From Actinoplanes teichomyceticus ATCC 31121 (lineage in GTDB: Bacteria > Actinomycetota > Actinomycetes > Mycobacteriales > Micromonosporaceae), in assembly GCF_003711105.1 (NCBI RefSeq), contig NZ_CP023865.1, positions 966,001 to 1,030,000 on the forward strand: a DNA stretch of 64,000 bases. The letters run 5' to 3'. The position numbers were made by a program, and so were the translations under genes. Positions within the stretch are counted from its first letter, which is position 1, and each line of letters starts with the position of its first letter. The notes under the pieces were generated by a model. The model ran no database searches and was not told the origin of the DNA. It was given only the letters and a program-made list of their open reading frames with translations. Positions 1 to 64,000 of this stretch are shown here, piece after piece.

Positions 1-324
1 CACCCGTACGGAGGGGTGGCGTCACGAGTGAAGAGTTCCGCCCTTCGGGGGCGGGGCGAACGGCCCGTGCGGCGCGGGCCGGGGACCCGGCACGCTGGAG
101 GCGCGGCGGAACCACCCGGTGCACGTGGCGCATGATTAGCTTGGAATTACTGAGAGTGATGTGATGACTTGTACTGTGACAGCGGTCATGCGCGGAGTTA
201 CGCTACCGGCGAGTAACAAGCTCATTCCTGGAACGCGTTCTTGGTCGGCATCCGTGAAGACACCCTCCTTCGCGTGTCCGCCGTAGGTCCGGCACCGTCG
301 CTAGAACTGCTGGGGAGTCGATTG
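1..324. other. Intergenic region upstream of pntA
   Basis: No convincing gene is seen. A short hairpin (CCGCCC, loop TTCGG, GGGCGG; about 38-54) may end a gene lying to the left. The stretch around 130-200 is clearly richer in A and T than its surroundings and is the likely place for the pntAB promoter, but no -35/-10 pair stands out. Confidence 0.4.
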
Positions 325-1854
325 ATGATCATTGGTGTTCTGGGTGAGTCCGATCCGGGCGAGAGGCGCGTGGCGGCCACCCCCGCGACCGTGGAGCAGC
401 TGCGCAAGCTCGGCTACGAGGTGGTGGTGGAACCCGGCGCCGGACGCCGGGCCTCGTTCGCCGACGAGGCCTACGCGGACGCGGGCGCGACGATCGGCGA
501 CCCGTACCGGGCCGACGTCGTCTTCACCATCAACGCGCCGGAGCCGGCCCGGCTGGACCGGCTCCGGGCCGGGGCGACGCTGATCGGCGTCTTCAACCCG
601 CGACTGAACGCCGAGCTCGTCCAGGAGTTCGCGCGGCGGCCGATCACCGTGCTGTCGATGGACGCGGTGCCCCGCATCTCCCGGGCCCAGTCGCTGGACG
701 TGCTCTCCTCGATGGCCAACATCGCGGGATACCGCGCGGTCGTCGAGGCGGCGCACGCGTTCGGGCGGTTCTTCACCGGGCAGGTGACCGCGGCCGGCAA
801 GGTCCCGCCGGCGAAGGTGCTGGTCGCCGGCGTCGGCGTGGCCGGTCTCGCGGCGATCGGCGCGGCCGGCAGCCTGGGCGCCGTCGTCCGGGCCACCGAC
901 CCCCGGCCCGAGGTCGCCGACCAGGTCAAGTCGCTCGGCGGGGAGTACCTCGCGGTGCGGGCCGCCGACGTCGAGGTCTCGGCCACCGGGTACGCCAAGG
1001 AGATGTCCGACGACTACAACGAGCGGGCCGCGCGGCTCTACGCCGAGCAGGCCACCGAGGTCGACATCATCATCACCACCGCGCTGATCCCGGGCCGGCC
1101 GGCGCCCCGGCTGATCACCGCGCCGATGGTGGCGAGCATGAAACCGGGCAGCGTGATCGTCGACATGGCGGCGGCGAACGGCGGCAACGTCGAGGGCACC
1201 GTCCCCGGCGAGTCGATCACCACCCCGAACGGCGTGACCATCATCGGCTACACCGACCTGGCCGGCCGCCTGCCCGCGCAGGCCTCCCAGCTCTACGGCA
1301 CCAACCTGGTGAACCTGATCAAGCTGATGACACCCGGGCGGGACGGCACCCTCGTGCTCGACTTCGACGACGTCGTGCAGCGCGCGATCACCGTCGTACG
1401 GGAAGGGGAACTGACCTGGCCACCGCCTCCGGTGGCGGTGTCGGCGGCGCCGGCCCAGGCGGCGCCGGCGGCCACCGCGCCGAAGGCCGTGGCGCAGCCG
1501 CCGGCCGCCGGCAGGAACCGGGGGCTCGCCCTGGTCGGCGCCGGGGCGCTCGCGCTGTTCCTGCTCGCGGCACTGGCGCCGGCCGCGCTGCGCGGACACC
1601 TGACCGTTTTCGCGCTGGCCATCGTGATCGGGTACTACGTGATCGGGCACGTGCACCACGCCCTGCACACCCCGCTGATGTCGGTGACCAACGCGATCTC
1701 CGGGATCATCGTGGTCGGCGCGCTGCTGCAGCTCGGGCACGGCGGCCTCGCGGTGACCGTGCTGTCGCTCATCGCCATCCTGCTGGCCAGCATCAACGTC
1801 TTCGGTGGCTTCGCGGTGACCCGCCGCATGCTCGCCATGTTCACCAGGAGCTGA
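325..1854 (+). CDS. pntA: NAD(P) transhydrogenase subunit alpha
   Basis: Predicted 509-residue alpha subunit of the membrane proton-translocating transhydrogenase, which couples hydride transfer between NADH and NADP+ to proton movement. Residues 1 to about 370 form the NAD(H)-binding domain, opening with [16 protein letters not shown] and containing a glycine-rich [11 protein letters not shown] dinucleotide fold. An Ala/Pro-rich linker follows (about 385-420), then three or four hydrophobic helices (about 425-509), so the alpha1 and alpha2 parts are fused as in E. coli PntA. The ATG at 325 is preferred to a TTG at 241 because it has a GGGGAG site just upstream and gives the family N-terminus. 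The stop is four bases before pntB, so the two are one operon. Confidence 0.93.
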
Positions 1855-1858
1855 CCCG

Positions 1859-3277
1859 ATGACCATCGAAACGGCGGCCCAGGCCGCGTACCTCGTCGCC
1901 GCTCTGCTGTTCATCCTCGCGCTGGCCGGGCTGTCCCGGCACGAGAGCGCCCGGCTCGGCAACCTCTTCGGCATCGCCGGGATGGCGCTCGCGCTGGTCG
2001 CGACGGTCGCGCTGGCCCTGGTCGGCGACCTGAGCGGCACCGGGCTGGTGCTGTTGCTGGCGGCGACCGGCGTCGGCGCCACGATCGGCCTGTACCGGGC
2101 CGGCAGGGTCGAGATGACCGGGATGCCGGAGCTGATCGCGCTGCTGCACAGCTTCGTCGGCCTGGCCGCCGTGCTGGTCGGCTGGAACGGCTACCTGCAC
2201 GTCGAGGCCGACCCGGACGGCGCCGAGGCGGGCGTGCTGCGCGCCCAGGAGCTGCTCGGCATCCACAGCGCCGAGGTGTTCATCGGCGTCTTCATCGGCG
2301 CGGTGACCTTCACCGGCTCCGTCGTGGCGTTCCTCAAGCTCAGTGCCCGGATGAAGTCCCGGCCGCTGATGCTGCCCGGCAAGAACCTGCTCAACGTGGG
2401 CGCGCTGACCGCGTTCGTGCTGCTGACCGTCTGGTTCGTGATCGACCCGCAGCTGTGGCTGCTGATCGCGGTCACCGCCGTCGCCCTGCTGCTCGGCTGG
2501 CACCTGGTCGCCTCGATCGGCGGCGGCGACATGCCGGTCGTGGTCTCCATGCTCAACAGCTACTCCGGCTGGGCCGCGGCGGCCTCCGGCTTCCTGCTGG
2601 AGAACGACCTGCTGATCGTGACCGGGGCGCTCGTCGGCTCGTCCGGCGCCTACCTGTCCTACATCATGTGCAAGGCGATGAACCGGTCGTTCCTCTCGGT
2701 CATCGCCGGCGGCTTCGGCATTGAGGCCGGCCCGGCCGACGACACCGACTACGGCGAACACCGCGAGATCCAGGCCGAGGCGGTGGCGAAGATGCTCAGT
2801 GAGGCCGAGTCGGTGATCATCACGCCGGGCTACGGCATGGCGGTCGCCCAGGCCCAGTACGGGGTCGCCGAGCTCACCCGCAAGCTGCGCGAACGCGGCG
2901 TGGACGTCCGCTTCGGCATCCACCCGGTGGCCGGCCGCCTGCCCGGGCACATGAACGTGCTGCTCGCCGAGGCCAAGGTGCCGTACGACGTGGTCTTCGA
3001 GATGGACGAGATCAACGACGACTTCGCGCGCACCTCGGTGGTGCTGGTGATCGGCGCCAACGACACGGTCAACCCGGCGGCCACCGAGGACCCGTCCAGC
3101 CCGATCGCCGGGATGCCGGTCCTCAAGGTGTGGGAGGCCGGCGAGGTGATCGTCTTCAAACGGTCGATGGCGTCCGGGTACGCCGGGGTGCAGAACCCGC
3201 TGTTCTTCCGGGAGAACAGCGCGATGCTCTTCGGGGACGCCAAGGACCGGGTGAACGACATCCTGCGGGCCTTCTGA
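1859..3277 (+). CDS. pntB: NAD(P) transhydrogenase subunit beta
   Basis: Predicted 472-residue beta subunit, partner of the preceding alpha subunit. The first 260 residues are a series of hydrophobic helices forming most of the proton channel. The C-terminal third is the NADP(H)-binding domain, with the conserved [10 protein letters not shown] loop and later [12 protein letters not shown] and [16 protein letters not shown] segments typical of the family. Length matches PntB. The start ATG lies four bases after the pntA stop with CAGGAG upstream. The pair would supply NADPH from NADH using the proton gradient, which suits a secondary-metabolite producer, but no direct link to the polyketide genes downstream can be seen. 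Confidence 0.95.
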
Positions 3278-3303
3278 CGCTCGCCGCGGCCACGGCCGGC
3301 GCG

Positions 3304-3330
3304 ACGCCCGGACTCCGGTCCGGGCGTTTC
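3304..3330 (+). terminator. Terminator after pntB
   Basis: A perfect 9-bp stem (ACGCCCGGA at 3304-3312, TCCGGGCGT at 3319-3327) with a 6-base loop lies 27 bases after the pntB stop and is followed by TTCG. It separates pntAB from the glycosyltransferase. Confidence 0.75.
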
Positions 3331-3461
3331 GCGTCGGTGGCCGTCGACCGGCATGTTCACCGGCAGAACGTCCGGCATCGTGAGGTTGCCGCCGATTCTG
3401 CCGGGTCACCGCGGGGTCACCGCTCGTACGCTCGCTGACGTCCCGACAAGCCGGAGGCGTC

Positions 3462-5000
3462 ATGACCAGCGAACGGATCGCGACAGGCGGCGGCCACGTG
3501 CCGGCCGCCGCAGCGGCCCGCACCGTCGTGCCCCCGGTGGCCTGGCCCCTGCTGAGTGCCGTCGCGGGCGTGGCCGTCGCGGTCATCGTGGCCGCCGCCG
3601 GCCGTTACGGCCCGCACCGTGACGAGCTGTACTTCATCGTCGCCGGGCGGCACCTGGCCTTCGGCTACGACGACCAGCCGTCCCTGGTTCCGCTGCTCGC
3701 CCGGCTCATGGACGCCGTCGCCGGCGGGTCGCTGACCGTGCTGCGCCTGCCGAACGCGCTCGCGGTCGGCGCCACGGTGCTGCTCACCGGCCTGCTCGCC
3801 CGCGAGTTCGGCGGCGGCCGGGCCGCGCAGGCGCTGGCCGCGGCGGCCTGGGCGACCGCGCCCGCGGTGCTCGTCGCCGGTCGGATGCTGGTCACCCCGC
3901 CGTTCGACATCCTCGGCTGGACGGCGGTCGCCTACCTGTTCGCCCGCTGGGGCCGTACCCGCGACGACCGGTTGCTGCTGGCGCTCGGCCCGATCGTCGG
4001 CCTGAACCTGCACGTCAAGACGCTGCCGTTGCTGTTTCTGGCGGCGTTGGCGGTCGCCGTCGCGGTGACCGGCCCCCGCGAGGTGCTGCGCCGGCCCGCC
4101 CTGTGGACCGCCGCCCTCGTCGCCGTCGCGGTGTGGGCGCCCAACCTGTGGTGGCAGGCCGCCAACGGCTGGCCGCAGTTCCACAAGGCCGTCCAGCTGT
4201 CCGGCGACGGGCTGTACGGCACCCGCGCCGAGCTGCTGCCCGCCCAGCTGCTCTACATCGGCCCGCCGCTGGCCGCGATGTTCCTGCTCGGCCTGTGGCG
4301 GCTGCTCACCGACCGGTCCGGTGGTCCGCAGCGGGCGCTCGGGGTGGCGTTCGTGGTGGTTCTCGGCCTCGTGTTCGTCACCGGCGGGCACGCCTACTAC
4401 CCGCTCGGCGCCATGCCCGCGGTCGTCGCCGCCGGCGCCGTGGCCGGGACCGCCTGGGCTCGTACGGCGGCGCGCCGCCGCTGGCTCGGCGCGGCCGTGG
4501 CCGCGAACGCGGCGCTCAGCGCGGTGGCCGCGCTGCCGGTCCTGCCGGTCGACCGGTTCGCCGGCTCGCCGGTGGCCGCGCTCAACGTGGACGCCGGCGA
4601 GATGATCGGCTGGCCGGAACTGGCCGCGACGGTGGCCGGCGTGTACCGCACCCTGCCGCCGGAGCAGCGCCGCACCGCGGTCGTCTTCGCCCAGAACTAC
4701 GGCGAGGCGGGCGCCCTGGACCGGTACGGCCCGGCGCTGGGCCTGCCCCGGCCGTACAGCGGGCACGTCGCGTTCTGGCGCTGGGGGCCGCCCCCGGACG
4801 CCGCCACCGGCCCGGTCATCGCGGTCGGCTGGTTCACCGCCGAATCGCTCGCGCCGCTGTGCGCCGCGCCCGTGGTGGTCACCCGGCTGGACAACGGTCA
4901 CCGGCTCGCCAACACCGAGCAGGGCGCACCGGTGTGGCTCTGCGACGCACCGCGGCAACCGTGGTCGGTGGCCTGGCCGGCGCTGCGCCACCTCGGCTGA
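3462..5000 (+). CDS. GT39-type membrane glycosyltransferase
   Basis: Predicted 512-residue polytopic membrane protein of the dolichyl-phosphate-mannose-protein mannosyltransferase-like (PMT_2, GT-C fold) family. A short cytoplasmic N-terminus is followed by a first helix and then HRDELYF, which carries the acidic catalytic pair expected in the first external loop. About ten further hydrophobic helices follow, and the last 120 residues form a soluble extracytoplasmic domain. The likely reaction is transfer of a sugar from a polyprenyl-phosphate donor to an acceptor outside the membrane; the acceptor is unknown. The start has GGAGG eight bases upstream. It ends 40 bases before the polyketide operon, so it may be co-transcribed and could decorate that product, but this is inference. 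Confidence 0.75.
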   Translation: MTSERIATGGGHVPAAAAARTVVPPVAWPLLSAVAGVAVAVIVAAAGRYGPHRDELYFIVAGRHLAFGYDDQPSLVPLLARLMDAVAGGSLTVLRLPNALAVGATVLLTGLLAREFGGGRAAQALAAAAWATAPAVLVAGRMLVTPPFDILGWTAVAYLFARWGRTRDDRLLLALGPIVGLNLHVKTLPLLFLAALAVAVAVTGPREVLRRPALWTAALVAVAVWAPNLWWQAANGWPQFHKAVQLSGDGLYGTRAELLPAQLLYIGPPLAAMFLLGLWRLLTDRSGGPQRALGVAFVVVLGLVFVTGGHAYYPLGAMPAVVAAGAVAGTAWARTAARRRWLGAAVAANAALSAVAALPVLPVDRFAGSPVAALNVDAGEMIGWPELAATVAGVYRTLPPEQRRTAVVFAQNYGEAGALDRYGPALGLPRPYSGHVAFWRWGPPPDAATGPVIAVGWFTAESLAPLCAAPVVVTRLDNGHRLANTEQGAPVWLCDAPRQPWSVAWPALRHLG

Positions 5001-5040
5001 TTCCTCCCTCCCTGCCCCTTTCGGCGAAAGGAACCCCACC

Positions 5041-6081
5041 GTGCCCGTTTCTCCACTGACGACCATCAGTGGCGTCGACGGCATCGTCAACCAGGACCGG
5101 GTCAACCACCTGAACTGTCGCAAGGGACAGCTGCTGGCCGTGACCGCGAGCCGGTCGCCGTGGAGCGACCTGCTGCTGTACGGCGCGCTCGGCTCGACGT
5201 TCGCGATCTACCGGCACTGCTTCCGCCGCGGCGGCTACCGCTGGGACTTCCCGGCGCCCTACGTCGTGGACGAGGATCTCGCGCTGCTCGGCTTCCAGGC
5301 GCCGCGCCTGGCCAAGCTGGATCTGGCCGACGTCCGCGCCGGCCTGCCCGACTTCATCGCGCGGGACCAGCCGGTGTTCTTCGACGCGCCGCGCGGGGAC
5401 TTCGGCTACTGGGTGGACTTCATGCGCCGCACCGGCACGGTCCCCGAGGAGTACCGGGAGCTGCACTCGTACCTGGTGGGCGGGCTCAGCGCGGACGGCG
5501 AGACCGTCCTGATCGTCGACAACACCACCGACAACCTCCAGTTCCAGCGCTTCGAGATCCCGATGGCCGACCTGGTCGCCGGGTACGCCCGCGAGCCGCA
5601 GCGGTGGTTCCTGGACTGCCAGACGCTGATCCGTACCGGCGAGCCGGACTTCGCCGGGTTCGTGGCGCGCTACCGGGCGTTCGTCGAGAGCTGGCAGGAC
5701 GGCTTCGAGATCTACGACCTGATCGCCGACAGCCTGCCGTCCGAGCGGACCCGCTTCGAGCACACCTACCAGACGCCGAGCGTCAACAGCCTCGCCCTGC
5801 TGGCCGGATCCCGCGGCATGTTCCAGCGGTTCCTGCGGCACACCGGGCACAGCCCGCAGCTGGCGCACCGCTACGAACGGCTCGCCTCGGCGATCGCCCT
5901 GCTGCAGGACCAGGCCGCCCGGTTCCACGGCGGCGCCGCCGACGTGTCCCTCGACGACATGCGCCGCGACCTGCACGCCCTGCGGCTGCGCGAGCAGGAC
6001 ACGGCCCGGCTGCTGCGCGCGGACCTGGGCCGCGGCCCGGTGTCGTTCCCGGCGGCCGACGCCCTGGCCGGCCGGGCATGA
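5041..6081 (+). CDS. BtrH-like cysteine acyltransferase/peptidase-fold protein
   Basis: Predicted 346-residue protein with a GTG start preceded by GGCGAAAGG. The N-terminus (NHLNCRKGQLL, Cys26) followed by LLYGALGSTFAIYRH resembles the BtrH_N family, in which a cysteine-protease-like fold transfers an acyl group from an acyl carrier protein. A later HSYLVGG segment followed by a strand and VDNTTD would supply the His and Asp of a papain-like triad. The C-terminal 150 residues are helical without a recognised motif. It opens a run of five ORFs ending with a carrier-protein-bearing synthase, so a role in off-loading or transferring the ACP-bound chain is plausible. The family call is from motif pattern only. 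Confidence 0.5.
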   Translation: MPVSPLTTISGVDGIVNQDRVNHLNCRKGQLLAVTASRSPWSDLLLYGALGSTFAIYRHCFRRGGYRWDFPAPYVVDEDLALLGFQAPRLAKLDLADVRAGLPDFIARDQPVFFDAPRGDFGYWVDFMRRTGTVPEEYRELHSYLVGGLSADGETVLIVDNTTDNLQFQRFEIPMADLVAGYAREPQRWFLDCQTLIRTGEPDFAGFVARYRAFVESWQDGFEIYDLIADSLPSERTRFEHTYQTPSVNSLALLAGSRGMFQRFLRHTGHSPQLAHRYERLASAIALLQDQAARFHGGAADVSLDDMRRDLHALRLREQDTARLLRADLGRGPVSFPAADALAGRA

Positions 6082-6095
6082 CCGAGGGGGAGGGG

Positions 6096-7175
6096 ATGCG
6101 GCAGCTCTACATCTTCGACGGGCTGGCCGGCAGCGACGGGCCGCCGCTGGCGCAGCTGCGCGCGCTGGCCGCCCGGCCGGAGAACACCCGGTTCTTCCGG
6201 GTCGCGGCCGAGGCGGTCCAGGCGAGCTTCGACCACGTCGGCGCCCAGGTGTACCGGCGTGAGCTGCCCGGCGGCCTGCCGCTGCGCGAGCTGCTGACCG
6301 GCCCGCCCGCGCCGCCCGCGGTGCTCGGGCACTCGCTGGTGCAGGGCATCTGCGCGCACGTCTACCAGCTGTGTCTGCTGCAGCCGGGGCCGGACGCCGC
6401 CCCGGCGCCGGTCGCCGCGGCCGGGCACAGCATGGGCGTGCAGGCCGCGATCGCCGCGGGCCGCCGGCTCACCGACCGCCGCTCGTTCCTGCGGTTCAGC
6501 CGCGCCTCGATCAGCCTGGCCGCGATGATCATGCTGCGGTGCCACCAGGTGTTCGAGGAACGGGTGGCGAGTCCGGCGGTGACCCGCGCGTACCAGGAGC
6601 GGGCGGCCGCCCCGGCGGTGCGGCCCACCGCGATGGCCGCGGTGCTGGCGATCGACGAGGCCGACCTGCGTGCCCGGGTGGCGGCGTACGCCGGCCCGGT
6701 CGAGCTCGCCATCGTCAACTCGGCCCGCTCCCACGTGCTGGCCGGGACGCCCGGCGCGCTGGCCGAGTTCTGGCTGGCCAACGCCGACGACTTCGAGCGG
6801 CGGCGGGTGCGCTGGATGTTCCTGGCCAGCACCGCGCCGTTCCACTCCAGCCTGCTCGCCCCGGCCGCCGAGCTGATCCACGGCGACCGGGGGGTCCTCG
6901 ACTACGAGGTCACCGGCGACGGTCTCGCACTACCGGTGTACGTCGCCGAGGAGCCGCGCAACCTGCAGGACCGGCCGGACCTGTGGCTGGATTTCGTCGA
7001 GCAGTCCTTCTGCCGCCCGGTCGACTGGCTCACCACCGTGACCACGGCGGTCGCGGCGACCCGCCCGGACCAGGTCGTCGACTTCGGGCCCGGCCCGGGG
7101 GCCCGGCTGTTCACCCGGGAGAGCCTGCGGCACGCCGGCTACTCCGTGCCGCTGAAGGCGCTGGCGCCGCGATGA
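6096..7175 (+). CDS. Stand-alone acyltransferase-like protein (trans-AT or acyl hydrolase)
   Basis: Predicted 359-residue alpha/beta-hydrolase-type acyltransferase. It has the nucleophile elbow AGHSMGVQAA (Ser112) and a catalytic His in STAPFHSSLL, as in malonyl-CoA:ACP transacylases, but is longer and more divergent than FabD and carries a helical insertion after the elbow. In trans-AT polyketide pathways such a second AT-like protein often acts as a proof-reading acyl hydrolase or loads an unusual unit; which applies here cannot be told. The ATG at 6096 (MRQLYIF) has GAGGGGGAGG upstream and gives the family N-terminus. A second in-frame ATG at 6078 overlaps the previous stop as ATGA. It ends 34 bases before the second acyltransferase. 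Confidence 0.75.
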   Translation: MRQLYIFDGLAGSDGPPLAQLRALAARPENTRFFRVAAEAVQASFDHVGAQVYRRELPGGLPLRELLTGPPAPPAVLGHSLVQGICAHVYQLCLLQPGPDAAPAPVAAAGHSMGVQAAIAAGRRLTDRRSFLRFSRASISLAAMIMLRCHQVFEERVASPAVTRAYQERAAAPAVRPTAMAAVLAIDEADLRARVAAYAGPVELAIVNSARSHVLAGTPGALAEFWLANADDFERRRVRWMFLASTAPFHSSLLAPAAELIHGDRGVLDYEVTGDGLALPVYVAEEPRNLQDRPDLWLDFVEQSFCRPVDWLTTVTTAVAATRPDQVVDFGPGPGARLFTRESLRHAGYSVPLKALAPR

Positions 7176-7209
7176 ACCCCACCCTCCATCGAGCAGGCAG
7201 GAGAGCATC

Positions 7210-8040
7210 ATGAACGGACTCGTCTTTCCCGGACAGGGCGTCCAGCGCAAAGGCATGGGCGGCGAGCTGTTCGACGACGCCAAGGACCTCGTCGAGGAGG
7301 CCGACGAGCTGCTCGGCTACTCCATCGTCGAGCTGTGCCTGCAGGACCCGGACGGCCGGCTGGCCGACACCCGGTACGCCCAACCGGCCATCTACTTCGT
7401 GAACGCGCTGGCGGCCCGGGAGCGGACCGCCGCCACGACCTACGACTGGTTCGCCGGGCACAGCCTCGGCGAGTACAACGCCCTGCACGCCGCCGGGGTG
7501 TTCGACCTGATGACCGGGCTGCGGCTGGTCGCCGCCCGCGGCGAGCTGATGGCCGGCGTCACCGGCGGCGCGATGGCCGCGGTCACCGGCCTGCCGGGCC
7601 GGCTCGTCGAGGGCACCCTGCGCGCCGCCGGCCTGCGCCAGGTCTACGTCGCCAACCGCAACTCCGACCGGCAGACGGTGATCGCGGGCGACCGGCTGGA
7701 ACTGCGCCGGGCGATCCAGGCGGTCCGGGAGGCCGGCGCGGCGAAGGTCACCCCGTTGCCGGTGAGCGGCCCGTTCCACACCCCGCTGATGGCCCCGGCG
7801 GCCCGCGAGTTCACCCGTACGCTGTCCGGTTTCGCCTTCGCGGCCGGCCACACACCCGTCATGTCCAGCGTCACCGCCGACGTCTTCGACCCGGCCGAGG
7901 CCGCCGGCCTGCTGAGCCGGCAGATCGCCGAGCCGGTCGAGTGGGTCCGCACGGTCCGCGCCCTGCGCGCGGCCGGCGTCACCGACATCGACGAGGTGAA
8001 CGGCACCACCCTGACCACCCTGATGGGCCGGATCCGCTGA
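7210..8040 (+). CDS. Malonyl CoA-acyl carrier protein transacylase, discrete (trans-AT)
   Basis: Predicted 276-residue FabD-type enzyme that would load malonyl groups onto carrier proteins. It starts MNGLVFPGQGVQRKGM, has the nucleophile motif GHSLGEYNA (Ser85) and the second His in VSGPFHTPLM, all in canonical order and spacing. The start ATG has AGGAG upstream. Because the next gene is a synthase without an AT domain, this protein is the natural in-trans loader. A housekeeping fabD would normally sit with fabH/acpP/fabF, none of which is here, which supports a dedicated role. Confidence 0.88.
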   Translation: MNGLVFPGQGVQRKGMGGELFDDAKDLVEEADELLGYSIVELCLQDPDGRLADTRYAQPAIYFVNALAARERTAATTYDWFAGHSLGEYNALHAAGVFDLMTGLRLVAARGELMAGVTGGAMAAVTGLPGRLVEGTLRAAGLRQVYVANRNSDRQTVIAGDRLELRRAIQAVREAGAAKVTPLPVSGPFHTPLMAPAAREFTRTLSGFAFAAGHTPVMSSVTADVFDPAEAAGLLSRQIAEPVEWVRTVRALRAAGVTDIDEVNGTTLTTLMGRIR

Positions 8041-8078
8041 CCCCGGCCCGACGACCAGCTTCGAACAGCGAGGTAGGC

Positions 8079-11000
8079 ATGGCGAAAGACATCGCGATCA
8101 TCGGTATGTCCGTCGAGGTGCCGGAGGCGCGGAACATCCACGACTTCTGGCAGCTCATCCGCACCGGCCGTACCCTGACCCGGCCCTTCCCGGCGCAGCG
8201 GCGGGCCGACATCGAGCAGTACGTGGAGTACCAGCGCGACTCCGCGATCGCCGAGTGGACCGAGCGCAACATCTCCTTCCACGACGGCGCCTACCTCGAC
8301 CGGGTGGACTCGTTCGAGCCCGAGTTCTTCCAGATGACCCCGAAGCAGGCGAGCGTCGCCGACCCGCACCAGCGCCTCATCCTGCGCAACATGTACCTGG
8401 CGCTGGAGGACGCCGGCTACACCGGCGAGCGGGTGGCCGGCTCCCGGACCGGCGTCTACGTCGGCTTCGCGGCCAACCCCGGCTCGTCGTACCTGGAGTA
8501 CTGCTGCCGGATCGACCCGACGCTGACCCAGCTCGGGCTGACCGGCAACATCACCACGATGCTGGCCAACCGGCTGTCGTACCTGATGGACCTGCGCGGG
8601 CCCAGCATGGTCGTCGACAGCGCGTGCTCGGCCTCGCTGGTCGCGGTCCACCTGGCCGTCAACGCCCTGCTGGCCGGCGACTGCGAGATGGCCGTGGTGG
8701 CCGGCTCCCGGATCGTGCTGGCCCCGGTGCAGCACCCGAACACCCGGATCGGCATCGAGTCGTCCGACGGCATGACCCGGACCTTCGACGAGGCCGCCGA
8801 CGGCACCGGCTACGGCGAGGGCTCCGGCGTGGTGGTGCTCAAGCCGCTCGACCGGGCCGTCGCGGACGGCGACCAGATCCACGCGGTCATCAAGGGCAGC
8901 GCGGTCAACCACGACGGACACTCCAGCAGCATGACCACCCCGGATGCCGCCGCCCAGGCGCGCCTGCTGCTGGCCGCCTGGTCGGACGCCGGCATCGCCC
9001 CCGAGACGGTGGGGTACCTGGAGGCGCACGGCACCGCCACCCGGGTCGGCGACCCGATCGAGTTCGACGGCCTGCAGCGCGCGTTCCGCGAGCACAGCGA
9101 CGCCACCGGGTTCTGCGCGGTCGGCACGGTCAAGGCGAACATCGGCCACCTCTTCGAGGGCTCCGGCGTCGTCGGCCTGATCAAGGCGGTGCTGACCCTG
9201 CGCGAGCGCGAGGTGCCGCCGCTGGCCGGGCTCACCACCCCGAACCCGCGGCTGGACTTCGCGAACGCGCCGGTCTACCTGCCGACCTCGGCGCAACCGT
9301 GGCCGCAGGGCGCGACCCCGCGCCGGGCCGGGGTCAGCGCGTTCGGGCTCGGCGGCACGAACTCGCACGTGGTGCTGGAGGAGTACGCCGGGCAGCCGCC
9401 CGCCGCGACGCCGGGCGCCGGGCCGTACCTGTTCACCCTCAGCGCCCGCACCGAGACCTCGCTGCGCCGCCTCGTCGACCGCTACCTCGACTGGCTCGGC
9501 GAGGGCCCGGCCGCCGGCAAGTCGCTCGCCGACATCTGCTGGACCACCAACGTCTCCCGCGCCGGGCACCGGAAGCGGATCGCCTTCGTGGTACGCGACG
9601 TCGCCGAGCTGCGGGCGCACCTGGCCGCGTACGCCGACGGCGCGCCCGTCCCGGCGGCCCCGGCCCCGGACGAGCTGGCCACCCTCCGCGACGACTACCT
9701 GGCCGGCGCCGACGCCGATCTGCTGGCGCCGTACCGGGCCGCCCGCCCCCGGATCGTCGGGCTGCCCGGCTACGAGTTCGACGAGCAGCGCTGCTGGGTC
9801 GACTTCCCGGCGGACTGGGCGGCGCGCTGGGGTGGCGGCAGCCGCCCGGAGCCGGTGTCCTACACCCAGACCCACGAGGTCGGGTTCGCGCCGACCGACC
9901 CGGCGCCGGCCGGCGACCCCGCCGAAGCGAGGGTGCTCGCGCTCGTCGACCCGGAGTGCGCGGCCGGCACGGCGCTCGACGCGGCGCTGCCGGCGGGCGC
10001 CACGGTGCTGCGCCTCGGCGAGGACTTCCAGCTCGACGAGGCGGACCTGGAACGGGTCGCCGACGACGCGATCGACGAGGAGTACACGCACGTCGTGCAC
10101 GCGCTCGCGGTCGAGGCGACGCCCGCCGGCGACCTGGCCACCTTCGACGCCCGGGTGCACAAGAACCTGACGTCGCTGCTCATGCTCGGCAAGGCGCTGA
10201 TGGCCGCCGGCGGCCGGCTCACCTTCACGGTTCTCACCCGCCGGGCGGTGGCGGTGACGGCCGGCGAGCCGGAGGTGGTCACCGAGAACGGCTCGCTCGT
10301 CGGGCTCGCGAAGTCGATCGCCCGCGAATACCCGTACCTGACCGTGCGGGTGGTCGACGTGAGCGACGACGTGCCGGCCGAGCGGCTGCGCGACGAGCTG
10401 CTGTGCGCCGAGCCCGGCGTCTACGTGCTGCGCGGGGAGACCCGTTACCACGAGTACTTCGCCGAGCTGCCCGAGGTGCAGGAGCCGGGGCAGAGCCGGC
10501 CGTACCTGAGGTCCGGCGGGGCGTACCTGATCACCGGCGGCACCGGGGCGATCGGCCTGGCCATCGCCCGGTCGTTCGCCGCCGCCCAGCCGGACGTGCA
10601 CCTGACCCTGCTCAGCCGCTCCGGCCTGCCCGAGCCGGCCGAGTGGGACGCCGTGCTCGCCGCCGACCCGGACAGCGCGGTGGCCGGACGCATCCGCGCC
10701 GTCCGGGAGATGACCGCGCTGGGCGCCGAGGTGACCGTGTCGGCCGTGGACGTGGCGGATCCGGAGCAGCTGGCCGCCGTGGTCGCCGGCATCCGGCAGC
10801 GGCACGGCCGGGTGGACGGCATCGTGCACGCGGCCGGCGTACCCGGCAACAACCCGGTCGTCGACCAGGACGTCGCGCAGTTCGCCTCGGTGCTGCGCCC
10901 CAAGATGCACGGCGCGTTCCTGCTCGACCAGCTGACCGCGGACGACCGGCCGGACTTCGTGCTGCACCTGTCCTCGGTGGCGGCGAGCATGCCGGCGCTG

Positions 11001-11699
11001 GGCCAGTCGGACTACGCGGCGGCCAACTTCTACCTGGACAACCTCGCGATGGCCAACACCGACCCGAACTGCCACGTGCTGGCGATCGACTGGGTCGCGT
11101 GGAAGGAGATCGGCATGGCCGTCGACTACGGCATCGGCGAGGACATGTCGTTCAAGGCGATCCCGACCGCGCAGGGCGTGGCGCTCGTGGACTCCGGCCT
11201 GCGGTCCCGGCGCCGCCGGATCTTCGCCGGTGAAATCAACTACGGCAACGAGCTGATGAACTTCATCACCCTCTATCCGCTGGCCATCGAGCCGGTGATC
11301 CGCGAGCGGATCGCCACCGGGATGGCGCAGCTGGAGGAGCGGTCCCGGGTGGCGATGGGCCGCATCCGCGACGCCATCGCCTCCACCACGGTCGAGCTGG
11401 CCGGACGCCCCGACGGCGGGTACACCGCCCGCGAGTGGATGGTCGGCCGGTGCGTCGCCCACGCCTTCGGCTTCTCCACCGTCGATGTCGAGGCCGACTT
11501 CCGGGACATGGGCGCCGACTCGGTCTCGGCGCTGACCGTGGCCACCCACATCAGCGCCTGCCTCGGCACCCCGTTCGACGCGATCGACCTGCTCACCGAA
11601 CGCACCGTGGCCGGGGTCGCCCGCTTCATCGACGAGATGCACGGCCCGATGGGCGACGACCTCGCCATCGCCGACCGGGAACCGGTGGCCGCCGGGTGA
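8079..11699 (+). CDS. AT-less single-module polyketide synthase (KS-KR-ACP)
   Basis: Predicted 1206-residue synthase. Residues 1-440 are a ketosynthase with the full Cys-His-His set: VDSACSASL (Cys183), EAHGTATRVGDP (His317) and KANIGHL (His357). About 440-600 is a linker, and about 640-1050 a ketoreductase with structural and catalytic halves, NADPH loop TGGTGAIG near 820 and active-site SDYAAANFYLD (Tyr979). A carrier protein ends it (GADSVSAL, Ser1148 as phosphopantetheine site). There is no acyltransferase, dehydratase, enoylreductase or thioesterase domain, so malonyl units must come from the discrete acyltransferases just upstream, and one module may work iteratively. The ATG follows GCGAGGTAGG. 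The stop overlaps the next start as GTGA. Confidence 0.9.
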   Translation: MAKDIAIIGMSVEVPEARNIHDFWQLIRTGRTLTRPFPAQRRADIEQYVEYQRDSAIAEWTERNISFHDGAYLDRVDSFEPEFFQMTPKQASVADPHQRLILRNMYLALEDAGYTGERVAGSRTGVYVGFAANPGSSYLEYCCRIDPTLTQLGLTGNITTMLANRLSYLMDLRGPSMVVDSACSASLVAVHLAVNALLAGDCEMAVVAGSRIVLAPVQHPNTRIGIESSDGMTRTFDEAADGTGYGEGSGVVVLKPLDRAVADGDQIHAVIKGSAVNHDGHSSSMTTPDAAAQARLLLAAWSDAGIAPETVGYLEAHGTATRVGDPIEFDGLQRAFREHSDATGFCAVGTVKANIGHLFEGSGVVGLIKAVLTLREREVPPLAGLTTPNPRLDFANAPVYLPTSAQPWPQGATPRRAGVSAFGLGGTNSHVVLEEYAGQPPAATPGAGPYLFTLSARTETSLRRLVDRYLDWLGEGPAAGKSLADICWTTNVSRAGHRKRIAFVVRDVAELRAHLAAYADGAPVPAAPAPDELATLRDDYLAGADADLLAPYRAARPRIVGLPGYEFDEQRCWVDFPADWAARWGGGSRPEPVSYTQTHEVGFAPTDPAPAGDPAEARVLALVDPECAAGTALDAALPAGATVLRLGEDFQLDEADLERVADDAIDEEYTHVVHALAVEATPAGDLATFDARVHKNLTSLLMLGKALMAAGGRLTFTVLTRRAVAVTAGEPEVVTENGSLVGLAKSIAREYPYLTVRVVDVSDDVPAERLRDELLCAEPGVYVLRGETRYHEYFAELPEVQEPGQSRPYLRSGGAYLITGGTGAIGLAIARSFAAAQPDVHLTLLSRSGLPEPAEWDAVLAADPDSAVAGRIRAVREMTALGAEVTVSAVDVADPEQLAAVVAGIRQRHGRVDGIVHAAGVPGNNPVVDQDVAQFASVLRPKMHGAFLLDQLTADDRPDFVLHLSSVAASMPALGQSDYAAANFYLDNLAMANTDPNCHVLAIDWVAWKEIGMAVDYGIGEDMSFKAIPTAQGVALVDSGLRSRRRRIFAGEINYGNELMNFITLYPLAIEPVIRERIATGMAQLEERSRVAMGRIRDAIASTTVELAGRPDGGYTAREWMVGRCVAHAFGFSTVDVEADFRDMGADSVSALTVATHISACLGTPFDAIDLLTERTVAGVARFIDEMHGPMGDDLAIADREPVAAG

Positions 11700-13756
11700 A
11701 CGACCTGACGCGGGGGCCGGTCCTGGCGGCGATCGTCCGGTTCGGCCTCCCCCTCGGCGTCGCCAACCTCGCCCAACAGGGGTACCTGCTGGTCGACAGC
11801 GCCATCGTCGGCCACTACCTCGGGGTGCCCGGGCTGGCCGCCGTGGGCGCCAGCCAACCACTGTTCACCCTGCTCAGCGCGGTGTTCATCGGGATCGCGA
11901 CGGCCTTCACGGTGCGCCTGAGCCACCGGACGGGCGCCGGCGTGGCGCCGGACCGGGCCGTCGCCGGCGGACTGGTCCTTCTCACCCTGGGCTGGTCGGT
12001 CGCCTGCCTGGCGCTGACCGTGCTGTTCGCCGACCCGTTGCTGCACCTGATCGGCGTACCGGATCCCATCGCCGCCGAGGCCCGGCGGTTCCTTCTCGGG
12101 CTCGCCGCCGGCCTGCCGGCCGTCTTCGGGCTCGGCGCGGTCACCGCCGTCCAGCGCGGGCTCGGCGACCCCGGCTCGGCGATGTCCGTCACGATCCTGA
12201 CCAGCGTGCTGAACGCCGCCTTCGTGTGGTGGTTCGTCGGCCCGCTGGACGGCGGGATCACCGGGGCCGCGCTGGCGACCGGCGTGGCCAACCTGCTCGG
12301 TCTGGGCGTCGCGCTGCTCCAGGTGCGCCGCGTCTGGCGACCGGCCGCCACCCCGGCGGCCGGCCTGCGCCGGGAGCTGCGCGAGACACTCCGGCTCGGC
12401 GTGCCGATGGGCGCCCAGCAACTGCTCATCGGGCTCGGGGTGCTCGCCCTGGTCGGGATCGTCACACCGTACGGCGACGTGGCGCTCGCGGCGGTCACCG
12501 TGGTGGCTAGGCTGGAGCTGTTCATCGGGCTGGTGTTCCTCAACCTGTCCGGCGCGCTGATGGCCTTCGTGGCGCAGAACCGCGGCGCCGGGCGGCCGGA
12601 CCGGGTCCGCGACGGCGTACGCCGCACGCTGTGGCTCACCGTCGCCCTGACCGCGGTGGTCTCGGCCGGCATGCTCCTCGGGCGTACGCAGATCGCCGCC
12701 GCGTTCGGCGGCGACCCGGCGACCCAGCAGGTGATCGTCCGCTATCTGGAGATCACCGGCCCGTTCCTCGTGCTCTACACCGTGATGGTGGTGGCCCACG
12801 GCTGGCTGACCGGCATCGGCCGCCCAGCGGTGCCGCTGATCTGCACGGTGCTGTCGTTCGTGCTCGTCCGGCTCCCCCTGTCGTATCTGTTCGGCATCTG
12901 GTGGGGCGTCGACGGCATTCTCTGGGCGATCGTCGCCGGCTGGCTGGTGGGCGCCGCCTACACCGCTCTCGCCGCACGCCGCCGCTCCCATCCCGCACCC
13001 ACCATGGAGGACACCGTGGACACACTGAAGATGGTCGACCTCGGCCCCGGCCTCACCTTCTGGGCGCCCAGCGAGCGCGAGGCGCGCTTCGTCTACGAGG
13101 AGATCTTCGAGCAGGGCTGTTACGCCGGGCTGTCCCTGCCGGACGACGCGTTCATCGTCGACGTGGGCGCCAACATCGGGCTCTTCTCCTACTTCATCCG
13201 GCAGCAGCGGCCGGGCGCGCGGATCCTCGCGTTCGAGCCGATGCCGGAGACGCTGGCGGCGCTGCGCTCCAACGCCGACCGGCACGGTTTCGCCGATCTG
13301 CGCATCGAGGAGTGCGCGCTGGGCGCCGACCACGAGGAGAAGGTGGAGTTCACCTACTACCCCCTGCTGCCCGGCAACTCCACCCGGTACCCGGAGGAGA
13401 AGGAGCTGCAGAAGTCGGTCATGGTGGAGATCGAGCCGCCGGACGACGTCGTCCGCGAGCTCACCGGCGAGACGGTCGTCGCGGAGGTGCAGCGGCTCTC
13501 CTCGTTCCTGCGCGCCGACCAGCGCGTCGACCTTCTCAAGATCGACGTGGAGGGGGCCGAGCTGGACGTGCTGCGTGGCATCGACGACGAGCACTGGCCG
13601 CTGATCCAGCACGTGGTCCTCGAGGTGCAGGACATCGAGGGGCGGCTCGCCGTCATCCGCGACCTGCTGGCCGGGCACGGCTTCACCGTCGACATCCAGG
13701 CCGCGCCGATGATCCCGGCCGCGGTCCGGCACTTCGTGGTACGCGCCGGTCGCTGA
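11696..13756 (+). CDS. MATE-family exporter fused in frame to FkbM-type methyltransferase
   Basis: One uninterrupted frame of 686 residues starting at GTG 11696, overlapping the PKS stop. Residues 1 to about 430 are a MATE efflux protein of about twelve helices (PLGVANLAQQGYLLVDSAIVG near the N-terminus). Residues about 440-686 are an FkbM-type SAM-dependent methyltransferase, with VDVGANIGLFSYF near 490 and LLKIDVEGAELDVLRG further on. The two families are normally separate proteins. A GTG at 13016 sits five bases after a GGAGGA site and would restart the methyltransferase alone, so two products from one frame are possible. A one-base error near the junction would restore two overlapping genes. 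Likely roles: export of the polyketide and O-methylation of it. Confidence 0.8.
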   Translation: MNDLTRGPVLAAIVRFGLPLGVANLAQQGYLLVDSAIVGHYLGVPGLAAVGASQPLFTLLSAVFIGIATAFTVRLSHRTGAGVAPDRAVAGGLVLLTLGWSVACLALTVLFADPLLHLIGVPDPIAAEARRFLLGLAAGLPAVFGLGAVTAVQRGLGDPGSAMSVTILTSVLNAAFVWWFVGPLDGGITGAALATGVANLLGLGVALLQVRRVWRPAATPAAGLRRELRETLRLGVPMGAQQLLIGLGVLALVGIVTPYGDVALAAVTVVARLELFIGLVFLNLSGALMAFVAQNRGAGRPDRVRDGVRRTLWLTVALTAVVSAGMLLGRTQIAAAFGGDPATQQVIVRYLEITGPFLVLYTVMVVAHGWLTGIGRPAVPLICTVLSFVLVRLPLSYLFGIWWGVDGILWAIVAGWLVGAAYTALAARRRSHPAPTMEDTVDTLKMVDLGPGLTFWAPSEREARFVYEEIFEQGCYAGLSLPDDAFIVDVGANIGLFSYFIRQQRPGARILAFEPMPETLAALRSNADRHGFADLRIEECALGADHEEKVEFTYYPLLPGNSTRYPEEKELQKSVMVEIEPPDDVVRELTGETVVAEVQRLSSFLRADQRVDLLKIDVEGAELDVLRGIDDEHWPLIQHVVLEVQDIEGRLAVIRDLLAGHGFTVDIQAAPMIPAAVRHFVVRAGR
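13006..13018 (+). promoter_or_regulatory. Internal ribosome binding site and GTG inside the MATE-FkbM frame
   Basis: GGAGGA at 13006-13011 followed by ACACC and an in-frame GTG at 13016 is a near-ideal initiation site exactly at the boundary between the transporter and methyltransferase parts. The nearby in-frame ATG at 13004 has no such site. A TGA in the +1 frame at 13026-13028 would end the transporter if the frame were shifted. Confidence 0.55.
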
Positions 13757-13789
13757 GCGCGGGCTCGTCCCGCGCGGCCGTCGGGCGAT

Positions 13790-13872
13790 GGGTGCGCCCG
13801 GCGGTAGGACGGCTGCATGCGGCGGTGCGGTGGGTGCGCCCGGCGGTAGGACGGCTGCATGCGGCGGTGCGG
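13790..13872. repeat. Two perfect 41-bp direct repeats, 42-bp period
   Basis: The segment beginning GGGTGCGCCCGGCGGTAGG occurs at 13790-13830 and again at 13832-13872, with degenerate echoes of its GGTGCACCCGGCGG part to about 13960. It fills the gap between two convergent genes and contains no supported gene. Confidence 0.85.
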
Positions 13873-13985
13873 CCGGTGCACCGGCGGCAGCGCTGGTGCA
13901 CCCGGCGGCCGGGCCGGTGCACGGCGGGTGGGGCGGTGTCCGGGGCCGGGCCGGTGTCCGGCGGCGCCTGGCCGGGCCCGGGCGG

Positions 13986-15440
13986 TCACGGCGGTCCGAT
14001 GGCGACCGCGCCGCGCATCGCCGTCCCGCCCAGCCCGCCGGCCCGGGAACGTACCGCGATCGAGTGCGGCGCCGAGCCGCGCACCGCGCGGCGTACCCGG
14101 CCCAGCTGCCACCGCGCCGCCCGGTCCCGTGCCACCGCCCGGCCCGGCCCGTCGTCATCGAGGCATTCCGCGGCGAACGACCGGACGAGCTCGTGGAAGC
14201 TGTAGCGGTCGGCCGTGCCCTGCAACAACCCGGCGTCGAGCAGGTCCTCGCACGCCGACGCGGCGGTCTCCTCGTCGATCCCGGACACGGCCGCGGCCAG
14301 CGCGGCGTGGAAGTCGGCGCCGGGAATGACCGCGGCGCTGCGGAACACCGCGGCGGCCACCGGGTCGAGCTGCCGGTACGACTCGGTGAACGCGGCCCGC
14401 AGATCGAGGTCCCCGGCGTTGAGCAGGCCGAGCCGTCGCCGCTGGTCGCGGAGCCGGTCCAGCAGGTGCCGGACGCCCCACGCGGGCCGGCTGGCGAGCC
14501 GGTTGCCGGCCACCCGCAGCGCCAGCGGCCATCGGCCGCACACCCGGACCAGCTCGTCCATGGCCGACGGGTCGGCGGCGACCCGCCGGTGACCGGCCGA
14601 GGTGGCGAGCATCTCCCACGCCTGGTCGTGACCGAGCACGTCGAGCCGGATCCGTTCCGCGACGTCGAGGCCGCTCAGCGGGCGCCGGGCGGTGACCAGG
14701 ACCGCGGCGCACGTGCCGGCCGGCAGCAGCGGGCGGACCTGCGCCTCGTCGTACGCGTCGTCGAGCACGAGCAGGATCCGGCGGTCGTGCAGCAGGGTGC
14801 GGAACAACCCCTCCCGGGCCGCTCCCGGTGCCGGGATCGCCGACTCCGGCACGGCCAGCGATCGCAGCAGGTGGGCCAGTACGTCCGCGGCGGGGACCGG
14901 CCCGCCCGGCGCCGCTCCGCCCAGGTGGGCGAAGAGCTGCCCATCGGGGAACCACCCGGCGATCCGGTGTGCGGCAGCGACGGCGACGCTGGTCTTGCCG
15001 ATGCCCGGCGCGCCGTGCACCAGCAGGACCGGCCCCCGGTGCGGGCCCGCGACCGCGGCTCCACCGGTGCGCCGGGCGATCATGGACAGCTCCGGCTCCC
15101 GTCCGACGAGGTCGGTGGGCGCGGCCGGAAGCTGGCGCGGCACCGGGACCGCAGCCGGGTCGTCCAGAGCGACATCACGTATCGCTGTTTCGCTGTGACC
15201 ACCGGAAAAGCGGTTCATCTCGCCCAGCGCGACGAACCGATTGCGGACAACGTCAGAAAGCCGTAACGCGTCGGCAATCAGATGTACCGTACGCCGGTGC
15301 GGATTGCGCACCCGCCCGCGCTCCAGCTCACGGATAGTACGCACACTGGAGCCCGAGATATCGGCCAGATCCTCCTGGCTCATCCCTGCGCAACGCCGTA
15401 AGCTGCGGAGATAGTCGCCGAAGCGCTCCTCGTCGGACAC
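13986..15440 (-). CDS. HTH/NB-ARC transcriptional regulator (AfsR-like ATPase without SARP domain)
   Basis: Predicted 484-residue regulator. Residues about 5-65 form an XRE-type helix-turn-helix (MSQEDLADISGSSVRTIREL). About 85-115 leads to an NB-ARC ATPase with Walker A GAPGIGKTSVA and an acidic Walker B in RILLVLDDAYDE. A winged-helix part follows, and the protein ends soon after without a TPR array, so it is shorter than AfsR or LuxR-LAL proteins. The GTG at 15440 has GAGAGGGG upstream; a GTG at 15449 is the alternative. It converges on the polyketide operon and is the obvious candidate cluster regulator, although promoter binding sites cannot be recognised. Confidence 0.8.
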   Translation of the reverse strand: MSDEERFGDYLRSLRRCAGMSQEDLADISGSSVRTIRELERGRVRNPHRRTVHLIADALRLSDVVRNRFVALGEMNRFSGGHSETAIRDVALDDPAAVPVPRQLPAAPTDLVGREPELSMIARRTGGAAVAGPHRGPVLLVHGAPGIGKTSVAVAAAHRIAGWFPDGQLFAHLGGAAPGGPVPAADVLAHLLRSLAVPESAIPAPGAAREGLFRTLLHDRRILLVLDDAYDEAQVRPLLPAGTCAAVLVTARRPLSGLDVAERIRLDVLGHDQAWEMLATSAGHRRVAADPSAMDELVRVCGRWPLALRVAGNRLASRPAWGVRHLLDRLRDQRRRLGLLNAGDLDLRAAFTESYRQLDPVAAAVFRSAAVIPGADFHAALAAAVSGIDEETAASACEDLLDAGLLQGTADRYSFHELVRSFAAECLDDDGPGRAVARDRAARWQLGRVRRAVRGSAPHSIAVRSRAGGLGGTAMRGAVAIGPP

Positions 15441-15734
15441 GACCGGCACCCCTCTCGAATAGCTGCCGCTGACGGATAGGCATCGATGATGGCATGTCGA
15501 CGCCAGCAGAAAGTGGGTTGAGCCGGGCATCCGACTGCTGGTCCTCGGAGACATGGAACACATTGACGGACCAATTGTTAACCGGTTCAGTCAGTAGTCA
15601 CATTGGCGCACACTCCTCTTCGGACCGGCGCAATGACCGCGGGGGTGACGGCCCACAAACAGCGCCGCCGAGCGTGCGGTTGGGTCCGCCGGCTCGCGGG
15701 GTCTCTGCGCCGGATGTCGCAGGTGACCGGTGGG

Positions 15735-15840
15735 GTGCCGGAGGTGATCGGCGGGTGCCGGAGGTGACTGACGGGGTGCCGGAGATGATCGGCAGGGGCC
15801 GGAGATGATCGAGGGCGAGATGCCACAGGTGATCGACGGC
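15735..15840. repeat. Imperfect 20-bp tandem repeats
   Basis: Five or six units related to GTGCCGGAGGTGATCGGCGG follow one another with small length changes. They lie between the promoter-like region of the regulator and a strong hairpin at 15866. Confidence 0.65.
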
Positions 15841-15865
15841 TCCGCGGCCGCCGCATCGCCGGGGT

Positions 15866-15898
15866 GGTCCGGTCCGGCCACGCGGGCCGGACCGGACC
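15866..15898 (-). terminator. Hairpin terminator of the small secreted protein gene
   Basis: A perfect 14-bp stem (GGTCCGGTCCGGCC at 15866-15879, GGCCGGACCGGACC at 15885-15898) with a 5-base loop lies just beyond the stop of the minus-strand gene. No T-run follows, as is common for actinobacterial terminators. Confidence 0.8.
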
Positions 15899-15903
15899 GG
15901 ACC

Positions 15904-16287
15904 TCAGCCGGCGGTCACGGTCAGGACCGGAGGACCGCTGGGGATCGGGTTGCCGGCGTTGTTCGGGTAACCCCACATGCTGGTGTTCCCCGCCTCATCG
16001 GTCAGCGAGAAGCCGATCGTGTACTGCCCGGGTTCCAGCCGGCCGGTCGACACCGCGAGGTGGAAGACGCCGGTGCCGTCGTCGTGCTCACCGCCGGACA
16101 TGGTCCAGGTCAGATTGACGGTGGCGTAGTCCTGCGTGACGTCGACCTGTGCGCGGTCGAAGGCGATCGACTTGATCTCAAGAGCCGGACCGGCAGCCGG
16201 CGCGGAAACCGCCGGAGTCGTGAACGACAGGGTGGCCGCGGCAGCCGCCACGGTTGTCCCGAGCGCGCGGAGGCGCCACAACCTCAT
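15904..16287 (-). CDS. Small secreted protein of unknown function
   Basis: Predicted 127-residue exported protein. The N-terminus has a signal peptide: two arginines in MRLWRLRALG, then a hydrophobic run and a likely signal peptidase I site after PAVSA. The mature 100 residues look like a single beta-sandwich (ALEIKSIAFDRAQVDV, then GQYTIGFSLTDEAGN), similar in style to Ig-like or DUF modules of secreted actinobacterial proteins, but no family is recognised. The ATG at 16287 has GGGGAGAG four bases upstream; a longer frame from 16341 would put extra residues before the signal peptide and is rejected. It stands alone, closed by a strong hairpin. Confidence 0.7.
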   Translation of the reverse strand: MRLWRLRALGTTVAAAAATLSFTTPAVSAPAAGPALEIKSIAFDRAQVDVTQDYATVNLTWTMSGGEHDDGTGVFHLAVSTGRLEPGQYTIGFSLTDEAGNTSMWGYPNNAGNPIPSGPPVLTVTAG

Positions 16288-16458
16288 CTGCTCTCCCCGT
16301 ACAACAAGATCTTTCGATGGATGGCGCCTGACAACAGCCACGGGGTACGACAGGAACCGCGTCAGGAGACCGGGCGGTCAGCACGGCGGTGCCCGCCGCG
16401 CCGCCGGACGCCCGGTCGGAACCGGATCCTGCTCACGGACGCCGAACCGGCGGCCGGT

Positions 16459-16947
16459 CTAGACGTGCCGGGGCAGCAGCCTGGCGGAGATCGTCACGTC
16501 GCGGAGCTCGGCCCACCGGACGGTGCCGTAGTAGTAGTCGTCGTTCTTCTCCCAGAGGAACCCGTCCGGGATGGCCTGGGTGGGCTCCGGGTTGTCGCCG
16601 TACCACCAGGTCGCCCGCACCGTGCCACCGTCGCGGGCCTGCAGCTCCAGCAGGCCGCCGCCGCTGTGCCGGGCGGTCGTGGTGAACAGGACGGTCAGCG
16701 CGATCCGCTCGTGCGGTACGCGGCCGATCCAGCGCCCGGACTTTTCCTGGTGGGCACCGGGATGGTCCGGGCGCACCACCACCGCGACACCGTCCGGATC
16801 CCAGGCCGCGTACGCCTGCTTCAGCAGCTCCCCGTCCACCAGGACGTACCGGCCGGCGAGCACGCCGTCGCGGGCCAGGGCACGCGAGCGGGCCGCAAGG
16901 AACACGGGGTCCCCGAGCTCGGCGGGATCGATCGCGTCGGCGCCCAT
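16459..16947 (-). CDS. Conserved-looking hypothetical protein
   Basis: Predicted 162-residue cytoplasmic protein without signal peptide or membrane segments. The second half is rich in aromatic residues and alternating strands (GGTVRATWWYGDN, EKNDDYYYGTVRWAE), suggesting a compact beta-fold. No family is recognised. The ATG at 16947 follows a run with weak ribosome-binding similarity. The frame shows strong third-position GC bias, so it is likely real, but function is unknown and the flanking genes give no clue. Confidence 0.6.
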   Translation of the reverse strand: MGADAIDPAELGDPVFLAARSRALARDGVLAGRYVLVDGELLKQAYAAWDPDGVAVVVRPDHPGAHQEKSGRWIGRVPHERIALTVLFTTTARHSGGGLLELQARDGGTVRATWWYGDNPEPTQAIPDGFLWEKNDDYYYGTVRWAELRDVTISARLLPRHV

Positions 16948-17178
16948 ACCCGCATGCTATCGCCGCGTTCCGCCCGTGATCATGCGGCGAGCGGCGCCGG
17001 CAGCCCTTTCCGGAAGGACCGGGGCCGACACCGTCGAGCGCGCTTGCGGACGGTCGTCCGACCGGCACGCCGCCCGGCGTTTCCGAGCATCCCGTCGGAT
17101 CGCGTGCGTCCGGCCCGCGGCCTTCCGCGCCGGCCGCCCACTTGCGTAACCGTCCCTCCGGCGCGGAAGAATGCGCTC

Positions 17179-17985
17179 ATGACCGAGGACCGGGGACTGC
17201 CCGCACAGTCCAAACTAGACACTACGGTTCCGCACTCGGCGCGGATCTGGAACTACTGGCTCGGCGGCAAGGACAACTTCGAGGTCGACCGGGCCGCCGG
17301 CGATGAGGTGATCGCGCACATCCCGGACATCCCCATCGGTGCGAAGGCCGAGCGTGCCTTCCTCAAGCGCGTGGTCGGATTTCTCGTCGGCGATGCCGGC
17401 ATCCGCCAGTTCCTCGACGTCGGCACCGGGCTCCCCTCGGCCGACAACACCCACGAGGTCGCGCAGTCCCTCGACGCGAGTTGCCGGGTGCTCTACATCG
17501 ACAACGACCCGCTCGTCATGGCGCATGCGCGTGCACTTCTGGCCAGCACGCCCGAGGGCGCCTGCGACTATGTCGAAGCGGATCTGCGCGATCCGGAGAG
17601 GATCCTCGCGTCCGCGCGGGAGACGCTCGACTTCTCGCAGCCCATCGGGCTGATGCTCCTCGGCGTCGTCAACCACCTCATGGACGACGACGTGGCATAC
17701 GGCTCCGTCGCGCGGTTGGTGCAGGCCATGCCCGCCGGCAGCTACCTGGTGCTCAGCCACTCCACCGCGGAGATCCACGGCGAGCCGATGCTGCGCGTGA
17801 TGCGGGAGACCACCGAGCGCGGCGGCACGCCGATCCGCGCCCGGACGAAAGTGGAGCTGGAGCGCTTCTTCGACGGGGTGGATCTGCTGGAGCCCGGCGT
17901 CGTGACGTGCTCGCGCTGGCGCCCCGAGCCCGAGTCCGATGAGCCGGAGGTCTATCTGTTCGGCGGTGTCGGCCGCATCGGGTGA
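17179..17985 (+). CDS. DUF574-type SAM-dependent methyltransferase
   Basis: Predicted 268-residue protein of the actinobacterial S-adenosyl methyltransferase family (Methyltransf_19, DUF574). Family hallmarks are present in order: SARIWNYWLGGKDNF near the N-terminus, then the SAM-binding FLDVGTGLPSADNTHEVAQ, YIDNDPLVMAHARALL, and GLMLLGVVNHL. These proteins are highly expanded in Actinoplanes, Streptomyces and relatives, often beside regulators, and their substrates are mostly unknown. The ATG at 17179 is the only start that gives the family N-terminus. It converges on the next gene, with a hairpin between. Confidence 0.88.
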   Translation: MTEDRGLPAQSKLDTTVPHSARIWNYWLGGKDNFEVDRAAGDEVIAHIPDIPIGAKAERAFLKRVVGFLVGDAGIRQFLDVGTGLPSADNTHEVAQSLDASCRVLYIDNDPLVMAHARALLASTPEGACDYVEADLRDPERILASARETLDFSQPIGLMLLGVVNHLMDDDVAYGSVARLVQAMPAGSYLVLSHSTAEIHGEPMLRVMRETTERGGTPIRARTKVELERFFDGVDLLEPGVVTCSRWRPEPESDEPEVYLFGGVGRIG

Positions 17986-18010
17986 GCTGAGCGTCGAGGG
18001 TGATCGGTCA

Positions 18011-18037
18011 GGAGGGCATCCGAACGAGATGCCCTCC
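18011..18037. terminator. Bidirectional hairpin between convergent genes
   Basis: GGAGGGCATC (18011-18020) and GATGCCCTCC (18028-18037) form a perfect 10-bp stem with a 7-base loop between the stops of the DUF574 gene and the convergent hypothetical gene. Confidence 0.65.
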
Positions 18038-18128
18038 GACGTGAAGGCCCGGTCCTGCCGCCACCACCGGGCCGGGTCCAGGAGCCCGGATGAGGGTGCC
18101 TCGCCCGGGACGGGCGTGGAGCCCGGAG

Positions 18129-18794
18129 TCAGAGTTGCTCGACGAACCCGAGGCGGTCGACCGTCAACCTCACCACCTGACTGTCGACGACTGCTTGGAG
18201 CGCTGTTCGGTCCGGAACCTCCGCCAGCGTCAGTTCCAGACACTCGTCCCTGAGGTGAACGCCATCCGGTCGATACGCCCACGATTTCGCCAGTTCCACG
18301 ACGAAGGCGGTCTGTTCCGCCATCACCCGCTCCGACCGGCTGAACCTGGCGAGAGCGAGCAGGTTCTTCACCTCATTGCTCGGCCCGCGTCCGGACACCG
18401 GGTCCGAGAGCAGATGGTCCCGATACGCGCCCAGAATCTCGTCCAGTGTCGGATTCCGGTCAAGAGGCAGGGGCGACTGGGCGCGTAACCGATCTGCCGC
18501 GTCCCGGATGTCGGCCTCGCCGGCCGTCGCCGACACGCTCTCGTTGCCGCCGTGCCGCCCGGCGAGCCGATGCCCCAGACTGAGCGAGATCACCGGAAAG
18601 TCCATGGTGAGCGGGTGGACATGCGAGGTCGGGAAGTAGTGGTCCCGGCCGGGTACCTGATCGAGGCAGATGCCCTGCAGCACCGGCCCGATACGGCGCA
18701 GAAGGCGCATCGGTCGCCAGATGTCGAGGCCGGGGAACGACTCCTGCCACGCCCGGCTGATTCGCCGCCGAGCCTTCGCGTCGATCCCTGCCAC
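18129..18794 (-). CDS. Hypothetical protein
   Basis: Predicted 221-residue soluble protein of unknown function. The N-terminus is basic (AKARRRISRAW) and the middle has GRDHYFPTSHVHPL, with several histidines and tyrosines, followed by a helical C-terminal half. No catalytic motif or family is recognised. The start is a GTG at 18794 preceded closely by an AT-rich GATACGGTTAGGTTT, which would fit a leaderless or very short-leader message. Codon bias supports a real gene, but it is somewhat less GC-biased than its neighbours and lies next to a decayed recombinase region, so it could be acquired DNA. Confidence 0.55.
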   Translation of the reverse strand: MAGIDAKARRRISRAWQESFPGLDIWRPMRLLRRIGPVLQGICLDQVPGRDHYFPTSHVHPLTMDFPVISLSLGHRLAGRHGGNESVSATAGEADIRDAADRLRAQSPLPLDRNPTLDEILGAYRDHLLSDPVSGRGPSNEVKNLLALARFSRSERVMAEQTAFVVELAKSWAYRPDGVHLRDECLELTLAEVPDRTALQAVVDSQVVRLTVDRLGFVEQL

Positions 18795-18969
18795 AAACCT
18801 AACCGTATCGGACGGATGGGACGGCTCGGACCCTCATCGCCTCGCACGCGCCGCCGATCGCATTCCACGAGCGTCGTAGACCTCCCACTGACGACCGTGG
18901 TATCCGAAGGTCACATGGTGTACGAGCCGGCGGCCATCGCTGATCCGTGTGATTGACGCTGTGCGGCGA

Positions 18970-19310
18970 CCTCGGCGGGTTGTGGTTCGGCGTGAGGGGG
19001 TGAGGCGGGCTTCGCGGAGCAGGTCGCCGCCCCTGTAGCGGGCGGGTTCGGCTGGCCCGACGACTCGACGCCATCGAGGGAACTCCGCTCGCTCGGGCCG
19101 GGAAGTTCCGGCCGGCGTGCTCCATCTGCCCGCCGGATCACGCGAGCGGTATCGGCGGGGCGCACGAGACCGGCCGTCGCGTGCTGGGCCGAGGCTTCTT
19201 CGCCGAGGTTCTGCCGGCCGATGGGCGGCACGCCGCCCGCGGGGGAGCCGCCGCGCTGCTCGCTTCCGTGGTCACCGTGACGCGGGGTGTCCGGGGGGCT
19301 CGGTCAGGCG
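18970..19310 (+). pseudogene. Decayed serine-recombinase C-terminal fragment (copy 1)
   Basis: This stretch lacks a coherent frame but matches, base by base with gaps, the segment 21700-21970. Shared stretches include the part reading CTCGACGCCATCGAGG against CTCGACGACATCGAGG, the GACCGGCCGTCGCG part, and GGGGTGTCCGGGGGG near the end. In copy 2 this segment encodes the tail of a serine recombinase. Several frame changes make copy 1 non-functional. It lies between a hypothetical gene and the xylanase terminator. Confidence 0.6.
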
Positions 19311-19384
19311 GCGTTCCCGATGGTCGTACCGATGGAGGCGATGCCCGCGCATCGACAGCATCCCGCTGCTGCCGTCCTCATGAA

Positions 19385-19416
19385 GGTGGCGCGGCGGGTT
19401 CGCCCGCCGCGCCACC
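19385..19416 (-). terminator. Terminator of the xylanase gene
   Basis: A perfect 14-bp stem (GGTGGCGCGGCGGG at 19385-19398, CCCGCCGCGCCACC at 19403-19416) capped by a stable TTCG tetraloop lies 24 bases beyond the xylanase stop. Confidence 0.88.
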
Positions 19417-19440
19417 GGTGCTCTCCGGGTGTCGGTGCGG

Positions 19441-20610
<1,170 letters not shown>

Positions 20611-20652
20611 TCATTGCGCGATCCTGACTCGCCGGCCATCAGCTTGTCAACA

Positions 20653-20684
20653 ACTTTCGGAAATCTTTCGGAAATACCGAACTT
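20653..20684. promoter_or_regulatory. Repeated TTTCGGAAA half-sites upstream of xylanase
   Basis: ACTTTCGGAAATCTTTCGGAAAT carries two direct copies of CTTTCGGAAA, with CCGAAC close by. They share the core of the palindrome at 20799 and could be secondary operator sites for the same regulator. Confidence 0.45.
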
Positions 20685-20798
20685 GATCTTCCGTGATCGT
20701 TGTGGAGATAAGGGGAGGTGGCGGCCACTTTTGACCCTCCTCGCGATGCGGATGTGTTACCTGCTGACTACAGGGAAGTGGCGTCGATACCGAGAGTT

Positions 20799-20811
20799 CC
20801 GAAACTTTCGG
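20799..20811. promoter_or_regulatory. Perfect palindrome CCGAAACTTTCGG upstream of xylanase
   Basis: CCGAAA-C-TTTCGG is a perfect inverted repeat about 330 bases upstream of the xylanase start. CGAAA/TTTCG palindromes of this form have been described as operators upstream of Streptomyces xylanase genes, so control of this GH11 gene by xylan-derived sugars through such a site is plausible. The distance is larger than usual. Confidence 0.5.
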
Positions 20812-20962
20812 AGCCTCGTGCGGCGCGCCCGCGGCGACGGCGGGCGGATCGGCCCCGCACCGGTCAGGGCCGCCGGGCGGCCGGACCGGATCAACGCGTT
20901 CGGCGCTCCCGGGACCGAGGTACGGGCCTGCGACGTCATCCCCCTGCACATCAGCGGACGGG

Positions 20963-21298
20963 GTGGCGATGACCGCCCTGCTCATGATCGGTTCCGTCCT
21001 GCCGCTCGTGCGCCTGGTCGGCCTCGCCGTGCTGCTCCGGGCAGACGAGCCGGCGGCGAGGGCCGAGCGAGCCCCGGCGGGCGGGCCCCGAGCGGGGTCC
21101 GGCGGGCGGGCGTCGAGCGGGGTGGGCGTCGAGCGGGGTCCGGCGGCGAGGGCCGAGCGGGGCCTGGCCTGGATCCGGATAGAGCACGCCGGCCTGCTCG
21201 CCGCCGCCCGCGCCACCCTCGCCGCCCACCCGGGCGACGAGGAGGACCTCTTCTGCTACGTACGCGACGAAGTCGCCGCGCAGCGGAAAGCGCGATGA
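20963..21298 (+). CDS. Small hypothetical protein with repetitive middle
   Basis: Possible 111-residue protein. It starts with a hydrophobic segment (LLMIGSVLPLVRLVGLAVLL), has a low-complexity Ala/Gly/Arg middle produced by imperfect GAGCGGGGTCCGGCGG repeats (about 21050-21160), and ends with a helical WIRIEHAGLLAAARATLAAH part. No family is recognised. Starts are possible at GTG 20963 or ATG 20969. The stop overlaps the next ATG as ATGA, which supports translation, but the gene sits in a region of decayed mobile DNA and may itself be a remnant. Confidence 0.35.
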   Translation: MAMTALLMIGSVLPLVRLVGLAVLLRADEPAARAERAPAGGPRAGSGGRASSGVGVERGPAARAERGLAWIRIEHAGLLAAARATLAAHPGDEEDLFCYVRDEVAAQRKAR

Positions 21299-21602
21299 GG
21301 GCGTACGGCAGGCGACACCGCCGGTGGCGCCCTCAGGGACAACCGCTGCCCCTGGTCGCCGACGAATCCCGGCTCGCCGGGACCGTCGCCGGTCGCGGTC
21401 GGCTGGCTTACCGCTACCGCTCCGAGCTGGCCCCCCGGCCACGGTGGCCGTCATCCTCGACCTGACGGCCGCCGTCCTGGACCACTACCCGACCATCACC
21501 CTGCCCGGCAGCCTCCGTGAGGAGATCACCAAGCGAATGGGCACCGCCCTGACCAACGCGGCCGGCATCAACGCGGATCTCCACGCGCGCATCGGGGAAC
21601 GG
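21295..21602 (+). pseudogene. Frameshifted small gene
   Basis: An ATG at 21295, overlapping the previous stop, opens a frame (MRAYGRRHRRWRPQGQPLP, later YRYRSELAP) that stops at 21463-21465. In a second frame, directly continuous in sense, lies VAVILDLTAAVLDHY, then a helical stretch LREEITKRMGTALTNAAGI. A change of frame at the C-rich run near 21433 would join the two halves into about 100 residues. Either the gene is broken or there is a homopolymer error in the sequence. The function is unknown; its position next to a recombinase remnant suggests an integrative element. Confidence 0.45.
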
Positions 21603-21609
21603 CTTGGCA

Positions 21610-21985
21610 CCCCGAGCACCAGGAGTACAGGACCGCCTGCTCGACCTGGTCGGCGACCCGGGTCAACCGCAGGAGAAGAGCGCCGCACGACTGCGCAAGA
21701 TCCGCGACGAGCGGGCCGGCTCGCCGAGCAACTCGACGACATCGAGGAACCTCCGCTCATCAGGCCCCGCGAAGTTCTGGCCGACCTGTCCAGTTTGCTC
21801 ACCCAACCACGCGAGGTGTACCGGCGGGCCGCGCCGGACCGGCCGTCGCGCGCTGGATCGGGCGTTGTTCGCCGAGCTCTTTCCCGACCGGCGGGCCCGC
21901 ATCGCCGGTGACGAACCCGCAGGGCTGATCGCTTCCGTGGCCACCGTGATGCGGGGTGTCCGGGGGCTCGGCCCCCGGAGCAGAA
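21610..21985 (+). pseudogene. Decayed serine-recombinase C-terminal fragment (copy 2)
   Basis: Read across three frame switches, this stretch encodes consecutive pieces typical of the C-terminal coiled-coil part of large serine recombinases. They are VQDRLLDLVGDPGQPQEK, then ARLRKIRDERA, then LAEQLDDIEE and LADLSSLLTQPREVYRRAAPD, and finally ALDRALFAELF. The catalytic N-terminal domain is absent and the frame changes rule out function. It abuts the 3' side of tRNA-Ala, a usual integration target, so it is probably the scar of an integrated element. The end carries a 9-bp hairpin (21959-21979). Confidence 0.7.
21959..21979. terminator. Hairpin at the end of the recombinase remnant
   Basis: TCCGGGGGC (21959-21967) and GCCCCCGGA (21971-21979) form a perfect 9-bp stem with a TCG loop. 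Confidence 0.5.
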
Positions 21986-21993
21986 ATGACGAA

Positions 21994-22034
21994 GGGCGAC
22001 CCGGATCCGCGTTTCCCGCGGACACGAGTCGCCC
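21994..22034 (-). terminator. Stem-loop downstream of tRNA-Ala
   Basis: GGGCGAC (21994-22000) pairs with GTCGCCC (22028-22034), enclosing a smaller CCGCG/CGCGG stem. It lies 11 bases past the 3' end of the minus-strand tRNA gene and is a reasonable terminator. Confidence 0.5.
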
Positions 22035-22045
22035 ATTCGCGCTCG

Positions 22046-22118
22046 TGGAGCTGAGGGGACTCGAACCCCTGACCCCCACACTGCCAGTGTGGTGCGCTAC
22101 CAGCTGCGCCACAGCCCC
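22046..22118 (-). tRNA. tRNA-Ala (anticodon GGC)
   Basis: The minus strand folds into a complete 73-base cloverleaf. The acceptor stem is GGGGCTG with CAGCTCC and discriminator A, the D arm contains GCGCAGCTGGTAGCGC, the anticodon arm is CCACA-CTGGCAG-TGTGG with GGC at the centre, and the T arm is AGGGG-TTCGAGT-CCCCT. CCA is not encoded. The 3' end faces the recombinase remnant. Confidence 0.97.
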
Positions 22119-22172
22119 TTGCTGCACTGCTTTCTTCCGTCGTCCCCGGCGTTTCCCCCGGGCACGCTGGAA

Positions 22173-22178
22173 ATACTA
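22173..22178 (-). promoter_or_regulatory. Possible -10 element for tRNA-Ala
   Basis: TAGTAT on the minus strand, about 55 bases upstream of the mature tRNA 5' end, is the best -10-like hexamer in the gap between yqgE and the tRNA gene. No strong -35 is seen. Confidence 0.3.
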
Positions 22179-22210
22179 CACACCCCTCCAGGGGCCTCTG
22201 CAGCACCCCC

Positions 22211-22768
22211 TCAGTTGAGCGAGACGTCCGGGGGGAAGTGGGCCACAGCAGCCAGAATGTCGCCCTGGCGGCGCAGGACCATGGCCCACAGGTCGTCCGG
22301 CCGGTTCACGAAGGGGTCGCCGGGGAGGGCGTCGAAGACGAACCAGGAGCCGGCGGCGATCTCCTCCTCCAGCTGGCCGGCGGACCAGCCGGAGTAGCCG
22401 GCGAAGACCCGGATGCCGGCCACGTTCTCGCGGAGGCGCTCCGGGTCGGCGGAGAGGTCCAGGGTGCCGAGTGAGCCTGCGACCGGGTGGAAACCGGTCA
22501 CCCGCTTCTTCACCTCGGGCCGGGTGCGGGCCAGGCAGATCGCCGACTCCGGCTGCACCGGGCCGCCCTCGAAGAGCACGGCCGGGTCGCCGGCCAGCTC
22601 GCCCCAGTTGCCGAGCACCTCGGCGACCGGCACCTCGGTGGCCCGGTTGAGCACCACGCCCAGGGCGCCGCCCTGCTCGTGGGCCACCAGCAGCACGACC
22701 GTACGGTCGAAGTTGGGATCTTTGAGGGTGGGCGTGGCCACCAGCAGCTGGCCGGTCATCGACTCCAT
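22211..22768 (-). CDS. YqgE/AlgH family protein (DUF179)
   Basis: Predicted 185-residue cytoplasmic protein of the YqgE/AlgH family. Landmarks are GQLLVATPTLKDPNFDRTVVLLV at the N-terminus, GALGVVLNRATEVPV, LFEGGPVQPE and FAGYSGWSAGQLEEEI, all in canonical order. Length is normal. The biochemical role of the family is unsettled; AlgH was named for effects on alginate regulation in Pseudomonas. The ATG at 22768 has GGAGG seven bases upstream and is preferred to a longer frame from 22804. It is transcribed toward tRNA-Ala and is divergent from mtnP. Confidence 0.9.
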   Translation of the reverse strand: MESMTGQLLVATPTLKDPNFDRTVVLLVAHEQGGALGVVLNRATEVPVAEVLGNWGELAGDPAVLFEGGPVQPESAICLARTRPEVKKRVTGFHPVAGSLGTLDLSADPERLRENVAGIRVFAGYSGWSAGQLEEEIAAGSWFVFDALPGDPFVNRPDDLWAMVLRRQGDILAAVAHFPPDVSLN

Positions 22769-22884
22769 CGACCGGCCTCCGATCCGCTGCCCCTCACCGA
22801 ACACGGGATGCCTGCCGCTCGCTCGACGTCATCGCCATGCTCAGCACATTAGCCTGCGTTTCCGGCCACCGATAAGGTCTGCGC

Positions 22885-23691
22885 ATGAACCCGTCACCCC
22901 CGGCAGCAGAGATCGGCGTCATCGGCGGTTCCGGCCTGTACACGCTCCTGGACGGCGCCATTGAACATCAGGTGCAGACGCCGTACGGTCCGCCATCCGA
23001 CAGCATCACGGTGGCCGAGGTCGGTGGCCGCCGGGTGGCGTTCCTGCCCCGGCACGGCCGCGATCACCGGTTCGCGCCGCACGAGATCCCGTACCGGGCG
23101 AATCTGTGGGCGCTGCGCTCGCTCGGGGTGCGGCAGATCATCGCCCCGTGCGCGGTCGGTGGCCTGCGGCCCGAGCTGGGGCCGGGCACGTTCGTGGTGC
23201 CGGACCAGCTGATCGACCGGACCAGCGGGCGGGTGCAGACGTTCTACACCTCCGGCGCGGTGCACGTCTCGTTCGCCGACCCCTACTGTCCGGCCGGCCG
23301 GGCCACCGTGCTGGAGTCCGCCGCCGGGGTGGACGCGGTCGACGGCGGCACCATGGTCGTCGTGGAGGGTCCGCGGTTCTCCACCCGGGCCGAGTCGCGC
23401 TGGTTCGCCTCGATCGGCGGCACGATCGTGAACATGACCGGTCATCCGGAAGCTGTGCTGGCCCGTGAGCTGGCCCTCTGCTACACCCCGATCGCCCTGG
23501 TCACCGACCTGGATGCGGGCGTCGAGGGCGGGCACGGGGTGACGCAGGAGGAGGTCTTCCAGGTCTTCGCGGAGAACATGTCGCGCCTGCGTGACGTGCT
23601 CCTGGAGGCGGTGACCCGGCTGCCGGCCGAGCGCACCTGTCCCTGCAAGGATGTGCTGGCGGGTGTCAAGCTGCCGTTCGAGCTGCCCTGA
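22885..23691 (+). CDS. mtnP: S-methyl-5'-thioadenosine phosphorylase
   Basis: Predicted 268-residue enzyme that phosphorolyses methylthioadenosine to adenine and methylthioribose-1-phosphate in methionine salvage. It has the MTAP/PNP signature: IGVIGGSGLY at residues 10-19, phosphate-binding PRHGRDHRFAPHEIPYRAN, and the base-binding/catalytic VEGPRFSTRAES and NMTGHPEAVLARE segments. Length fits the family. A GATAAG element 10-15 bases before the ATG suggests a short-leader transcript. The gene stands alone between divergent yqgE and a convergent receiver gene, separated from the latter by a strong hairpin. Confidence 0.93.
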   Translation: MNPSPPAAEIGVIGGSGLYTLLDGAIEHQVQTPYGPPSDSITVAEVGGRRVAFLPRHGRDHRFAPHEIPYRANLWALRSLGVRQIIAPCAVGGLRPELGPGTFVVPDQLIDRTSGRVQTFYTSGAVHVSFADPYCPAGRATVLESAAGVDAVDGGTMVVVEGPRFSTRAESRWFASIGGTIVNMTGHPEAVLARELALCYTPIALVTDLDAGVEGGHGVTQEEVFQVFAENMSRLRDVLLEAVTRLPAERTCPCKDVLAGVKLPFELP

Positions 23692-23706
23692 GGCGGCCCG
23701 CCGTCC

Positions 23707-23732
23707 CCGGGGCACGCCGCGGCGTGCCCCGG
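23707..23732. terminator. Bidirectional terminator between mtnP and the receiver gene
   Basis: CCGGGGCACGCC (23707-23718) and GGCGTGCCCCGG (23721-23732) make a perfect 12-bp inverted repeat between two convergent stops. Confidence 0.8.
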
Positions 23733-23739
23733 CCGCGGC

Positions 23740-24123
23740 TCAGCCGGCCGCCCGGCGGCTGATCAGCGTCTGGAGCTCGGCGACCAGCGCCTTGGGGGCG
23801 AGTGGCTTGCCCAGGTAGCCGTCCGCGCCGGAGATCAGGCCGGCGTCCACGTCGTAGGCGTGGTTGTTGCCGGACACCATGAGGATCGCCATGTCCTTGA
23901 TGTCCGGGGTGTTGCGGGCCAGCTGGCACAGCTCCATCCCGTTCATCGACGGCATCCGTACGTCGGTGATCATGCCGATCGGTTTGGCGACGGTCATGAT
24001 GCGGGCGGCGGTGTGGCCGTCCTTCGCGCCGACCGTGCGGTAACCGGCGGCCTCCAGGGTGACCGCCAGCATGTCACGGACGTCGGCGTCGTCGTCGGCG
24101 ATCAGGATCAGGTTCTGGTTCAT
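23740..24123 (-). CDS. Single-domain response regulator (CheY-like receiver)
   Basis: Predicted 127-residue stand-alone receiver. It has the acidic pocket (ADDDADVR near residues 9-14), the phospho-acceptor Asp54 in ITDVRMPSMNG, a switch Ser in LMVSGNN and the conserved Lys in YLGKPLAPK. There is no output domain, so it acts through protein-protein contacts, for example on a kinase, phosphatase or motor. No kinase is adjacent. The ATG at 24123 has GAGGAGGGG upstream. In Actinoplanes-like organisms such receivers are numerous and may feed motility or signalling, but no partner can be named here. Confidence 0.9.
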   Translation of the reverse strand: MNQNLILIADDDADVRDMLAVTLEAAGYRTVGAKDGHTAARIMTVAKPIGMITDVRMPSMNGMELCQLARNTPDIKDMAILMVSGNNHAYDVDAGLISGADGYLGKPLAPKALVAELQTLISRRAAG

Positions 24124-24267
24124 GTGGGCGTGTCCCCTCCTCGTCGACCCTCCTCATCGGCGGGCGGCCGCACGACGACAGGCATCGCGCGGTTGCGGTC
24201 GCGGTGCGGTGTCTGCCTGCGGCAGAAGAATGCGGCGTACGGCCGGTCGGGTGGGCAGACTCCGGCA

Positions 24268-25107
24268 ATGGCCACCTTCTGTCTGCACACCCAACCGACC
24301 GGCGCCGCCGACTGGCTCGACCTGGCCCGGCGTGCCGAGGCCGCGGGCTTCGAGGCGCTCTACGTCGCCGACCACCCGGGCACCTGCGCCGCGCCGTTCG
24401 TGGCGCTGGCCGCGGCGGCCGCGGTCACCAGCACGATCCGGCTCGGGTCGTACGTGCTCAACGCCGGGGTCCGGGAACCGATCCTGATCGCGGCCGACGT
24501 CGCCACCCTGGACGTGGTCTCCGGCGGCCGGGCCGTCCTGGGGATCGGGGCGGGGCACACCCCGGCGGAGTGGACCGCGGTCGGGCGGGAACGTCCCGGC
24601 GTGCGGGACCGCGTCGACCGCTGCATCGCCGTCGCCGAGGCGACCGCGCGGATGCTGGCCGGCGACGGGCTGGAGAAGCCCCGCCCGGTGCAGGACCGGG
24701 TGCCGCTGCTGTTCGGCGGCGGCAACACCCGGCTGCTGCGCTGGGCGTCCGAGCACGCCGACCGGATCGGGCTGTCCGGGCTGGGCCGCACCCTGGCGGA
24801 CGGGCACATGCACCGCGCGCGGTTCTGCCCGGAGCAGGTCGACGCGCAGGTCGAGCTGGCCGGCTCGACACCGGTGGAGGCGCTGGTGCACCACGCGGAG
24901 CTGACCGACGACGGGGGCGCGGTGTACGCGCGGTGGGCGAAGGACGCCGAGATCAGCGAGTCCGAGATGGCCGCCACGCCGTACGTGCTGGCCGGGACCG
25001 AGGCGGAGATCCGGGCCAAGCTGGCCGCGAACGAACGCCGCTGGGGCCTGACCCGCTACACCGTCCGGCGCCCGGCGTTCGAGGTCGCGGCCGCGCTGAT
25101 GGCCTGA
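24268..25107 (+). CDS. Luciferase-like (LLM class) F420/FMN oxidoreductase
   Basis: Predicted 279-residue TIM-barrel oxidoreductase of the bacterial luciferase superfamily, probably F420-dependent as is usual in actinobacteria. Family features include WLDLARRAEAAGFEALYVADHPG, TIRLGSYVLNAGVREP, the GGRAVLGIGAGHTPAEW segment and the LLFGGGNTRLLRWASEHAD segment before the C-terminal helices. Substrate unknown. The ATG at 24268 lacks a strong ribosome site but gives the usual N-terminus; longer upstream frames overlap the divergent receiver gene. The gene converges with the pilus cluster and is followed by a hairpin. Confidence 0.8.
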   Translation: MATFCLHTQPTGAADWLDLARRAEAAGFEALYVADHPGTCAAPFVALAAAAAVTSTIRLGSYVLNAGVREPILIAADVATLDVVSGGRAVLGIGAGHTPAEWTAVGRERPGVRDRVDRCIAVAEATARMLAGDGLEKPRPVQDRVPLLFGGGNTRLLRWASEHADRIGLSGLGRTLADGHMHRARFCPEQVDAQVELAGSTPVEALVHHAELTDDGGAVYARWAKDAEISESEMAATPYVLAGTEAEIRAKLAANERRWGLTRYTVRRPAFEVAAALMA

Positions 25108-25115
25108 GCCGGGCC

Positions 25116-25141
25116 GGCCGGGCCGCGGTGGATGCCCGGCC
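25116..25141. terminator. Hairpin between LLM gene and pilO
   Basis: GGCCGGGC (25116-25123) pairs with GCCCGGCC (25134-25141) across a 10-base loop in the short gap between convergent genes; it could end the pilus operon as well. Confidence 0.5.
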
Positions 25142-25146
25142 GGGTG

Positions 25147-25740
25147 TCACTGGGTGGTGGCCACCGTGGTGGTGGAGGTGGCGGTGTTGCGGAAGGCGAC
25201 CAGGGTCAGCGCCATCTCGGTCTGGTCGTAGCCGTCGGCCTCGCGGCCGTCGATGGTCAGGTTCGCCGTCTGGATCAGCACCGCGCGCGGCTGCGAGCCC
25301 TGCAGCTGCTTCACGAATCTGCTGATGTCGGCGACCTTGCCGACGGCGTTGAGCGTGATCGGCAGTTCCTCCACGGTGCTCACCGCCTTGCTCTGGGTGC
25401 GCCCGGTGGCGGAGTACGCGGTGACCTCCACGTCCAGCTTGGTGCCCATGTTCTGCAGCTGGCGCAGCAGGGCCGGGATGTCGTCGCCGTCCGGCAGCGC
25501 CTTGCGGTTCTTCGCCAGCTCGTCCTGGTACTTCTTCAGGTTGGCGTTGTCGGCCTTCAGGTCGGACAGCTGGCGGCGCAGCGTGGCCAGCTGGGCGGTG
25601 GTGTCGTCCACCTGGCTGCGCACGTCCGACGCCTCGGTGTACTTCGGGCTGATCAGCAGGAACCAGCCGGCGGCGATCAGCAGGGCGATCACGGCGAGGC
25701 CGCCGAACAGCCAGATCCGGTCGGTACGGCGTACGTTCAT
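25147..25740 (-). CDS. pilO: Type IV pilus inner-membrane platform protein PilO
   Basis: Predicted 197-residue bitopic membrane protein. After a short cytoplasmic start (MNVRRTDRIW) comes one membrane helix (LFGGLAVIALLIAAGWFLLI), a coiled coil of about 60 residues (DVRSQVDDTTAQLATLRRQL onward), and a ferredoxin-like domain. This is the PilO plan; PilO pairs with PilN to connect the pilus motor platform to the outside. The start overlaps the pilN stop as ATGA with GGAGG six bases upstream. Last gene of the cluster. Confidence 0.85.
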   Translation of the reverse strand: MNVRRTDRIWLFGGLAVIALLIAAGWFLLISPKYTEASDVRSQVDDTTAQLATLRRQLSDLKADNANLKKYQDELAKNRKALPDGDDIPALLRQLQNMGTKLDVEVTAYSATGRTQSKAVSTVEELPITLNAVGKVADISRFVKQLQGSQPRAVLIQTANLTIDGREADGYDQTEMALTLVAFRNTATSTTTVATTQ

Positions 25741-26447
25741 CACTTGCCTCCGGCCTTGCACTGCGCCGCGCTGAACCGGCCGCAGAGCCCCTTGTCGGTG
25801 ATCAGCAGGGTCAGGGTGAACTCGACCTCCGGCTCGTCCTGCCGCTCCGGATCGTCCTGCTGGGTGACGCTGGTGACGAACGGGTCGGTCACGTAGGTGA
25901 GCTTGGCGAGCGCGTCGACGTACTTGGCGACGGCCTTCTTGTCCGGGGCGGTGCCGGTGACGTTGAGCTGGCCCAGCCCGGTGTTGGCGGCGCTGCCGGG
26001 GGCGTCGTCCGGGGCGAGCCCCCCGGTGATCCCGGTGAGCTCCACGCCGGCCTTGTCACCGGTGCTGCGCAGCAGGTCGTAGAGGTTCTGCCAGGACAGG
26101 TCCTTGGCGAGCAGCTTCTCCAGCTGCTGTTCCATGACCTTGTTGCTGTTCTTGGTCTGGGTCAGCTTCTGGAACTGCCCCTGCTGGCTCTGCACCGCGG
26201 TGATCTGGCGGGTGACCTGGCCGAACTCCTTCTCGGCCTCCTGCTTCGCGGTGGTCGCGTGCCAGTACCAGCCGCCGAGCAGCGCCAGCACCAGGAAGGC
26301 GGCGCTCAGCACGACGGCGCGGGTGCGCCGGGCCCGCCGGCCGTCACTGATGTCCTGCGGCAGCAGGTTCGCGCGGATCGGCAGGATGCGGGCCGCGTGC
26401 CGCGGGGAGACGCTCGGGTCCAGCGGCATCAGTGCGGTCGTGGTCAT
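25740..26447 (-). CDS. pilN: Type IV pilus assembly protein PilN
   Basis: Predicted 235-residue bitopic protein. The cytoplasmic N-terminus contains RANLLPQDI, the PilN motif that binds PilM, followed by a membrane helix (VVLSAAFLVLALLGGWYW), a coiled coil (about 70-125) and a C-terminal alpha/beta domain with two cysteines close to the end. The ATG at 26447 overlaps the pilM stop and the stop overlaps the pilO start, so the three are translationally coupled, as expected for subunits of one complex. Upstream in-frame codons from 26630 lie inside pilM and are rejected. Confidence 0.88.
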   Translation of the reverse strand: MTTTALMPLDPSVSPRHAARILPIRANLLPQDISDGRRARRTRAVVLSAAFLVLALLGGWYWHATTAKQEAEKEFGQVTRQITAVQSQQGQFQKLTQTKNSNKVMEQQLEKLLAKDLSWQNLYDLLRSTGDKAGVELTGITGGLAPDDAPGSAANTGLGQLNVTGTAPDKKAVAKYVDALAKLTYVTDPFVTSVTQQDDPERQDEPEVEFTLTLLITDKGLCGRFSAAQCKAGGK

Positions 26448-27469
26448 CAGGCCGCTCCCAGGGTGAGACCGATCGACACGGCCGCCGACGGCACGAAACT
26501 GTCGAATCCGCGCTCCCGGGCGCGGCGGGTGTCGCGCAGGCGGGAGGTGCTGTCCGCGTACATCACCCCGATGCCGAGCTGTTCCTGCAGGTGCTCGGCG
26601 AGACCGGGCATGAGCGCGCCGCCGCCGCACAGCGACAGGCGGGTGACCTGCTTCTGCCGCTCACCGGAGGCGAGGTAGGTGAAGGAGCTGCGCAGCTCGC
26701 TGGCGAGCGGGCGGACCGCGTCGGTGATCGCGGCCACGCTGTCCGGGTTGCCGTCGCCGTGCAGGCCGTACCGGCACTTGAGCTCCTCGGCCTCGGCGGC
26801 CGGGACGCCGAGCCGGGTGGCGATGCTGCTGGTGATCTCGGCGCCGCCGCGGGGCAGGGTACGCACGAACAGCGGCTCGCCGTCGGCGTGCACCACCACG
26901 CTGGTGTGGTCGGCGCCGATGTCGACGATCGCCTCGACCTGGGTGTCCAGCCGGGAGGCGGCGCGCAGCAGGGCGAACGAGGCCAGGTCCACGCCGGTCA
27001 CGTGCAGGCCGGCCCGCTCCACCGCCTGCACCAGGTCGACCACCGCGTCCTTGGGCATGGCGATCAGCAGGCCGCGCACGGTCGCGCTCTCGCCCGGCTT
27101 CTCCAGCGGGTAGAAGTCCAGCAGCGAGCGTTCCACCGCCAGCGGCAACGCGTCCTTGACCTGGAACGGCAGGGCCTGGCGCATCTGACCGGCCGGCAGG
27201 TTGGCGATCGACATCTCGCGGACCACCAGCTGCGGGTTGGTCACGCCGAGGCTGACCCGCTTGGTGCCGAACCGCGACGCCGCCCAGAGCTGCTTGAGCG
27301 CGCTCGTGACGGTGACCGGGTCCTGCACCACGCCGCCGTGCACGGTGCCCGGGGCCAGCGGGATCTGCCCGAAGTTGGTCAGCGAGTATTCGTCCTTGGA
27401 GCGGCGGACCTCGACCGCCCGGATCGAGGACGAGCCGATGTCCAGCCCGATCGGTGTTGCGCCAGCCAT
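26447..27469 (-). CDS. pilM: Type IV pilus assembly ATPase-fold protein PilM
   Basis: Predicted 340-residue actin-like protein of the FtsA/PilM family that sits under the membrane and binds the N-terminus of PilN. The phosphate-1 loop is IGLDIGSSSIRAVEV at residues 7-21; the second phosphate region is AIVDIGADHTSVVV, and the adenosine region SLCGGGALMPGL lies near residue 290. Length is typical (about 340-350). It follows pilD after 36 bases and has AAGGAAG upstream. The ATP site looks intact. Confidence 0.92.
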   Translation of the reverse strand: MAGATPIGLDIGSSSIRAVEVRRSKDEYSLTNFGQIPLAPGTVHGGVVQDPVTVTSALKQLWAASRFGTKRVSLGVTNPQLVVREMSIANLPAGQMRQALPFQVKDALPLAVERSLLDFYPLEKPGESATVRGLLIAMPKDAVVDLVQAVERAGLHVTGVDLASFALLRAASRLDTQVEAIVDIGADHTSVVVHADGEPLFVRTLPRGGAEITSSIATRLGVPAAEAEELKCRYGLHGDGNPDSVAAITDAVRPLASELRSSFTYLASGERQKQVTRLSLCGGGALMPGLAEHLQEQLGIGVMYADSTSRLRDTRRARERGFDSFVPSAAVSIGLTLGAA

Positions 27470-27505
27470 CGGTCTTCCTTTCTTCCTTCCTACACGAGCT
27501 ATCGG

Positions 27506-28291
27506 TCAGTAGGTGGCGGGCATGAGCAGCCCGGCGTACCAGTCGGTGATCGGCGTCGCGGCGAAGACCGCGAGGAACGCGCCGGCCAGCATGTACGGGC
27601 CGAACGGGACCCGGCTCTTGCGGCCGACCGCCCGCACCAGCAGCAGGACCGCGGCGACCAGGCCGCCCAGCAGGAAGGCGCCGAGGGTGCCGACCGCCAC
27701 CGCGCCCCAGCCGAGCCAGCCCAGGTGCAGGCCGAGCAGCGGGGCGAGCTTCACGTCCCCGCGGCCCATGCCCCAGAGGGCGAGCACCCGGTAGATCAGG
27801 TAGAGCAGGCCGGCGGCGAGCGCGCCGCGCAGCAGGGCGCCCGGATCGCCGGTGAGCAGGGCGGCCGGGACGAGCAGGGCGGCGGCGACCGGGTACGACG
27901 GCCGGACGATCCGGTCGGGCAGCCGCATGACGTCCAGGTCGATCAACGCCAGGGCGATGGCGACGGCGGCCAGGTAGAGGTAGCCGGGCAGCGCCCAGGA
28001 CCAGCCGAACCGGGCGGCCACCGCCACGAACAGGACGGCGGTGCCGGCCTCGACCAGCGGGTAGCGGGCACTGATCGGGGTGGCGCAGTCGGCGCACCGG
28101 CCGCGCAGCAGCAGCCAGCCGAGCACCGGGACGTTGTGCCAGGGCCGGACCGCGTGACCGCAGGCCGGGCAGTGCGAGCCGGGGTGGACCAGCGACTGGT
28201 CACGGGGCACCCGGTGGATCACGACGTTGAGGAACGAGCCGATCGCGAGACCGAGCACGCCGACGACGATGAGCAGCGGGGCCAGTGGCAT
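27506..28291 (-). CDS. pilD: Prepilin peptidase / N-methyltransferase
   Basis: Predicted 261-residue polytopic membrane aspartyl peptidase that removes the leader of prepilins and methylates the new N-terminus. The cytoplasmic loop contains both zinc-binding pairs, CPACGH and CADCATP (full-length bifunctional form). The two catalytic aspartates are in IDLDVMRLPDR and GMGRGDVKL. The N-terminus IGSFLNVVIHRVPR is the classical start of the family. The ATG at 28291 follows AAGGAAGGAG; a longer frame is rejected. A strong terminator lies between the pilin gene and this one, so it may need read-through or its own promoter. Confidence 0.95.
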   Translation of the reverse strand: MPLAPLLIVVGVLGLAIGSFLNVVIHRVPRDQSLVHPGSHCPACGHAVRPWHNVPVLGWLLLRGRCADCATPISARYPLVEAGTAVLFVAVAARFGWSWALPGYLYLAAVAIALALIDLDVMRLPDRIVRPSYPVAAALLVPAALLTGDPGALLRGALAAGLLYLIYRVLALWGMGRGDVKLAPLLGLHLGWLGWGAVAVGTLGAFLLGGLVAAVLLLVRAVGRKSRVPFGPYMLAGAFLAVFAATPITDWYAGLLMPATY

Positions 28292-28329
28292 GGCCGGCTC
28301 CTTCCTTGTCGAGCGTGGCCGGGGGGAAC

Positions 28330-28364
28330 GACGCGGGTGGCGCCGGAGGGGCGCCACCCGCGTC
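28330..28364 (-). terminator. Terminator after the pilin gene
   Basis: GACGCGGGTGGCGCC (28330-28344) and GGCGCCACCCGCGTC (28350-28364) form a perfect 15-bp stem with a 5-base loop, directly after the pilin stop. Partial termination here would raise pilin mRNA over the assembly genes that follow. Confidence 0.85.
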
Positions 28365-28378
28365 GATGGTGCGGTGGA

Positions 28379-28882
28379 TCAGCAGGTGGCCCGGGTCAGG
28401 GAGCCGCTGACTGCCTGGACCGAGCCGCCGGCCGAGGAGTCGTAGCGATACCACTTGCCGCTGCCGCCGGCGTTCTTCGCGCAGATCTTGTAGGTGGGCG
28501 TCGTGTTGGTGGCACCGGCGGGAACCAGCACGTAGCCCAGCTCGGTCTTGTCCGACAGGGTGATGGTGGCCGGCGAACCGTTGGCGCCGATCCCCGGCAG
28601 GGTCAGGGACGAGCCGCCGGCCGTGTCCTTGGACGCCGGGTACTGGTTGCCGTTGTTGGTGTAGAACTGCTCCACCGCGCTGATGGCGCCGCGCACGTCG
28701 GACTGCGCCGACTTGTCGGCCGCGCCCTCGCGGTAGTTCAGGTAGACCGGGACGGCGATCGCGACGAGGACGCCGATGATGACCACGACGACCAGGAGCT
28801 CGATCAGGGTGAAGCCCTCGTCGGCCTGCTTGGCGCGCAGCTCGTTCTTCTTGGCGGCCAGGCGGGCGGTGACGTTCTGCAT
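28379..28882 (-). CDS. pilA: Major type IV pilin (prepilin)
   Basis: Predicted 167-residue prepilin. A long basic leader (MQNVTARLAAKKNELRAKQ) ends in DEG, the cleavage site before FTLIELLVVVVIIGVLVAI, which has the Phe+1 and Glu+5 of class III signal peptides. The hydrophobic spine runs on into a globular domain with two cysteines (KICAKN and the C-terminal ATC), able to form the usual D-loop disulfide. GGAGG lies eight bases before the ATG at 28882. It sits between pilC and pilD and is followed by a strong terminator. It is the only pilin-like gene in this cluster. Confidence 0.93.
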   Translation of the reverse strand: MQNVTARLAAKKNELRAKQADEGFTLIELLVVVVIIGVLVAIAVPVYLNYREGAADKSAQSDVRGAISAVEQFYTNNGNQYPASKDTAGGSSLTLPGIGANGSPATITLSDKTELGYVLVPAGATNTTPTYKICAKNAGGSGKWYRYDSSAGGSVQAVSGSLTRATC

Positions 28883-29010
28883 GTGGGGTGCCTCCGTGGG
28901 CATCAGGAGTGGAGCGGGGAAGGGGAATCCGGGCTCGGGTGCCCGTGAGGTGGTGCGCCGGCCGTCGGGAGCGGCCGGGTCCTGCTCGCGTGCCTCGTCG
29001 CACGCCGGTG

Positions 29011-30243
29011 TCAGTTCGACTGGATGTTCTGGTAGACCGAGAACATCGGCATGTAGAGACAGATCACCATGCCGCCGACCACGGCGCCCATGACGAGCAC
29101 CATGATGGGTTCGATCGACGCGGCCAGGGACTCGGCAGCGGAGTCGACCTCTCTGTCGTAGAAGTCGGCAACCTTGTCGAGCATCTGACTGATCTGACCG
29201 CTCTCTTCCCCGACCTCGATCATCTGGTTGACCATCTCGGGGAAAATCTTGTGGTTGCGCAGCGCGGTGGACATCGGCTGGCCGTCACGCACGGTGGCCT
29301 GGACGTCCTTCATCGCGATGTTGATCACCTCGTTGCCGGTGGTCTCGCCGACCACCGCCAGCGCCTGCATGACCGGGACGCCGACGTTCAGCAGCAGGCC
29401 GAGGTTGCGGGAGAACCGGCTCATCGCCAGCTTCTGCAACAACTGCCCGAAGACCGGCAGGCGCAGCTTGAGCCGGTCCACCTTCAGCCGGAAGTCGGCG
29501 CTGGTCCGCAGCTGCCGCTTGTAGGTCAGCGCGCCGCCGATGCCGGCGGCCAGCACCAGCGGCCCGATCCACCACATGTTGTGGCTGGTCGTGACCAGGA
29601 ACTGGGTGATCGCCGGCAGCTCGCCGCCGAGGCTCTTGAACATCCCCTCGAAGATCGGAACGATGAAGATCAACATCGCCGCGATCAGTACGAAGGTGAA
29701 GGCCAGCACGATCGCCGGGTAGGTCAGCGCGCCCTTGATCTTGCCGCGGAGCGCGGTGTCCTTCTCCAGGCTCTCGGCGATCTGCTCCAGAGCCCGGTCG
29801 ATCATGCCGCCGGTCTCGCCGGCCCGGATCATCGCGACCATCAGCCGCGGGAAGACCCGCTCGTGCTTGGCCATCGACGCCGAGAGCCCGCCACCGGCGG
29901 CCACGTCGGTACGCACCTCGCCGATCGCCTTCTTCAACGGCGCCGACGAGGTCTGCTCCTCCAGGATCGACAGCGAACGCAGCAGTGACATGCCCGACGA
30001 GGTCATCGTGGCGAACTGCCGGGCGAAGACCGCCAGATCCTTGAGCTTGACCCGGTTGCCCAGGCCCGGGATCTTCAGCTCGCGCTGCAGACCCTGGCCG
30101 GCCTCGGTCAGGCCGAGCGGCATTTCGCCCCGCTGCCGGAGCATGTGCGTGGCCGCCGCCTCGTTGGGGGCCTCGATGGTCCCCTTGGCCTTCTTGCCGG
30201 AGGCGTCGATGGTGCTGTAGGTGAAGACCTTGTTGACGGCCAT
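29011..30243 (-). CDS. pilC: Type IV pilus inner-membrane core protein PilC
   Basis: Predicted 410-residue member of the GspF/PilC family, the platform on which the motor ATPases act. Two homologous GspF domains are visible: the first starts LAVFARQFATMTSSGMSLLRSL near residue 68 and the second near 272 (FSRNLGLLLNVGVPVMQAL). Each is followed by membrane helices, with a final helix before PMFSVYQNIQSN. The N-terminal FTYSTIDASGKKAKGTIEA is canonical. It begins two bases after the pilT stop, so the two are coupled. Confidence 0.95.
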   Translation of the reverse strand: MAVNKVFTYSTIDASGKKAKGTIEAPNEAAATHMLRQRGEMPLGLTEAGQGLQRELKIPGLGNRVKLKDLAVFARQFATMTSSGMSLLRSLSILEEQTSSAPLKKAIGEVRTDVAAGGGLSASMAKHERVFPRLMVAMIRAGETGGMIDRALEQIAESLEKDTALRGKIKGALTYPAIVLAFTFVLIAAMLIFIVPIFEGMFKSLGGELPAITQFLVTTSHNMWWIGPLVLAAGIGGALTYKRQLRTSADFRLKVDRLKLRLPVFGQLLQKLAMSRFSRNLGLLLNVGVPVMQALAVVGETTGNEVINIAMKDVQATVRDGQPMSTALRNHKIFPEMVNQMIEVGEESGQISQMLDKVADFYDREVDSAAESLAASIEPIMVLVMGAVVGGMVICLYMPMFSVYQNIQSN

Positions 30244-30245
30244 GG

Positions 30246-31367
30246 TCAGCCCCGCCCGACGAGTCGTTTGAGCTCTTCCGGCGAGTGGCTGATCTCCAGG
30301 GCGGTCTGCATGGTGATCACGCCCTCCCGCACCTTCTCGGCCAGGTGCTGGTCGAAGGCGAGCATGCCCTCGTTGCTGCCGGCCTGCATGAAGGACGGGA
30401 TCTGGTGCGACTTGCCCTCCCGGATCAGGCTCCGGATGGCCGGGGTCGCGGTCAGGATCTCGCAGATCACCGTCCGGCCCTTGCCGTCCGCCTTGGGCGC
30501 CAGCGCCTGGGTGATCACACCCTGGAGACTGGCCGCCAGCTGCGCGCGGATCTGCAACTGCTGGTGCGGCGGGAAGATGTCGATGACCCGGTCGATGGTC
30601 TGCGTGGCGCTCTGCGTGTGCAGCGTGGCCAGTACCAGGTGACCGGTCTCGGCCGCGGTCAGCGCGGTCGCCGTGGTGGTCAGGTCGCGCAGCTCACCGA
30701 CCAGGATGATGTCCGGGTCCTGGCGCAGCGCGTGCTTGAGCGCGCTGGCGAAGGTCTCGGTGTCCGAGCCCACCTCGCGCTGGTTGACGATGCTGCGCTT
30801 GTGCGGGTGGAGGAACTCGATCGGGTCCTCGATGGTGATGATGTGCTCGGCCCGGCTGCGGTTGGCCAGATCGAGGATCGCGGCGAGCGTGGTGGTCTTG
30901 CCGGAACCGGTCGGGCCGGTCACCAGCACCAGACCGCGCGGCAGGTGGGCGAAGCGGCCCACCGACTCCGGCATGCCCAGCTCGTCCAGCGGCTTGATCT
31001 TGTGGGGGATGGCCCGGAACACCGCGCCGCACGAGTTGCGCTGCATGTACAGGTTGCCGCGGAAGCGGGAGACGCCGACGATGCTGTGCGCGAAGTCCAT
31101 CTCCTGCTCGCGCCGGAAGGTCTCCCACTGGGTGCGGGTGACCGCGGCGCGGGCCAGCAGCTCGGTGTCCGCCGCGTTCAGCTTGCCGTAGCCGGGAACC
31201 GGGCGCAGCGAGCCGTCGACCCGCATCATCGGCGGCGACCCCACCGTCAGGTGCAGGTCGGAGCCGCGCGACTCGACCAGCGTGATCAGCAGCTGGTCGA
31301 GCACGGCGAGGTCGTCCGGGCTGGCCGCCATATGCGGCTGCCGCACCTCGTGCTCGATCGTGTCCAC
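30246..31367 (-). CDS. pilT: Twitching motility retraction ATPase PilT
   Basis: Predicted 373-residue secretion ATPase. It has an N-terminal PAS-like part (GSDLHLTVGSPPMMRVDG), Walker A GPTGSGKTTT (Lys157), Asp box ITIEDPIEFLH, Walker B DIILVGELRD and the His box HLVLATLHTQSA. Length and lack of the N-terminal MshEN domain fit PilT rather than PilB, so it would drive pilus retraction. The GTG at 31367 has GAGAGGG upstream; ATG 31331 is an alternative. A 147-base gap to pilB may hold a promoter. Confidence 0.93.
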   Translation of the reverse strand: MDTIEHEVRQPHMAASPDDLAVLDQLLITLVESRGSDLHLTVGSPPMMRVDGSLRPVPGYGKLNAADTELLARAAVTRTQWETFRREQEMDFAHSIVGVSRFRGNLYMQRNSCGAVFRAIPHKIKPLDELGMPESVGRFAHLPRGLVLVTGPTGSGKTTTLAAILDLANRSRAEHIITIEDPIEFLHPHKRSIVNQREVGSDTETFASALKHALRQDPDIILVGELRDLTTTATALTAAETGHLVLATLHTQSATQTIDRVIDIFPPHQQLQIRAQLAASLQGVITQALAPKADGKGRTVICEILTATPAIRSLIREGKSHQIPSFMQAGSNEGMLAFDQHLAEKVREGVITMQTALEISHSPEELKRLVGRG

Positions 31368-31514
31368 TGTCCCGGCCCTCTCGCTCGCGTTCCGACGCCT
31401 GTTGAATCGGCACCGCGGTCACCCGGTTTAGTAGCGACTCGGGTGCCGTGCAGCGGCGGACCGCGGACGCCGGCGCCGGGCCCGGACGGCCACCGGCGGT
31501 GTCCGCGACAGCGG

Positions 31515-33182
31515 TCAGACGGCCACCCGGGAGATCTCCCGGACCGAGGTGAGGCCACCGGCCGCCTTGGCCAGGCCGTCGGCGCGCAGCTCGTACATGC
31601 CCTGGGCGAGCGCGACCTCGCGGATCTCACCGGCTGAGGCGCGCCGGATGGTCAGCGACTCGATCTCCGGGCTGATCGGCATCACCTCGTGGATCGCGAT
31701 CCGGCCCTTGTAGCCGGTGTTCGCGCAGTTGCGGCAGCCCACCGGCCGGTACAGCACCTCCGGGAAGGCCAGGTCCTCCAGCGGCCAGCGGGCGCCGAGC
31801 ACCTCCTCCTCGGTGGGCGCGTACGCCTCCTTGCACCAGTCGCAGAGCCGTCGCGCCAGCCGCTGGGCCAGCACGCAGTCCAGCGACGAACCGACCAGGA
31901 ACGGCTCGATGCCCATCTCGGTCAGCCGGGTGACCGCGCCGGGCGCGTCGTTGGTGTGCAGGGTGGACAGCACCAGGTGGCCGGTGAGCGAGGCCTCCAC
32001 GGCGATCTGCGCGGTGTTGCCGTCCCGGATCTCACCGATCAGCACCACGTCCGGGTCGGAGCGCAGGATGGCCGGCAGCACCGCGGCGAAGGTCAGCCCG
32101 GCCTTCGCGTTCACCTGCACCTGGTTGATGCCGCGCAGCCGGTACTCGACCGGGTCCTCGACGGTGATCACGTTGACCTCGGGCTTGCTGATCCGGCCCA
32201 GGGTGGCGTACAGGGTGGTCGACTTGCCGGAGCCGGTCGGGCCGGTGACCAGCACCATCCCGTGCGGCTTGCTGAACGACGCGGAGAACCGGGCCAGGTT
32301 GTGCTCGGTGAAACCCAGCTTGCCGATGTCCAGGTCGATGCCCCCGGTGTCGAGCACCCGGAGCACGATCTTCTCGCCCCAGACCGTCGGCAGCGTGGCG
32401 GTACGCAGGTCGACCGTCCGGTCCCGGATCAGCGCGGTGATCCGGCCGTTCTGCGGGACCCGCTTCTCGGTGATGTCGACGCCCGACATGATCTTGAGAC
32501 GGGAGGTGAGCGCCGCCATCACGCCGCGCGGCACCACGTCCACCTCGTGCAGCACGCCGTCGATCCGGTAGCGCACCCGCATGTCGTCCTCGGTGGGCTC
32601 CAGGTGCAGGTCGGAGGCGCGGTTCATGACCGCCTGCTCGATCAGGCTGTTCACGTACCGGACGATCGGGGCGTCGTCGGCGCTGGTCTGCTGCGCGGCC
32701 ATGCCGGCCGAGTCGTCCAGCCCGGCGTCGGCCAGGTCGCCGAGATCGCTGTCCTCCCGCTGGAGGCGCTCGATGATCCGCCGCACCTCGCTGCGGGCCA
32801 CCACCACCGGGCGCACCGTCATGCCGGTGGCGGCCCGGACGTCGTCGAGCGCCACCACGTCGGCCGGGTCGGTCACGCCGACCACCAGCTCGCCGTCGTT
32901 GATGGCCAGGCCGAGCACCCGGTGCCGCAGCACCACCGGCAGCGGGATGCGCTTGAGCGCGGTCGGGTCCGGGGTGAAGCCGACCAGGTCGAGGGTGTTG
33001 ATCCCGAACGCGGCGGCGGCCGCCTGGGTCAGCTGCTCCTCGGTGACCACCTGGTCGTTGATCAGCACCGCGCGTACCGAACGGCCGCTGCGCTGCGCCT
33101 CCTCGGCCGCGGCGTCGACCGCGTGCGGGTCGACGCCGATCTGCTTCAGGGCATCGAGCAGCGGACGGAAGGTTTGATCCAT
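31515..33182 (-). CDS. pilB: Type IV pilus extension ATPase PilB
   Basis: Predicted 555-residue hexameric ATPase for pilus extension. Residues 1 to about 150 are an MshEN/GspE_N-type domain (DQVVTEEQLTQAAAAAFG). The motor domain has Walker A GPTGSGKST (Lys320), Asp box ITVEDPVEYRL, Walker B DVVLIGEIRD and the tetracysteine zinc motif (two CxxC pairs: RLCDWCKEAY and GCRNCAN). The MshEN domain binds c-di-GMP in some family members, notable because two EAL proteins are encoded in this window. The ATG at 33182 has GAGGA upstream. It is the first gene of the cluster. Confidence 0.95.
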   Translation of the reverse strand: MDQTFRPLLDALKQIGVDPHAVDAAAEEAQRSGRSVRAVLINDQVVTEEQLTQAAAAAFGINTLDLVGFTPDPTALKRIPLPVVLRHRVLGLAINDGELVVGVTDPADVVALDDVRAATGMTVRPVVVARSEVRRIIERLQREDSDLGDLADAGLDDSAGMAAQQTSADDAPIVRYVNSLIEQAVMNRASDLHLEPTEDDMRVRYRIDGVLHEVDVVPRGVMAALTSRLKIMSGVDITEKRVPQNGRITALIRDRTVDLRTATLPTVWGEKIVLRVLDTGGIDLDIGKLGFTEHNLARFSASFSKPHGMVLVTGPTGSGKSTTLYATLGRISKPEVNVITVEDPVEYRLRGINQVQVNAKAGLTFAAVLPAILRSDPDVVLIGEIRDGNTAQIAVEASLTGHLVLSTLHTNDAPGAVTRLTEMGIEPFLVGSSLDCVLAQRLARRLCDWCKEAYAPTEEEVLGARWPLEDLAFPEVLYRPVGCRNCANTGYKGRIAIHEVMPISPEIESLTIRRASAGEIREVALAQGMYELRADGLAKAAGGLTSVREISRVAV

Positions 33183-33251
33183 GGAATCCTCAAGCGCGGC
33201 GGCACGGGGTATACACCCCTCCATCGGACATCGCGTCGCAAACCTGAGTTG

Positions 33252-34214
33252 CTACCCGGCGTGCCGGAACGTCCGCCGGTACGCCGACGGCGCGACCCCG
33301 ATCGTGGCGTGCAGATGCTGCCGCAGGGCGGCGGCGCTGCCCAGCCCGGAGCGCCGGGCCACCACGTCCACCGCGAGGTCGGTGGACTCCAGCAGCAGCC
33401 GGGCGTGCTCGACCCGCTGGCGCAGCAGCCACTGCCGCGGGCTGGAGCCGGTCTCGTCGCGGAACCGCCGGGTGAACGTGCGCACGCTCATCCGGGCGTG
33501 CCGGGCCATCTCCTCCAGGGTGACCGGCTCGCTCAGCCGGTCGAGGACCCAGGCCCGGGTCGGCTCGGTGCCGGACCCGGCGGCCGGCGGCACCGGGCGC
33601 TCGATGTACTGCGCCTGGCCGCCGTCGCGCCAGGGCGGCACCACGCACCGGCGGGCCGCCGCGTTGGCCACCTCGGCCCCGTAATCGGACCGCACGATGT
33701 GCAGGCACAGATCGACCCCGGCGCCCACCCCGGCCGAGGTCAGCACGTCGCCGTCGTCCATGAACAGCACGTCGAAGTCCCAGCGGACCCGCGGGTAGAG
33801 CCCGCCGATCCGCTTCGCCCAGCCCCAGTGCGTGGCGGCCGGGCGGCCGTCCAGCAGGCCGGCCGCGGCCAGCACCGAGGCGCCGGTGCAGATCGACACG
33901 ATCCGGGCGCCGCGATCGGCCGCGGAGTGCAGCGCCGCGCGGACCGGCTCGGGCAGCGTGCCGTCGGTGACCGGGCCGCCGGCGTTGATGCCGGGGACGA
34001 GCACGGTGTCCGCGCGCTCGGCGGCGCTCAGCGGATGGTCCGGCGTCACCGTGAAACCGGCCGCGGTGCGCACCGTGCCCTCGCCGCAGAACAGCACCTC
34101 GTAGGGGCGCCCGCGGGCCACCCCGTGCCGCGCGGCGCCGAACACCTGGGCCGGGACGCCGAGATCGAAGGGGACGACGGCATCGAGGACGAGAACGGCG
34201 ATCACATGCGGCAT
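33252..34214 (-). CDS. GlxA-type AraC family transcriptional regulator with DJ-1/PfpI domain
   Basis: Predicted 320-residue regulator. Residues about 1-165 form a DJ-1/PfpI-like domain with the nucleophile-elbow-type cysteine in IVSICTGASVLAAAGLLDG. The C-terminal 100 residues carry two AraC helix-turn-helix motifs (LEEMARHARMSVRTFTRRF and VDVVARRSGLGSAAALRQH). Such GlxA-like proteins sense unknown ligands and usually activate adjacent genes. Starts at ATG 34214 (PHVIAVLVLD) or 34232. It is divergent from the MFS gene with only about 70 bases between starts, so it probably controls that transporter. Confidence 0.9.
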   Translation of the reverse strand: MPHVIAVLVLDAVVPFDLGVPAQVFGAARHGVARGRPYEVLFCGEGTVRTAAGFTVTPDHPLSAAERADTVLVPGINAGGPVTDGTLPEPVRAALHSAADRGARIVSICTGASVLAAAGLLDGRPAATHWGWAKRIGGLYPRVRWDFDVLFMDDGDVLTSAGVGAGVDLCLHIVRSDYGAEVANAAARRCVVPPWRDGGQAQYIERPVPPAAGSGTEPTRAWVLDRLSEPVTLEEMARHARMSVRTFTRRFRDETGSSPRQWLLRQRVEHARLLLESTDLAVDVVARRSGLGSAAALRQHLHATIGVAPSAYRRTFRHAG

Positions 34215-34284
34215 GGCCCGATTCTTGCGCACGATGGCCTACTGGCCACTCGTCCGGGCGGGCCGGCGTACCCAGAATCGGACC

Positions 34285-35565
34285 GTGAAACCACGCTTTC
34301 ATCCCGCCTGGGCGGTCGCCGCGGTCGCGTTCGTCGCGCTGATCGGCGCGGCCGGCTTCCGTTCCACGCCGTCGGTCATGCTCCAGCCGCTGCACGAGGA
34401 GTTCGGCTGGTCGCTCGGCACCGTCTCCGCCGCCGTCTCGGTGAACCTGCTGCTCTACGGGCTGACCGCGCCGTTCGCCGCGGCGCTGATGGCCAGGTTC
34501 GGCATCCGCCGGGTGGCCGCCGCCGCCCTGGCGCTGGTCGCGCTCGGCTCCGGGCTGACGGTGTGGATGAACTCCAGCTGGCAGCTGATGCTCTGCTGGG
34601 GCGTGCTGGTCGGGCTCGGCACCGGCTCGCTCGCGCTGGGCTTCGTCGCCACGATCACCGGACGCTGGTTCGTCCGGCACCGCGGGCTGGTCACCGGGGT
34701 GCTCACCGCCGGCGGGGCCACCGGAAACCTGATCTTCCTGCCGCTGCTGTCCCGGATCACCGAGGCGAACGGGTGGCGCACGGCGGCGCTCACCGTGACG
34801 GTGGTCGCGCTGACGGTCGTACCGCTGATCCTCTGGCGTCTGCGGGACCACCCGGCCGACCTCGGGGTGACCGCCCTCGGCGGGGTCACCGAAGTGCCGG
34901 CGAAGCCGGCCGGAGGGGCCGCCCGGCTCGCCCTCGGCGCCCTCCGCGACGCCGCGCGGACGCGGGCCTTCTGGCTGCTCGCCGGCGGCTTCGCGATCTG
35001 CGGGGCGACCACCAACGGACTGGTCGGCACGCACTTCATCCCGGCCGCGCACGACCACGGCATGCCGGCCACCACGGCGGCCGGTCTGCTCGCCCTGGTC
35101 GGCGTCTTCGACGTGGTCGGCACGATCGCCTCCGGCGCGCTGACCGACCGGGTGGACAGCCGGATCCTGCTCGGCGCGTACTACGCGCTGCGCGGGCTGT
35201 CGCTGCTGGTCCTGCCGTCCCTGCTGGCCGCCGTCGCGCACCCGGGGATGCTGGTGTTCATCCTGTTCTACGGCCTGGACTGGGTGGCCACCGTGCCGCC
35301 CACGGTCACCCTGTGCCGCGAGTACTTCGGCGCGGCCGGGCCGGTCGTCTTCGGCTGGGTGTTCGCCTCGCACCAGATCGGCGCGGCGGTCGCGGCCACC
35401 GCGGCCGGCCTGGTCCGCGATCAGCTCGGCGAGTACACCTGGGCCTGGTACGGCGCCGGCGCGCTCGCCCTGCTCGCCTCGCTGCTGAGCCTGATGCTCT
35501 TCGCCGGCAAGCACCTCAAGCCGGTCGCGCCCGGGCTCGGGCTGGCCGTCCCGGCCGACGCGTGA
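34285..35565 (+). CDS. Major facilitator superfamily transporter
   Basis: Predicted 426-residue membrane transporter with twelve hydrophobic helices in two six-helix halves. The loop after helix 2 reads ALMARFGIRRVA, a fit to the MFS signature. It resembles the monocarboxylate/OFA-like group, with GFRSTPSVMLQPLHEEFGW near the N-terminus, but substrate is not determined. The GTG at 34285 (KPRFHPAWAV) is chosen because the upstream frame would overlap the divergent regulator. It ends nine bases before the convergent STAS gene. Confidence 0.85.
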   Translation: MKPRFHPAWAVAAVAFVALIGAAGFRSTPSVMLQPLHEEFGWSLGTVSAAVSVNLLLYGLTAPFAAALMARFGIRRVAAAALALVALGSGLTVWMNSSWQLMLCWGVLVGLGTGSLALGFVATITGRWFVRHRGLVTGVLTAGGATGNLIFLPLLSRITEANGWRTAALTVTVVALTVVPLILWRLRDHPADLGVTALGGVTEVPAKPAGGAARLALGALRDAARTRAFWLLAGGFAICGATTNGLVGTHFIPAAHDHGMPATTAAGLLALVGVFDVVGTIASGALTDRVDSRILLGAYYALRGLSLLVLPSLLAAVAHPGMLVFILFYGLDWVATVPPTVTLCREYFGAAGPVVFGWVFASHQIGAAVAATAAGLVRDQLGEYTWAWYGAGALALLASLLSLMLFAGKHLKPVAPGLGLAVPADA

Positions 35566-35574
35566 CGCCGGGGC

Positions 35575-35889
35575 CTACGGAATCACCTGGACCACTTCCA
35601 TCAGGCCGCTGAGCACGAGGATCTGCCGCACGCTCGCACTCGGCCGGGCCAGCCGGAAATCGATCGCCTGATCGCGGGCCCGCTGGAACCCGGAGATCAG
35701 CGCGCCCAGCCCGGTCGAGTCGATGAACGCCACCCCGGCCATGTCCACCACGATCCGGCCGGGCCGGCCGGCCACCGCCTCACCCAGCGCCACGCGGACC
35801 TGCTCGACGGTCAGCACGTCGATCTCCCCGCGCAGCGAGACGGTGGTGGTGTCACCGTCCGCATCCAGGCTCGTCACTTGTTCGATCAC
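35575..35889 (-). CDS. STAS-domain anti-sigma factor antagonist
   Basis: Predicted 104-residue single STAS domain protein of the SpoIIAA/RsbV type. The phosphorylatable serine is Ser58 in FIDSTGLGALI, preceded by the strand IVVDMAGVAF. When dephosphorylated such proteins bind an anti-sigma kinase and free a sigma factor. No anti-sigma gene is adjacent, but a GAF/PP2C phosphatase of the type that acts on STAS proteins is encoded at 46181-47989. GTG at 35889 has GGAAGG upstream; longer frames to 35967 lack support. Confidence 0.88.
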   Translation of the reverse strand: MIEQVTSLDADGDTTTVSLRGEIDVLTVEQVRVALGEAVAGRPGRIVVDMAGVAFIDSTGLGALISGFQRARDQAIDFRLARPSASVRQILVLSGLMEVVQVIP

Positions 35890-35984
35890 CGGGGGGCCTT
35901 CCGTCTCGCAGGAGCGCGCCCGCTTTGCTGCCGCGGGGGTTCCACGTACGGTAATCGGCATCACCAAGATGTGAGGAGCACGGT

Positions 35985-38405
35985 GTGCCGATCCGTGGCG
36001 GTCTGCCGCCGCGCAACCCCCGCTTCGTGGGCCGGGAGGAACTGCTCACCCGCGTGCGCGGTCTGCTCGGCAACGGTCCGGTGGTGCTGCTGCCGAGCCC
36101 GGACCACCAGCTCGGCGGTACCGGTCGTACCCAGTTGGCGGTGGAGTATGCCTACCGCCACGCGGACGCCTACGAGCTGGTCTGGTGGATCCCGGCGGAG
36201 CAGAGCGCGGGGATGCGGGCGGCGCTGGCCGGGCTCGCCCAGAAGCTCGGCCTGCCCGAGGCCCGCGACCTCAACCGCACCCTGGGCGCGGTCCGTGACG
36301 CGCTGAGCCGGGGCGAGCCGTACCGGCACTGGCTGGTCGTCTTCGAGAACGCCAACCGGCCCGAGGACATCATGCCGTACCTGCCGTCCGGCGCCGGGCA
36401 CGTGCTGGTGACCAGCCGTAACCCGCGCTGGACCGCCGAGGTGGCGCAGGTGCTGCCGGTGCCGGTGTTCGACCGCTCGGACGCCGTCGACCTGCTCCGC
36501 GGCCGGGTCACCGAGCTGTCCGCGGCGGACGCCGACCGGCTCGCCGACCGGCTCGGCGACGTGCCCATCGCGCTGGACCTGGCGGCCGCCGTACGCGCCG
36601 CCACCGGCTGGCCCGTCGACGAATACCTCGACCGGTACGACCGGCGCGCCGCCGAGCTGGCCTTCCCCACCCCGATCCGGGTCGCCTGGGGGCTGGCCGC
36701 CGAGGCCCTCGACCGCGCCGCCCCGGCCGACCGGGTGCTGCTCGAACTCTGCACCTTCCTGGCCAGCGCCCCGATCTCCTGGCAGCTGCTCTGGGCGGCA
36801 CGCACCCTGCCGCTGGAGGAGGAGGTGGCCCGCACCGTCCGGGTGGAGCGCCGGCTGCGGGCCGCGATGCGGCGGATCGCCCGGTTCGGGCTGGCCGGGC
36901 TGGACCCCTCCGGCGAGCGGCTCACCGTGCACCCGCTGATCCGCGGCATGTTCGGCCAGGAGCTCAGCTCCCAGCGGCACGCCGGGCTGTTGCGGACGGT
37001 GCGCGGGATGCTGGCCGCCGCCGACCCGGGCGACCCGGACAACCCGGCCGGCTGGTACCGCTACGCCGAGCTGGCGCCGCACCTGATCCACTCCGACCTG
37101 CTCGGCGGGGAGGCCGAGGAGGCGCGCCAGCTGGTGATCAACTGCATCCGGTTCCACTACGCCCGCGGCGACTACGACTCCAGCCGCGAACTGGCCGGCG
37201 CCGCGGTGACCCGCTGGCGTGACGCGCTGGGCGAGTCCGCCGAGCAGACCCTGCTCGCCTCGTTCCATCTGGCCAACGCGCTGCGGGCGGTGGGCCGTAC
37301 GGCCGAGGCCCGGAACCTGAACCTGCACACCCTGCGCACCCAGCGGGAGGTGTTCGGCGCCGACGACGAGGCCACCCTGGCCACCGCCAACAGCGTCGGC
37401 GGCGACCTGCGGATGCAGGGCCACTTCGGCCAGGCCCGGCAGCTGGACGCGGACAACCTGGTGCGGTACCGGCGGCTGTTCGGCGAGAGCTTCCCGACCG
37501 CGCTGCGCTGCGCCAACAACCTCGGCATCGACCTGCGCCTGCTCGGCGACTTCCGGGGCGCCCGGGCGCTGGACGAGCAGACCCTGCGGCACCGGCAGGC
37601 GGTCCTCCTCGACGGGCACCCGGAGACGTGGGCGTCGCGGGCCGCGCTCGCCTACGACCTGTTCGGGCTCGGCGACTACGCCGGGGTCGCCGCCGTGCTC
37701 GCCGGGCACGCCGAGCACGTCGCCGAGGATCACCCGTTCGCGCTCTGGGCCGGCCGGCTGACCGCGATGGCCGCGCACCGCCGCGGGCTGCCCGAGGCCC
37801 GTGAGCTGGCCGCCGCCACCCTGGCGGCGTGCCGGCAGCGGTTCGGCGACCTGAGCGTCGACACCCTGGCCACCGCCGTCTCGTCGGCCAACTGCGCCCG
37901 CGCCGCCGGTGACCTGGCCGGCGCGCACGAGCTGCTGGAGCGCGCGGTGATCCGGCTGCACGCGGTGCTCGGCGACGAGCACCCGTTCACCCTGGCCGCC
38001 TCGGCGGGCCTGGCCGGGGTGGTGCGCGCGGCCGGCCGGCACGCCGACGCCCGCACCATCGACGAGGAGGTGCTCGGCGGTCTGCGGCGCAGCGTCGGCG
38101 CCGATCATCCGTTCACGCTCAGCTGCGCCAACGGGCTGGCCGCGGACCTGTTCGCGGCCGGTGAGGCGCAGCGGGCCCGGGAACTGGCCGCGGACACCCT
38201 GCGCCGGTCCCGGGTGGTCCGCGGCGCCGACCATCCGGACACCGCCGCCTGCGCGTGGAACCTGGCGCTCACCGACGGCGACCGGGCGGCCCGTCAGCAG
38301 GCGCTGGCCGCGCTGGCCAAGGCGTACGGCGACGGCCACCCGGTGTTCCGGGCGACCGCCGCCGGGCAGCGGCTGGAGACCGACATCGATCTGCCGCCGC
38401 TGTGA
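35985..38405 (+). CDS. fxsT: FxSxx-COOH system NB-ARC/TPR protein (FxsT-like)
   Basis: Predicted 806-residue protein. The N-terminus PPRNPRFVGREELL followed by an NB-ARC-type ATPase and the phrase LVWWIPAEQ is characteristic of FxsT proteins of FxSxx-COOH systems. Walker A reads GGTGRTQLA: the invariant Lys is Arg, so nucleotide binding may be weakened or lost. From about residue 380 there is a long array of TPR repeats of about 42 residues (FHLANALRAVGRTAEARNLN, CANNLGIDLRLLGDFRGAR). GTG 35985 has GAGGAG upstream. The peptide precursor and putative modifying enzyme lie about 2-6 kb downstream, on the other strand. Confidence 0.75.
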   Translation: MPIRGGLPPRNPRFVGREELLTRVRGLLGNGPVVLLPSPDHQLGGTGRTQLAVEYAYRHADAYELVWWIPAEQSAGMRAALAGLAQKLGLPEARDLNRTLGAVRDALSRGEPYRHWLVVFENANRPEDIMPYLPSGAGHVLVTSRNPRWTAEVAQVLPVPVFDRSDAVDLLRGRVTELSAADADRLADRLGDVPIALDLAAAVRAATGWPVDEYLDRYDRRAAELAFPTPIRVAWGLAAEALDRAAPADRVLLELCTFLASAPISWQLLWAARTLPLEEEVARTVRVERRLRAAMRRIARFGLAGLDPSGERLTVHPLIRGMFGQELSSQRHAGLLRTVRGMLAAADPGDPDNPAGWYRYAELAPHLIHSDLLGGEAEEARQLVINCIRFHYARGDYDSSRELAGAAVTRWRDALGESAEQTLLASFHLANALRAVGRTAEARNLNLHTLRTQREVFGADDEATLATANSVGGDLRMQGHFGQARQLDADNLVRYRRLFGESFPTALRCANNLGIDLRLLGDFRGARALDEQTLRHRQAVLLDGHPETWASRAALAYDLFGLGDYAGVAAVLAGHAEHVAEDHPFALWAGRLTAMAAHRRGLPEARELAAATLAACRQRFGDLSVDTLATAVSSANCARAAGDLAGAHELLERAVIRLHAVLGDEHPFTLAASAGLAGVVRAAGRHADARTIDEEVLGGLRRSVGADHPFTLSCANGLAADLFAAGEAQRARELAADTLRRSRVVRGADHPDTAACAWNLALTDGDRAARQQALAALAKAYGDGHPVFRATAAGQRLETDIDLPPL

Positions 38406-38423
38406 CCCGCGCCGCCGTGCGGC

Positions 38424-40091
38424 TCAGGCGCAGATGTCCCTGTCGGCCTGCCGGTCCAGCAGCTCGGTGACCCCGAGGGCCGGCATCGGGCGGGCGAAGT
38501 GGTACCCCTGCGCCCGGCTGCACGCCAGCTCCCGCAGCCATTCCGCCTGCGCGGCGTCCTCCACGCCCTCGGCCACCGGCGCGAGGTTGAAGGTGCGCGC
38601 GATGTGCAGCACCGCCTCGGCCACCGACGCGCCGCCGCTGTCCGGCATCGCCTGCACGAACGACCGGTCGATCTTGACCACGTCGACCGGCAGCGCGCTC
38701 AGGTGGCTGAGCGAGGAGAAACCGGTGCCGAAGTCGTCCAGCGCGATCCGCACACCGAGCGACTTCAGCTCGCTGAGCACCCGCGCGGACTCCACCAGGT
38801 CGGTCAGCGCGACCGACTCGGTCAGCTCCAGCACCAGGTGCTCCGGATCCAGCCCGGTGCGCTCCAGGATCGCCCGGACCTCGGCGACCAGGTGCGGGTT
38901 GGTCAGCTGGGAGGCGGACAGGTTGACGTTCATCTCGAAGCCGGGGAACTGGCGCTGCCAGTTCACCGCCTGCCGGCAGGCCTCCTCCAGCACCCAGCCG
39001 CCGAGCCGGGGGAGCAGGCCGAGCGACTCCGCCATGTCCAGGAAGACGCCCGGCGGGACCAGGCCACGCTCCGGGTGCCGCCAGCGGACCAGCGCCTCCA
39101 CGCCCACGGTGTGCTCGCCGTCCAGGTCGACGATCGGCTGGTAGTGCACCTCGAACTCGCCCACGTCCAGCGCGCGGAGGATGTCGCCCTCGGCCTTGCG
39201 GCGCTGCTCCTCCAGGGCGAACAGCTCCGGGTCGAACCGGCGCACCGTGCCGCCGCCGTCGAGTTTGGCGCGGTGCAGCGCCTGGTCGGCCTCGCGCAGC
39301 ACGGCGTCGATCCCGCCGCCCGCGGTGATCGCGACCCCGGCGCTGGCCCGGACGCTCATCGTGACGCCGTCGAACTCCAGCGGCCGGTGCATCTCGGTGA
39401 GCACCCGCTCGGCGACCGCGACCGCGGCCTGCTCGTCCTCCAGCCCGGGCAGCAGCACGACGAACTCGTCGCCGTCGAGCCGCGCCACGGTGTCGTTGGC
39501 GCGGACGTTCGCGGCCAGCCGCTCGGCCGCCGCGCGCAGCAGGTCGTCGCCGATCTCGTGGCCGTGGGTCTCGTTCAGCTCGCGGAAGCCGTCCAGATCG
39601 ACCACGATCACCGCGGTCATCGTCCGGCTCGCCTCGGCCAGCTCGTGTCCGGCCCGCTCCAGGAACATGCGGCGGTTGCCGACCCCGGTCAGCGGGTCCC
39701 GGTACGCCTGCCGGGCCAGCAGCGCGCGCTGGGTGCTCAGGTCGCGGATCAGCGCCCCGTCCGAGCCGGCCCCGGCCCAGCGCCGGAACAGCACCGCGAC
39801 GGCCATGCCGAGCAGCAGCCAGATCGCGCCGGCCGCCAACTCACCCTGCACGTGCCGGATGCCGCTGACGGCCAGCGCCGCGGCGGTCGGCGCGAACCGC
39901 AGGATCGGCCGCTCCGGCACGACCAGCAGCATCGCCAGGCCGAGACAGAGCGCCGCGGCCAGCGGCACGAGCCGGGCCGTCCAGGTCACGTCCGCGGCAT
40001 CCGCCGGCCACACCAGCAGTACCAGCGAAGCCAGCACGATGCCGTCGTCGACGACGCGCCGCATCCGGTCCAACAGTGCTCTGCGAGCCAC
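38424..40091 (-). CDS. Membrane GGDEF-EAL cyclic-di-GMP protein
   Basis: Predicted 555-residue protein. About four N-terminal hydrophobic helices (residues 10-115) are followed by a GGDEF domain (about 135-300) whose active loop reads RLDGDEFVVLL, a common actinobacterial variant. The EAL domain follows, with VEALVRWRHPERG, NVNLSASQL, ELTES, DDFGTGFSSL, KIDRSF and AEGVED. The phosphodiesterase residues look complete, so hydrolysis of c-di-GMP is likely; cyclase activity is possible. The GTG at 40091 has GGAGGTGG five bases upstream. It lies between fxsT and the HExxH gene without apparent functional link. Confidence 0.9.
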   Translation of the reverse strand: MARRALLDRMRRVVDDGIVLASLVLLVWPADAADVTWTARLVPLAAALCLGLAMLLVVPERPILRFAPTAAALAVSGIRHVQGELAAGAIWLLLGMAVAVLFRRWAGAGSDGALIRDLSTQRALLARQAYRDPLTGVGNRRMFLERAGHELAEASRTMTAVIVVDLDGFRELNETHGHEIGDDLLRAAAERLAANVRANDTVARLDGDEFVVLLPGLEDEQAAVAVAERVLTEMHRPLEFDGVTMSVRASAGVAITAGGGIDAVLREADQALHRAKLDGGGTVRRFDPELFALEEQRRKAEGDILRALDVGEFEVHYQPIVDLDGEHTVGVEALVRWRHPERGLVPPGVFLDMAESLGLLPRLGGWVLEEACRQAVNWQRQFPGFEMNVNLSASQLTNPHLVAEVRAILERTGLDPEHLVLELTESVALTDLVESARVLSELKSLGVRIALDDFGTGFSSLSHLSALPVDVVKIDRSFVQAMPDSGGASVAEAVLHIARTFNLAPVAEGVEDAAQAEWLRELACSRAQGYHFARPMPALGVTELLDRQADRDICA

Positions 40092-40272
40092 GATCCACCT
40101 CCAGCCGCTCACATCGGGCCGGTGACCGCCCGGTTGAGTGATCCGGCTCGCGTTCCACACCTGCTACCGAACGCAGAACCGCAGGTCAACCGAGTTGCAA
40201 CCGAGCGCCGCCGGGCCGGGGCGGCGGCGTCGCTCGTGCGGCCGGGCGTCCGCCGGCCGGTGCGTCCGCGGG

Positions 40273-41709
40273 TCAGCGCGACAGCCAGGCGGCCAGGTCC
40301 GCGATGTCGGCCTCCGGCGCGGCGAGCGCCGCGGCGCGGACCAGCTCCGGCCGGTGGCGCAGGGCCGGCTGCGGGGCGACGAGAGCGAGCCCGCTCCAGG
40401 CCGCGCCGTCGGCGCGGTCGCGGCGCACAGCTTCCCGGTACGCCGTGAGCGCGGCCGCACCGTCGCCCCGCACACAGGCGGCGTCCGCGGAGCCGGCGGC
40501 CGGAGGGTCGCCGCGCAGCACGGCCCGGATCAGGCGCAGCCGGGAACCCGCATCGGTGACCCGCCGGCCGGGGGCCACCACGGAGGCCACGGCCGGGGCG
40601 GCGCGGCCGGCCCGCCACGCCCGGGCCACGGCGGCCACGTCGTCCGGCGCGATCGTCAGGTTCCGCAGCCGCCAGCGCGCGTGATGGTCGGCCCGGGCCA
40701 GGTCGGCCAGCCGGACCACCTCCGGATCGACCGGCTCGGCCAGCCACGGTTCGACCTCGTCCCGCAGGGCGGTCACCAGCCGGGCGCCCGCCGCGGTCAG
40801 CCGGCCCCCGCCGAGCAGCCGGCCCGCCATCCGGTGCACCGCCGCCCGCCAGCGCGCGAACTCGAACTCGGCCTCACCGCCGCACCCGCCCCGCAGCTCG
40901 GTACGCCAGAAGCGGGTCACGGCGAGGAAGGCGTAGCCCCCGTGCAGGATGCCGAACGTGGGGCGCGGATCCTCCCGCCACGGTGAGTACCCCGGCTCCG
41001 TACCCGGGTGGACCAGCTCGAACAGGCCGTGCACCGCGTTCAGCACGCTGTGCTGCGTCTCGTGCAGCAGCGCGACGGCCAGCTGGACGCCGCTGGCCGG
41101 GGCGGACAGCGCGACCGCGCCGAACGCCTCCGCCGACGTCGCGCTCACCCCCTCGGCGAGCGGGTCCGGCCGGGCCGGGACGATCACCCGCAGCACCCCG
41201 GCGAGCGTGCCGGCCGCCTCCGGGTGCCGGGTGACCAGGATCGTCCAGGCCGCGTCGAGGTGCTCGCGCCACCGCGCCACCTCGTCCGGGCGCAGTGGCG
41301 CGGCGGCGGGCAGGCCGAGCAGGTGGCGCAGCGGGCCGCGGTCGTCGAGCCGGACGGTCAGGCGGCGCCCGGCGCAGGTCACGCTGAGCGGGTGCCCGGC
41401 CGGCTCGGGCAGGTCGCCGAGCGCCGCCCGGCCGGGTTCGGCGGGCGGGCCGGTGCGGAGAGCGGCGAGCGCTCGGGCCGCCCACAGGCCGGTCATCGGG
41501 TCGGCGCAGTGGGCGCGGAACTCGTCGGAGCTCAGCGCGTGCAGCCGTACGTACCAGGCGGGGTCCTCGGCGACCGCGCGCCGCACCTCCCGCAACAGGA
41601 GCAGATGGCGGCTGAGCCGGGCTCGGCGCAGCACGCCGAGCGCGCCGGCCGAGGGCCGGCCGGCGCCGAGGCCGGCCAGCTCGGCGTCGGCGAGCCGGAA
41701 CGGGTGCAA
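40273..41709 (-). CDS. HExxH-type putative peptide beta-hydroxylase of an FxSxx-COOH locus
   Basis: Predicted 478-residue protein with LLHETQHSVLNA: His216, Glu217 and His220 form the HExxH motif of the RiPP-associated family once called HEXXH-motif putative peptide modification protein. Members of that family have been reported as alpha-ketoglutarate-dependent peptide beta-hydroxylases. In many FxSxx-COOH systems this domain is fused to the radical SAM enzyme FxsB; here it stands alone and has no CxxxCxxC motif. The N-terminal 190 residues are helical, and the C-terminal 150 rich in Ala/Arg helices. The start is a TTG at 41709, 14 bases after the stop of the FNSAL precursor, so the two are coupled. 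No ribosome site is evident for it. Confidence 0.75.
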   Translation of the reverse strand: MHPFRLADAELAGLGAGRPSAGALGVLRRARLSRHLLLLREVRRAVAEDPAWYVRLHALSSDEFRAHCADPMTGLWAARALAALRTGPPAEPGRAALGDLPEPAGHPLSVTCAGRRLTVRLDDRGPLRHLLGLPAAAPLRPDEVARWREHLDAAWTILVTRHPEAAGTLAGVLRVIVPARPDPLAEGVSATSAEAFGAVALSAPASGVQLAVALLHETQHSVLNAVHGLFELVHPGTEPGYSPWREDPRPTFGILHGGYAFLAVTRFWRTELRGGCGGEAEFEFARWRAAVHRMAGRLLGGGRLTAAGARLVTALRDEVEPWLAEPVDPEVVRLADLARADHHARWRLRNLTIAPDDVAAVARAWRAGRAAPAVASVVAPGRRVTDAGSRLRLIRAVLRGDPPAAGSADAACVRGDGAAALTAYREAVRRDRADGAAWSGLALVAPQPALRHRPELVRAAALAAPEADIADLAAWLSR

Positions 41710-41723
41710 CGGAGCCGGGCCGT

Positions 41724-41912
41724 TCAGAGCGCCGAGTTAAAGCCGGCGATCTGCTCGCTTGGGCCGGCCAGATCGTCGGCCAGGCGGCGCAGACAGCGCT
41801 CCAGCGCGGAGTCGTCGCGGGCGACCAGCTCGGCCAGGGTGGATCCGGAGACGTCGAGCATCGCGGACTGCCACTCCGGCGCGTGTCCGTCGTCCGGCTG
41901 ACCGGTCTCCAC
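41724..41912 (-). CDS. fxsA: FxSxx-COOH precursor peptide (FxsA-like)
   Basis: Predicted 62-residue peptide ending in A-G-F-N-S-A-L, an exact match to the F-x-S-x-x-COOH rule (Phe58, Ser60, free C-terminus Leu62). The body also fits the family: LDVSGSTLAELVARDDSALERCLRRLA. The GTG at 41912 is preceded by GAGAGGGGGG at good spacing. The stop is followed 14 bases later by the HExxH gene. In related systems the C-terminal residues are modified by the radical SAM/SPASM enzyme FxsB and sometimes by a HExxH hydroxylase; no FxsB gene is present in this window. Confidence 0.85.
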   Translation of the reverse strand: METGQPDDGHAPEWQSAMLDVSGSTLAELVARDDSALERCLRRLADDLAGPSEQIAGFNSAL

Positions 41913-42076
41913 GGCACCCCCCTCTCGATCGTGGCGGTCGATGCGTTGCTTGAAGGTTACGGCGGTCGCCGGGTCGGGTGAGCGCCGGGAGTCGCTACCG
42001 TGGGTGCTCGCGGGGATGGCGCGGTCGTGATCTGATGGGACAACACCACCGCGATTCGGTAACGGAGGGCGAGAAC

Positions 42077-42643
42077 GTGCTGGGTGGAGATCTGGGCGCT
42101 GGCGACGGCGCGCCCCGCCCGCGGGGCGCGGCAGCCGCGTTGGCGGACCGGGTGGCGACGCTGCGCGCGTCGGCCTCCGGTGCGGACGGCGCGATCCTGG
42201 TCACCGTGGCGAGTTCCGGCAATGTGACCGGGCTGCAGCTGGACGAACGCTGTCTGGGCCTGGGCGCGCCCGGCCTGGCGGCGGAGATCCTCTCGACCGT
42301 CCGGCGGGCCCAGTCGGCGCTGGCCGACCGGGTCGCGGACGCGGTCGAGCAGACCGTCGGCGCGCGGACCGAGACCGGCCGGGCCGTGCTCGACAGCTTC
42401 GCGCGGCGCTTTCCGGCGGAGCCGGACGGGTGGCGCGGGCCGGCGGAGCCGGACGGGTGGCGCGGGCCCGCGGAGCCGGACGGGTGGCGCGGGCCCGCGG
42501 AGCTGGGCGAATGGTCCGGGGCGGACGCCGCCCCGGTGATGCCGGCGCCGCCGCCGTTCCCGTCCTTCACCGCCACCCCGACGTTGCCGCACCAGACGCC
42601 GGGCAACGGGTTCGAGAGCGGGCGGGACAGCCGTGCACGCTGA
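42077..42643 (+). CDS. YbaB/EbfC-like small protein with repeat tail
   Basis: Predicted 188-residue protein. Residues about 15-115 resemble the YbaB DNA-binding-like fold as found in ESX-associated actinobacterial proteins: ADRVATLRASASGADGAILV, then the strand VTVASSGNVTGLQLDE and helix AAEILSTVRRAQSALADRV. The tail contains three exact AEPDGWRGP-type repeats, then a Pro-rich end. GTG 42077 has GGAGGGC upstream. It overlaps the next gene by 11 bases. Function is unknown; YbaB proteins bind DNA as dimers, and the surrounding genes are DNA-processing enzymes. Confidence 0.6.
   Translation: MLGGDLGAGDGAPRPRGAAAALADRVATLRASASGADGAILVTVASSGNVTGLQLDERCLGLGAPGLAAEILSTVRRAQSALADRVADAVEQTVGARTETGRAVLDSFARRFPAEPDGWRGPAEPDGWRGPAEPDGWRGPAELGEWSGADAAPVMPAPPPFPSFTATPTLPHQTPGNGFESGRDSRAR
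42416..42496. repeat. Three 27-bp tandem repeats inside the YbaB-like gene
   Basis: Three consecutive copies of a 27-bp unit beginning GCGGAGCCGGACGGGTGG differ by a single base. They encode a nine-residue repeat containing one Trp per unit. Confidence 0.92.
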
Positions 42644-43025
42644 GCCGAGCCCTCGCCTGCCGCGGCGCGGACCGGCGCCGCCGGTCGACCGGATGAGCAA
42701 CGCCGAGCTGGCCCGGATGGTCGAGGCCGAGCATCCCTACCGGGGCAAGGCGCTCTTCGAGCTCTGCGACCGGTTGCCGCACGACGACGACGCGGTCGGC
42801 AAGGTGGCGATGCTGACCCGGCTCACCTCGCTGCGCCGGGCCCGGCTGTTCGACCGGGTGTCGCTGGCCTGGTCGGCGATCATCGCGCTGCTCGCGGCGG
42901 AGACGGCGAACGCGCGGGGCGAGGCGTATGCCGCCTTCCGGGCGCTGGATCCCGACGAGCAACGGGACATGCTGGACTATCTGGAGGTCACCGCGATCGA
43001 GGAGGCCCACCCGCGCATCGCGTGA
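42633..43025 (+). CDS. Small helical hypothetical protein
   Basis: Predicted 130-residue protein starting at GTG 42633 inside the end of the YbaB-like gene, so the two are coupled. After a Pro/Arg-rich start it is mostly helical (MSNAELARMVEAEHPY, then LFDRVSLAWSAIIALLAAET), with no family recognised and no signal peptide. The pairing of a YbaB-like protein and a small helical partner recurs near ESX/WXG100-type genes in actinobacteria, but none of those is present here. An inverted repeat over its stop may end transcription. Confidence 0.6.
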   Translation: MHAEPSPRLPRRGPAPPVDRMSNAELARMVEAEHPYRGKALFELCDRLPHDDDAVGKVAMLTRLTSLRRARLFDRVSLAWSAIIALLAAETANARGEAYAAFRALDPDEQRDMLDYLEVTAIEEAHPRIA

Positions 43026-43034
43026 GTGGGCCTC
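43002..43034. terminator. Inverted repeat over the convergent stops
   Basis: GAGGCCCAC (43002-43010) pairs with GTGGGCCTC (43026-43034) around the stop of the plus-strand gene, in front of the convergent DUF427 gene. Confidence 0.45.
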
Positions 43035-43044
43035 GTGGTCGGGT

Positions 43045-43329
43045 CTAGCTCTGCACCTGCACGTCCTTGCGGAAGGCGATGCGGTCACGGATCGCCGCCG
43101 CGTCCGGCTTCGGGTCCGGGTAGTACCACGCGGCGTCCGCGACGGTCTGCCCGTCGGTGCGCAGCGAGTAGTACGACGCCCTGCCCTTCCACGGGCAGAC
43201 GGTGTGCGTGTCGGAGGGGATGAGCAGGTCCTCGCGGACCGAGGCGCGAGGGAAGTAGTAATTCCCCTCGATCACCACCGTGTCGTCGCTCTCCGCGATC
43301 ACTTCGTCGTTCCAGATGGCCTTAGGCAT
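43045..43329 (-). CDS. DUF427 family protein
   Basis: Predicted 94-residue cytoplasmic protein matching DUF427. It has KAIWNDEVIAESDDTVVIEGNYYFP, then THTVCPWKGRASYYSLR and AAWYYPDPKP, in the usual order and length. The family forms a small beta-rich fold with a conserved Cys-Pro-Trp-Lys-Gly motif; biochemical role is not established. The ATG at 43329 lies in a relatively AT-rich spot, which also serves as upstream region for the divergent Cas4-like gene. Confidence 0.9.
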   Translation of the reverse strand: MPKAIWNDEVIAESDDTVVIEGNYYFPRASVREDLLIPSDTHTVCPWKGRASYYSLRTDGQTVADAAWYYPDPKPDAAAIRDRIAFRKDVQVQS

Positions 43330-43488
43330 GTCCCGAACCTAGCGCGCTACGCGGAATACGACGGATATGCGCGATTTATTCACCTCTCGGGGGTGAAACC
43401 CGGTGCCATTGCCGCCGCCGGGTAAGAAGATCTACAGTCTCTGGTTGGTGCGCCCCCGTAACGCCCAGCCCCGATCAGAACGGCCCTG

Positions 43489-44571
43489 ATGACCCGGCTC
43501 GACCAGCTGCGCGGCCCCGGGAAGGCCAAGCGGCACAACGCTCGCACGATCGCCGCCCTCACCGGCAATCCCGGCTGCAACCGGCGTGCCGTGCTGGACG
43601 CGGCGGGCGTGGACAAGCTCAAGCTGGCCGAGGCGGTCGGCTTCCCGGGCAGCTTCGGCCAGTCCCGGTTCGCGCTCACCCGTGGCAACGCGTTCGAGGC
43701 GATGCTCAAGGCCGACGACTGCGCGCTGCTGCGCTCGGCGCTCGGCGCCGGCGACGCGAAGCTGCGCTACCAGGATCTCGGCGCGGACTCCGACGACACG
43801 CTCACCGACCGGCACGAGCGCACGCTGCGGCTGCTGGCCGGGGCCGAGGCCGCGCTGATCGACCACCCGCTGCTCACCCTGGAGGTGGCCGGCCAGACCG
43901 TCTACCTGGAGCCCGACCTGGTGGCGTACGCGCATCGGGGCCGCCTGCAGGTCGTCGAGATCAAGTCGTTCGCGATCGTGGACGGCCAGGCGGACAGCGC
44001 CAAGGTCTCCGCCGCCGCGACCCAGGCCGCGGTCTACGTGCTCGCGCTGCGTGAGCTGCTCGGCCGGCTGGGCATGGACCCGCTGCTGGTCGACCACGAG
44101 GTCATCCTGGTGTGCCCGGAGAACTTCGCGATGCGCCCGGTCGCGGTGCGGCTGGACGTCCGCAAGCAGCTGGCCACGCTGCGCCGGCAGCTGTCCCGGC
44201 TGTCCTCGGTCGGCGACCTGATCGCCGCACTGCCGGACGGGCTGACGTTCGACCCGAGCCGGCCGGCCGAGGAGCTGACCGCGGCGCTCGGCCACGTGGC
44301 GCCGCGCTACGCCCCGGAATGCCTGTCCACCTGCGAACTCTCGGTGTTCTGCCGGCACGAGGCGGCGGGAACCACCGGGGCGCTGGGACGGCCGGTGCGG
44401 GAGGCGCTGGGCGGCATCGAGAGTGTGGCCGAGGTGCTCGCGCTGGCGTCCGGGGCCCGCGAGCCGGAGCCGGCGCAGGCCGAGGCCGCCGCCCTCCTGC
44501 GCGCCGCGCTGCGCCTGCGCGAGGAGGCGGTCGCCGCCGCGGACGGCTCCCGGGCCGGGGCCGCCCGTTGA
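43489..44571 (+). CDS. Cas4/RecB-like Fe-S nuclease
   Basis: Predicted 360-residue protein with PD-(D/E)xK nuclease features. EPDLVAY and then VVEIKSFA give the Asp and Glu-x-Lys of the active site, with a Gln in ATQAAVYVLAL nearby. One N-terminal cysteine (Cys30) and a C-terminal trio (Cys278, Cys282, Cys288; C-x3-C-x5-C) would hold a 4Fe-4S cluster as in Cas4, Dna2 and AddB; the first gap is one residue longer than the usual C-x2-C. It overlaps the next gene as TTGA. No cas1, cas2 or CRISPR array is visible, so this is not a CRISPR Cas4. Nearby prim-pol and SF1 helicase genes suggest a DNA repair or defence role. Confidence 0.7.
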   Translation: MTRLDQLRGPGKAKRHNARTIAALTGNPGCNRRAVLDAAGVDKLKLAEAVGFPGSFGQSRFALTRGNAFEAMLKADDCALLRSALGAGDAKLRYQDLGADSDDTLTDRHERTLRLLAGAEAALIDHPLLTLEVAGQTVYLEPDLVAYAHRGRLQVVEIKSFAIVDGQADSAKVSAAATQAAVYVLALRELLGRLGMDPLLVDHEVILVCPENFAMRPVAVRLDVRKQLATLRRQLSRLSSVGDLIAALPDGLTFDPSRPAEELTAALGHVAPRYAPECLSTCELSVFCRHEAAGTTGALGRPVREALGGIESVAEVLALASGAREPEPAQAEAAALLRAALRLREEAVAAADGSRAGAAR

Positions 44572-46109
44572 GCACGCTCACCGCGCTGGCGCGGGCGCAG
44601 GCCGTCGCGGCCGGGCGGGCACAGCCCATCGCCACCGTCCGCCACCTGCACGTGCACGACCATCCGATGGTCCTGATCCCGCTGGCCATGGCCGGCGAGG
44701 CCAACGCGCCGCTGGCCGCCCTGGCCGGCACCGACCCGGCCAGCCCGGAACTGCTGGTGGTCACCCAGCCCCGGGACCGCGACGAACGATTCCGGTTCGC
44801 CGACCGGCTGGGGCGGATCCTGATCCGGTACGTCGACTCGTTCACCGACGCGACCGAGGACGTCCCGACCGACCGGGGCAAGGACATCCGGACCCGGTAC
44901 GCCGACGCCCCGCAGCTCTGGGTGCCGAACCCGGGTGGCGTCGACTTCCTGCGCCTGTTCGGCCGGTCCACCCGGTTCCGTACCGTGGACGGCGAACACC
45001 CGGTCCCGGCCACCGTGCCGCTGCTCGGGCGCTGGCTGACGTTCTTCGCCAACAGCGCCGAGGTGCCCGGCTCGTCGCTGCTGGCCAACGCGGTGCAGGC
45101 GCTCACGCTGCACTGGGCCACCGGGCAGAGCGGCGCCGAGGACGCCCAGCTCGGCGTGCTGCTCGCGTGGATAGAGGAGGGGGCCGAGGCGGCCCGGGCG
45201 GTGGAGAACGGGCCGGTCGCCGGGCCGGCCACCGATCCGGACTTCGACAACCGGGTGCTCGGGCCGCTGATCGAGCGGGACGCGCCGGAGCTGCCCGAGG
45301 TGCTGCGCGAGCTGATGCTGCCCACCTGGGAGCGGATGTGGCGGACCCTGAACCTGCTGCGCCGGCTGCCGGCAGGCTCCCGGGTGGCCGGGCGCTGGGA
45401 CGGGGACAAGGACGCGTACACGGCGTTCGCCCAGTACGTCGCGGAGGGCGGGGCGCCGCAGCCGCGCCGGGACGGCGCGGTCGCGGCGGCGGCCCGGCTG
45501 CAGCGGCTGGAGAGCGCGGCCGCGCGGTACGCGGTGCAGCGCGCCTTCGACGACCCCCTGGTGCTGGCGGAGTATCGGCTGGCCGGGGCGGCGTTCGCCG
45601 GGACGGTGACGCTGGCCGCGCCGGACCGGATCGACGACAGCGGGAAACGGCCGGTGCTGCGGCCGCGGATCATGGTGCGGACCGCGGAGGCGGTCCGGGT
45701 CGAACCGGGCGCGGTGCTGACGTCACCGGCGCGCCCCGGCCAGAAAGCCCGGGTCGTCTCGGTCACCCCGGTCCCGGCGGCCGGCCTCGCGGCTTCCGCG
45801 GGCGATCGGGCTGCGGTCCCCGCGGCGGACCGGACCGGGCTCGCGGCTCCTCCGGGCGATCCGGCGGTGGCCGCCGCGGACCCGGCCGCAGCCCCGCCGG
45901 TTGCCGGGGAGTTCGATGTGCTGCTGGAGCTGTCCGGTGGGATGGGGCGCAAGCTGGTGGCCGAGCCGGGCAGCGTGCCGGCGGTCGGTGAGCGGCTGGT
46001 GCTGACCACGTTGAGCGACGAGTTCCGCCGCGGTGGAGTCCTCCCAGACCCCTCCGAGACGCCCTGGACCCACGGCGGCCCGCCGGTCGGCGACGAGTCG
46101 CCCGCCTGA
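44568..46109 (+). CDS. Unknown protein coupled to the Cas4-like nuclease
   Basis: Predicted 513-residue protein whose TTG start overlaps the nuclease stop. It begins STLTALARAQAVAAGRAQP; a conserved-looking middle contains ADRLGRILIRYVDSF and LPTWERMWRTLNLLRRLP. After about residue 385 comes an Ala/Pro-rich linker with imperfect repeats, then a short beta-rich end (FDVLLELSGGMGRKLV). No catalytic motif, Walker motif or membrane segment is recognised. The coupling implies it acts with the nuclease, perhaps as a DNA-binding or regulatory subunit. This is inference only. Confidence 0.65.
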   Translation: MSTLTALARAQAVAAGRAQPIATVRHLHVHDHPMVLIPLAMAGEANAPLAALAGTDPASPELLVVTQPRDRDERFRFADRLGRILIRYVDSFTDATEDVPTDRGKDIRTRYADAPQLWVPNPGGVDFLRLFGRSTRFRTVDGEHPVPATVPLLGRWLTFFANSAEVPGSSLLANAVQALTLHWATGQSGAEDAQLGVLLAWIEEGAEAARAVENGPVAGPATDPDFDNRVLGPLIERDAPELPEVLRELMLPTWERMWRTLNLLRRLPAGSRVAGRWDGDKDAYTAFAQYVAEGGAPQPRRDGAVAAAARLQRLESAAARYAVQRAFDDPLVLAEYRLAGAAFAGTVTLAAPDRIDDSGKRPVLRPRIMVRTAEAVRVEPGAVLTSPARPGQKARVVSVTPVPAAGLAASAGDRAAVPAADRTGLAAPPGDPAVAAADPAAAPPVAGEFDVLLELSGGMGRKLVAEPGSVPAVGERLVLTTLSDEFRRGGVLPDPSETPWTHGGPPVGDESPA

Positions 46110-46180
46110 TGCCGCCACCGGGTCGGGCGCGGCGGCGGTGAGCGGCCGGAACGCGGCCACGGGTGGACGGCGATGTCCCC

Positions 46181-47989
46181 TCAGCCGGTGAGCCGGACCA
46201 GCAGCAGGGCGATGTCGTCGCTGCGGCGGGAGGCCACCTCCAGCAGCCGGTCGCACAGCTCGTCCCCCGGGTACACCGCGCAGGAGCGCAGCACCTCGGC
46301 GAGCCGCGTCACCCCGTCGTCCAGCATCTGATCGCGGTCCTCGACCAGGCCGTCGGTGTAGAGCACCAGGGTCGAGCCGGGCGGGACGTACCGGACCGAG
46401 GTGGTGCGCGGCTCCTGCAGGGGCAGGCCGAGCAGCGGCTCCGGCGGCACCCACCACACCTGCACCCGGCCGTCCGGCAGGAGCAGCAGCGGTGGCGGGT
46501 GGCCGGCGTTGGCGAAGCCGATCGCGTACCCCGACCAGGACTGCCGGACCCGGGCCAGCACCGCGGTGGCCGCGGCCGGCACCCGCAGACCGTGCAGCGT
46601 CTGGTCGAGCTGGGCGAGCAGGACACCGGGCTCGTCGTTGCGGCCGTACGCATTCCCGCGCACCAGGTTCCGCAACTGCCCCATCGTGGCCGCGGCTTCG
46701 ATGTCGTGCCCGGACACGTCCCCGACCGCGACCATCACGCTGCCGTCCGGCTGGGCGAAGGCGTCGTACCAGTCCCCGCCCACCGCCGCGCCGTCCTGCG
46801 CCGGCAGGTAGCGGGCGTGTAGTTCCACCCCGGGCAGCGCGGGCAGCTCGGTGAGCAGGCTGCGTTGCAGCACCTCGGCGACGTGCCGCTGCTCGCGGTA
46901 GAGCCGGCTGTTCTCCACCGCCAGCCCGGCCCGGCGCCCGATCTCCGCCGCGATGCGCTCCTCGGCCTCGGTGAACGGCGGCCGGCCCGGCCCGTTGACC
47001 AGCAGCACCGCGCCCAGCACCCGGCGCCGCACCGGCGAGATGATCGGCGCGACCATCGACGAGCCGAGCCCGGCAGCGGTGGCCAGCGCCGCCAGCTCGG
47101 CGTCGCTGACCCGGCCGCGCAGTTTCTGCGGGCCGTCGGCGTGCCGCACCGGCCGGCCGTGCCGGCGCGCGGCCAGCACGACCGTCTGCAGGTCGGTGCG
47201 GGAACGGGCGGCCAGGTCGGCCAGCCGGGCCATGTCGGCGGCCCGCGCCGGATCCCGGTGTGCCGCGCTGACGTGCGGCGCGGCGCCCGGTGCGTCGGCG
47301 TAGGTGACCACGCACCAGTCGGCCAGCCCGGCCGTGACGATCCGCCCGAGCCGGCCCATCGCCTCGTCCACGTCCATCGTCGCGGCCAGCGACTCGGTCA
47401 GGTCGGTCAGCAGCTCCAGCTGCTGGTGGGCCGACTCGGCGGCCCGCTGGGTCTCCTCGGCCACGGCCCGGGCGATCCGCAGGCACACCTCCGACGAGCA
47501 GACCGCGGCCAGCTCGGTGAGCAGCGCGACCTCGCTCGGCGTCCAGTCCCGTGGCTCGCGGTCCACCGCGCACAGCGCGCCGACCACCAGGCCGTCCGGG
47601 TCGGTGATCGGGGCGCCGGCGTACGAGATCGCGCCGACCTGGGTGATCGCCGGGTTGCCGCACATCCGCGGGTCGGCGCGCACGTCTGGGATCACCAGCA
47701 TCTCGCCGGCCACCACCACGTGCCGGCTGAACGAGTGGGTCAGCGGCATGATGCGGTCACTGGCGAACGGCTCCGGCATGCCGACCTGGCCGGCCAGGTA
47801 CTGCTTGTCCGCGTCGACCAGACAGACCACCCCGATCGGGGCGTCCACCAGCTTGCGGACCAGCATCGCCACCCGGTCGAACGCCTCGTCCGGCCCGCGG
47901 CCGCCCAGCCGCCGCACCGAACGCAGGCGCACCGGATCGGCGAGCACACTCTGCTCGGTGTCGCCGATGACGTCCCACTGAAGCACCAT
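46181..47989 (-). CDS. GAF-GAF-PP2C (SpoIIE-type) serine phosphatase
   Basis: Predicted 602-residue cytoplasmic signalling phosphatase. A first GAF domain spans about 25-175 (DAPIGVVCLVDADKQYLAG, PLTHSFSRHVV), a second about 190-365, and a PP2C/SpoIIE domain about 375-600. Metal-binding motifs are visible: VGGDWYDAF, VAVGDVSGHD, GHPPPLLLLPDG and the C-terminal RSDDIALLLVR. Such enzymes dephosphorylate STAS anti-sigma antagonists in partner-switching pathways; the STAS protein at 35575-35889 is a possible substrate, though not adjacent. ATG 47989. It lies between the Cas4-like pair and the prim-pol without a visible functional link. Confidence 0.9.
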   Translation of the reverse strand: MVLQWDVIGDTEQSVLADPVRLRSVRRLGGRGPDEAFDRVAMLVRKLVDAPIGVVCLVDADKQYLAGQVGMPEPFASDRIMPLTHSFSRHVVVAGEMLVIPDVRADPRMCGNPAITQVGAISYAGAPITDPDGLVVGALCAVDREPRDWTPSEVALLTELAAVCSSEVCLRIARAVAEETQRAAESAHQQLELLTDLTESLAATMDVDEAMGRLGRIVTAGLADWCVVTYADAPGAAPHVSAAHRDPARAADMARLADLAARSRTDLQTVVLAARRHGRPVRHADGPQKLRGRVSDAELAALATAAGLGSSMVAPIISPVRRRVLGAVLLVNGPGRPPFTEAEERIAAEIGRRAGLAVENSRLYREQRHVAEVLQRSLLTELPALPGVELHARYLPAQDGAAVGGDWYDAFAQPDGSVMVAVGDVSGHDIEAAATMGQLRNLVRGNAYGRNDEPGVLLAQLDQTLHGLRVPAAATAVLARVRQSWSGYAIGFANAGHPPPLLLLPDGRVQVWWVPPEPLLGLPLQEPRTTSVRYVPPGSTLVLYTDGLVEDRDQMLDDGVTRLAEVLRSCAVYPGDELCDRLLEVASRRSDDIALLLVRLTG

Positions 47990-48436
47990 CGCCCCCCGGC
48001 CGGTCGCCTGTCAGGCTACCGGCGCGGGCCGCGTGCGGTCCCGCACGCTGCCGACCCGATCATCCGTTTCCGGTGGGCCGATCGGCCGGTATCGAACCCC
48101 TCATCCGTGCCAGCGCCCCAGGTGAGCGCTATATTGACCGACCGCGGCGATAGGTGACTCATCCCACAGTCACCTGTTCGTGCCGCGGGCCCGGCGCCGC
48201 CCGGCGCGGCGTGCGACCCACAGCCGGGTCGTGTGGCCGCTGAGGCCGCTCATGCCGCGGGACCGCTCAGGGGGCGTGGTCGCTCAGGCGGCGTGGCCGC
48301 TCAGGCGGCGTGGCCGCTCAGGGGGCGTGGCCGCTCAGGGGGCGTGGCCGCTCAGGGGGCGTGACCGCTCAGGCCGCTCGGGCCGCGTGGTCGCTCAGGC
48401 CGCGTGGCCTTCAGGTCGCTCAGGGGGCGTGGCCGC
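47990..48436. other. Gap upstream of the phosphatase, containing 17-bp repeats
   Basis: No gene is supported. An 8-bp inverted repeat (AGGTGACT at 48152-48159, AGTCACCT at 48168-48175) lies near an AT-richer CTATATTGACCG element. From 48263 onward the sequence is a tandem repeat that runs into the prim-pol gene. Confidence 0.5.
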
Positions 48437-48450
48437 TCAGGCGGCGTGGC
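48263..48450. repeat. 17-bp tandem repeats over the prim-pol stop codon
   Basis: A unit CGCTCAGG(G/C)GGCGTGGC is repeated about ten times; the first six are perfectly head-to-tail (48264-48365), the rest are interrupted by short insertions. On the minus strand each unit contains CCTGAGC, so the prim-pol stop codon (48437-48439) is itself part of one unit and the array continues beyond the gene. Confidence 0.9.
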
Positions 48451-49279
48451 CGGATGGGCGGTCGAACGGCCGGCGGGCGCCCGCCCGCATACCGGACCGG
48501 ATGGTGCCGCGGATCTCACCCGGCGCCAGCCCCGCGTACCGCGCCGCGGCCGTCAGCTCGCGGCCGACCACGGCGGCGTCGAGCAGGCCCGCGCCGACCA
48601 GCCGGCCCAGGCCGAACGCGGCCCGGTTCAGCGTGTCGTTGCGGCAGCCCACGGCGGCGGAGGCGACCCGCTCGACCGCGGCGGCCAGGGCGACCTCGGC
48701 ATACCGGTCGGGGTGGGCCAGCGGTGCCGGCGGCGCCGGGGGCGGACCGGCGATCATGGCGAGCAGCGCGGGCGGGCCGGCCGGCAGCGCCGGACCCGGG
48801 CGGCGGATCCAGGTGTACCCGGTGCCGGTGGCGTGCCGCGACGGCGGGGCCAGCACATATCCGCCCGCGCCGCGCCAGTCCAGGCCGGGCAGCAGGCGGA
48901 CCCGGTTGCCGAATCCGGTCGGGTGGAACCACAGGTGCCGGCCGCCCCGGCCGGTGCGCACCTGCGGGCCGGGCGGGACGTCGCCGCCGAGCAGGTGGCG
49001 CAGCCCGTGCCAGCCCTCCGGCGAGTCGACGTCGGCGACGTCCATGAAGACGCCGGTGCGCAGGCCCACGTTGGCCCGTGGCCAGTGCGCCCACCAGAGC
49101 TGGATCTGGCGCGGATCGGTGCTCGCCTCGCGCACGCCGTGCCGCGATCGCGGGTGCTTGCCGGGACGGTCGCATCGGGCTCCCCGCCGGCAGGAACAGC
49201 ACCCACCCCGGTCAGGCGTGTGCACCGGCAGGACGGGGATGCCGTGCCGGGCGTACGCGAGTGCGGCCGTGAGCGACAT
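48437..49279 (-). CDS. Bifunctional DNA primase/polymerase (prim-pol domain) protein
   Basis: Predicted 280-residue protein of the archaeo-eukaryotic primase superfamily as found in phage, plasmid and actinobacterial prim-pol proteins. The N-terminus reads MSLTAALAYARHGIPVLPVHTP, then a cysteine cluster CCSCRRGARC and GKHPRSRHG. Metal-binding acids sit in MDVADVDSPEG, and the conserved His in RHLWFHPTG. The C-terminal part (NDTLNRAAFGLGRLVGAGLL) is the PriCT-like helical region. There is no fused helicase, but an SF1 helicase gene lies 200 bases upstream on the same strand. The ATG at 49279 has no ribosome site and follows GTACGGTTGTTCTA closely, suggesting a leaderless mRNA. Confidence 0.85.
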   Translation of the reverse strand: MSLTAALAYARHGIPVLPVHTPDRGGCCSCRRGARCDRPGKHPRSRHGVREASTDPRQIQLWWAHWPRANVGLRTGVFMDVADVDSPEGWHGLRHLLGGDVPPGPQVRTGRGGRHLWFHPTGFGNRVRLLPGLDWRGAGGYVLAPPSRHATGTGYTWIRRPGPALPAGPPALLAMIAGPPPAPPAPLAHPDRYAEVALAAAVERVASAAVGCRNDTLNRAAFGLGRLVGAGLLDAAVVGRELTAAARYAGLAPGEIRGTIRSGMRAGARRPFDRPSGHAA

Positions 49280-49479
49280 TAGAACAACCGTACGACAGAT
49301 CCGGCTCCCCGGCAGCGCCCGGACCGCACGTGCCAGGCGACCCGGCTGCCCGCGCGCCGGGCGATCTCCGCGTCCCCCGGGCGGACCGGGCGCCCGTGGA
49401 CGGCCACTGCGGCGAGGTGACCGGCGTCCGGCGCCGGCCGTGACAGCGGCCGGCGCGGCGTTCGACGGCCACCGCCGGG

Positions 49480-50775
49480 TCACGTCCGGTACAGATGCGC
49501 CAGCATCGCGTGGTTCGCCTCCCAGCCGTCCGGGAACCGGACCGGCACGTTCAGGTGCACCGGCTCGATCGACGGGTGCGCGTCGAGCAGCTCGGGGATG
49601 CCGGCGCGGGTCACCACCACGCACGCGTGCCGGTGCCGTGAGGTGAGCACGCAGAGGCGACCGGACTCCAGGTGGAAGGCGGTGGCGTCGCGTCGGCCGG
49701 AGAGCGGGTGCAGCACCACGGTGAGGTCGTACTCCCGGCCCTGCAGGCGGTTCGCGGTGTCGACGGTGACGCCCGCCGCCTCCGGCGGCAGCAGCGCGCG
49801 GATCGCCGCCGCCTGGTCGCGGTGCGCGGCGCCGATCGCGATCCGGCCGGGCGTGAGCACCCCGCTGCCGGCCTCCGAGGCGGCCACCCCGCCACGGGCC
49901 AGAGCGCGGGCGGCGAGCCGGGCGCAGGCCGCGGCCGCCTCGGCGTCGGTGCGCACGGTGAACCGGGCGGGCAGCTCGTGCAGCCCCCAGCCGGTCTTCG
50001 CCGCGACGTCCAGCACCCGGTCCAGGTCGGTCTCGGCGGGCCGCTCGAAGCGCAGCGTGCGCTCGCCCGGGCCGGTGCCCGAGCGGAACCCGGTGAACGG
50101 GTAGAACGCCTCGGCGACCACCGGCGCGGCCGACGCCGGCAGCCGCCAGGAGACCGGCAGCCGATGCACCGGAAGGTCCGGGTTGTGTCGCAGCAGCACC
50201 GCCACCGCGCTCTGCATCGGATCCCAGGACAGGCCGGTCCAGCGGTCCACCTCGACGGTGGAGAACGGGTCGAGCTGACCCGGATCGCCCACGAACAGCG
50301 CCCGCTCGAAGCGCGGCGCGACCCGCAGCAGCGCGTCCGAGCGCATCTGGTACGCCTCGTCGACGATCGCCCACGGCCAGCTGCCCTCGGTCACGGTGGC
50401 CCACTTGGCGGCCGTGCCGATGGTGACGGCGGGGGACGCCAGGTCCGGCACCTTGGCCGCGACCCGGCAGTTCGGATGCTCGCGGACCCGGTCGGTGCGC
50501 TGGTAGTCGACCGCGGACAAGCGGCCGACCGTCACCTCGGGGCTGCGCGCGCCGAGCCGCTCGATCAGGTCGTCGACCTGCTCGTTGGTCTGCGCCACGA
50601 TCATCAGCGGCGCACCGGTCGCGGCCAGCTCCCCGGCCGCGCGCACCACGAGCGTCGACTTGCCGGCGCCGGGTGGGGAGTCGACGACGATGCCGCGATG
50701 CCGTCCGGAGCGGAGATCGCCGAGCACCGCGGCGATGACGGTGGCGGCCTCCTCGGCCGGGCTGACGGAACTCAC
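49480..50775 (-). CDS. SF1-type AAA helicase/ATPase
   Basis: Predicted 431-residue superfamily 1 helicase-like ATPase. Motif I is SPPGAGKSTLV near residue 35, motif II AIVDEAYQM, motif III VGDPGQLDP, motif IV VSWRLP, motif V DTANRLQGREYDLTVVL and motif VI-like VLTSRHRHACVVVTR. It has no fused nuclease. The GTG at 50775 (SSVSPAEEAATV) fits a compact N-terminus and the upstream CGGTAGCG-rich sequence gives no better start. With the downstream prim-pol on the same strand, and the Cas4-like nuclease pair 3 kb away on the other strand, it makes a plausible multi-enzyme DNA-processing set. Confidence 0.85.
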   Translation of the reverse strand: MSSVSPAEEAATVIAAVLGDLRSGRHRGIVVDSPPGAGKSTLVVRAAGELAATGAPLMIVAQTNEQVDDLIERLGARSPEVTVGRLSAVDYQRTDRVREHPNCRVAAKVPDLASPAVTIGTAAKWATVTEGSWPWAIVDEAYQMRSDALLRVAPRFERALFVGDPGQLDPFSTVEVDRWTGLSWDPMQSAVAVLLRHNPDLPVHRLPVSWRLPASAAPVVAEAFYPFTGFRSGTGPGERTLRFERPAETDLDRVLDVAAKTGWGLHELPARFTVRTDAEAAAACARLAARALARGGVAASEAGSGVLTPGRIAIGAAHRDQAAAIRALLPPEAAGVTVDTANRLQGREYDLTVVLHPLSGRRDATAFHLESGRLCVLTSRHRHACVVVTRAGIPELLDAHPSIEPVHLNVPVRFPDGWEANHAMLAHLYRT

Positions 50776-52432
50776 CCGGGCACGGTAGCGCGGTCCGCCC
50801 GCGGCCCCCGTCCGGCGGGCGCGAGGGCCACCACGGTGGCAGTCCGCCGGTGTGGGCGGGCAGCCGCCACCCGGGCGTCCGGCGGGCCGGACGGGCCGGC
50901 TCCGTCCGGGCGCCGCGCGGCGGTGTGAGCGCTGCCGGCGGGGCGGCGGAACCGATCCGCCGCGCCGGCGCCGGTCGTACCGAAAGGCCGTGAAGTTGAT
51001 CCGGCGGCGCGCCGCGACCGCCGCGTCCGGCCGGTTTCCGCGGCGTTCCGGCGCGGCGACCGGAAAGGTGCGGCGTGGCCGGACCGACCCTGTCCACGGC
51101 CGCCGCGGGATTCCCCGGCGGCGGCGCTCGGCGTACCCGGAAAGGGATCGATCGGCGTGACGCGGCGCCGCGCCGGAACCGTGCGGCGGCACGCCGGGCC
51201 CTTTCATGGATCGGGATTAATGGACACGACACCGGCGGCGTCGCGGCCCGCCCGGCGGCCGCCGGGCCGGGTTCCGGCCTCGCGTCGCCGCCCGGCGTCC
51301 ACCCGGGTCGTCGTGCCGCTGCGCGCCACCCCGTCGCCGGCCGTTCGCGCGCATCGGGCCCGGTGACGGCTCGTGGCCGGGGCGGCGATCCGGGCCGGCG
51401 ATGCCCGGCGCGGCCTTGCGGTCGTGCCGGGCGGCCCGGCGCGAGGCGGTGCGACCAGGCGCTCCGCGTCCGTCCGGGTGCGGCGCGCGGCGGTCGCCGG
51501 CGTGGCCCCGGGCGCCTGCCGCCGGACCGAATGCAATTGTGCCGCGCCGCGCCGCGGGGTGCGGCCGTCCGCTGATTGGCGCCGGTGCCGCCGATCCGTT
51601 CGGAAGCGATGTCGCGGGCCGGTCGAATCGCGTCCGTTCCACTCCATTGGCGCTTCCGGCGTTTCCCGGTCGCCTTCATCCGGCCGTGCCGTTTCGTTCG
51701 GGAATTCCTTTGTCATGAGCCCGGCGCCGCCATTGTGGCGGTGTTGCGGCCCGCGGGCGACGGTGGAATCACGGCTTTTCGGCGCGCCGCCCGGGGCGCC
51801 CGCGGATATGCTCTCCGGTGGTGCGGCGTCACCGGCTCCGGCGGGCCGCGGGCGGGTCCGATCCGCAAGATCCACTTCGCGCCGCCGGCCGGTTGCCGGA
51901 CTTCGTGGCCGGCGAACGAATGTTCTGACGGGTATCCGACACTCGCCCTGGCCGGCTTGCGCGGAGCTGGGGGCTCGGCCTGCTGATGGCATCCGGGACG
52001 CGACCGGATGGATCTAGGTGAAAGCGGGATGCAGTGGATGGAAGTGGTTTCGATCCTCGGCGGCCGCCCGGGCGCCCCGGCCAAGATGATCACCAAGTGG
52101 GTCATGGCGCAGGTGATGGACCTATTGATCATGCCGTGTGTGGTGATGTTCGCGGAGTCGTCACCGGTCGGAAATAGTTCAGGGGTTCAATAGTGGGTGC
52201 GCAGGAATAGCGAAACCGGCCTGCAACTTGCGCGTGCGGTTCGCCGCGCAAGTTGCAGGTTCGGTCATCTCCGCGCGCGACGCCCCGGCGTGGTGGCTAA
52301 TCGTTGATCGACACCCGAGATTACATTCATCGTGATTTTTATGATCTCGTTGTGGCCCCTTCCAGTCGATCATTGGAAGTGCAACTCTTCTAGCCAGCAG
52401 TGACGTCTACATCACGGACGGTGGTGGTGGGA
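50776..52432. other. Gene-poor 1.65-kb region
   Basis: No frame in this stretch shows the codon bias or motifs of its neighbours, although several accidental ORFs exist. About 51000-51700 is rich in CCGGAAA/TTTCCGG-like words; 52000-52430 is AT-rich for this genome. A perfect 15-bp hairpin at 52220-52259 is listed separately. The end presumably contains the promoter of the gene at 52433. Confidence 0.55.
52220..52259. other. Perfect 15-bp hairpin, CCTGCAACTTGCGCG / CGCGCAAGTTGCAGG
   Basis: Arms at 52220-52234 and 52245-52259 pair perfectly across a 10-base loop. It is not followed by a T-run and no gene ends near it on either strand, so it looks less like a terminator than an operator, RNA structure or recombination site, about 170 bases upstream of the gene at 52433. 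Confidence 0.7.
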
Positions 52433-53101
52433 ATGCGTCCAGACGTTCTCGTCGGTCCGAGCGATTGGCTGGTCGAGCAGTTCGGTGACAAGGTCGCCGA
52501 CGAACTGTGGACTCGGGTGCCGGAAGCGCTGAGCACGGCCATCGACCGCGAGGTGCACGCCCACCCGGCCATGACCCAGACCGTGGAGCGCGTGCTGGGC
52601 AACCCGCGGTGGCCGCTGCCGTACGAGGAACTCGTCCTCTTCCTCGGCACGCTGCCCGGCGCCGAGATCATCAGCGTCCCGAAATCGGTCTACCAACTGG
52701 TCCTGATCAACGGCCACGTCCTGGTGCCGTGGTGCTACGGCCAGTCCGCGCTGATCTCGATGGCCGACGCCGAGGTCGGCCGCTCGTTCGGCCGGCTCGC
52801 CCGCGAGCTGCTCGGCCGGTTCGGCCCGCAGTGGCGCCGGTCCCCGGTGGAGTCGCCGCTCCCGCTGGACGCGGTCGACGAGCGCGAGGTCGCCAAGATC
52901 TGCGCGGCGATCGCCCGGATCGAGCCGAAACCCGAGGTGGTCATCGCGGGGTACGCCGGCGCGCCGAACCTCGGCCTGCTCCGCGCCTGCCTCGGCGAGG
53001 TCAAGTCCACCGACAACGGCACCCTCAACTGGAGCCACCTCGACGACCTGCCGTTGCCGCCGCCGGTCATCCCGCGCCCCCGGCGTATGCGGTTCCCCTG
53101 A
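52433..53101 (+). CDS. Hypothetical protein
   Basis: Predicted 222-residue soluble protein starting at ATG 52433 (MRPDVLVGPSDWLVEQFGD), with GGTGGTGGTGGGA just upstream; a GTG at 52400 would add eleven residues. The protein has a helical N-terminal half (VADELWTRVPEALSTAI), a beta segment VYQLVLINGHVLVPWCYG, a helical part with GRLARELLGRF, and a C-terminal VVIAGYAGAPNLGLLRACLGE segment. No family is recognised. It has an unusually AT-rich promoter region and sits next to a degraded gene and the large helicase-nuclease. Confidence 0.65.
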   Translation: MRPDVLVGPSDWLVEQFGDKVADELWTRVPEALSTAIDREVHAHPAMTQTVERVLGNPRWPLPYEELVLFLGTLPGAEIISVPKSVYQLVLINGHVLVPWCYGQSALISMADAEVGRSFGRLARELLGRFGPQWRRSPVESPLPLDAVDEREVAKICAAIARIEPKPEVVIAGYAGAPNLGLLRACLGEVKSTDNGTLNWSHLDDLPLPPPVIPRPRRMRFP

Positions 53102-53189
53102 CCCCTGTGCCGCGGCGGGCCGGAGCCGCCTGGTGGACGCCGCCCTCCCGCCCTGGGCGGCGTCCACCGGTTCCGGCGCAGGTTCCGCC

Positions 53190-53349
53190 CCGGGCCCTGC
53201 TCCAGCGGCTCCGGCGGATGGGACGCCCGGCCGAGGTCGCGGAGGTGGTCACCGTCCCGCTCTCCGACGCGGCGGCGTTCCCCAGCGGCGCGATCATCCC
53301 GCTGGACGGCGGCCGGTCCGCCGTCGGCCGCGACCCCGAGGAGGCCTGA
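53190..53349 (+). pseudogene. C-terminal remnant of a short-chain dehydrogenase
   Basis: The frame ending at TGA 53347-53349 reads RMGRPAEVAEVVTV, then AAAFPSGAIIPLDGG and RSAVGRDPEEA. This is the canonical end of an SDR protein (RxGxPxEVA and the GxxxxxDGG motif). The Rossmann core with its glycine motif and the Ser-Tyr-Lys residues is absent upstream. It is therefore a fragment left by deletion or recombination. Confidence 0.65.
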
Positions 53350-53438
53350 TCCCGGTGCGGCGGACCGTGCCTCCGAAGCACGTGTCCGGGCCCGGGGAGG
53401 CCTGATCCCGGTGCGGCGGACCGTGCCTCCGAAGCACG
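53341..53438. repeat. 42-bp perfect direct repeat, 56-bp period
   Basis: The segment beginning GAGGCCTGATCCCGGTGCGG occurs at 53341-53382 and again at 53397-53438. The first copy overlaps the last codons of the SDR remnant. Confidence 0.9.
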
Positions 53439-53530
53439 CCCCCGGCCGTCGCGATCCCGGGCCGGACGCCCCGCTACGGGCTGACCACCGTGCCGACCGG
53501 CGGGCGCGCCCCGCCTCTAAACTCCACGGG

Positions 53531-56500
53531 ATGGAGTCGCCCACGACGATCCGGGACCGGGCTGTCGCGGTCGCCGACTACCTCCTCGCGGTGCGCGCGC
53601 AGATGGACCGCCCGGCCCGCACGGTGCCCTCCGACGCGCACTGGCTGGACGCCCTGCCGGCACATCCGGACTGCCGGACCGGCCCGGGCCCGGACGGCGC
53701 CTCCTGGCTGCGGGTCGGCCGCCCGAAGCCACCGCCCCCGGTCACTTTGCGCCCCGAGCCCGCTGCTGACGTCACCGGCGGTGCCGAGCCCGCTGCTGAC
53801 GTCACCGGCGGTGCCGAGCCCGCTGCTGACGTCACCGGCGGTGCCCAGCCCGCTGCTGACGTCACCGGCGGTGCCGAGCCCGCTGCCGGCGCCGAGGCCG
53901 ACGTCATCGCCGGTGCCGAGCCCGCCGGCGCCGAGCCCGCCGCCGACTCCGAGGCTGCCGAGCAGACCCGTGACCTGCACCGCCGGCTCCTCGACCGGAT
54001 GCACCAGCTGGACATGGCGGCCGCCACGACCGAACTGGTCTGGGGACACGGCATCCTGGAGACCGCGATCGACGGCGCCCGGGTCCGCTATCCGCTGGTC
54101 GCCACCCCGGTCCTGATCGAGTACGACGCGGACCGCGCCCTGATCACCGTCTCCCCGTCCGGTCCGGCCCGGCTGCAGACCGATGCCCTGCACGGCCTCG
54201 ACGAACGGCATCTCGCCCGGTTGCGGGACCTGGCCGGGCCGGGCGGCGTGGTGCAGGTCGATCTCTGGGACGACCTCGAACGCCGCGAGTTCTTCCAGCG
54301 TGCCCTGACCTGTCTGGGCCACGACCGCGCCGTGCTCGTGGCGGGCGCGGCTGCGGGGCCGGGGGAGCGGGCGTCGGTCCGCGATACGGCCGTTCTCTTC
54401 GCCCGCCCACGCCAGCGGCAGCTCCGCGGTTTCCTGGAGAATCTGCGCGACCGCCTGACCGCCGGGCGCGCCACCGATCCGGTCGGCGCCCTCGCCGCGA
54501 TCCTGGCGCACGAGCCGAGCCGGCTGGCCATGCCGGACGACCGCGCGCGGGACTGGCGGCGGGTCGGTGAGCGGCTGCTCATGCCGCTGCCGACGAACGC
54601 CGCGCAGGAGTCGATCGCGCGCCGCCTGGCCCAGCACCGCAACGTGGCCGTTCAGGGTCCGCCGGGTACCGGTAAGACGCACACCATCCGCAATCTGATC
54701 TGCCATCTGATGGCGAACGGCAAGCGGGTGCTGGTGGTCGCGCAGAAGGAGGAGCCGCTGCGGGTGCTGCGCGACGGCCTGCCCGAACAGGTGCGGGCGC
54801 TGTGCCTGGCGGTGCTCGGCCGCACCACCGATCAGCTGGCCCAGCTGCAATTGGCCGCGCGGGAGCTGTCCGACCGGGCCGCCACGCTCGACATCGAGGC
54901 GCAGGCGCGCCGGGTGGAGCGGCTCACCACCGGTCTGGAGGAGGCCGAGCGGGAGCTGACCGACGCGATGGCGGGGCTGCGGCTGATCGCCGAGAGCGAG
55001 GCGGCGACGTACCGGATCGGCGGGGTGAGCCTGCTGCCCGCCGAGGTCGGCGCCTGGCTGCGGGAGCGGGCCGCGGCGCACGGCGGGATCCCGGACTCGG
55101 TGTCCGGCCCGCCACCGCTGACCATCGAGGAGTTCGCCGCGCTGCTCAAGCTGGCCGCCCGGCTGACGCCGGACGACCGGGCCGCCGCGATGCGGCCGCT
55201 CCCGGAGATCATGGACCTGCCGGACGCCGCCACCGCGGCGGCCCGCCGGGCCGGGATCTCGGCGGCGCGGGAGCGTCTGTCCCGGTTGTCGGAGCATGTC
55301 GACCTCGCTTGCGTACGCCGTGAGCAGCAGACCGCCCACGCCGAGCTGACGAGCGATCTGCGGGATGCGGTCGCCTGGCTGCGCCGCCGCGAGGGCACCT
55401 GGACCGACCGCCTCGGCCGGTTGATGGACGACCAGCACTGGCGCACCCTGTGGGCGGACCACGTGTCCACCGTCGCGGCGCTGCTCGACGAGCTGGCGGC
55501 CGGCGCCAGGGAGCAGGCCGGGCACCGCGTCGAGATCGGGGCGACCCTGCTCGCCGAGCCGAGACTGCTGCTCGCCCGGCTGGCCGAGATCCGGCAGCGG
55601 TTCGCCGCCGGCCGGGGGCTCAACCGGCTCCTGCAGGCCGGGCTGTTCCGGGTCGCCGAGGAGATCCGGGTGGACGGTGAGCCGATGCGCACGGTCACGG
55701 ACGTCGATCTGGTGGCCGCCCGGGTGCGGCGCGCGCAGGCGCACCGGCGGCTCGGTGACGTCTGGGTGGAATGGGTGGAGCGGCTGCGGATCGACGAGCC
55801 GAGCGGCGGCTGGACCGACCCTCCGGTGTGGGCCGGGGCGCTGCTGGCCGAGGCGGCCCAGTCGCTGGAGTTCGATCTGCGGCGCTGGCCCTCGTTGGTG
55901 GAGCGGGTGACCGCCCGGGTGCCGCAGGCCGGCCTGCAGCCGGACGGCGCGCGACTGGCGGCGGTGGCCGAGATGATCGACGGGGCCGGTGAGGTCTTCG
56001 GCCTGGACCATGCGCAGGCCGCGGAACGGGCGGTCACCGAGCGGCTGGCGCCGTGGCCGGAGCTGGCCGCGGCCTGGCGCACCCTGGACGGCTGGGACGA
56101 GGCGATCGCCGAGATCCGGCGGGTGGCCCTGCTGCAGCCGGACGTGCTGCGCTTCCAGGCGCTGCACGACCGGCTGGCGGCGGTCGCGCCGGAGTGGGCC
56201 GCGAAGATCGCCACCGGGGGACATCCGGTGGTCTCCGGGCCGGCTTGCCTCCAGGCGTGGGAGTGGCGCCGGGCGCAGACCTGGTTCGACAGCGTGGTCG
56301 GCGACGTCGACCCGGCGGCGCTGGGCCGCCGGGTGGAGCGGGCCCGGACGACGATCCGGCGGCTGACCGGCGAGCTGGTGGTCGCCTCCGCCTGGCTGGA
56401 GGTGGCCCGCGCGTTGGACGACCGGCGCCGGGCCGCGCTGGCCGACTGGACCACCGCGCTGCGCAAGATCGGGAAGGGCGCCGGGCGCGGCGCCGCGCTC

Positions 56501-57799
56501 TGGCAGGCGCACGCGCAGCGCGCGCTGGAGTCCGCGGTGGCCGCCGTGCCGGTCTGGGTCATGTCGGTGGACCGGGCGATCGAGCAGTTCGCCGGGGGCG
56601 CGAAGTTCGACGTGGTGATCGTGGACGAGGCGTCCCAGGCGGATCTGTTCGCGCTGCCGGTGCTGTCCCTGGCCGAGCGCGCCGTGGTGGTCGGCGACGA
56701 TCAGCAGGTCGGCCCGCAGCTGAGCTTCGTCGGCCCGGTGCAGGGGCTGATCCGGCGGCATCTGAGCGATGTGCCCTCGGCCGAGCACTTCGACCCGGAG
56801 TCGTCGCTCTACGACCACGCGGTGCGCCGGTCGCCGGAGCGGATCCTGCTCACCGAGCACTTCCGGTGCGTGCCGCAGATCATCGAGTTCTCCTCGCGGC
56901 ACTACTACGCCGGCAAGATCATGCCGCTGCGGGCGGATCGGCCGTCCCTGCCGCCGATCCGGAACGTGTACTGCCCGGACGGGGTCCGGCGGAACCTGCC
57001 CGGCTTCGGTGAGGTCAACCCCGACGAGGCGGACGCGCTGGTCGACCGGGTCACCAGGATCGTCACGGATCCCCGGTACGACGGCCGCACGCTCGGCGTG
57101 ATCAGCCTGCTCAGCAGCGGTGGGCAGGCGGGTTACCTGCTCCGGCGGATCCGCGAGGCGATCGGCGAGGACGAGATCCAGGCGCGGCGGCTGCGGGTCG
57201 GTGACGCGTACACGTTCCAGGGCGACGAGCGGGACGTGGTGCTGCTGTCCATGGTGGTGTCCGGCCGGGACCAGCGGATCGCCGCCTTCACCAGGCGGGA
57301 CTACCACCGGCGGATCAATGTGGCCGCGTCCCGCGCCCGCGACCAGCTGTGGATCTACCACTCGGTGCGGCCGGAGGAACTGCTCGCGGACGACGCGCGG
57401 GCGCTGCTGCTGTCGTACGCGATGCGGCTGCCCGCCGCCCGGACCGCCGCGAGCGATCCGGCGGCGGCGTGCGAGAGCGATCTGGAGCGCTACGTCCTGC
57501 GGCTGCTCGTGGCCCGGGGGCACCGTCCGATCCGGCAGTTGCCGATCGGCGACCATCGGATCGACTTCGTGCTGGACGCGCCGGACGGCCGCCGGCTGGC
57601 GATCGAGTGCGACGGCGACGCCTGGCCGGGCGCGGAGCGGTGGGAGAGCGACATGCGCCGGCAGGCGCTGCTGGAGCGGGTGGCCGACTGCGTGTTCGTC
57701 CGCATCCGGGGCAGCGTCTTCGCGCGCGAGCCGGAGGCGGCGATGCGGCCGGTCTGGCAGCGGATCGCCGAGCTGGAGATCCGGCCGGCCGCCGATTGA
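53531..57799 (+). CDS. Large SF1 helicase with C-terminal PD-(D/E)xK nuclease domain
   Basis: Predicted 1422-residue protein. After an N-terminal helix region comes a linker of four EPAADVTGGA repeats (about 76-118), then an alpha/beta part (about 150-330). The helicase has motif I VQGPPGTGKTHT (Lys382), a long insertion of about 600 residues with coiled coils, motif II VIVDEASQADLF (Asp1032), motif III VVGDDQQVGPQ, LLTEHFRCVPQII, VGDAYTFQGDERDVVLL and motif VI INVAASRARDQLWI. A Vsr/MTES_1575-like nuclease ends it: CESDLERYVLRLL, HRIDFVL, then IECDGDAW (Glu1359, Asp1361). Similar helicase-nuclease fusions appear in phage-defence islands, so defence is a reasonable guess. ATG 53531 is chosen; upstream frame lies in the repeat. 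Confidence 0.85.
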   Translation: MESPTTIRDRAVAVADYLLAVRAQMDRPARTVPSDAHWLDALPAHPDCRTGPGPDGASWLRVGRPKPPPPVTLRPEPAADVTGGAEPAADVTGGAEPAADVTGGAQPAADVTGGAEPAAGAEADVIAGAEPAGAEPAADSEAAEQTRDLHRRLLDRMHQLDMAAATTELVWGHGILETAIDGARVRYPLVATPVLIEYDADRALITVSPSGPARLQTDALHGLDERHLARLRDLAGPGGVVQVDLWDDLERREFFQRALTCLGHDRAVLVAGAAAGPGERASVRDTAVLFARPRQRQLRGFLENLRDRLTAGRATDPVGALAAILAHEPSRLAMPDDRARDWRRVGERLLMPLPTNAAQESIARRLAQHRNVAVQGPPGTGKTHTIRNLICHLMANGKRVLVVAQKEEPLRVLRDGLPEQVRALCLAVLGRTTDQLAQLQLAARELSDRAATLDIEAQARRVERLTTGLEEAERELTDAMAGLRLIAESEAATYRIGGVSLLPAEVGAWLRERAAAHGGIPDSVSGPPPLTIEEFAALLKLAARLTPDDRAAAMRPLPEIMDLPDAATAAARRAGISAARERLSRLSEHVDLACVRREQQTAHAELTSDLRDAVAWLRRREGTWTDRLGRLMDDQHWRTLWADHVSTVAALLDELAAGAREQAGHRVEIGATLLAEPRLLLARLAEIRQRFAAGRGLNRLLQAGLFRVAEEIRVDGEPMRTVTDVDLVAARVRRAQAHRRLGDVWVEWVERLRIDEPSGGWTDPPVWAGALLAEAAQSLEFDLRRWPSLVERVTARVPQAGLQPDGARLAAVAEMIDGAGEVFGLDHAQAAERAVTERLAPWPELAAAWRTLDGWDEAIAEIRRVALLQPDVLRFQALHDRLAAVAPEWAAKIATGGHPVVSGPACLQAWEWRRAQTWFDSVVGDVDPAALGRRVERARTTIRRLTGELVVASAWLEVARALDDRRRAALADWTTALRKIGKGAGRGAALWQAHAQRALESAVAAVPVWVMSVDRAIEQFAGGAKFDVVIVDEASQADLFALPVLSLAERAVVVGDDQQVGPQLSFVGPVQGLIRRHLSDVPSAEHFDPESSLYDHAVRRSPERILLTEHFRCVPQIIEFSSRHYYAGKIMPLRADRPSLPPIRNVYCPDGVRRNLPGFGEVNPDEADALVDRVTRIVTDPRYDGRTLGVISLLSSGGQAGYLLRRIREAIGEDEIQARRLRVGDAYTFQGDERDVVLLSMVVSGRDQRIAAFTRRDYHRRINVAASRARDQLWIYHSVRPEELLADDARALLLSYAMRLPAARTAASDPAAACESDLERYVLRLLVARGHRPIRQLPIGDHRIDFVLDAPDGRRLAIECDGDAWPGAERWESDMRRQALLERVADCVFVRIRGSVFAREPEAAMRPVWQRIAELEIRPAAD
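53756..53885. repeat. Four 30-bp tandem repeats in the helicase-nuclease gene
   Basis: Four nearly identical 30-bp units (GAGCCCGCTGCTGACGTCAC plus CGGCGGTGCC) encode EPAADVTGGA, one unit with Gln instead of Glu. They form a flexible linker after the first 75 residues. Confidence 0.95.
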
Positions 57800-58135
57800 C
57801 GATCACGTACAGCGAGATTGCCGGAACGTGGCGTGCATGTGGACGGCGCCGGGCGGGTAGGAGATCGCGCAAGGTTCCCCGTCGGATACTGGTAGTGACT
57901 GTCCGTCATGGAGGGCGAGACGCTTTTCGGTGGAATTGAGCGGTAAAGCGGTCCGCCGTTCGGTTGTTTCGATACTCTGGATGGGCGATAATTCCCTGCT
58001 CCTGGCCTTGCCTACGGAAACGTCAAAACTTTGACTCTGGCGTCCCCTGTTACTACGGCCCGGTGACAGGTCGTAATAGGTGAGGGGCCCGGCGGCAGGT
58101 GAGGCGGCCGTGGCCAAGGGGGGAGGTGTCGGCGG
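57800..58135. other. Regulatory gap upstream of the PAS-EAL gene
   Basis: No gene is seen. The segment 57950-58060 is AT-rich, contains a good promoter (57964-57992), a small perfect inverted repeat GTCAAA-AC-TTTGAC (about 58021-58034) and a near-perfect CCTGTTAC/GTGACAGG pair (about 58047-58074), suggestive of operator sites or leader RNA structure. Confidence 0.5.
57964..57992 (+). promoter_or_regulatory. Promoter candidate for the PAS-EAL gene
   Basis: TTGTTT (57964-57969), a 17-base spacer and GATAAT (57987-57992) match the vegetative promoter layout. The preceding GC of GCGATAAT also recalls flagellar-type -10 boxes, but the -35 does not. Confidence 0.5.
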
Positions 58136-59821
58136 ATGACCGTGCCCGAGGAGCGGGAGCGCTGTGCGTTCCCGGCGACGCCGCTGCCCGAGCAGCGCCC
58201 GCCGGCGCCGGACCGCGCGGCCTGGTTCTCCTACACCGCGGCCAGCGACCAGATCGTCTGGTCCGCCGCGCTCTCCGCGATGCTCGGCCGGGCGCCCGCC
58301 GAGAAGGAGATGACCCGCCAGATCCTGGCTCGCTACGTGCACCGGGACGACCTGGCCGCGGCGCTGGGCGCGATCACCGAGGTCTGGACCACCCGCGCCG
58401 GCGTGCCGGTCACCGTGCGGCTGATGCGTGGCGACGGCGGCTGGTTCGACGTGGACTGCCGGCTGGAACCGATGATGAGCCCGGACGGCACGGTCCGCGG
58501 CATCCGCGGCACGGTGCGCGACGTCACCGCCCGGGAACGCGCCCGCCGGGAGGACGACCGGCTCACCCGCCGCGGCGAGACCGTGCAATCCTCGCTGATC
58601 GAGCCGGACCCGGCCACCGGCCTGCTGACCCGGCCACGGTTCGCCGACGAGATCGACCGTGCGCTGCGCCTGGCCGCCGGCGCGCTTCTGGTGCTGCGGG
58701 TGCAGGCCGAGGGCGCCGGCGACGGCGGGGCGGGAGTACGCCCGGAACGCAACGCCGACCTGCTGCACCGCGCCGCCCGCACGCTGGAGGGCCGCCTCGC
58801 CCCCGAGCAGCTGCTCGGCCGGGTCGGACCGAACGAGATCGCGGCACTGCTCCCGGCCACCACCTGGACGGTCGCCCGCAAGCAGGCCGGCGCCCTGGTC
58901 GAGGCGCTGCGCGCGGACATCGGGGCGCGGGTCTGGGGCGGGCTGGTCCGGTTCCGCCCGGACGGCGAGGCGGGCAGCCACGATCTGCTGATCGACGCCG
59001 AGCAGGCGTGGCGGCAGTCCCGGGACGCGGACCGGCCGCTCACCCTGGTCGCGCATCCGGTGCCGGCCCGGGACCGGCAGGGGTCGTACCGCAACCGGGT
59101 CGCCGACGCGCTGGGCACCGACCGGTTCACCCTCTACTCGCAACCGATCCTGGAGTTGCAGACCAACCGGGTGACCCGGCACGAGCTGCTGCTGCGGGTG
59201 CTCGACGAGGCGGACGGCCCGCAGTCGCCGATCCAGGTGCTGGACACCGCGGAACGGCTGGACGCGGTCTTCGACATCGACCTGTGGGTGGTGGAGCGGG
59301 CCATGCGGCTCGCCGCCGAGCAGCCCGGGATGGGCCTGCAGATCAACCTGTCCGGCCGATCGGTCGGCGATCCCCGGCTCACCGCGGAGGTCGAGCGCCT
59401 GCTCGCCCAGTACCGGGTCGATCCTCAGCAGCTGACCTTCGAGATCACCGAGACCGCGCTGATCGGCAACCTGAGCGAGGCGCGCCGATTCGCCGACCGG
59501 ATCCGGGATCTCGGCTGCTCGCTGGCGCTGGACGACTTCGGGTCGGGCTACGCGTCGTTCCGCTATCTGCGGCTCTTCCCGATCGACCTCGTCAAGATCG
59601 ACGGGGAGTACGTCGTCGACCTGGTCGACAACCCGCAGGACCAGGTGCTGGTGCGGGCGCTGGTGCAGGTGTGCCAGGCGTACGGGATCCACACCGTGGC
59701 CGAATTCGTGCAGGACGACGCGACCCTGCGGATGTTGCGCGAGCTCGGCGTCGACTACGTCCAGGGCTATCTGATCGGTCGCCCGTCGCCGGTCGTGCCG
59801 GGCCGGTTGCCGAGCGCCTGA
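58136..59821 (+). CDS. PAS - degenerate GGDEF - EAL variant protein
   Basis: Predicted 561-residue cytoplasmic protein. A PAS-like domain spans about 28-135 (WFSYTAASDQIVWSAAL, GIRGTVRDVTARERAR). The next part (about 155-300) is a GGDEF fold that has lost its catalytic loop, reading GRVGPNEIAAL. The EAL domain (about 315-555) has ELL in place of EAL (RHELLLRV), then INLSGRS, EITETAL, DDFGSGYASF, VKIDGEYV and AEFVQDD. Cyclase activity is very unlikely; phosphodiesterase activity is uncertain, so it may be a c-di-GMP sensor. ATG 58136 follows GGGGAGG. The cupin gene begins 19 bases after its stop. Confidence 0.85.
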   Translation: MTVPEERERCAFPATPLPEQRPPAPDRAAWFSYTAASDQIVWSAALSAMLGRAPAEKEMTRQILARYVHRDDLAAALGAITEVWTTRAGVPVTVRLMRGDGGWFDVDCRLEPMMSPDGTVRGIRGTVRDVTARERARREDDRLTRRGETVQSSLIEPDPATGLLTRPRFADEIDRALRLAAGALLVLRVQAEGAGDGGAGVRPERNADLLHRAARTLEGRLAPEQLLGRVGPNEIAALLPATTWTVARKQAGALVEALRADIGARVWGGLVRFRPDGEAGSHDLLIDAEQAWRQSRDADRPLTLVAHPVPARDRQGSYRNRVADALGTDRFTLYSQPILELQTNRVTRHELLLRVLDEADGPQSPIQVLDTAERLDAVFDIDLWVVERAMRLAAEQPGMGLQINLSGRSVGDPRLTAEVERLLAQYRVDPQQLTFEITETALIGNLSEARRFADRIRDLGCSLALDDFGSGYASFRYLRLFPIDLVKIDGEYVVDLVDNPQDQVLVRALVQVCQAYGIHTVAEFVQDDATLRMLRELGVDYVQGYLIGRPSPVVPGRLPSA

Positions 59822-59840
59822 GACGGGTACACGTGGGCGC

Positions 59841-60230
59841 ATGGAGCACTTCACGATCGCCACTGTCGCCGAGAAGAGTCCGGATTTCCGCCGCGTCCTG
59901 TGGACCGGCAAGCACACCCAGCTCGTCGTCATGACCATCCCACCGGGTGGCGAGATCGGTGAGGAGGTCCACGAGGTGGACCAGATCCTCACCTTCGTCA
60001 GCGGCGTCGGCAAGGCCGTCGTCTCCGGGCAGACCCGCTCGGTCGCCCAGGGCGACCTGGTGGTGGTGCCGGCCGGGCGCAAGCACAACTTCCTCAACGA
60101 CGGGCCGAACCCGCTGGTTCTCTACACCGTGTACGGCCCGCCGGAGCACGCCGACGGCGCGGTGCACAGGACCAAGGAGGAGGCGGACGCGGCCGAGGAG
60201 GCGGGCAAGGACGAGCCGCCGTCCGCATGA
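59841..60230 (+). CDS. Cupin-domain protein
   Basis: Predicted 129-residue single cupin domain. The first metal-binding motif reads GGEIGEEVHEVDQILTFVSG (Glu and His ligands), and the second GDLVVVPAGRKHNFLN (final His). The C-terminus is an acidic tail (KEEADAAEEAGKDE). Small cupins of this class bind a metal and range from isomerases to storage or stress proteins; the substrate cannot be read from sequence. It begins 19 bases after the PAS-EAL gene and is probably co-transcribed, ending at a strong terminator. Confidence 0.85.
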   Translation: MEHFTIATVAEKSPDFRRVLWTGKHTQLVVMTIPPGGEIGEEVHEVDQILTFVSGVGKAVVSGQTRSVAQGDLVVVPAGRKHNFLNDGPNPLVLYTVYGPPEHADGAVHRTKEEADAAEEAGKDEPPSA

Positions 60231-60240
60231 CCCACGGGTA

Positions 60241-60292
60241 CACGACGCCGGAACCGGCCGAGGCCCCCCAGCCAGCCGGTTCCGGCGTCGTG
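60241..60292 (+). terminator. Terminator after the cupin gene
   Basis: An 18-bp perfect stem (CACGACGCCGGAACCGGC at 60241-60258, GCCGGTTCCGGCGTCGTG at 60275-60292) encloses a 16-base loop. Confidence 0.88.
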
Positions 60293-60420
60293 TCGGGGTA
60301 GAAAGTCCTCGGACAGCGTACTCGCTGAGGTTCACGTAAGTCGATCGATTCGGTGACCCGCTGTGGATTGCTGTCCGCCCGGCCCATGCCGGACTGTCCG
60401 AACGCCACTAACCTTCGAGC

Positions 60421-60876
60421 ATGGACGAGCCCCGCTGGTTGACGCCGGAGCAGCAGGCGACCTGGCGGCGGCTCGTCGAAGTGCTGGTCAAGGTGCCCGC
60501 GGCGCTGGAGGCCCAGCTGCAGCGGGACGCCGGCCTGACGCACATGGGCTATCTGGTGCTGATGACCCTGTCCGAGCGGCCCGACCGCCGGCTCCCGATG
60601 AGCCACCTGGCCCGGCGCGCCTGCGCGTCGCTGTCCCGGCTCTCGCACGTGGTCAGCCGGCTGGAGCAGCACGGCTGGGTGCGGCGCGAGCGGGACCGGA
60701 CCGACGGCCGGGTGCAGATCGCGGTGCTCACCGAGGAGGGGCACGCCAAGGTGGTGGCGACCGCGCCGGGCCACGCCGAGGCGGTCCAGCAGCTGATCTT
60801 CGACCGGTTGACGGCCGCGCAGGTGCGCCAGCTCAACCGGCTCACCGGCGCTCTGCTGGATGATCCACCCGCCTGA
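60421..60876 (+). CDS. MarR-family transcriptional regulator
   Basis: Predicted 151-residue winged-helix regulator. The core includes [23 protein letters not shown], the recognition helix region [20 protein letters not shown], and the wing [17 protein letters not shown] with the DxR motif of the family. Dimerisation helices flank it at both ends. Ligand and targets are unknown; the mycothiol dehydrogenase downstream is separated by a repeat-filled gap, so a regulatory link is only possible. The ATG at 60421 is preceded by CTAACCTTCGAGC, consistent with a very short leader. Confidence 0.9.
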
Positions 60877-61241
60877 GCCGTCCTGCGGCGTGCACGGCAG
60901 TCCGGTTCCGTCCCGCGGTGTGCGGTCTGGCCTGCGCCGCGGTGTGCGGTCGCGCCCGTCGCGCGCTGTGCGGTCGCGCTCGTTCCGCGCTGTGCGGTCG
61001 CGCTCGTTCCGCGCTGTGCGGTCGCGCTCGTTCCGCGCTGTGCGGTCGCGCTCGTTCCGCGCTGTGCGGTCGCGCCCGTCGCGCGCTGTGCGGACTCGCC
61101 TGTCCCGTGGTGTGCGGACTCGCCTGTCCCGTGGTGTGCGGACTTGCCCGTCCCGCGGCGTTCGGGATCTCGCCCGTCCCGCGGCGTGCGGATGAGAGGG
61201 TGGTCCGGATCGGACCGGTCGACGAGGAGAGGTGCGGCGAG
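60877..61241. other. Repeat-filled gap before the mycothiol dehydrogenase
   Basis: No gene is supported; nearly the whole gap is the tandem repeat listed separately. The last 45 bases hold the AGGAGAGGTGCGGCG leader of the next gene. Confidence 0.6.
60893..61192. repeat. 24-bp tandem repeat array, about 12 units
   Basis: Units of 24 bp related to GCTGTGCGGTCGCGCTCGTT + CCGC follow head to tail; the central ones (from 60965) are identical, the outer ones diverge. The period is a multiple of three and stays open in several frames, but the residues are monotonous Arg/Ser/Val and no gene is supported. Confidence 0.9.
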
Positions 61242-62327
61242 ATGAGTCAGCGGGTTCGGGGCGTGATCGCCCGGGCGAAGGGCAAGCCGGTCGAGGTGGC
61301 CACCATCGTGGTGCCCGATCCGGGGCCGGGCGAGGCGGTGGTGCAGGTGAAGACGTGCGGGGTGTGCCACACCGACCTGCACTACCGGGAGGGCGGCATC
61401 AACGACGAGTTCCCGTTCCTGCTCGGGCACGAGGCGGCCGGCGTGGTCGAGGCGGTCGGCGCCGGGGTGACCGACGTGGCGCCCGGCGACTTCGTGGTGC
61501 TGAACTGGCGGGCCGTCTGCGGCGCCTGCCGGGCCTGCACCCGGGGCCGGCCGTGGTACTGCTTCGCCACCCACAACGCGGCGCAGAAGATGACCCTGGA
61601 GGACGGCACCGAACTGTCCCCGGCGCTGGGCATCGGCGCGTTCGCGGAGAAGACGCTGGTGCACGCCGGGCAGTGCACGAAGGTTGACCCGCAGGCCCGG
61701 GCCGCGGCGGTCGGGCTGCTCGGCTGCGGCGTGATGGCCGGGCTGGGCGCGGCGATCAACACCGGCGGGGTGACCCGCGGCGACTCGGTCGCGGTGATCG
61801 GCTGCGGCGGGGTGGGCGACGGCGCGGTGGCCGGCGCGGCGCTGGCCGGAGCGACCACGATCATCGCGATCGACACCGACGACCGGAAGCTGGAGTGGGC
61901 CCGCGGCTTCGGGGCCACCCACACGATCAACGCCCGGGAACACGACGTGGTGGCCCGGGTACGGGAGCTGACCGGTGGCTTCGGCGCCGACGTGGTGGTC
62001 GAGGCGGTCGGCCGTCCGGAGACGTACGAGCAGGCGTTCTACGCCCGTGACCTGGCCGGCACCGTGGTGCTGGTCGGCGTGCCGACCCCGGACATGCGGA
62101 TCGAGCTGCCGCTGCTGGACGTCTTCGGCCGCGGCGGCGCGCTCAAGTCCAGCTGGTACGGCGACTGCCTGCCCAGCCGGGACTTCCCGATGCTGACCGA
62201 GCTCTACCGGCAGGGCCGCCTCGACCTGGACGCGTTCGTCACCGAGGAGATCCCGCTGGACCAGGTGGAGCAGGCGTTCGCCAAGATGCACACCGGAGAG
62301 GTGCTGCGCTCGGTCGTCGTCCTGTAG
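61242..62327 (+). CDS. mscR: S-(hydroxymethyl)mycothiol dehydrogenase
   Basis: Predicted 361-residue zinc-dependent medium-chain dehydrogenase, the mycothiol-dependent formaldehyde dehydrogenase that also acts on S-nitrosomycothiol. The catalytic zinc ligand region is [16 protein letters not shown], with [12 protein letters not shown] following. The structural zinc cysteines are [15 protein letters not shown]. The NAD loop is [14 protein letters not shown]. The later [14 protein letters not shown] segment and the length are typical for this group rather than for general alcohol dehydrogenases. ATG 61242 is preceded by AGGAGAGG. Mycothiol dependence fits an actinobacterium. The usual metallo-hydrolase partner gene does not follow. 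Confidence 0.92.
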
Positions 62328-63120
62328 CCCCTACGTCACGCGCGGGGTGGCGGACGTCGCCCCGCCGGTGAGCGTGATCGGGCGCCCACGCCGCGCCCCG
62401 GCCCGGGTCACCGCCGGGGCGTGGCGCCGGTTCCGGTCAAGGTCACTGACCGGAACGCGAGCGTGCCCGGCACGGTGATCCTGCGGCGGGGCGTGCAGGC
62501 GATGCAGTCGCCGCGCACCACCGCGCGCGATCCCGAGCCGAACCGGGTGGTCAACCCGCCGCTGTCGGTCTCCTTCCGGACGGCAACGTGCGTCGGAGCA
62601 GCGACCGCATAACGCGGCGTCATGACCAGGCGACTCGACGTGGACCGTGGTCGTGCCGCGGTCCCGGCGGCCTCCGGAGCCTTGGTCGTAGCCGGGGCGG
62701 CGGCCGCCAAGTCCACAGCGGCGTTGGTGACCGCGGGTCGACGCGAGCCGGGTGTTGTACCGCTTGAGCCGGTAGAAACCACCCGCACGAACGTCGGTGG
62801 AACCGGAATTGTCGTACCCCGATGGTTGGGTCTCGTGCATGCCGCCGTCGTTTCCCCCGCCGCATCTGCCCGGCCTGCCGCTCGCCGCGCCGGTGGCCGG
62901 GATGCGCAGGCTCGTCCGGGCGCGTCGCGCCGTCGCGCTGGCCCGGGCGAGTCGCGCCTTCCACCACTGTGGCACCACCCGATCGGAGGACAGCGAGGCG
63001 CCCGCCGGCGCCGCGCCCTCCCCGGATCGGCGTCGGTGGTGATCGCAGGTTTCCCGCGAGGGTGGCGCGCGGTAGTGTTCTGGCTCCGACGCGTATCCAT
63101 CGACAGGGAGGCGTTGGCCG
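62328..63120. other. Gap with possible decayed minus-strand gene
   Basis: No complete gene is convincing. On the minus strand, pieces such as AGGFYRLKRYNTRLAS (about 62740-62790) and RLVMTPRYAVAAPTHVAV (about 62570-62630) look protein-like but lie in different frames, so an old gene may be decaying here. The last 60 bases contain the AGGGAGG leader of the monooxygenase. Confidence 0.35.
62341..62365 (+). terminator. Possible terminator after mscR
   Basis: An imperfect hairpin with inner stem GGCG-GACGT-CGCC and outer GCGG/CCGC lies about 15 bases after the stop. Confidence 0.35.
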
Positions 63121-64000
63121 ATGACGTTGCGCATCCTCGTGGTCGGCGCCGGCATCGCCGGGCTGGCCGCGGCCCGGGGTCTGCGGGTCGCGGGCTTCCG
63201 GCCGGACGTCGTCGAGGCCCTGCCCGCCACGATGAGCCCGGCGGCCGGCATCTACCTCCCCGGCAACGCCTCTCGCGCGCTGCGCCTGCTCGGTCTCGAC
63301 GTCCCGCTGCGCCCGCTCGGTGACCTGATCTTCCGCCAGGTCTTCCTGGACGCCCGCGGTCGTGAGCTGTTCCAGATGGACGTCGCCGGGCTCTGGGCCG
63401 GCGTCGGCGAGTCCCGCGCGCTGTCCCGCGCCGATCTGCAGCAGGTGCTGCTCACCGGGGTCGGCGGCGAGGTGCGGTATGCCACCGGGGTGCGCGACGT
63501 GCAGGTCGTCGACGGCGCCGCCAAGGTCGAGTTCACCACCGGCGCGATCGCGGAGTACGACCTCGTGGTCGGCGCGGACGGGCGACGCTCGACGGTCCGG
63601 GAGAGAGCCGGGCTGGGCGGCCCGGCCACGCCGACCGGCCAGGTCGTCTATCGCGCGGTGGTCTCCGGCGGCCCGCCGCTCACCGACTGGACGGCCGTGC
63701 TGGGCCGGCGCGCGCAGTTCGTCGCGATGCCGATGGGCGGCCGCCGGGTCTACTGCCACGCCGACGAGACCGCGCCGGACGCCCCGGACCCGGTCGACCC
63801 GCTGGGGCGGCTGCGCGAGGTCTTCGGCTCGTTCGGCGGCCCGGTCACCGGCATCCTCGACCGGATCGAGAAGGTGTCCGTGGCCCGGACCGACGAGGTG
63901 GTCCTCCCGGCCTGGTCGCGCGGGCCGGTCGTCCTGGTCGGCGACGCCGCGCACGCCACCGCGCCGACCCTGGCCCAGGGTGCGGCGATGTCCTTCGAGG
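63121..64000 (+). CDS. FAD-dependent monooxygenase, N-terminal part
   Basis: The first 293 residues of a flavoprotein monooxygenase of the p-hydroxybenzoate hydroxylase-like group; the gene runs off the window. It begins MTLRILVVGAGIAGLAAARGL with the GxGxxG motif for FAD, has DLVVGADGRRSTVRE (the DG motif contacting FAD and NAD(P)H) near residue 150, and GDAAHATAPTLAQGA near residue 275 for the FAD ribityl part. NAD(P)H-dependent hydroxylation of an aromatic or polycyclic substrate is the usual reaction. ATG 63121 is preceded by AGGGAGG at nine bases. No neighbour identifies the pathway. Confidence 0.88.
   Translation, partial: MTLRILVVGAGIAGLAAARGLRVAGFRPDVVEALPATMSPAAGIYLPGNASRALRLLGLDVPLRPLGDLIFRQVFLDARGRELFQMDVAGLWAGVGESRALSRADLQQVLLTGVGGEVRYATGVRDVQVVDGAAKVEFTTGAIAEYDLVVGADGRRSTVRERAGLGGPATPTGQVVYRAVVSGGPPLTDWTAVLGRRAQFVAMPMGGRRVYCHADETAPDAPDPVDPLGRLREVFGSFGGPVTGILDRIEKVSVARTDEVVLPAWSRGPVVLVGDAAHATAPTLAQGAAMSFE

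Follow-up and report, generated by a model that had tools for sequence, protein, structure and literature searches.

A split FxSxx-COOH peptide cassette in Actinoplanes teichomyceticus, probably completed by an FxsB encoded elsewhere in the genome

Introduction

How is an FxSxx-COOH precursor peptide modified when the radical SAM enzyme of its system, FxsB, is not encoded beside it? This question is raised by a locus of Actinoplanes teichomyceticus ATCC 31121 that lies in a stretch of 64,000 nucleotides (positions 966,001 to 1,030,000 of NZ_CP023865.1; hereafter the window). An initial annotation had described there an FxsA-like peptide ending in FNSAL, followed after 14 bases by a stand-alone protein with the HExxH motif HETQH, and had noted that no radical SAM gene was present in the 64 kb. 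It left two alternatives, namely that the peptide is modified by hydroxylation only or that FxsB acts from elsewhere in the genome, and suggested a genome-wide search for FxsB together with an analysis of co-occurrence. Our analysis of the locus, its relatives and the FxsB genes of the genus points to a split, triceptide-type FxSxx-COOH RiPP cassette, in which FxsB probably acts in trans and the HExxH enzyme then hydroxylates the peptide.

Results

FxsA, a HExxH enzyme and FxsT form one cassette

The genes and motifs of the locus are listed in Table 1. FxsA combines a match above the TIGR04268 cut-off with the F-x-S-x-x C-terminus of its family, and the HExxH enzyme, with its HETQH motif intact, likewise exceeds the cut-off of the aKG-HExxH family TIGR04267. 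Since both proteins pass curated NCBIfam cut-offs, the pair is not due to chance, and the initial annotation was correct in the pairing as well as in the C-terminus, coordinates, 14-base gap between fxsA and the HExxH gene, and metal-binding motif that it gave. It had passed over FxsT, which was found by a profile match to NF040586, approximately 1.9 kb from the HExxH gene and convergent with the GGDEF-EAL gene. The presence of FxsT in the cluster makes the FxsA/HExxH pair part of an FxSxx cassette and not a stray couple. Upstream of fxsA lie genes for a YbaB-like protein and an unnamed protein of 130 aa, and further upstream those for a DUF427 protein and an unnamed protein of 360 aa; neither unnamed protein matched any family above its cut-off in the two profile scans, which covered eight and seven genes.

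Table 1. Features of the cassette and its surroundings (positions in the window)
Feature	Position	Strand	Evidence or remark
fxsA, 62-aa FxSxx-COOH precursor, ends FNSAL	41724-41912	-	TIGR04268 equivalog, 40 bits (cut-off 28)
C-terminal core IAGFNSAL, FxsA residues 55-62	41727-41750	-	
Stand-alone aKG-HExxH peptide beta-hydroxylase (predicted), TTG start, 478 aa	40273-41709	-	TIGR04267, 156.2 bits (cut-off 40)
HETQH metal-binding motif, residues 216-220 of HExxH enzyme	41050-41064	-	
His256 of HExxH enzyme, candidate third metal ligand	40942-40944	-	putative role
GGDEF-EAL protein	38424-40160	-	same strand, 112 bases after HExxH gene
fxsT, FxSxx-COOH system TPR protein, P-loop GGTGRT	35985-38405	+	NF040586, 775.4 bits (cut-off 300)
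YbaB-like protein	41978-42643		
Unnamed 130-aa protein	42633-43025		
DUF427 protein	43045-43329		
Unnamed 360-aa protein	43489-44571		

The HExxH enzyme matched the solved structure of ChlH (8s5f) in a profile comparison (E 2e-12), while its C-terminal part is TPR-like, as judged by a profile match to designed TPR proteins. H216, E217 and H220 of the motif are invariant in an alignment of 32 HExxH orthologues, as is His256. The position of the latter is occupied by His in ChlH (8s5f), by Gln in 22nu and by Gln in most FxsB-linked HExxH proteins, with exceptions that include L095, L096, L103 and L189. Because ChlH also carries a histidine at the aligned position, we infer that His256 may act as a metal ligand.

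The P-loop of the window-type FxsT is unusual: 33 of 35 sequences have arginine in place of the Walker A lysine (GGTGRT), the remaining two being one GGVGRT and one match without the P-loop region. Two FxsT paralogues in the source genome have GKS or GKT at this site, and the window-type protein may bind nucleotide without normal turnover.

FxsB is missing from the locus and encoded elsewhere

A search of the whole 8.29 Mb genome with the radical SAM profile PF04055 (E<=0.01) returned 27 matches, none of which falls in the window (G000:C1:966001-1030000), bearing out the local absence of radical SAM genes. FxsB itself was found elsewhere in the genome, with two proteins above the cut-off of 370 bits for TIGR04269, a family that we take to correspond to IPR026335. 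These two matches reject the view that the genome lacks FxsB.

One of them, at 898605, scored 443.5 bits, retains CxxxCxxC and lies approximately 108 kb upstream of the window pair. This fxsB is solo, and no HExxH gene, FxsT gene or small ORF ending in FxSxx was found in the 19.9 kb around it. An adjoining ORF of 101 aa was considered as a conserved partner and rejected, having no convincing match in any of 29 further FxsB loci, solo or clustered. The other FxsB, at 4331776, scored 526.8 bits and is fused to a HExxH domain (FxsBH); its cluster, at 4.33 Mb, also contains an FxsA-like ORF ending in FGSAI, a TIR-like FxsC and FxsT. The precursor of this cluster is unlike the FxsA of the window and matched no NCBIfam family at E<=0.001. 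TIGR04268, the scoring of which took in 150 of 624 candidates, could thus not serve as a complete census of FxsA, as it did not report the FGSAI precursor.

At 5.02 Mb (L026:8337-16177) a third cassette was noticed, in which an ORF ending in SGYNPQRLTD is accompanied by a HExxH protein of 608 aa and by an FxsT that carries a fused SAV_2336 domain at its N-terminus; the fetched stretch contains no FxsB. It is possibly of the RxD type, as this is described in the available text of PMC7159879.

The split arrangement is conserved

With the alignment of HExxH orthologues, 65 loci were retrieved from named genomes; 34 of them (L058-L090 and L098, usually with 10 kb on each side and less at contig ends) are orthologous to the locus of the window and span Actinoplanes, Paractinoplanes, Amorphoplanes, Winogradskya, Couchioplanes, Spirilliplanes and allies. 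FxsA, the HExxH enzyme and FxsT are present in all 34, and FxsB in the fetched DNA of none. The GGDEF-EAL gene separates the HExxH gene from FxsT in 31 of the 34, a possible sign that c-di-GMP controls the peptide system, and the YbaB-like, 130-aa, DUF427 and 360-aa upstream neighbours recur in 34, 33, 34 and 34 loci, respectively.

More distant actinobacterial loci include eight in which FxsB directly precedes the HExxH gene (L092, L094, L095, L096, L099, L101, L103 and L104) and five that have the HExxH gene but from whose fetched DNA FxsB is absent (L091, L093, L097, L100 and L102). In two of the eight, L092 from Parafrankia and L099 from Pseudofrankia, the genes follow the unsplit order fxsA-fxsB-HExxH-fxsT, fxsT being encoded on the other strand, and FxsA ends in IAGFQSSI or IAGFKSSI. 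The window shares this order and orientation, with the core IAGFNSAL, but is without fxsB.

Across 62 genomes (61 of the source genus plus G028), the HExxH orthologue (>=49% identity) and a window-type FxsA (>=69 bits) occur in the same 45, and a window-type FxsT (>=67% identity) in these 45 and five further genomes. In these five (G164, G206, G232, G244 and G246; loci L261-L265) the block is kept while FxsA and the HExxH enzyme are absent, with the GGDEF-EAL gene retained in four; as these loci keep FxsT without FxsA or the HExxH enzyme, FxsT can persist without the peptide.

A search for homologues of the window FxsA found 22, itself included. The 77 window-type loci encode 45 distinct FxsA sequences, all with the tail AGFNSA plus a final L, I, V or F, whereas the remainder of the sequence diverges. 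Within the cyclophane motif, Phe and Ser are thus invariant in 45/45 distinct sequences, and so is Asn59. FxsB-linked precursors elsewhere vary at this middle position (FQS, FKS, FGS, FAS, FSS, FTS), although FNS also occurs in eight of them (L175-L177, L182-L184, L186 and L193). Asn59 is therefore fixed in the partner peptide of the HExxH enzyme but not unique to it, and is a candidate site of hydroxylation.

FxsB accompanies the locus across the genus

The co-occurrence analysis showed the HExxH enzyme (E<=1e-55) in 49 and FxsB (E<=1e-90) in 64 of 67 source-genus genomes, with FxsB encoded by 49/49 HExxH carriers. The three genomes without an FxsB match at this threshold (G200, G230 and G240) are all without the locus, and all 45 carriers among the 62 genomes have an FxsB match.

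FxsB was scored as solo when there was no HExxH gene within ~4 kb, no FxsT within ~5 kb and no adjacent FxsA-like ORF, in flanks of ~8 kb on each side where the contig allowed; the contexts in G155 and G192 end at the contig end ~300 bases from the gene. By this definition a solo FxsB is present in 35 of 45 locus-bearing genomes and in none of 17 locus-free genomes (Fisher p ~1e-8, uncorrected for relatedness), or in 1/17 if a remote solo relative in G244 (41% identity) is counted. In this count, G111 was entered once despite two solo-labelled rows, G218 was included although its FxsB copy is in pieces, and G182 was excluded on account of an adjacent ORF ending in FGSAIG, taking the figure from 36/45 to 35/45. 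Among the 40 rows labelled solo in the tree, three remote ones (L205_G244, L207_G178 and L208_G248; 31-41% identity) are probably not FxsB orthologues and were therefore left out of the count. With FxsB in 49/49 carriers and a solo copy in 35/45, the second alternative of the initial annotation, FxsB acting from elsewhere, is favoured over hydroxylation only.

Nine carriers (G056, G119, G126, G170, G180, G184, G190, G226 and G238) have a single FxsB match (E<=1e-30), which is solo, together with a single window-type FxsA match. The ten carriers without solo FxsB (G090, G130, G149, G172, G176, G182, G188, G210, G220 and G236) have their FxsBs in other clusters or as fused-looking long frames. 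Such long-frame matches were mostly left out of the context set, with L025 and L200-L202 as stand-ins in the tree; the other fetched FxsBs of locus-free genomes are next to a HExxH or FxsT gene or are fused, several long-frame ones falling outside the sample. The five genomes that keep the block but lack FxsA and the HExxH enzyme have no solo FxsB, the remote relative in G244 excepted. The CxxxCxxC motif is kept in 37/37 FxsB rows checked, and the aligned part is free of stops in 34/37.

ORFs ending in FxSxx but unlike FxsA were found 0.7-4 kb from solo FxsB in L224, L227 (which also has a weak FxsT match of 74 bits, >6 kb away), L249 and L250, and looser FxS-tailed ORFs near a few other solo FxsBs; we judged these to be chance occurrences. 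In L179, L180, L181, L185 and L188, two FxsB genes ~7 kb from each other flank an FxsT match, and precursor-like ORFs ending in TNFVS or NNFVS, an unusual tail for an FxsB substrate, precede one FxsB of each pair.

The solo FxsBs do not form one relocated clade: the tree needs 16 label changes for the 40 solo rows, and a 52-row FxsB clade is a mixture of 31 solo with 21 clustered rows. Scattered in this manner, they do not reflect one simple relocation. Nor can the co-occurrence be taken as statistically independent evidence. Mapped on an rpoB tree, the locus shows only four changes, with independent pairs averaging 1.2 in the same direction and 0 in the opposite one, and a sign test on four changes cannot reach 0.05; a test corrected for relatedness is thus almost powerless, and 35/45 versus 0/17 is to be read as a non-independent comparison.

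Discussion

We consider it probable that the window encodes a split cassette, whose cyclophane-forming FxsB would be supplied in trans, in the source genome most likely from the solo fxsB ~108 kb upstream. MscB (IPR026335) makes Phe-Ser cyclophanes that join Phe C4 to Ser C-beta, according to the available text of PMC11002830, and by analogy FxsB is predicted to join C4 of Phe58 to C-beta of Ser60. A beta-hydroxylation of the peptide by the HExxH enzyme is predicted to follow; its site may be Asn59, within the ring.

The leading alternative, which we nonetheless regard as unlikely, is that the HExxH enzyme acts alone on linear FxsA, that no cyclophane is made and that FxsB serves other peptides. 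The absence of FxsB from the fetched DNA of 34/34 orthologous loci, and of L091, L093, L097, L100 and L102, is consistent with this, as are the pathways of PflC/PosC and PesO, for which the available text of PMC12636437 and PMC13060819 lists no radical SAM partner; moreover, the tree-placed FxsBs of G149, G182 and G220 lie outside the main clade, in other clusters. However, a hydroxylase acting alone would not obviously need the Phe and Ser that are invariant in 45/45 sequences, FxsB is encoded by 49/49 carriers, and the solo FxsBs would be left without a known substrate. That the HExxH enzyme hydroxylates a linear FxS peptide for which the FxSxx tail is the hydroxylase recognition signal, giving a radical SAM-independent branch of FxSxx RiPPs, seems no likelier.

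It is less probable again that an FxsB from another cluster, such as the FxsBH at 4.33 Mb, serves the window FxsA in place of the solo enzyme. FxsBH (524 bits) is present in the source genome together with an FxsA-like ORF ending in FGSAI, and 10/45 carriers are without solo FxsB. In contrast, the nine carriers mentioned above have only one FxsB match, a solo one, and the FxsBH precursor is unlike the window FxsA and without an NCBIfam match at E<=0.001.

We think it very unlikely that the HExxH protein acts as a metallopeptidase, cleaving FxsA so that a C-terminal peptide with signal or toxin function is set free. Such an activity was predicted in 2020 for zincin-like enzymes beside FxSxx peptides, in the available sections of PMC7159879, and proteolysis by PflC in the absence of the leader peptide appears in the accessible part of PMC12636437, but the family was later described, in the same part of that paper and of PMC13060819, as Fe/aKG-dependent oxygenases. 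Finally, a decaying cassette that has lost FxsB, with FxsA and the HExxH enzyme as remnants, is scarcely credible: while five genomes lack FxsA and the HExxH enzyme in a kept block, the core and the metal motif are invariant across strongly diverged orthologues.

The split cassette that we favour resembles several known systems. As in FxSxx-COOH systems (TIGR04268, TIGR04269, TIGR04267, NF040586), FxsA, the HExxH enzyme and FxsT are present above their cut-offs, but the place of fxsB between fxsA and the HExxH gene is empty, fxsB being encoded elsewhere, and fxsT is preceded by a GGDEF-EAL gene. ChlB/ChlH and fused rSAM-aKG-HExxH enzymes (Morishita 2024, as cited in the available text of PMC12636437 and PMC13060819) share with the window the HExxH family, by profile match, and a substrate with a cyclophane motif, and ChlH also His at the candidate third-ligand site. 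The window enzyme, in contrast, is stand-alone, actinobacterial and paired with an FxS motif, and its activity is a predicted one. The VMAP-linked or stand-alone peptide-processing systems, as far as the available text of PMC7159879 describes them, likewise have an FxSxx peptide, a zincin-like HExxH protein and an AP-ATPase-TPR protein, but those of the FxSxx type also have a radical SAM gene, which the window locus is without; for the products of this wider group, a role as toxin or as signal connected with AP-ATPase effectors was proposed there. PflC/PosC and PesO are, like the window enzyme, stand-alone aKG-HExxH enzymes acting on RiPP precursors, whereas their clusters, in the accessible sections of PMC12636437 and PMC13060819, hold MNIO enzymes and their peptides are unrelated to the window FxsA.

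The locus is thus a variant of the known FxSxx systems that has its FxsB encoded at another site and that is widespread in one bacterial group; text searches of openly licensed papers brought up none that evidently treats a split arrangement of FxsA and FxsB. With the two FxSxx enzymes genetically apart across a bacterial group, single gene deletions can test whether the hydroxylase depends on the cyclophane, and likewise the reach of FxsB in trans. Peptide mining around FxsB alone would miss a conserved precursor of the window type, and solo FxsB genes may have substrates that are encoded elsewhere.
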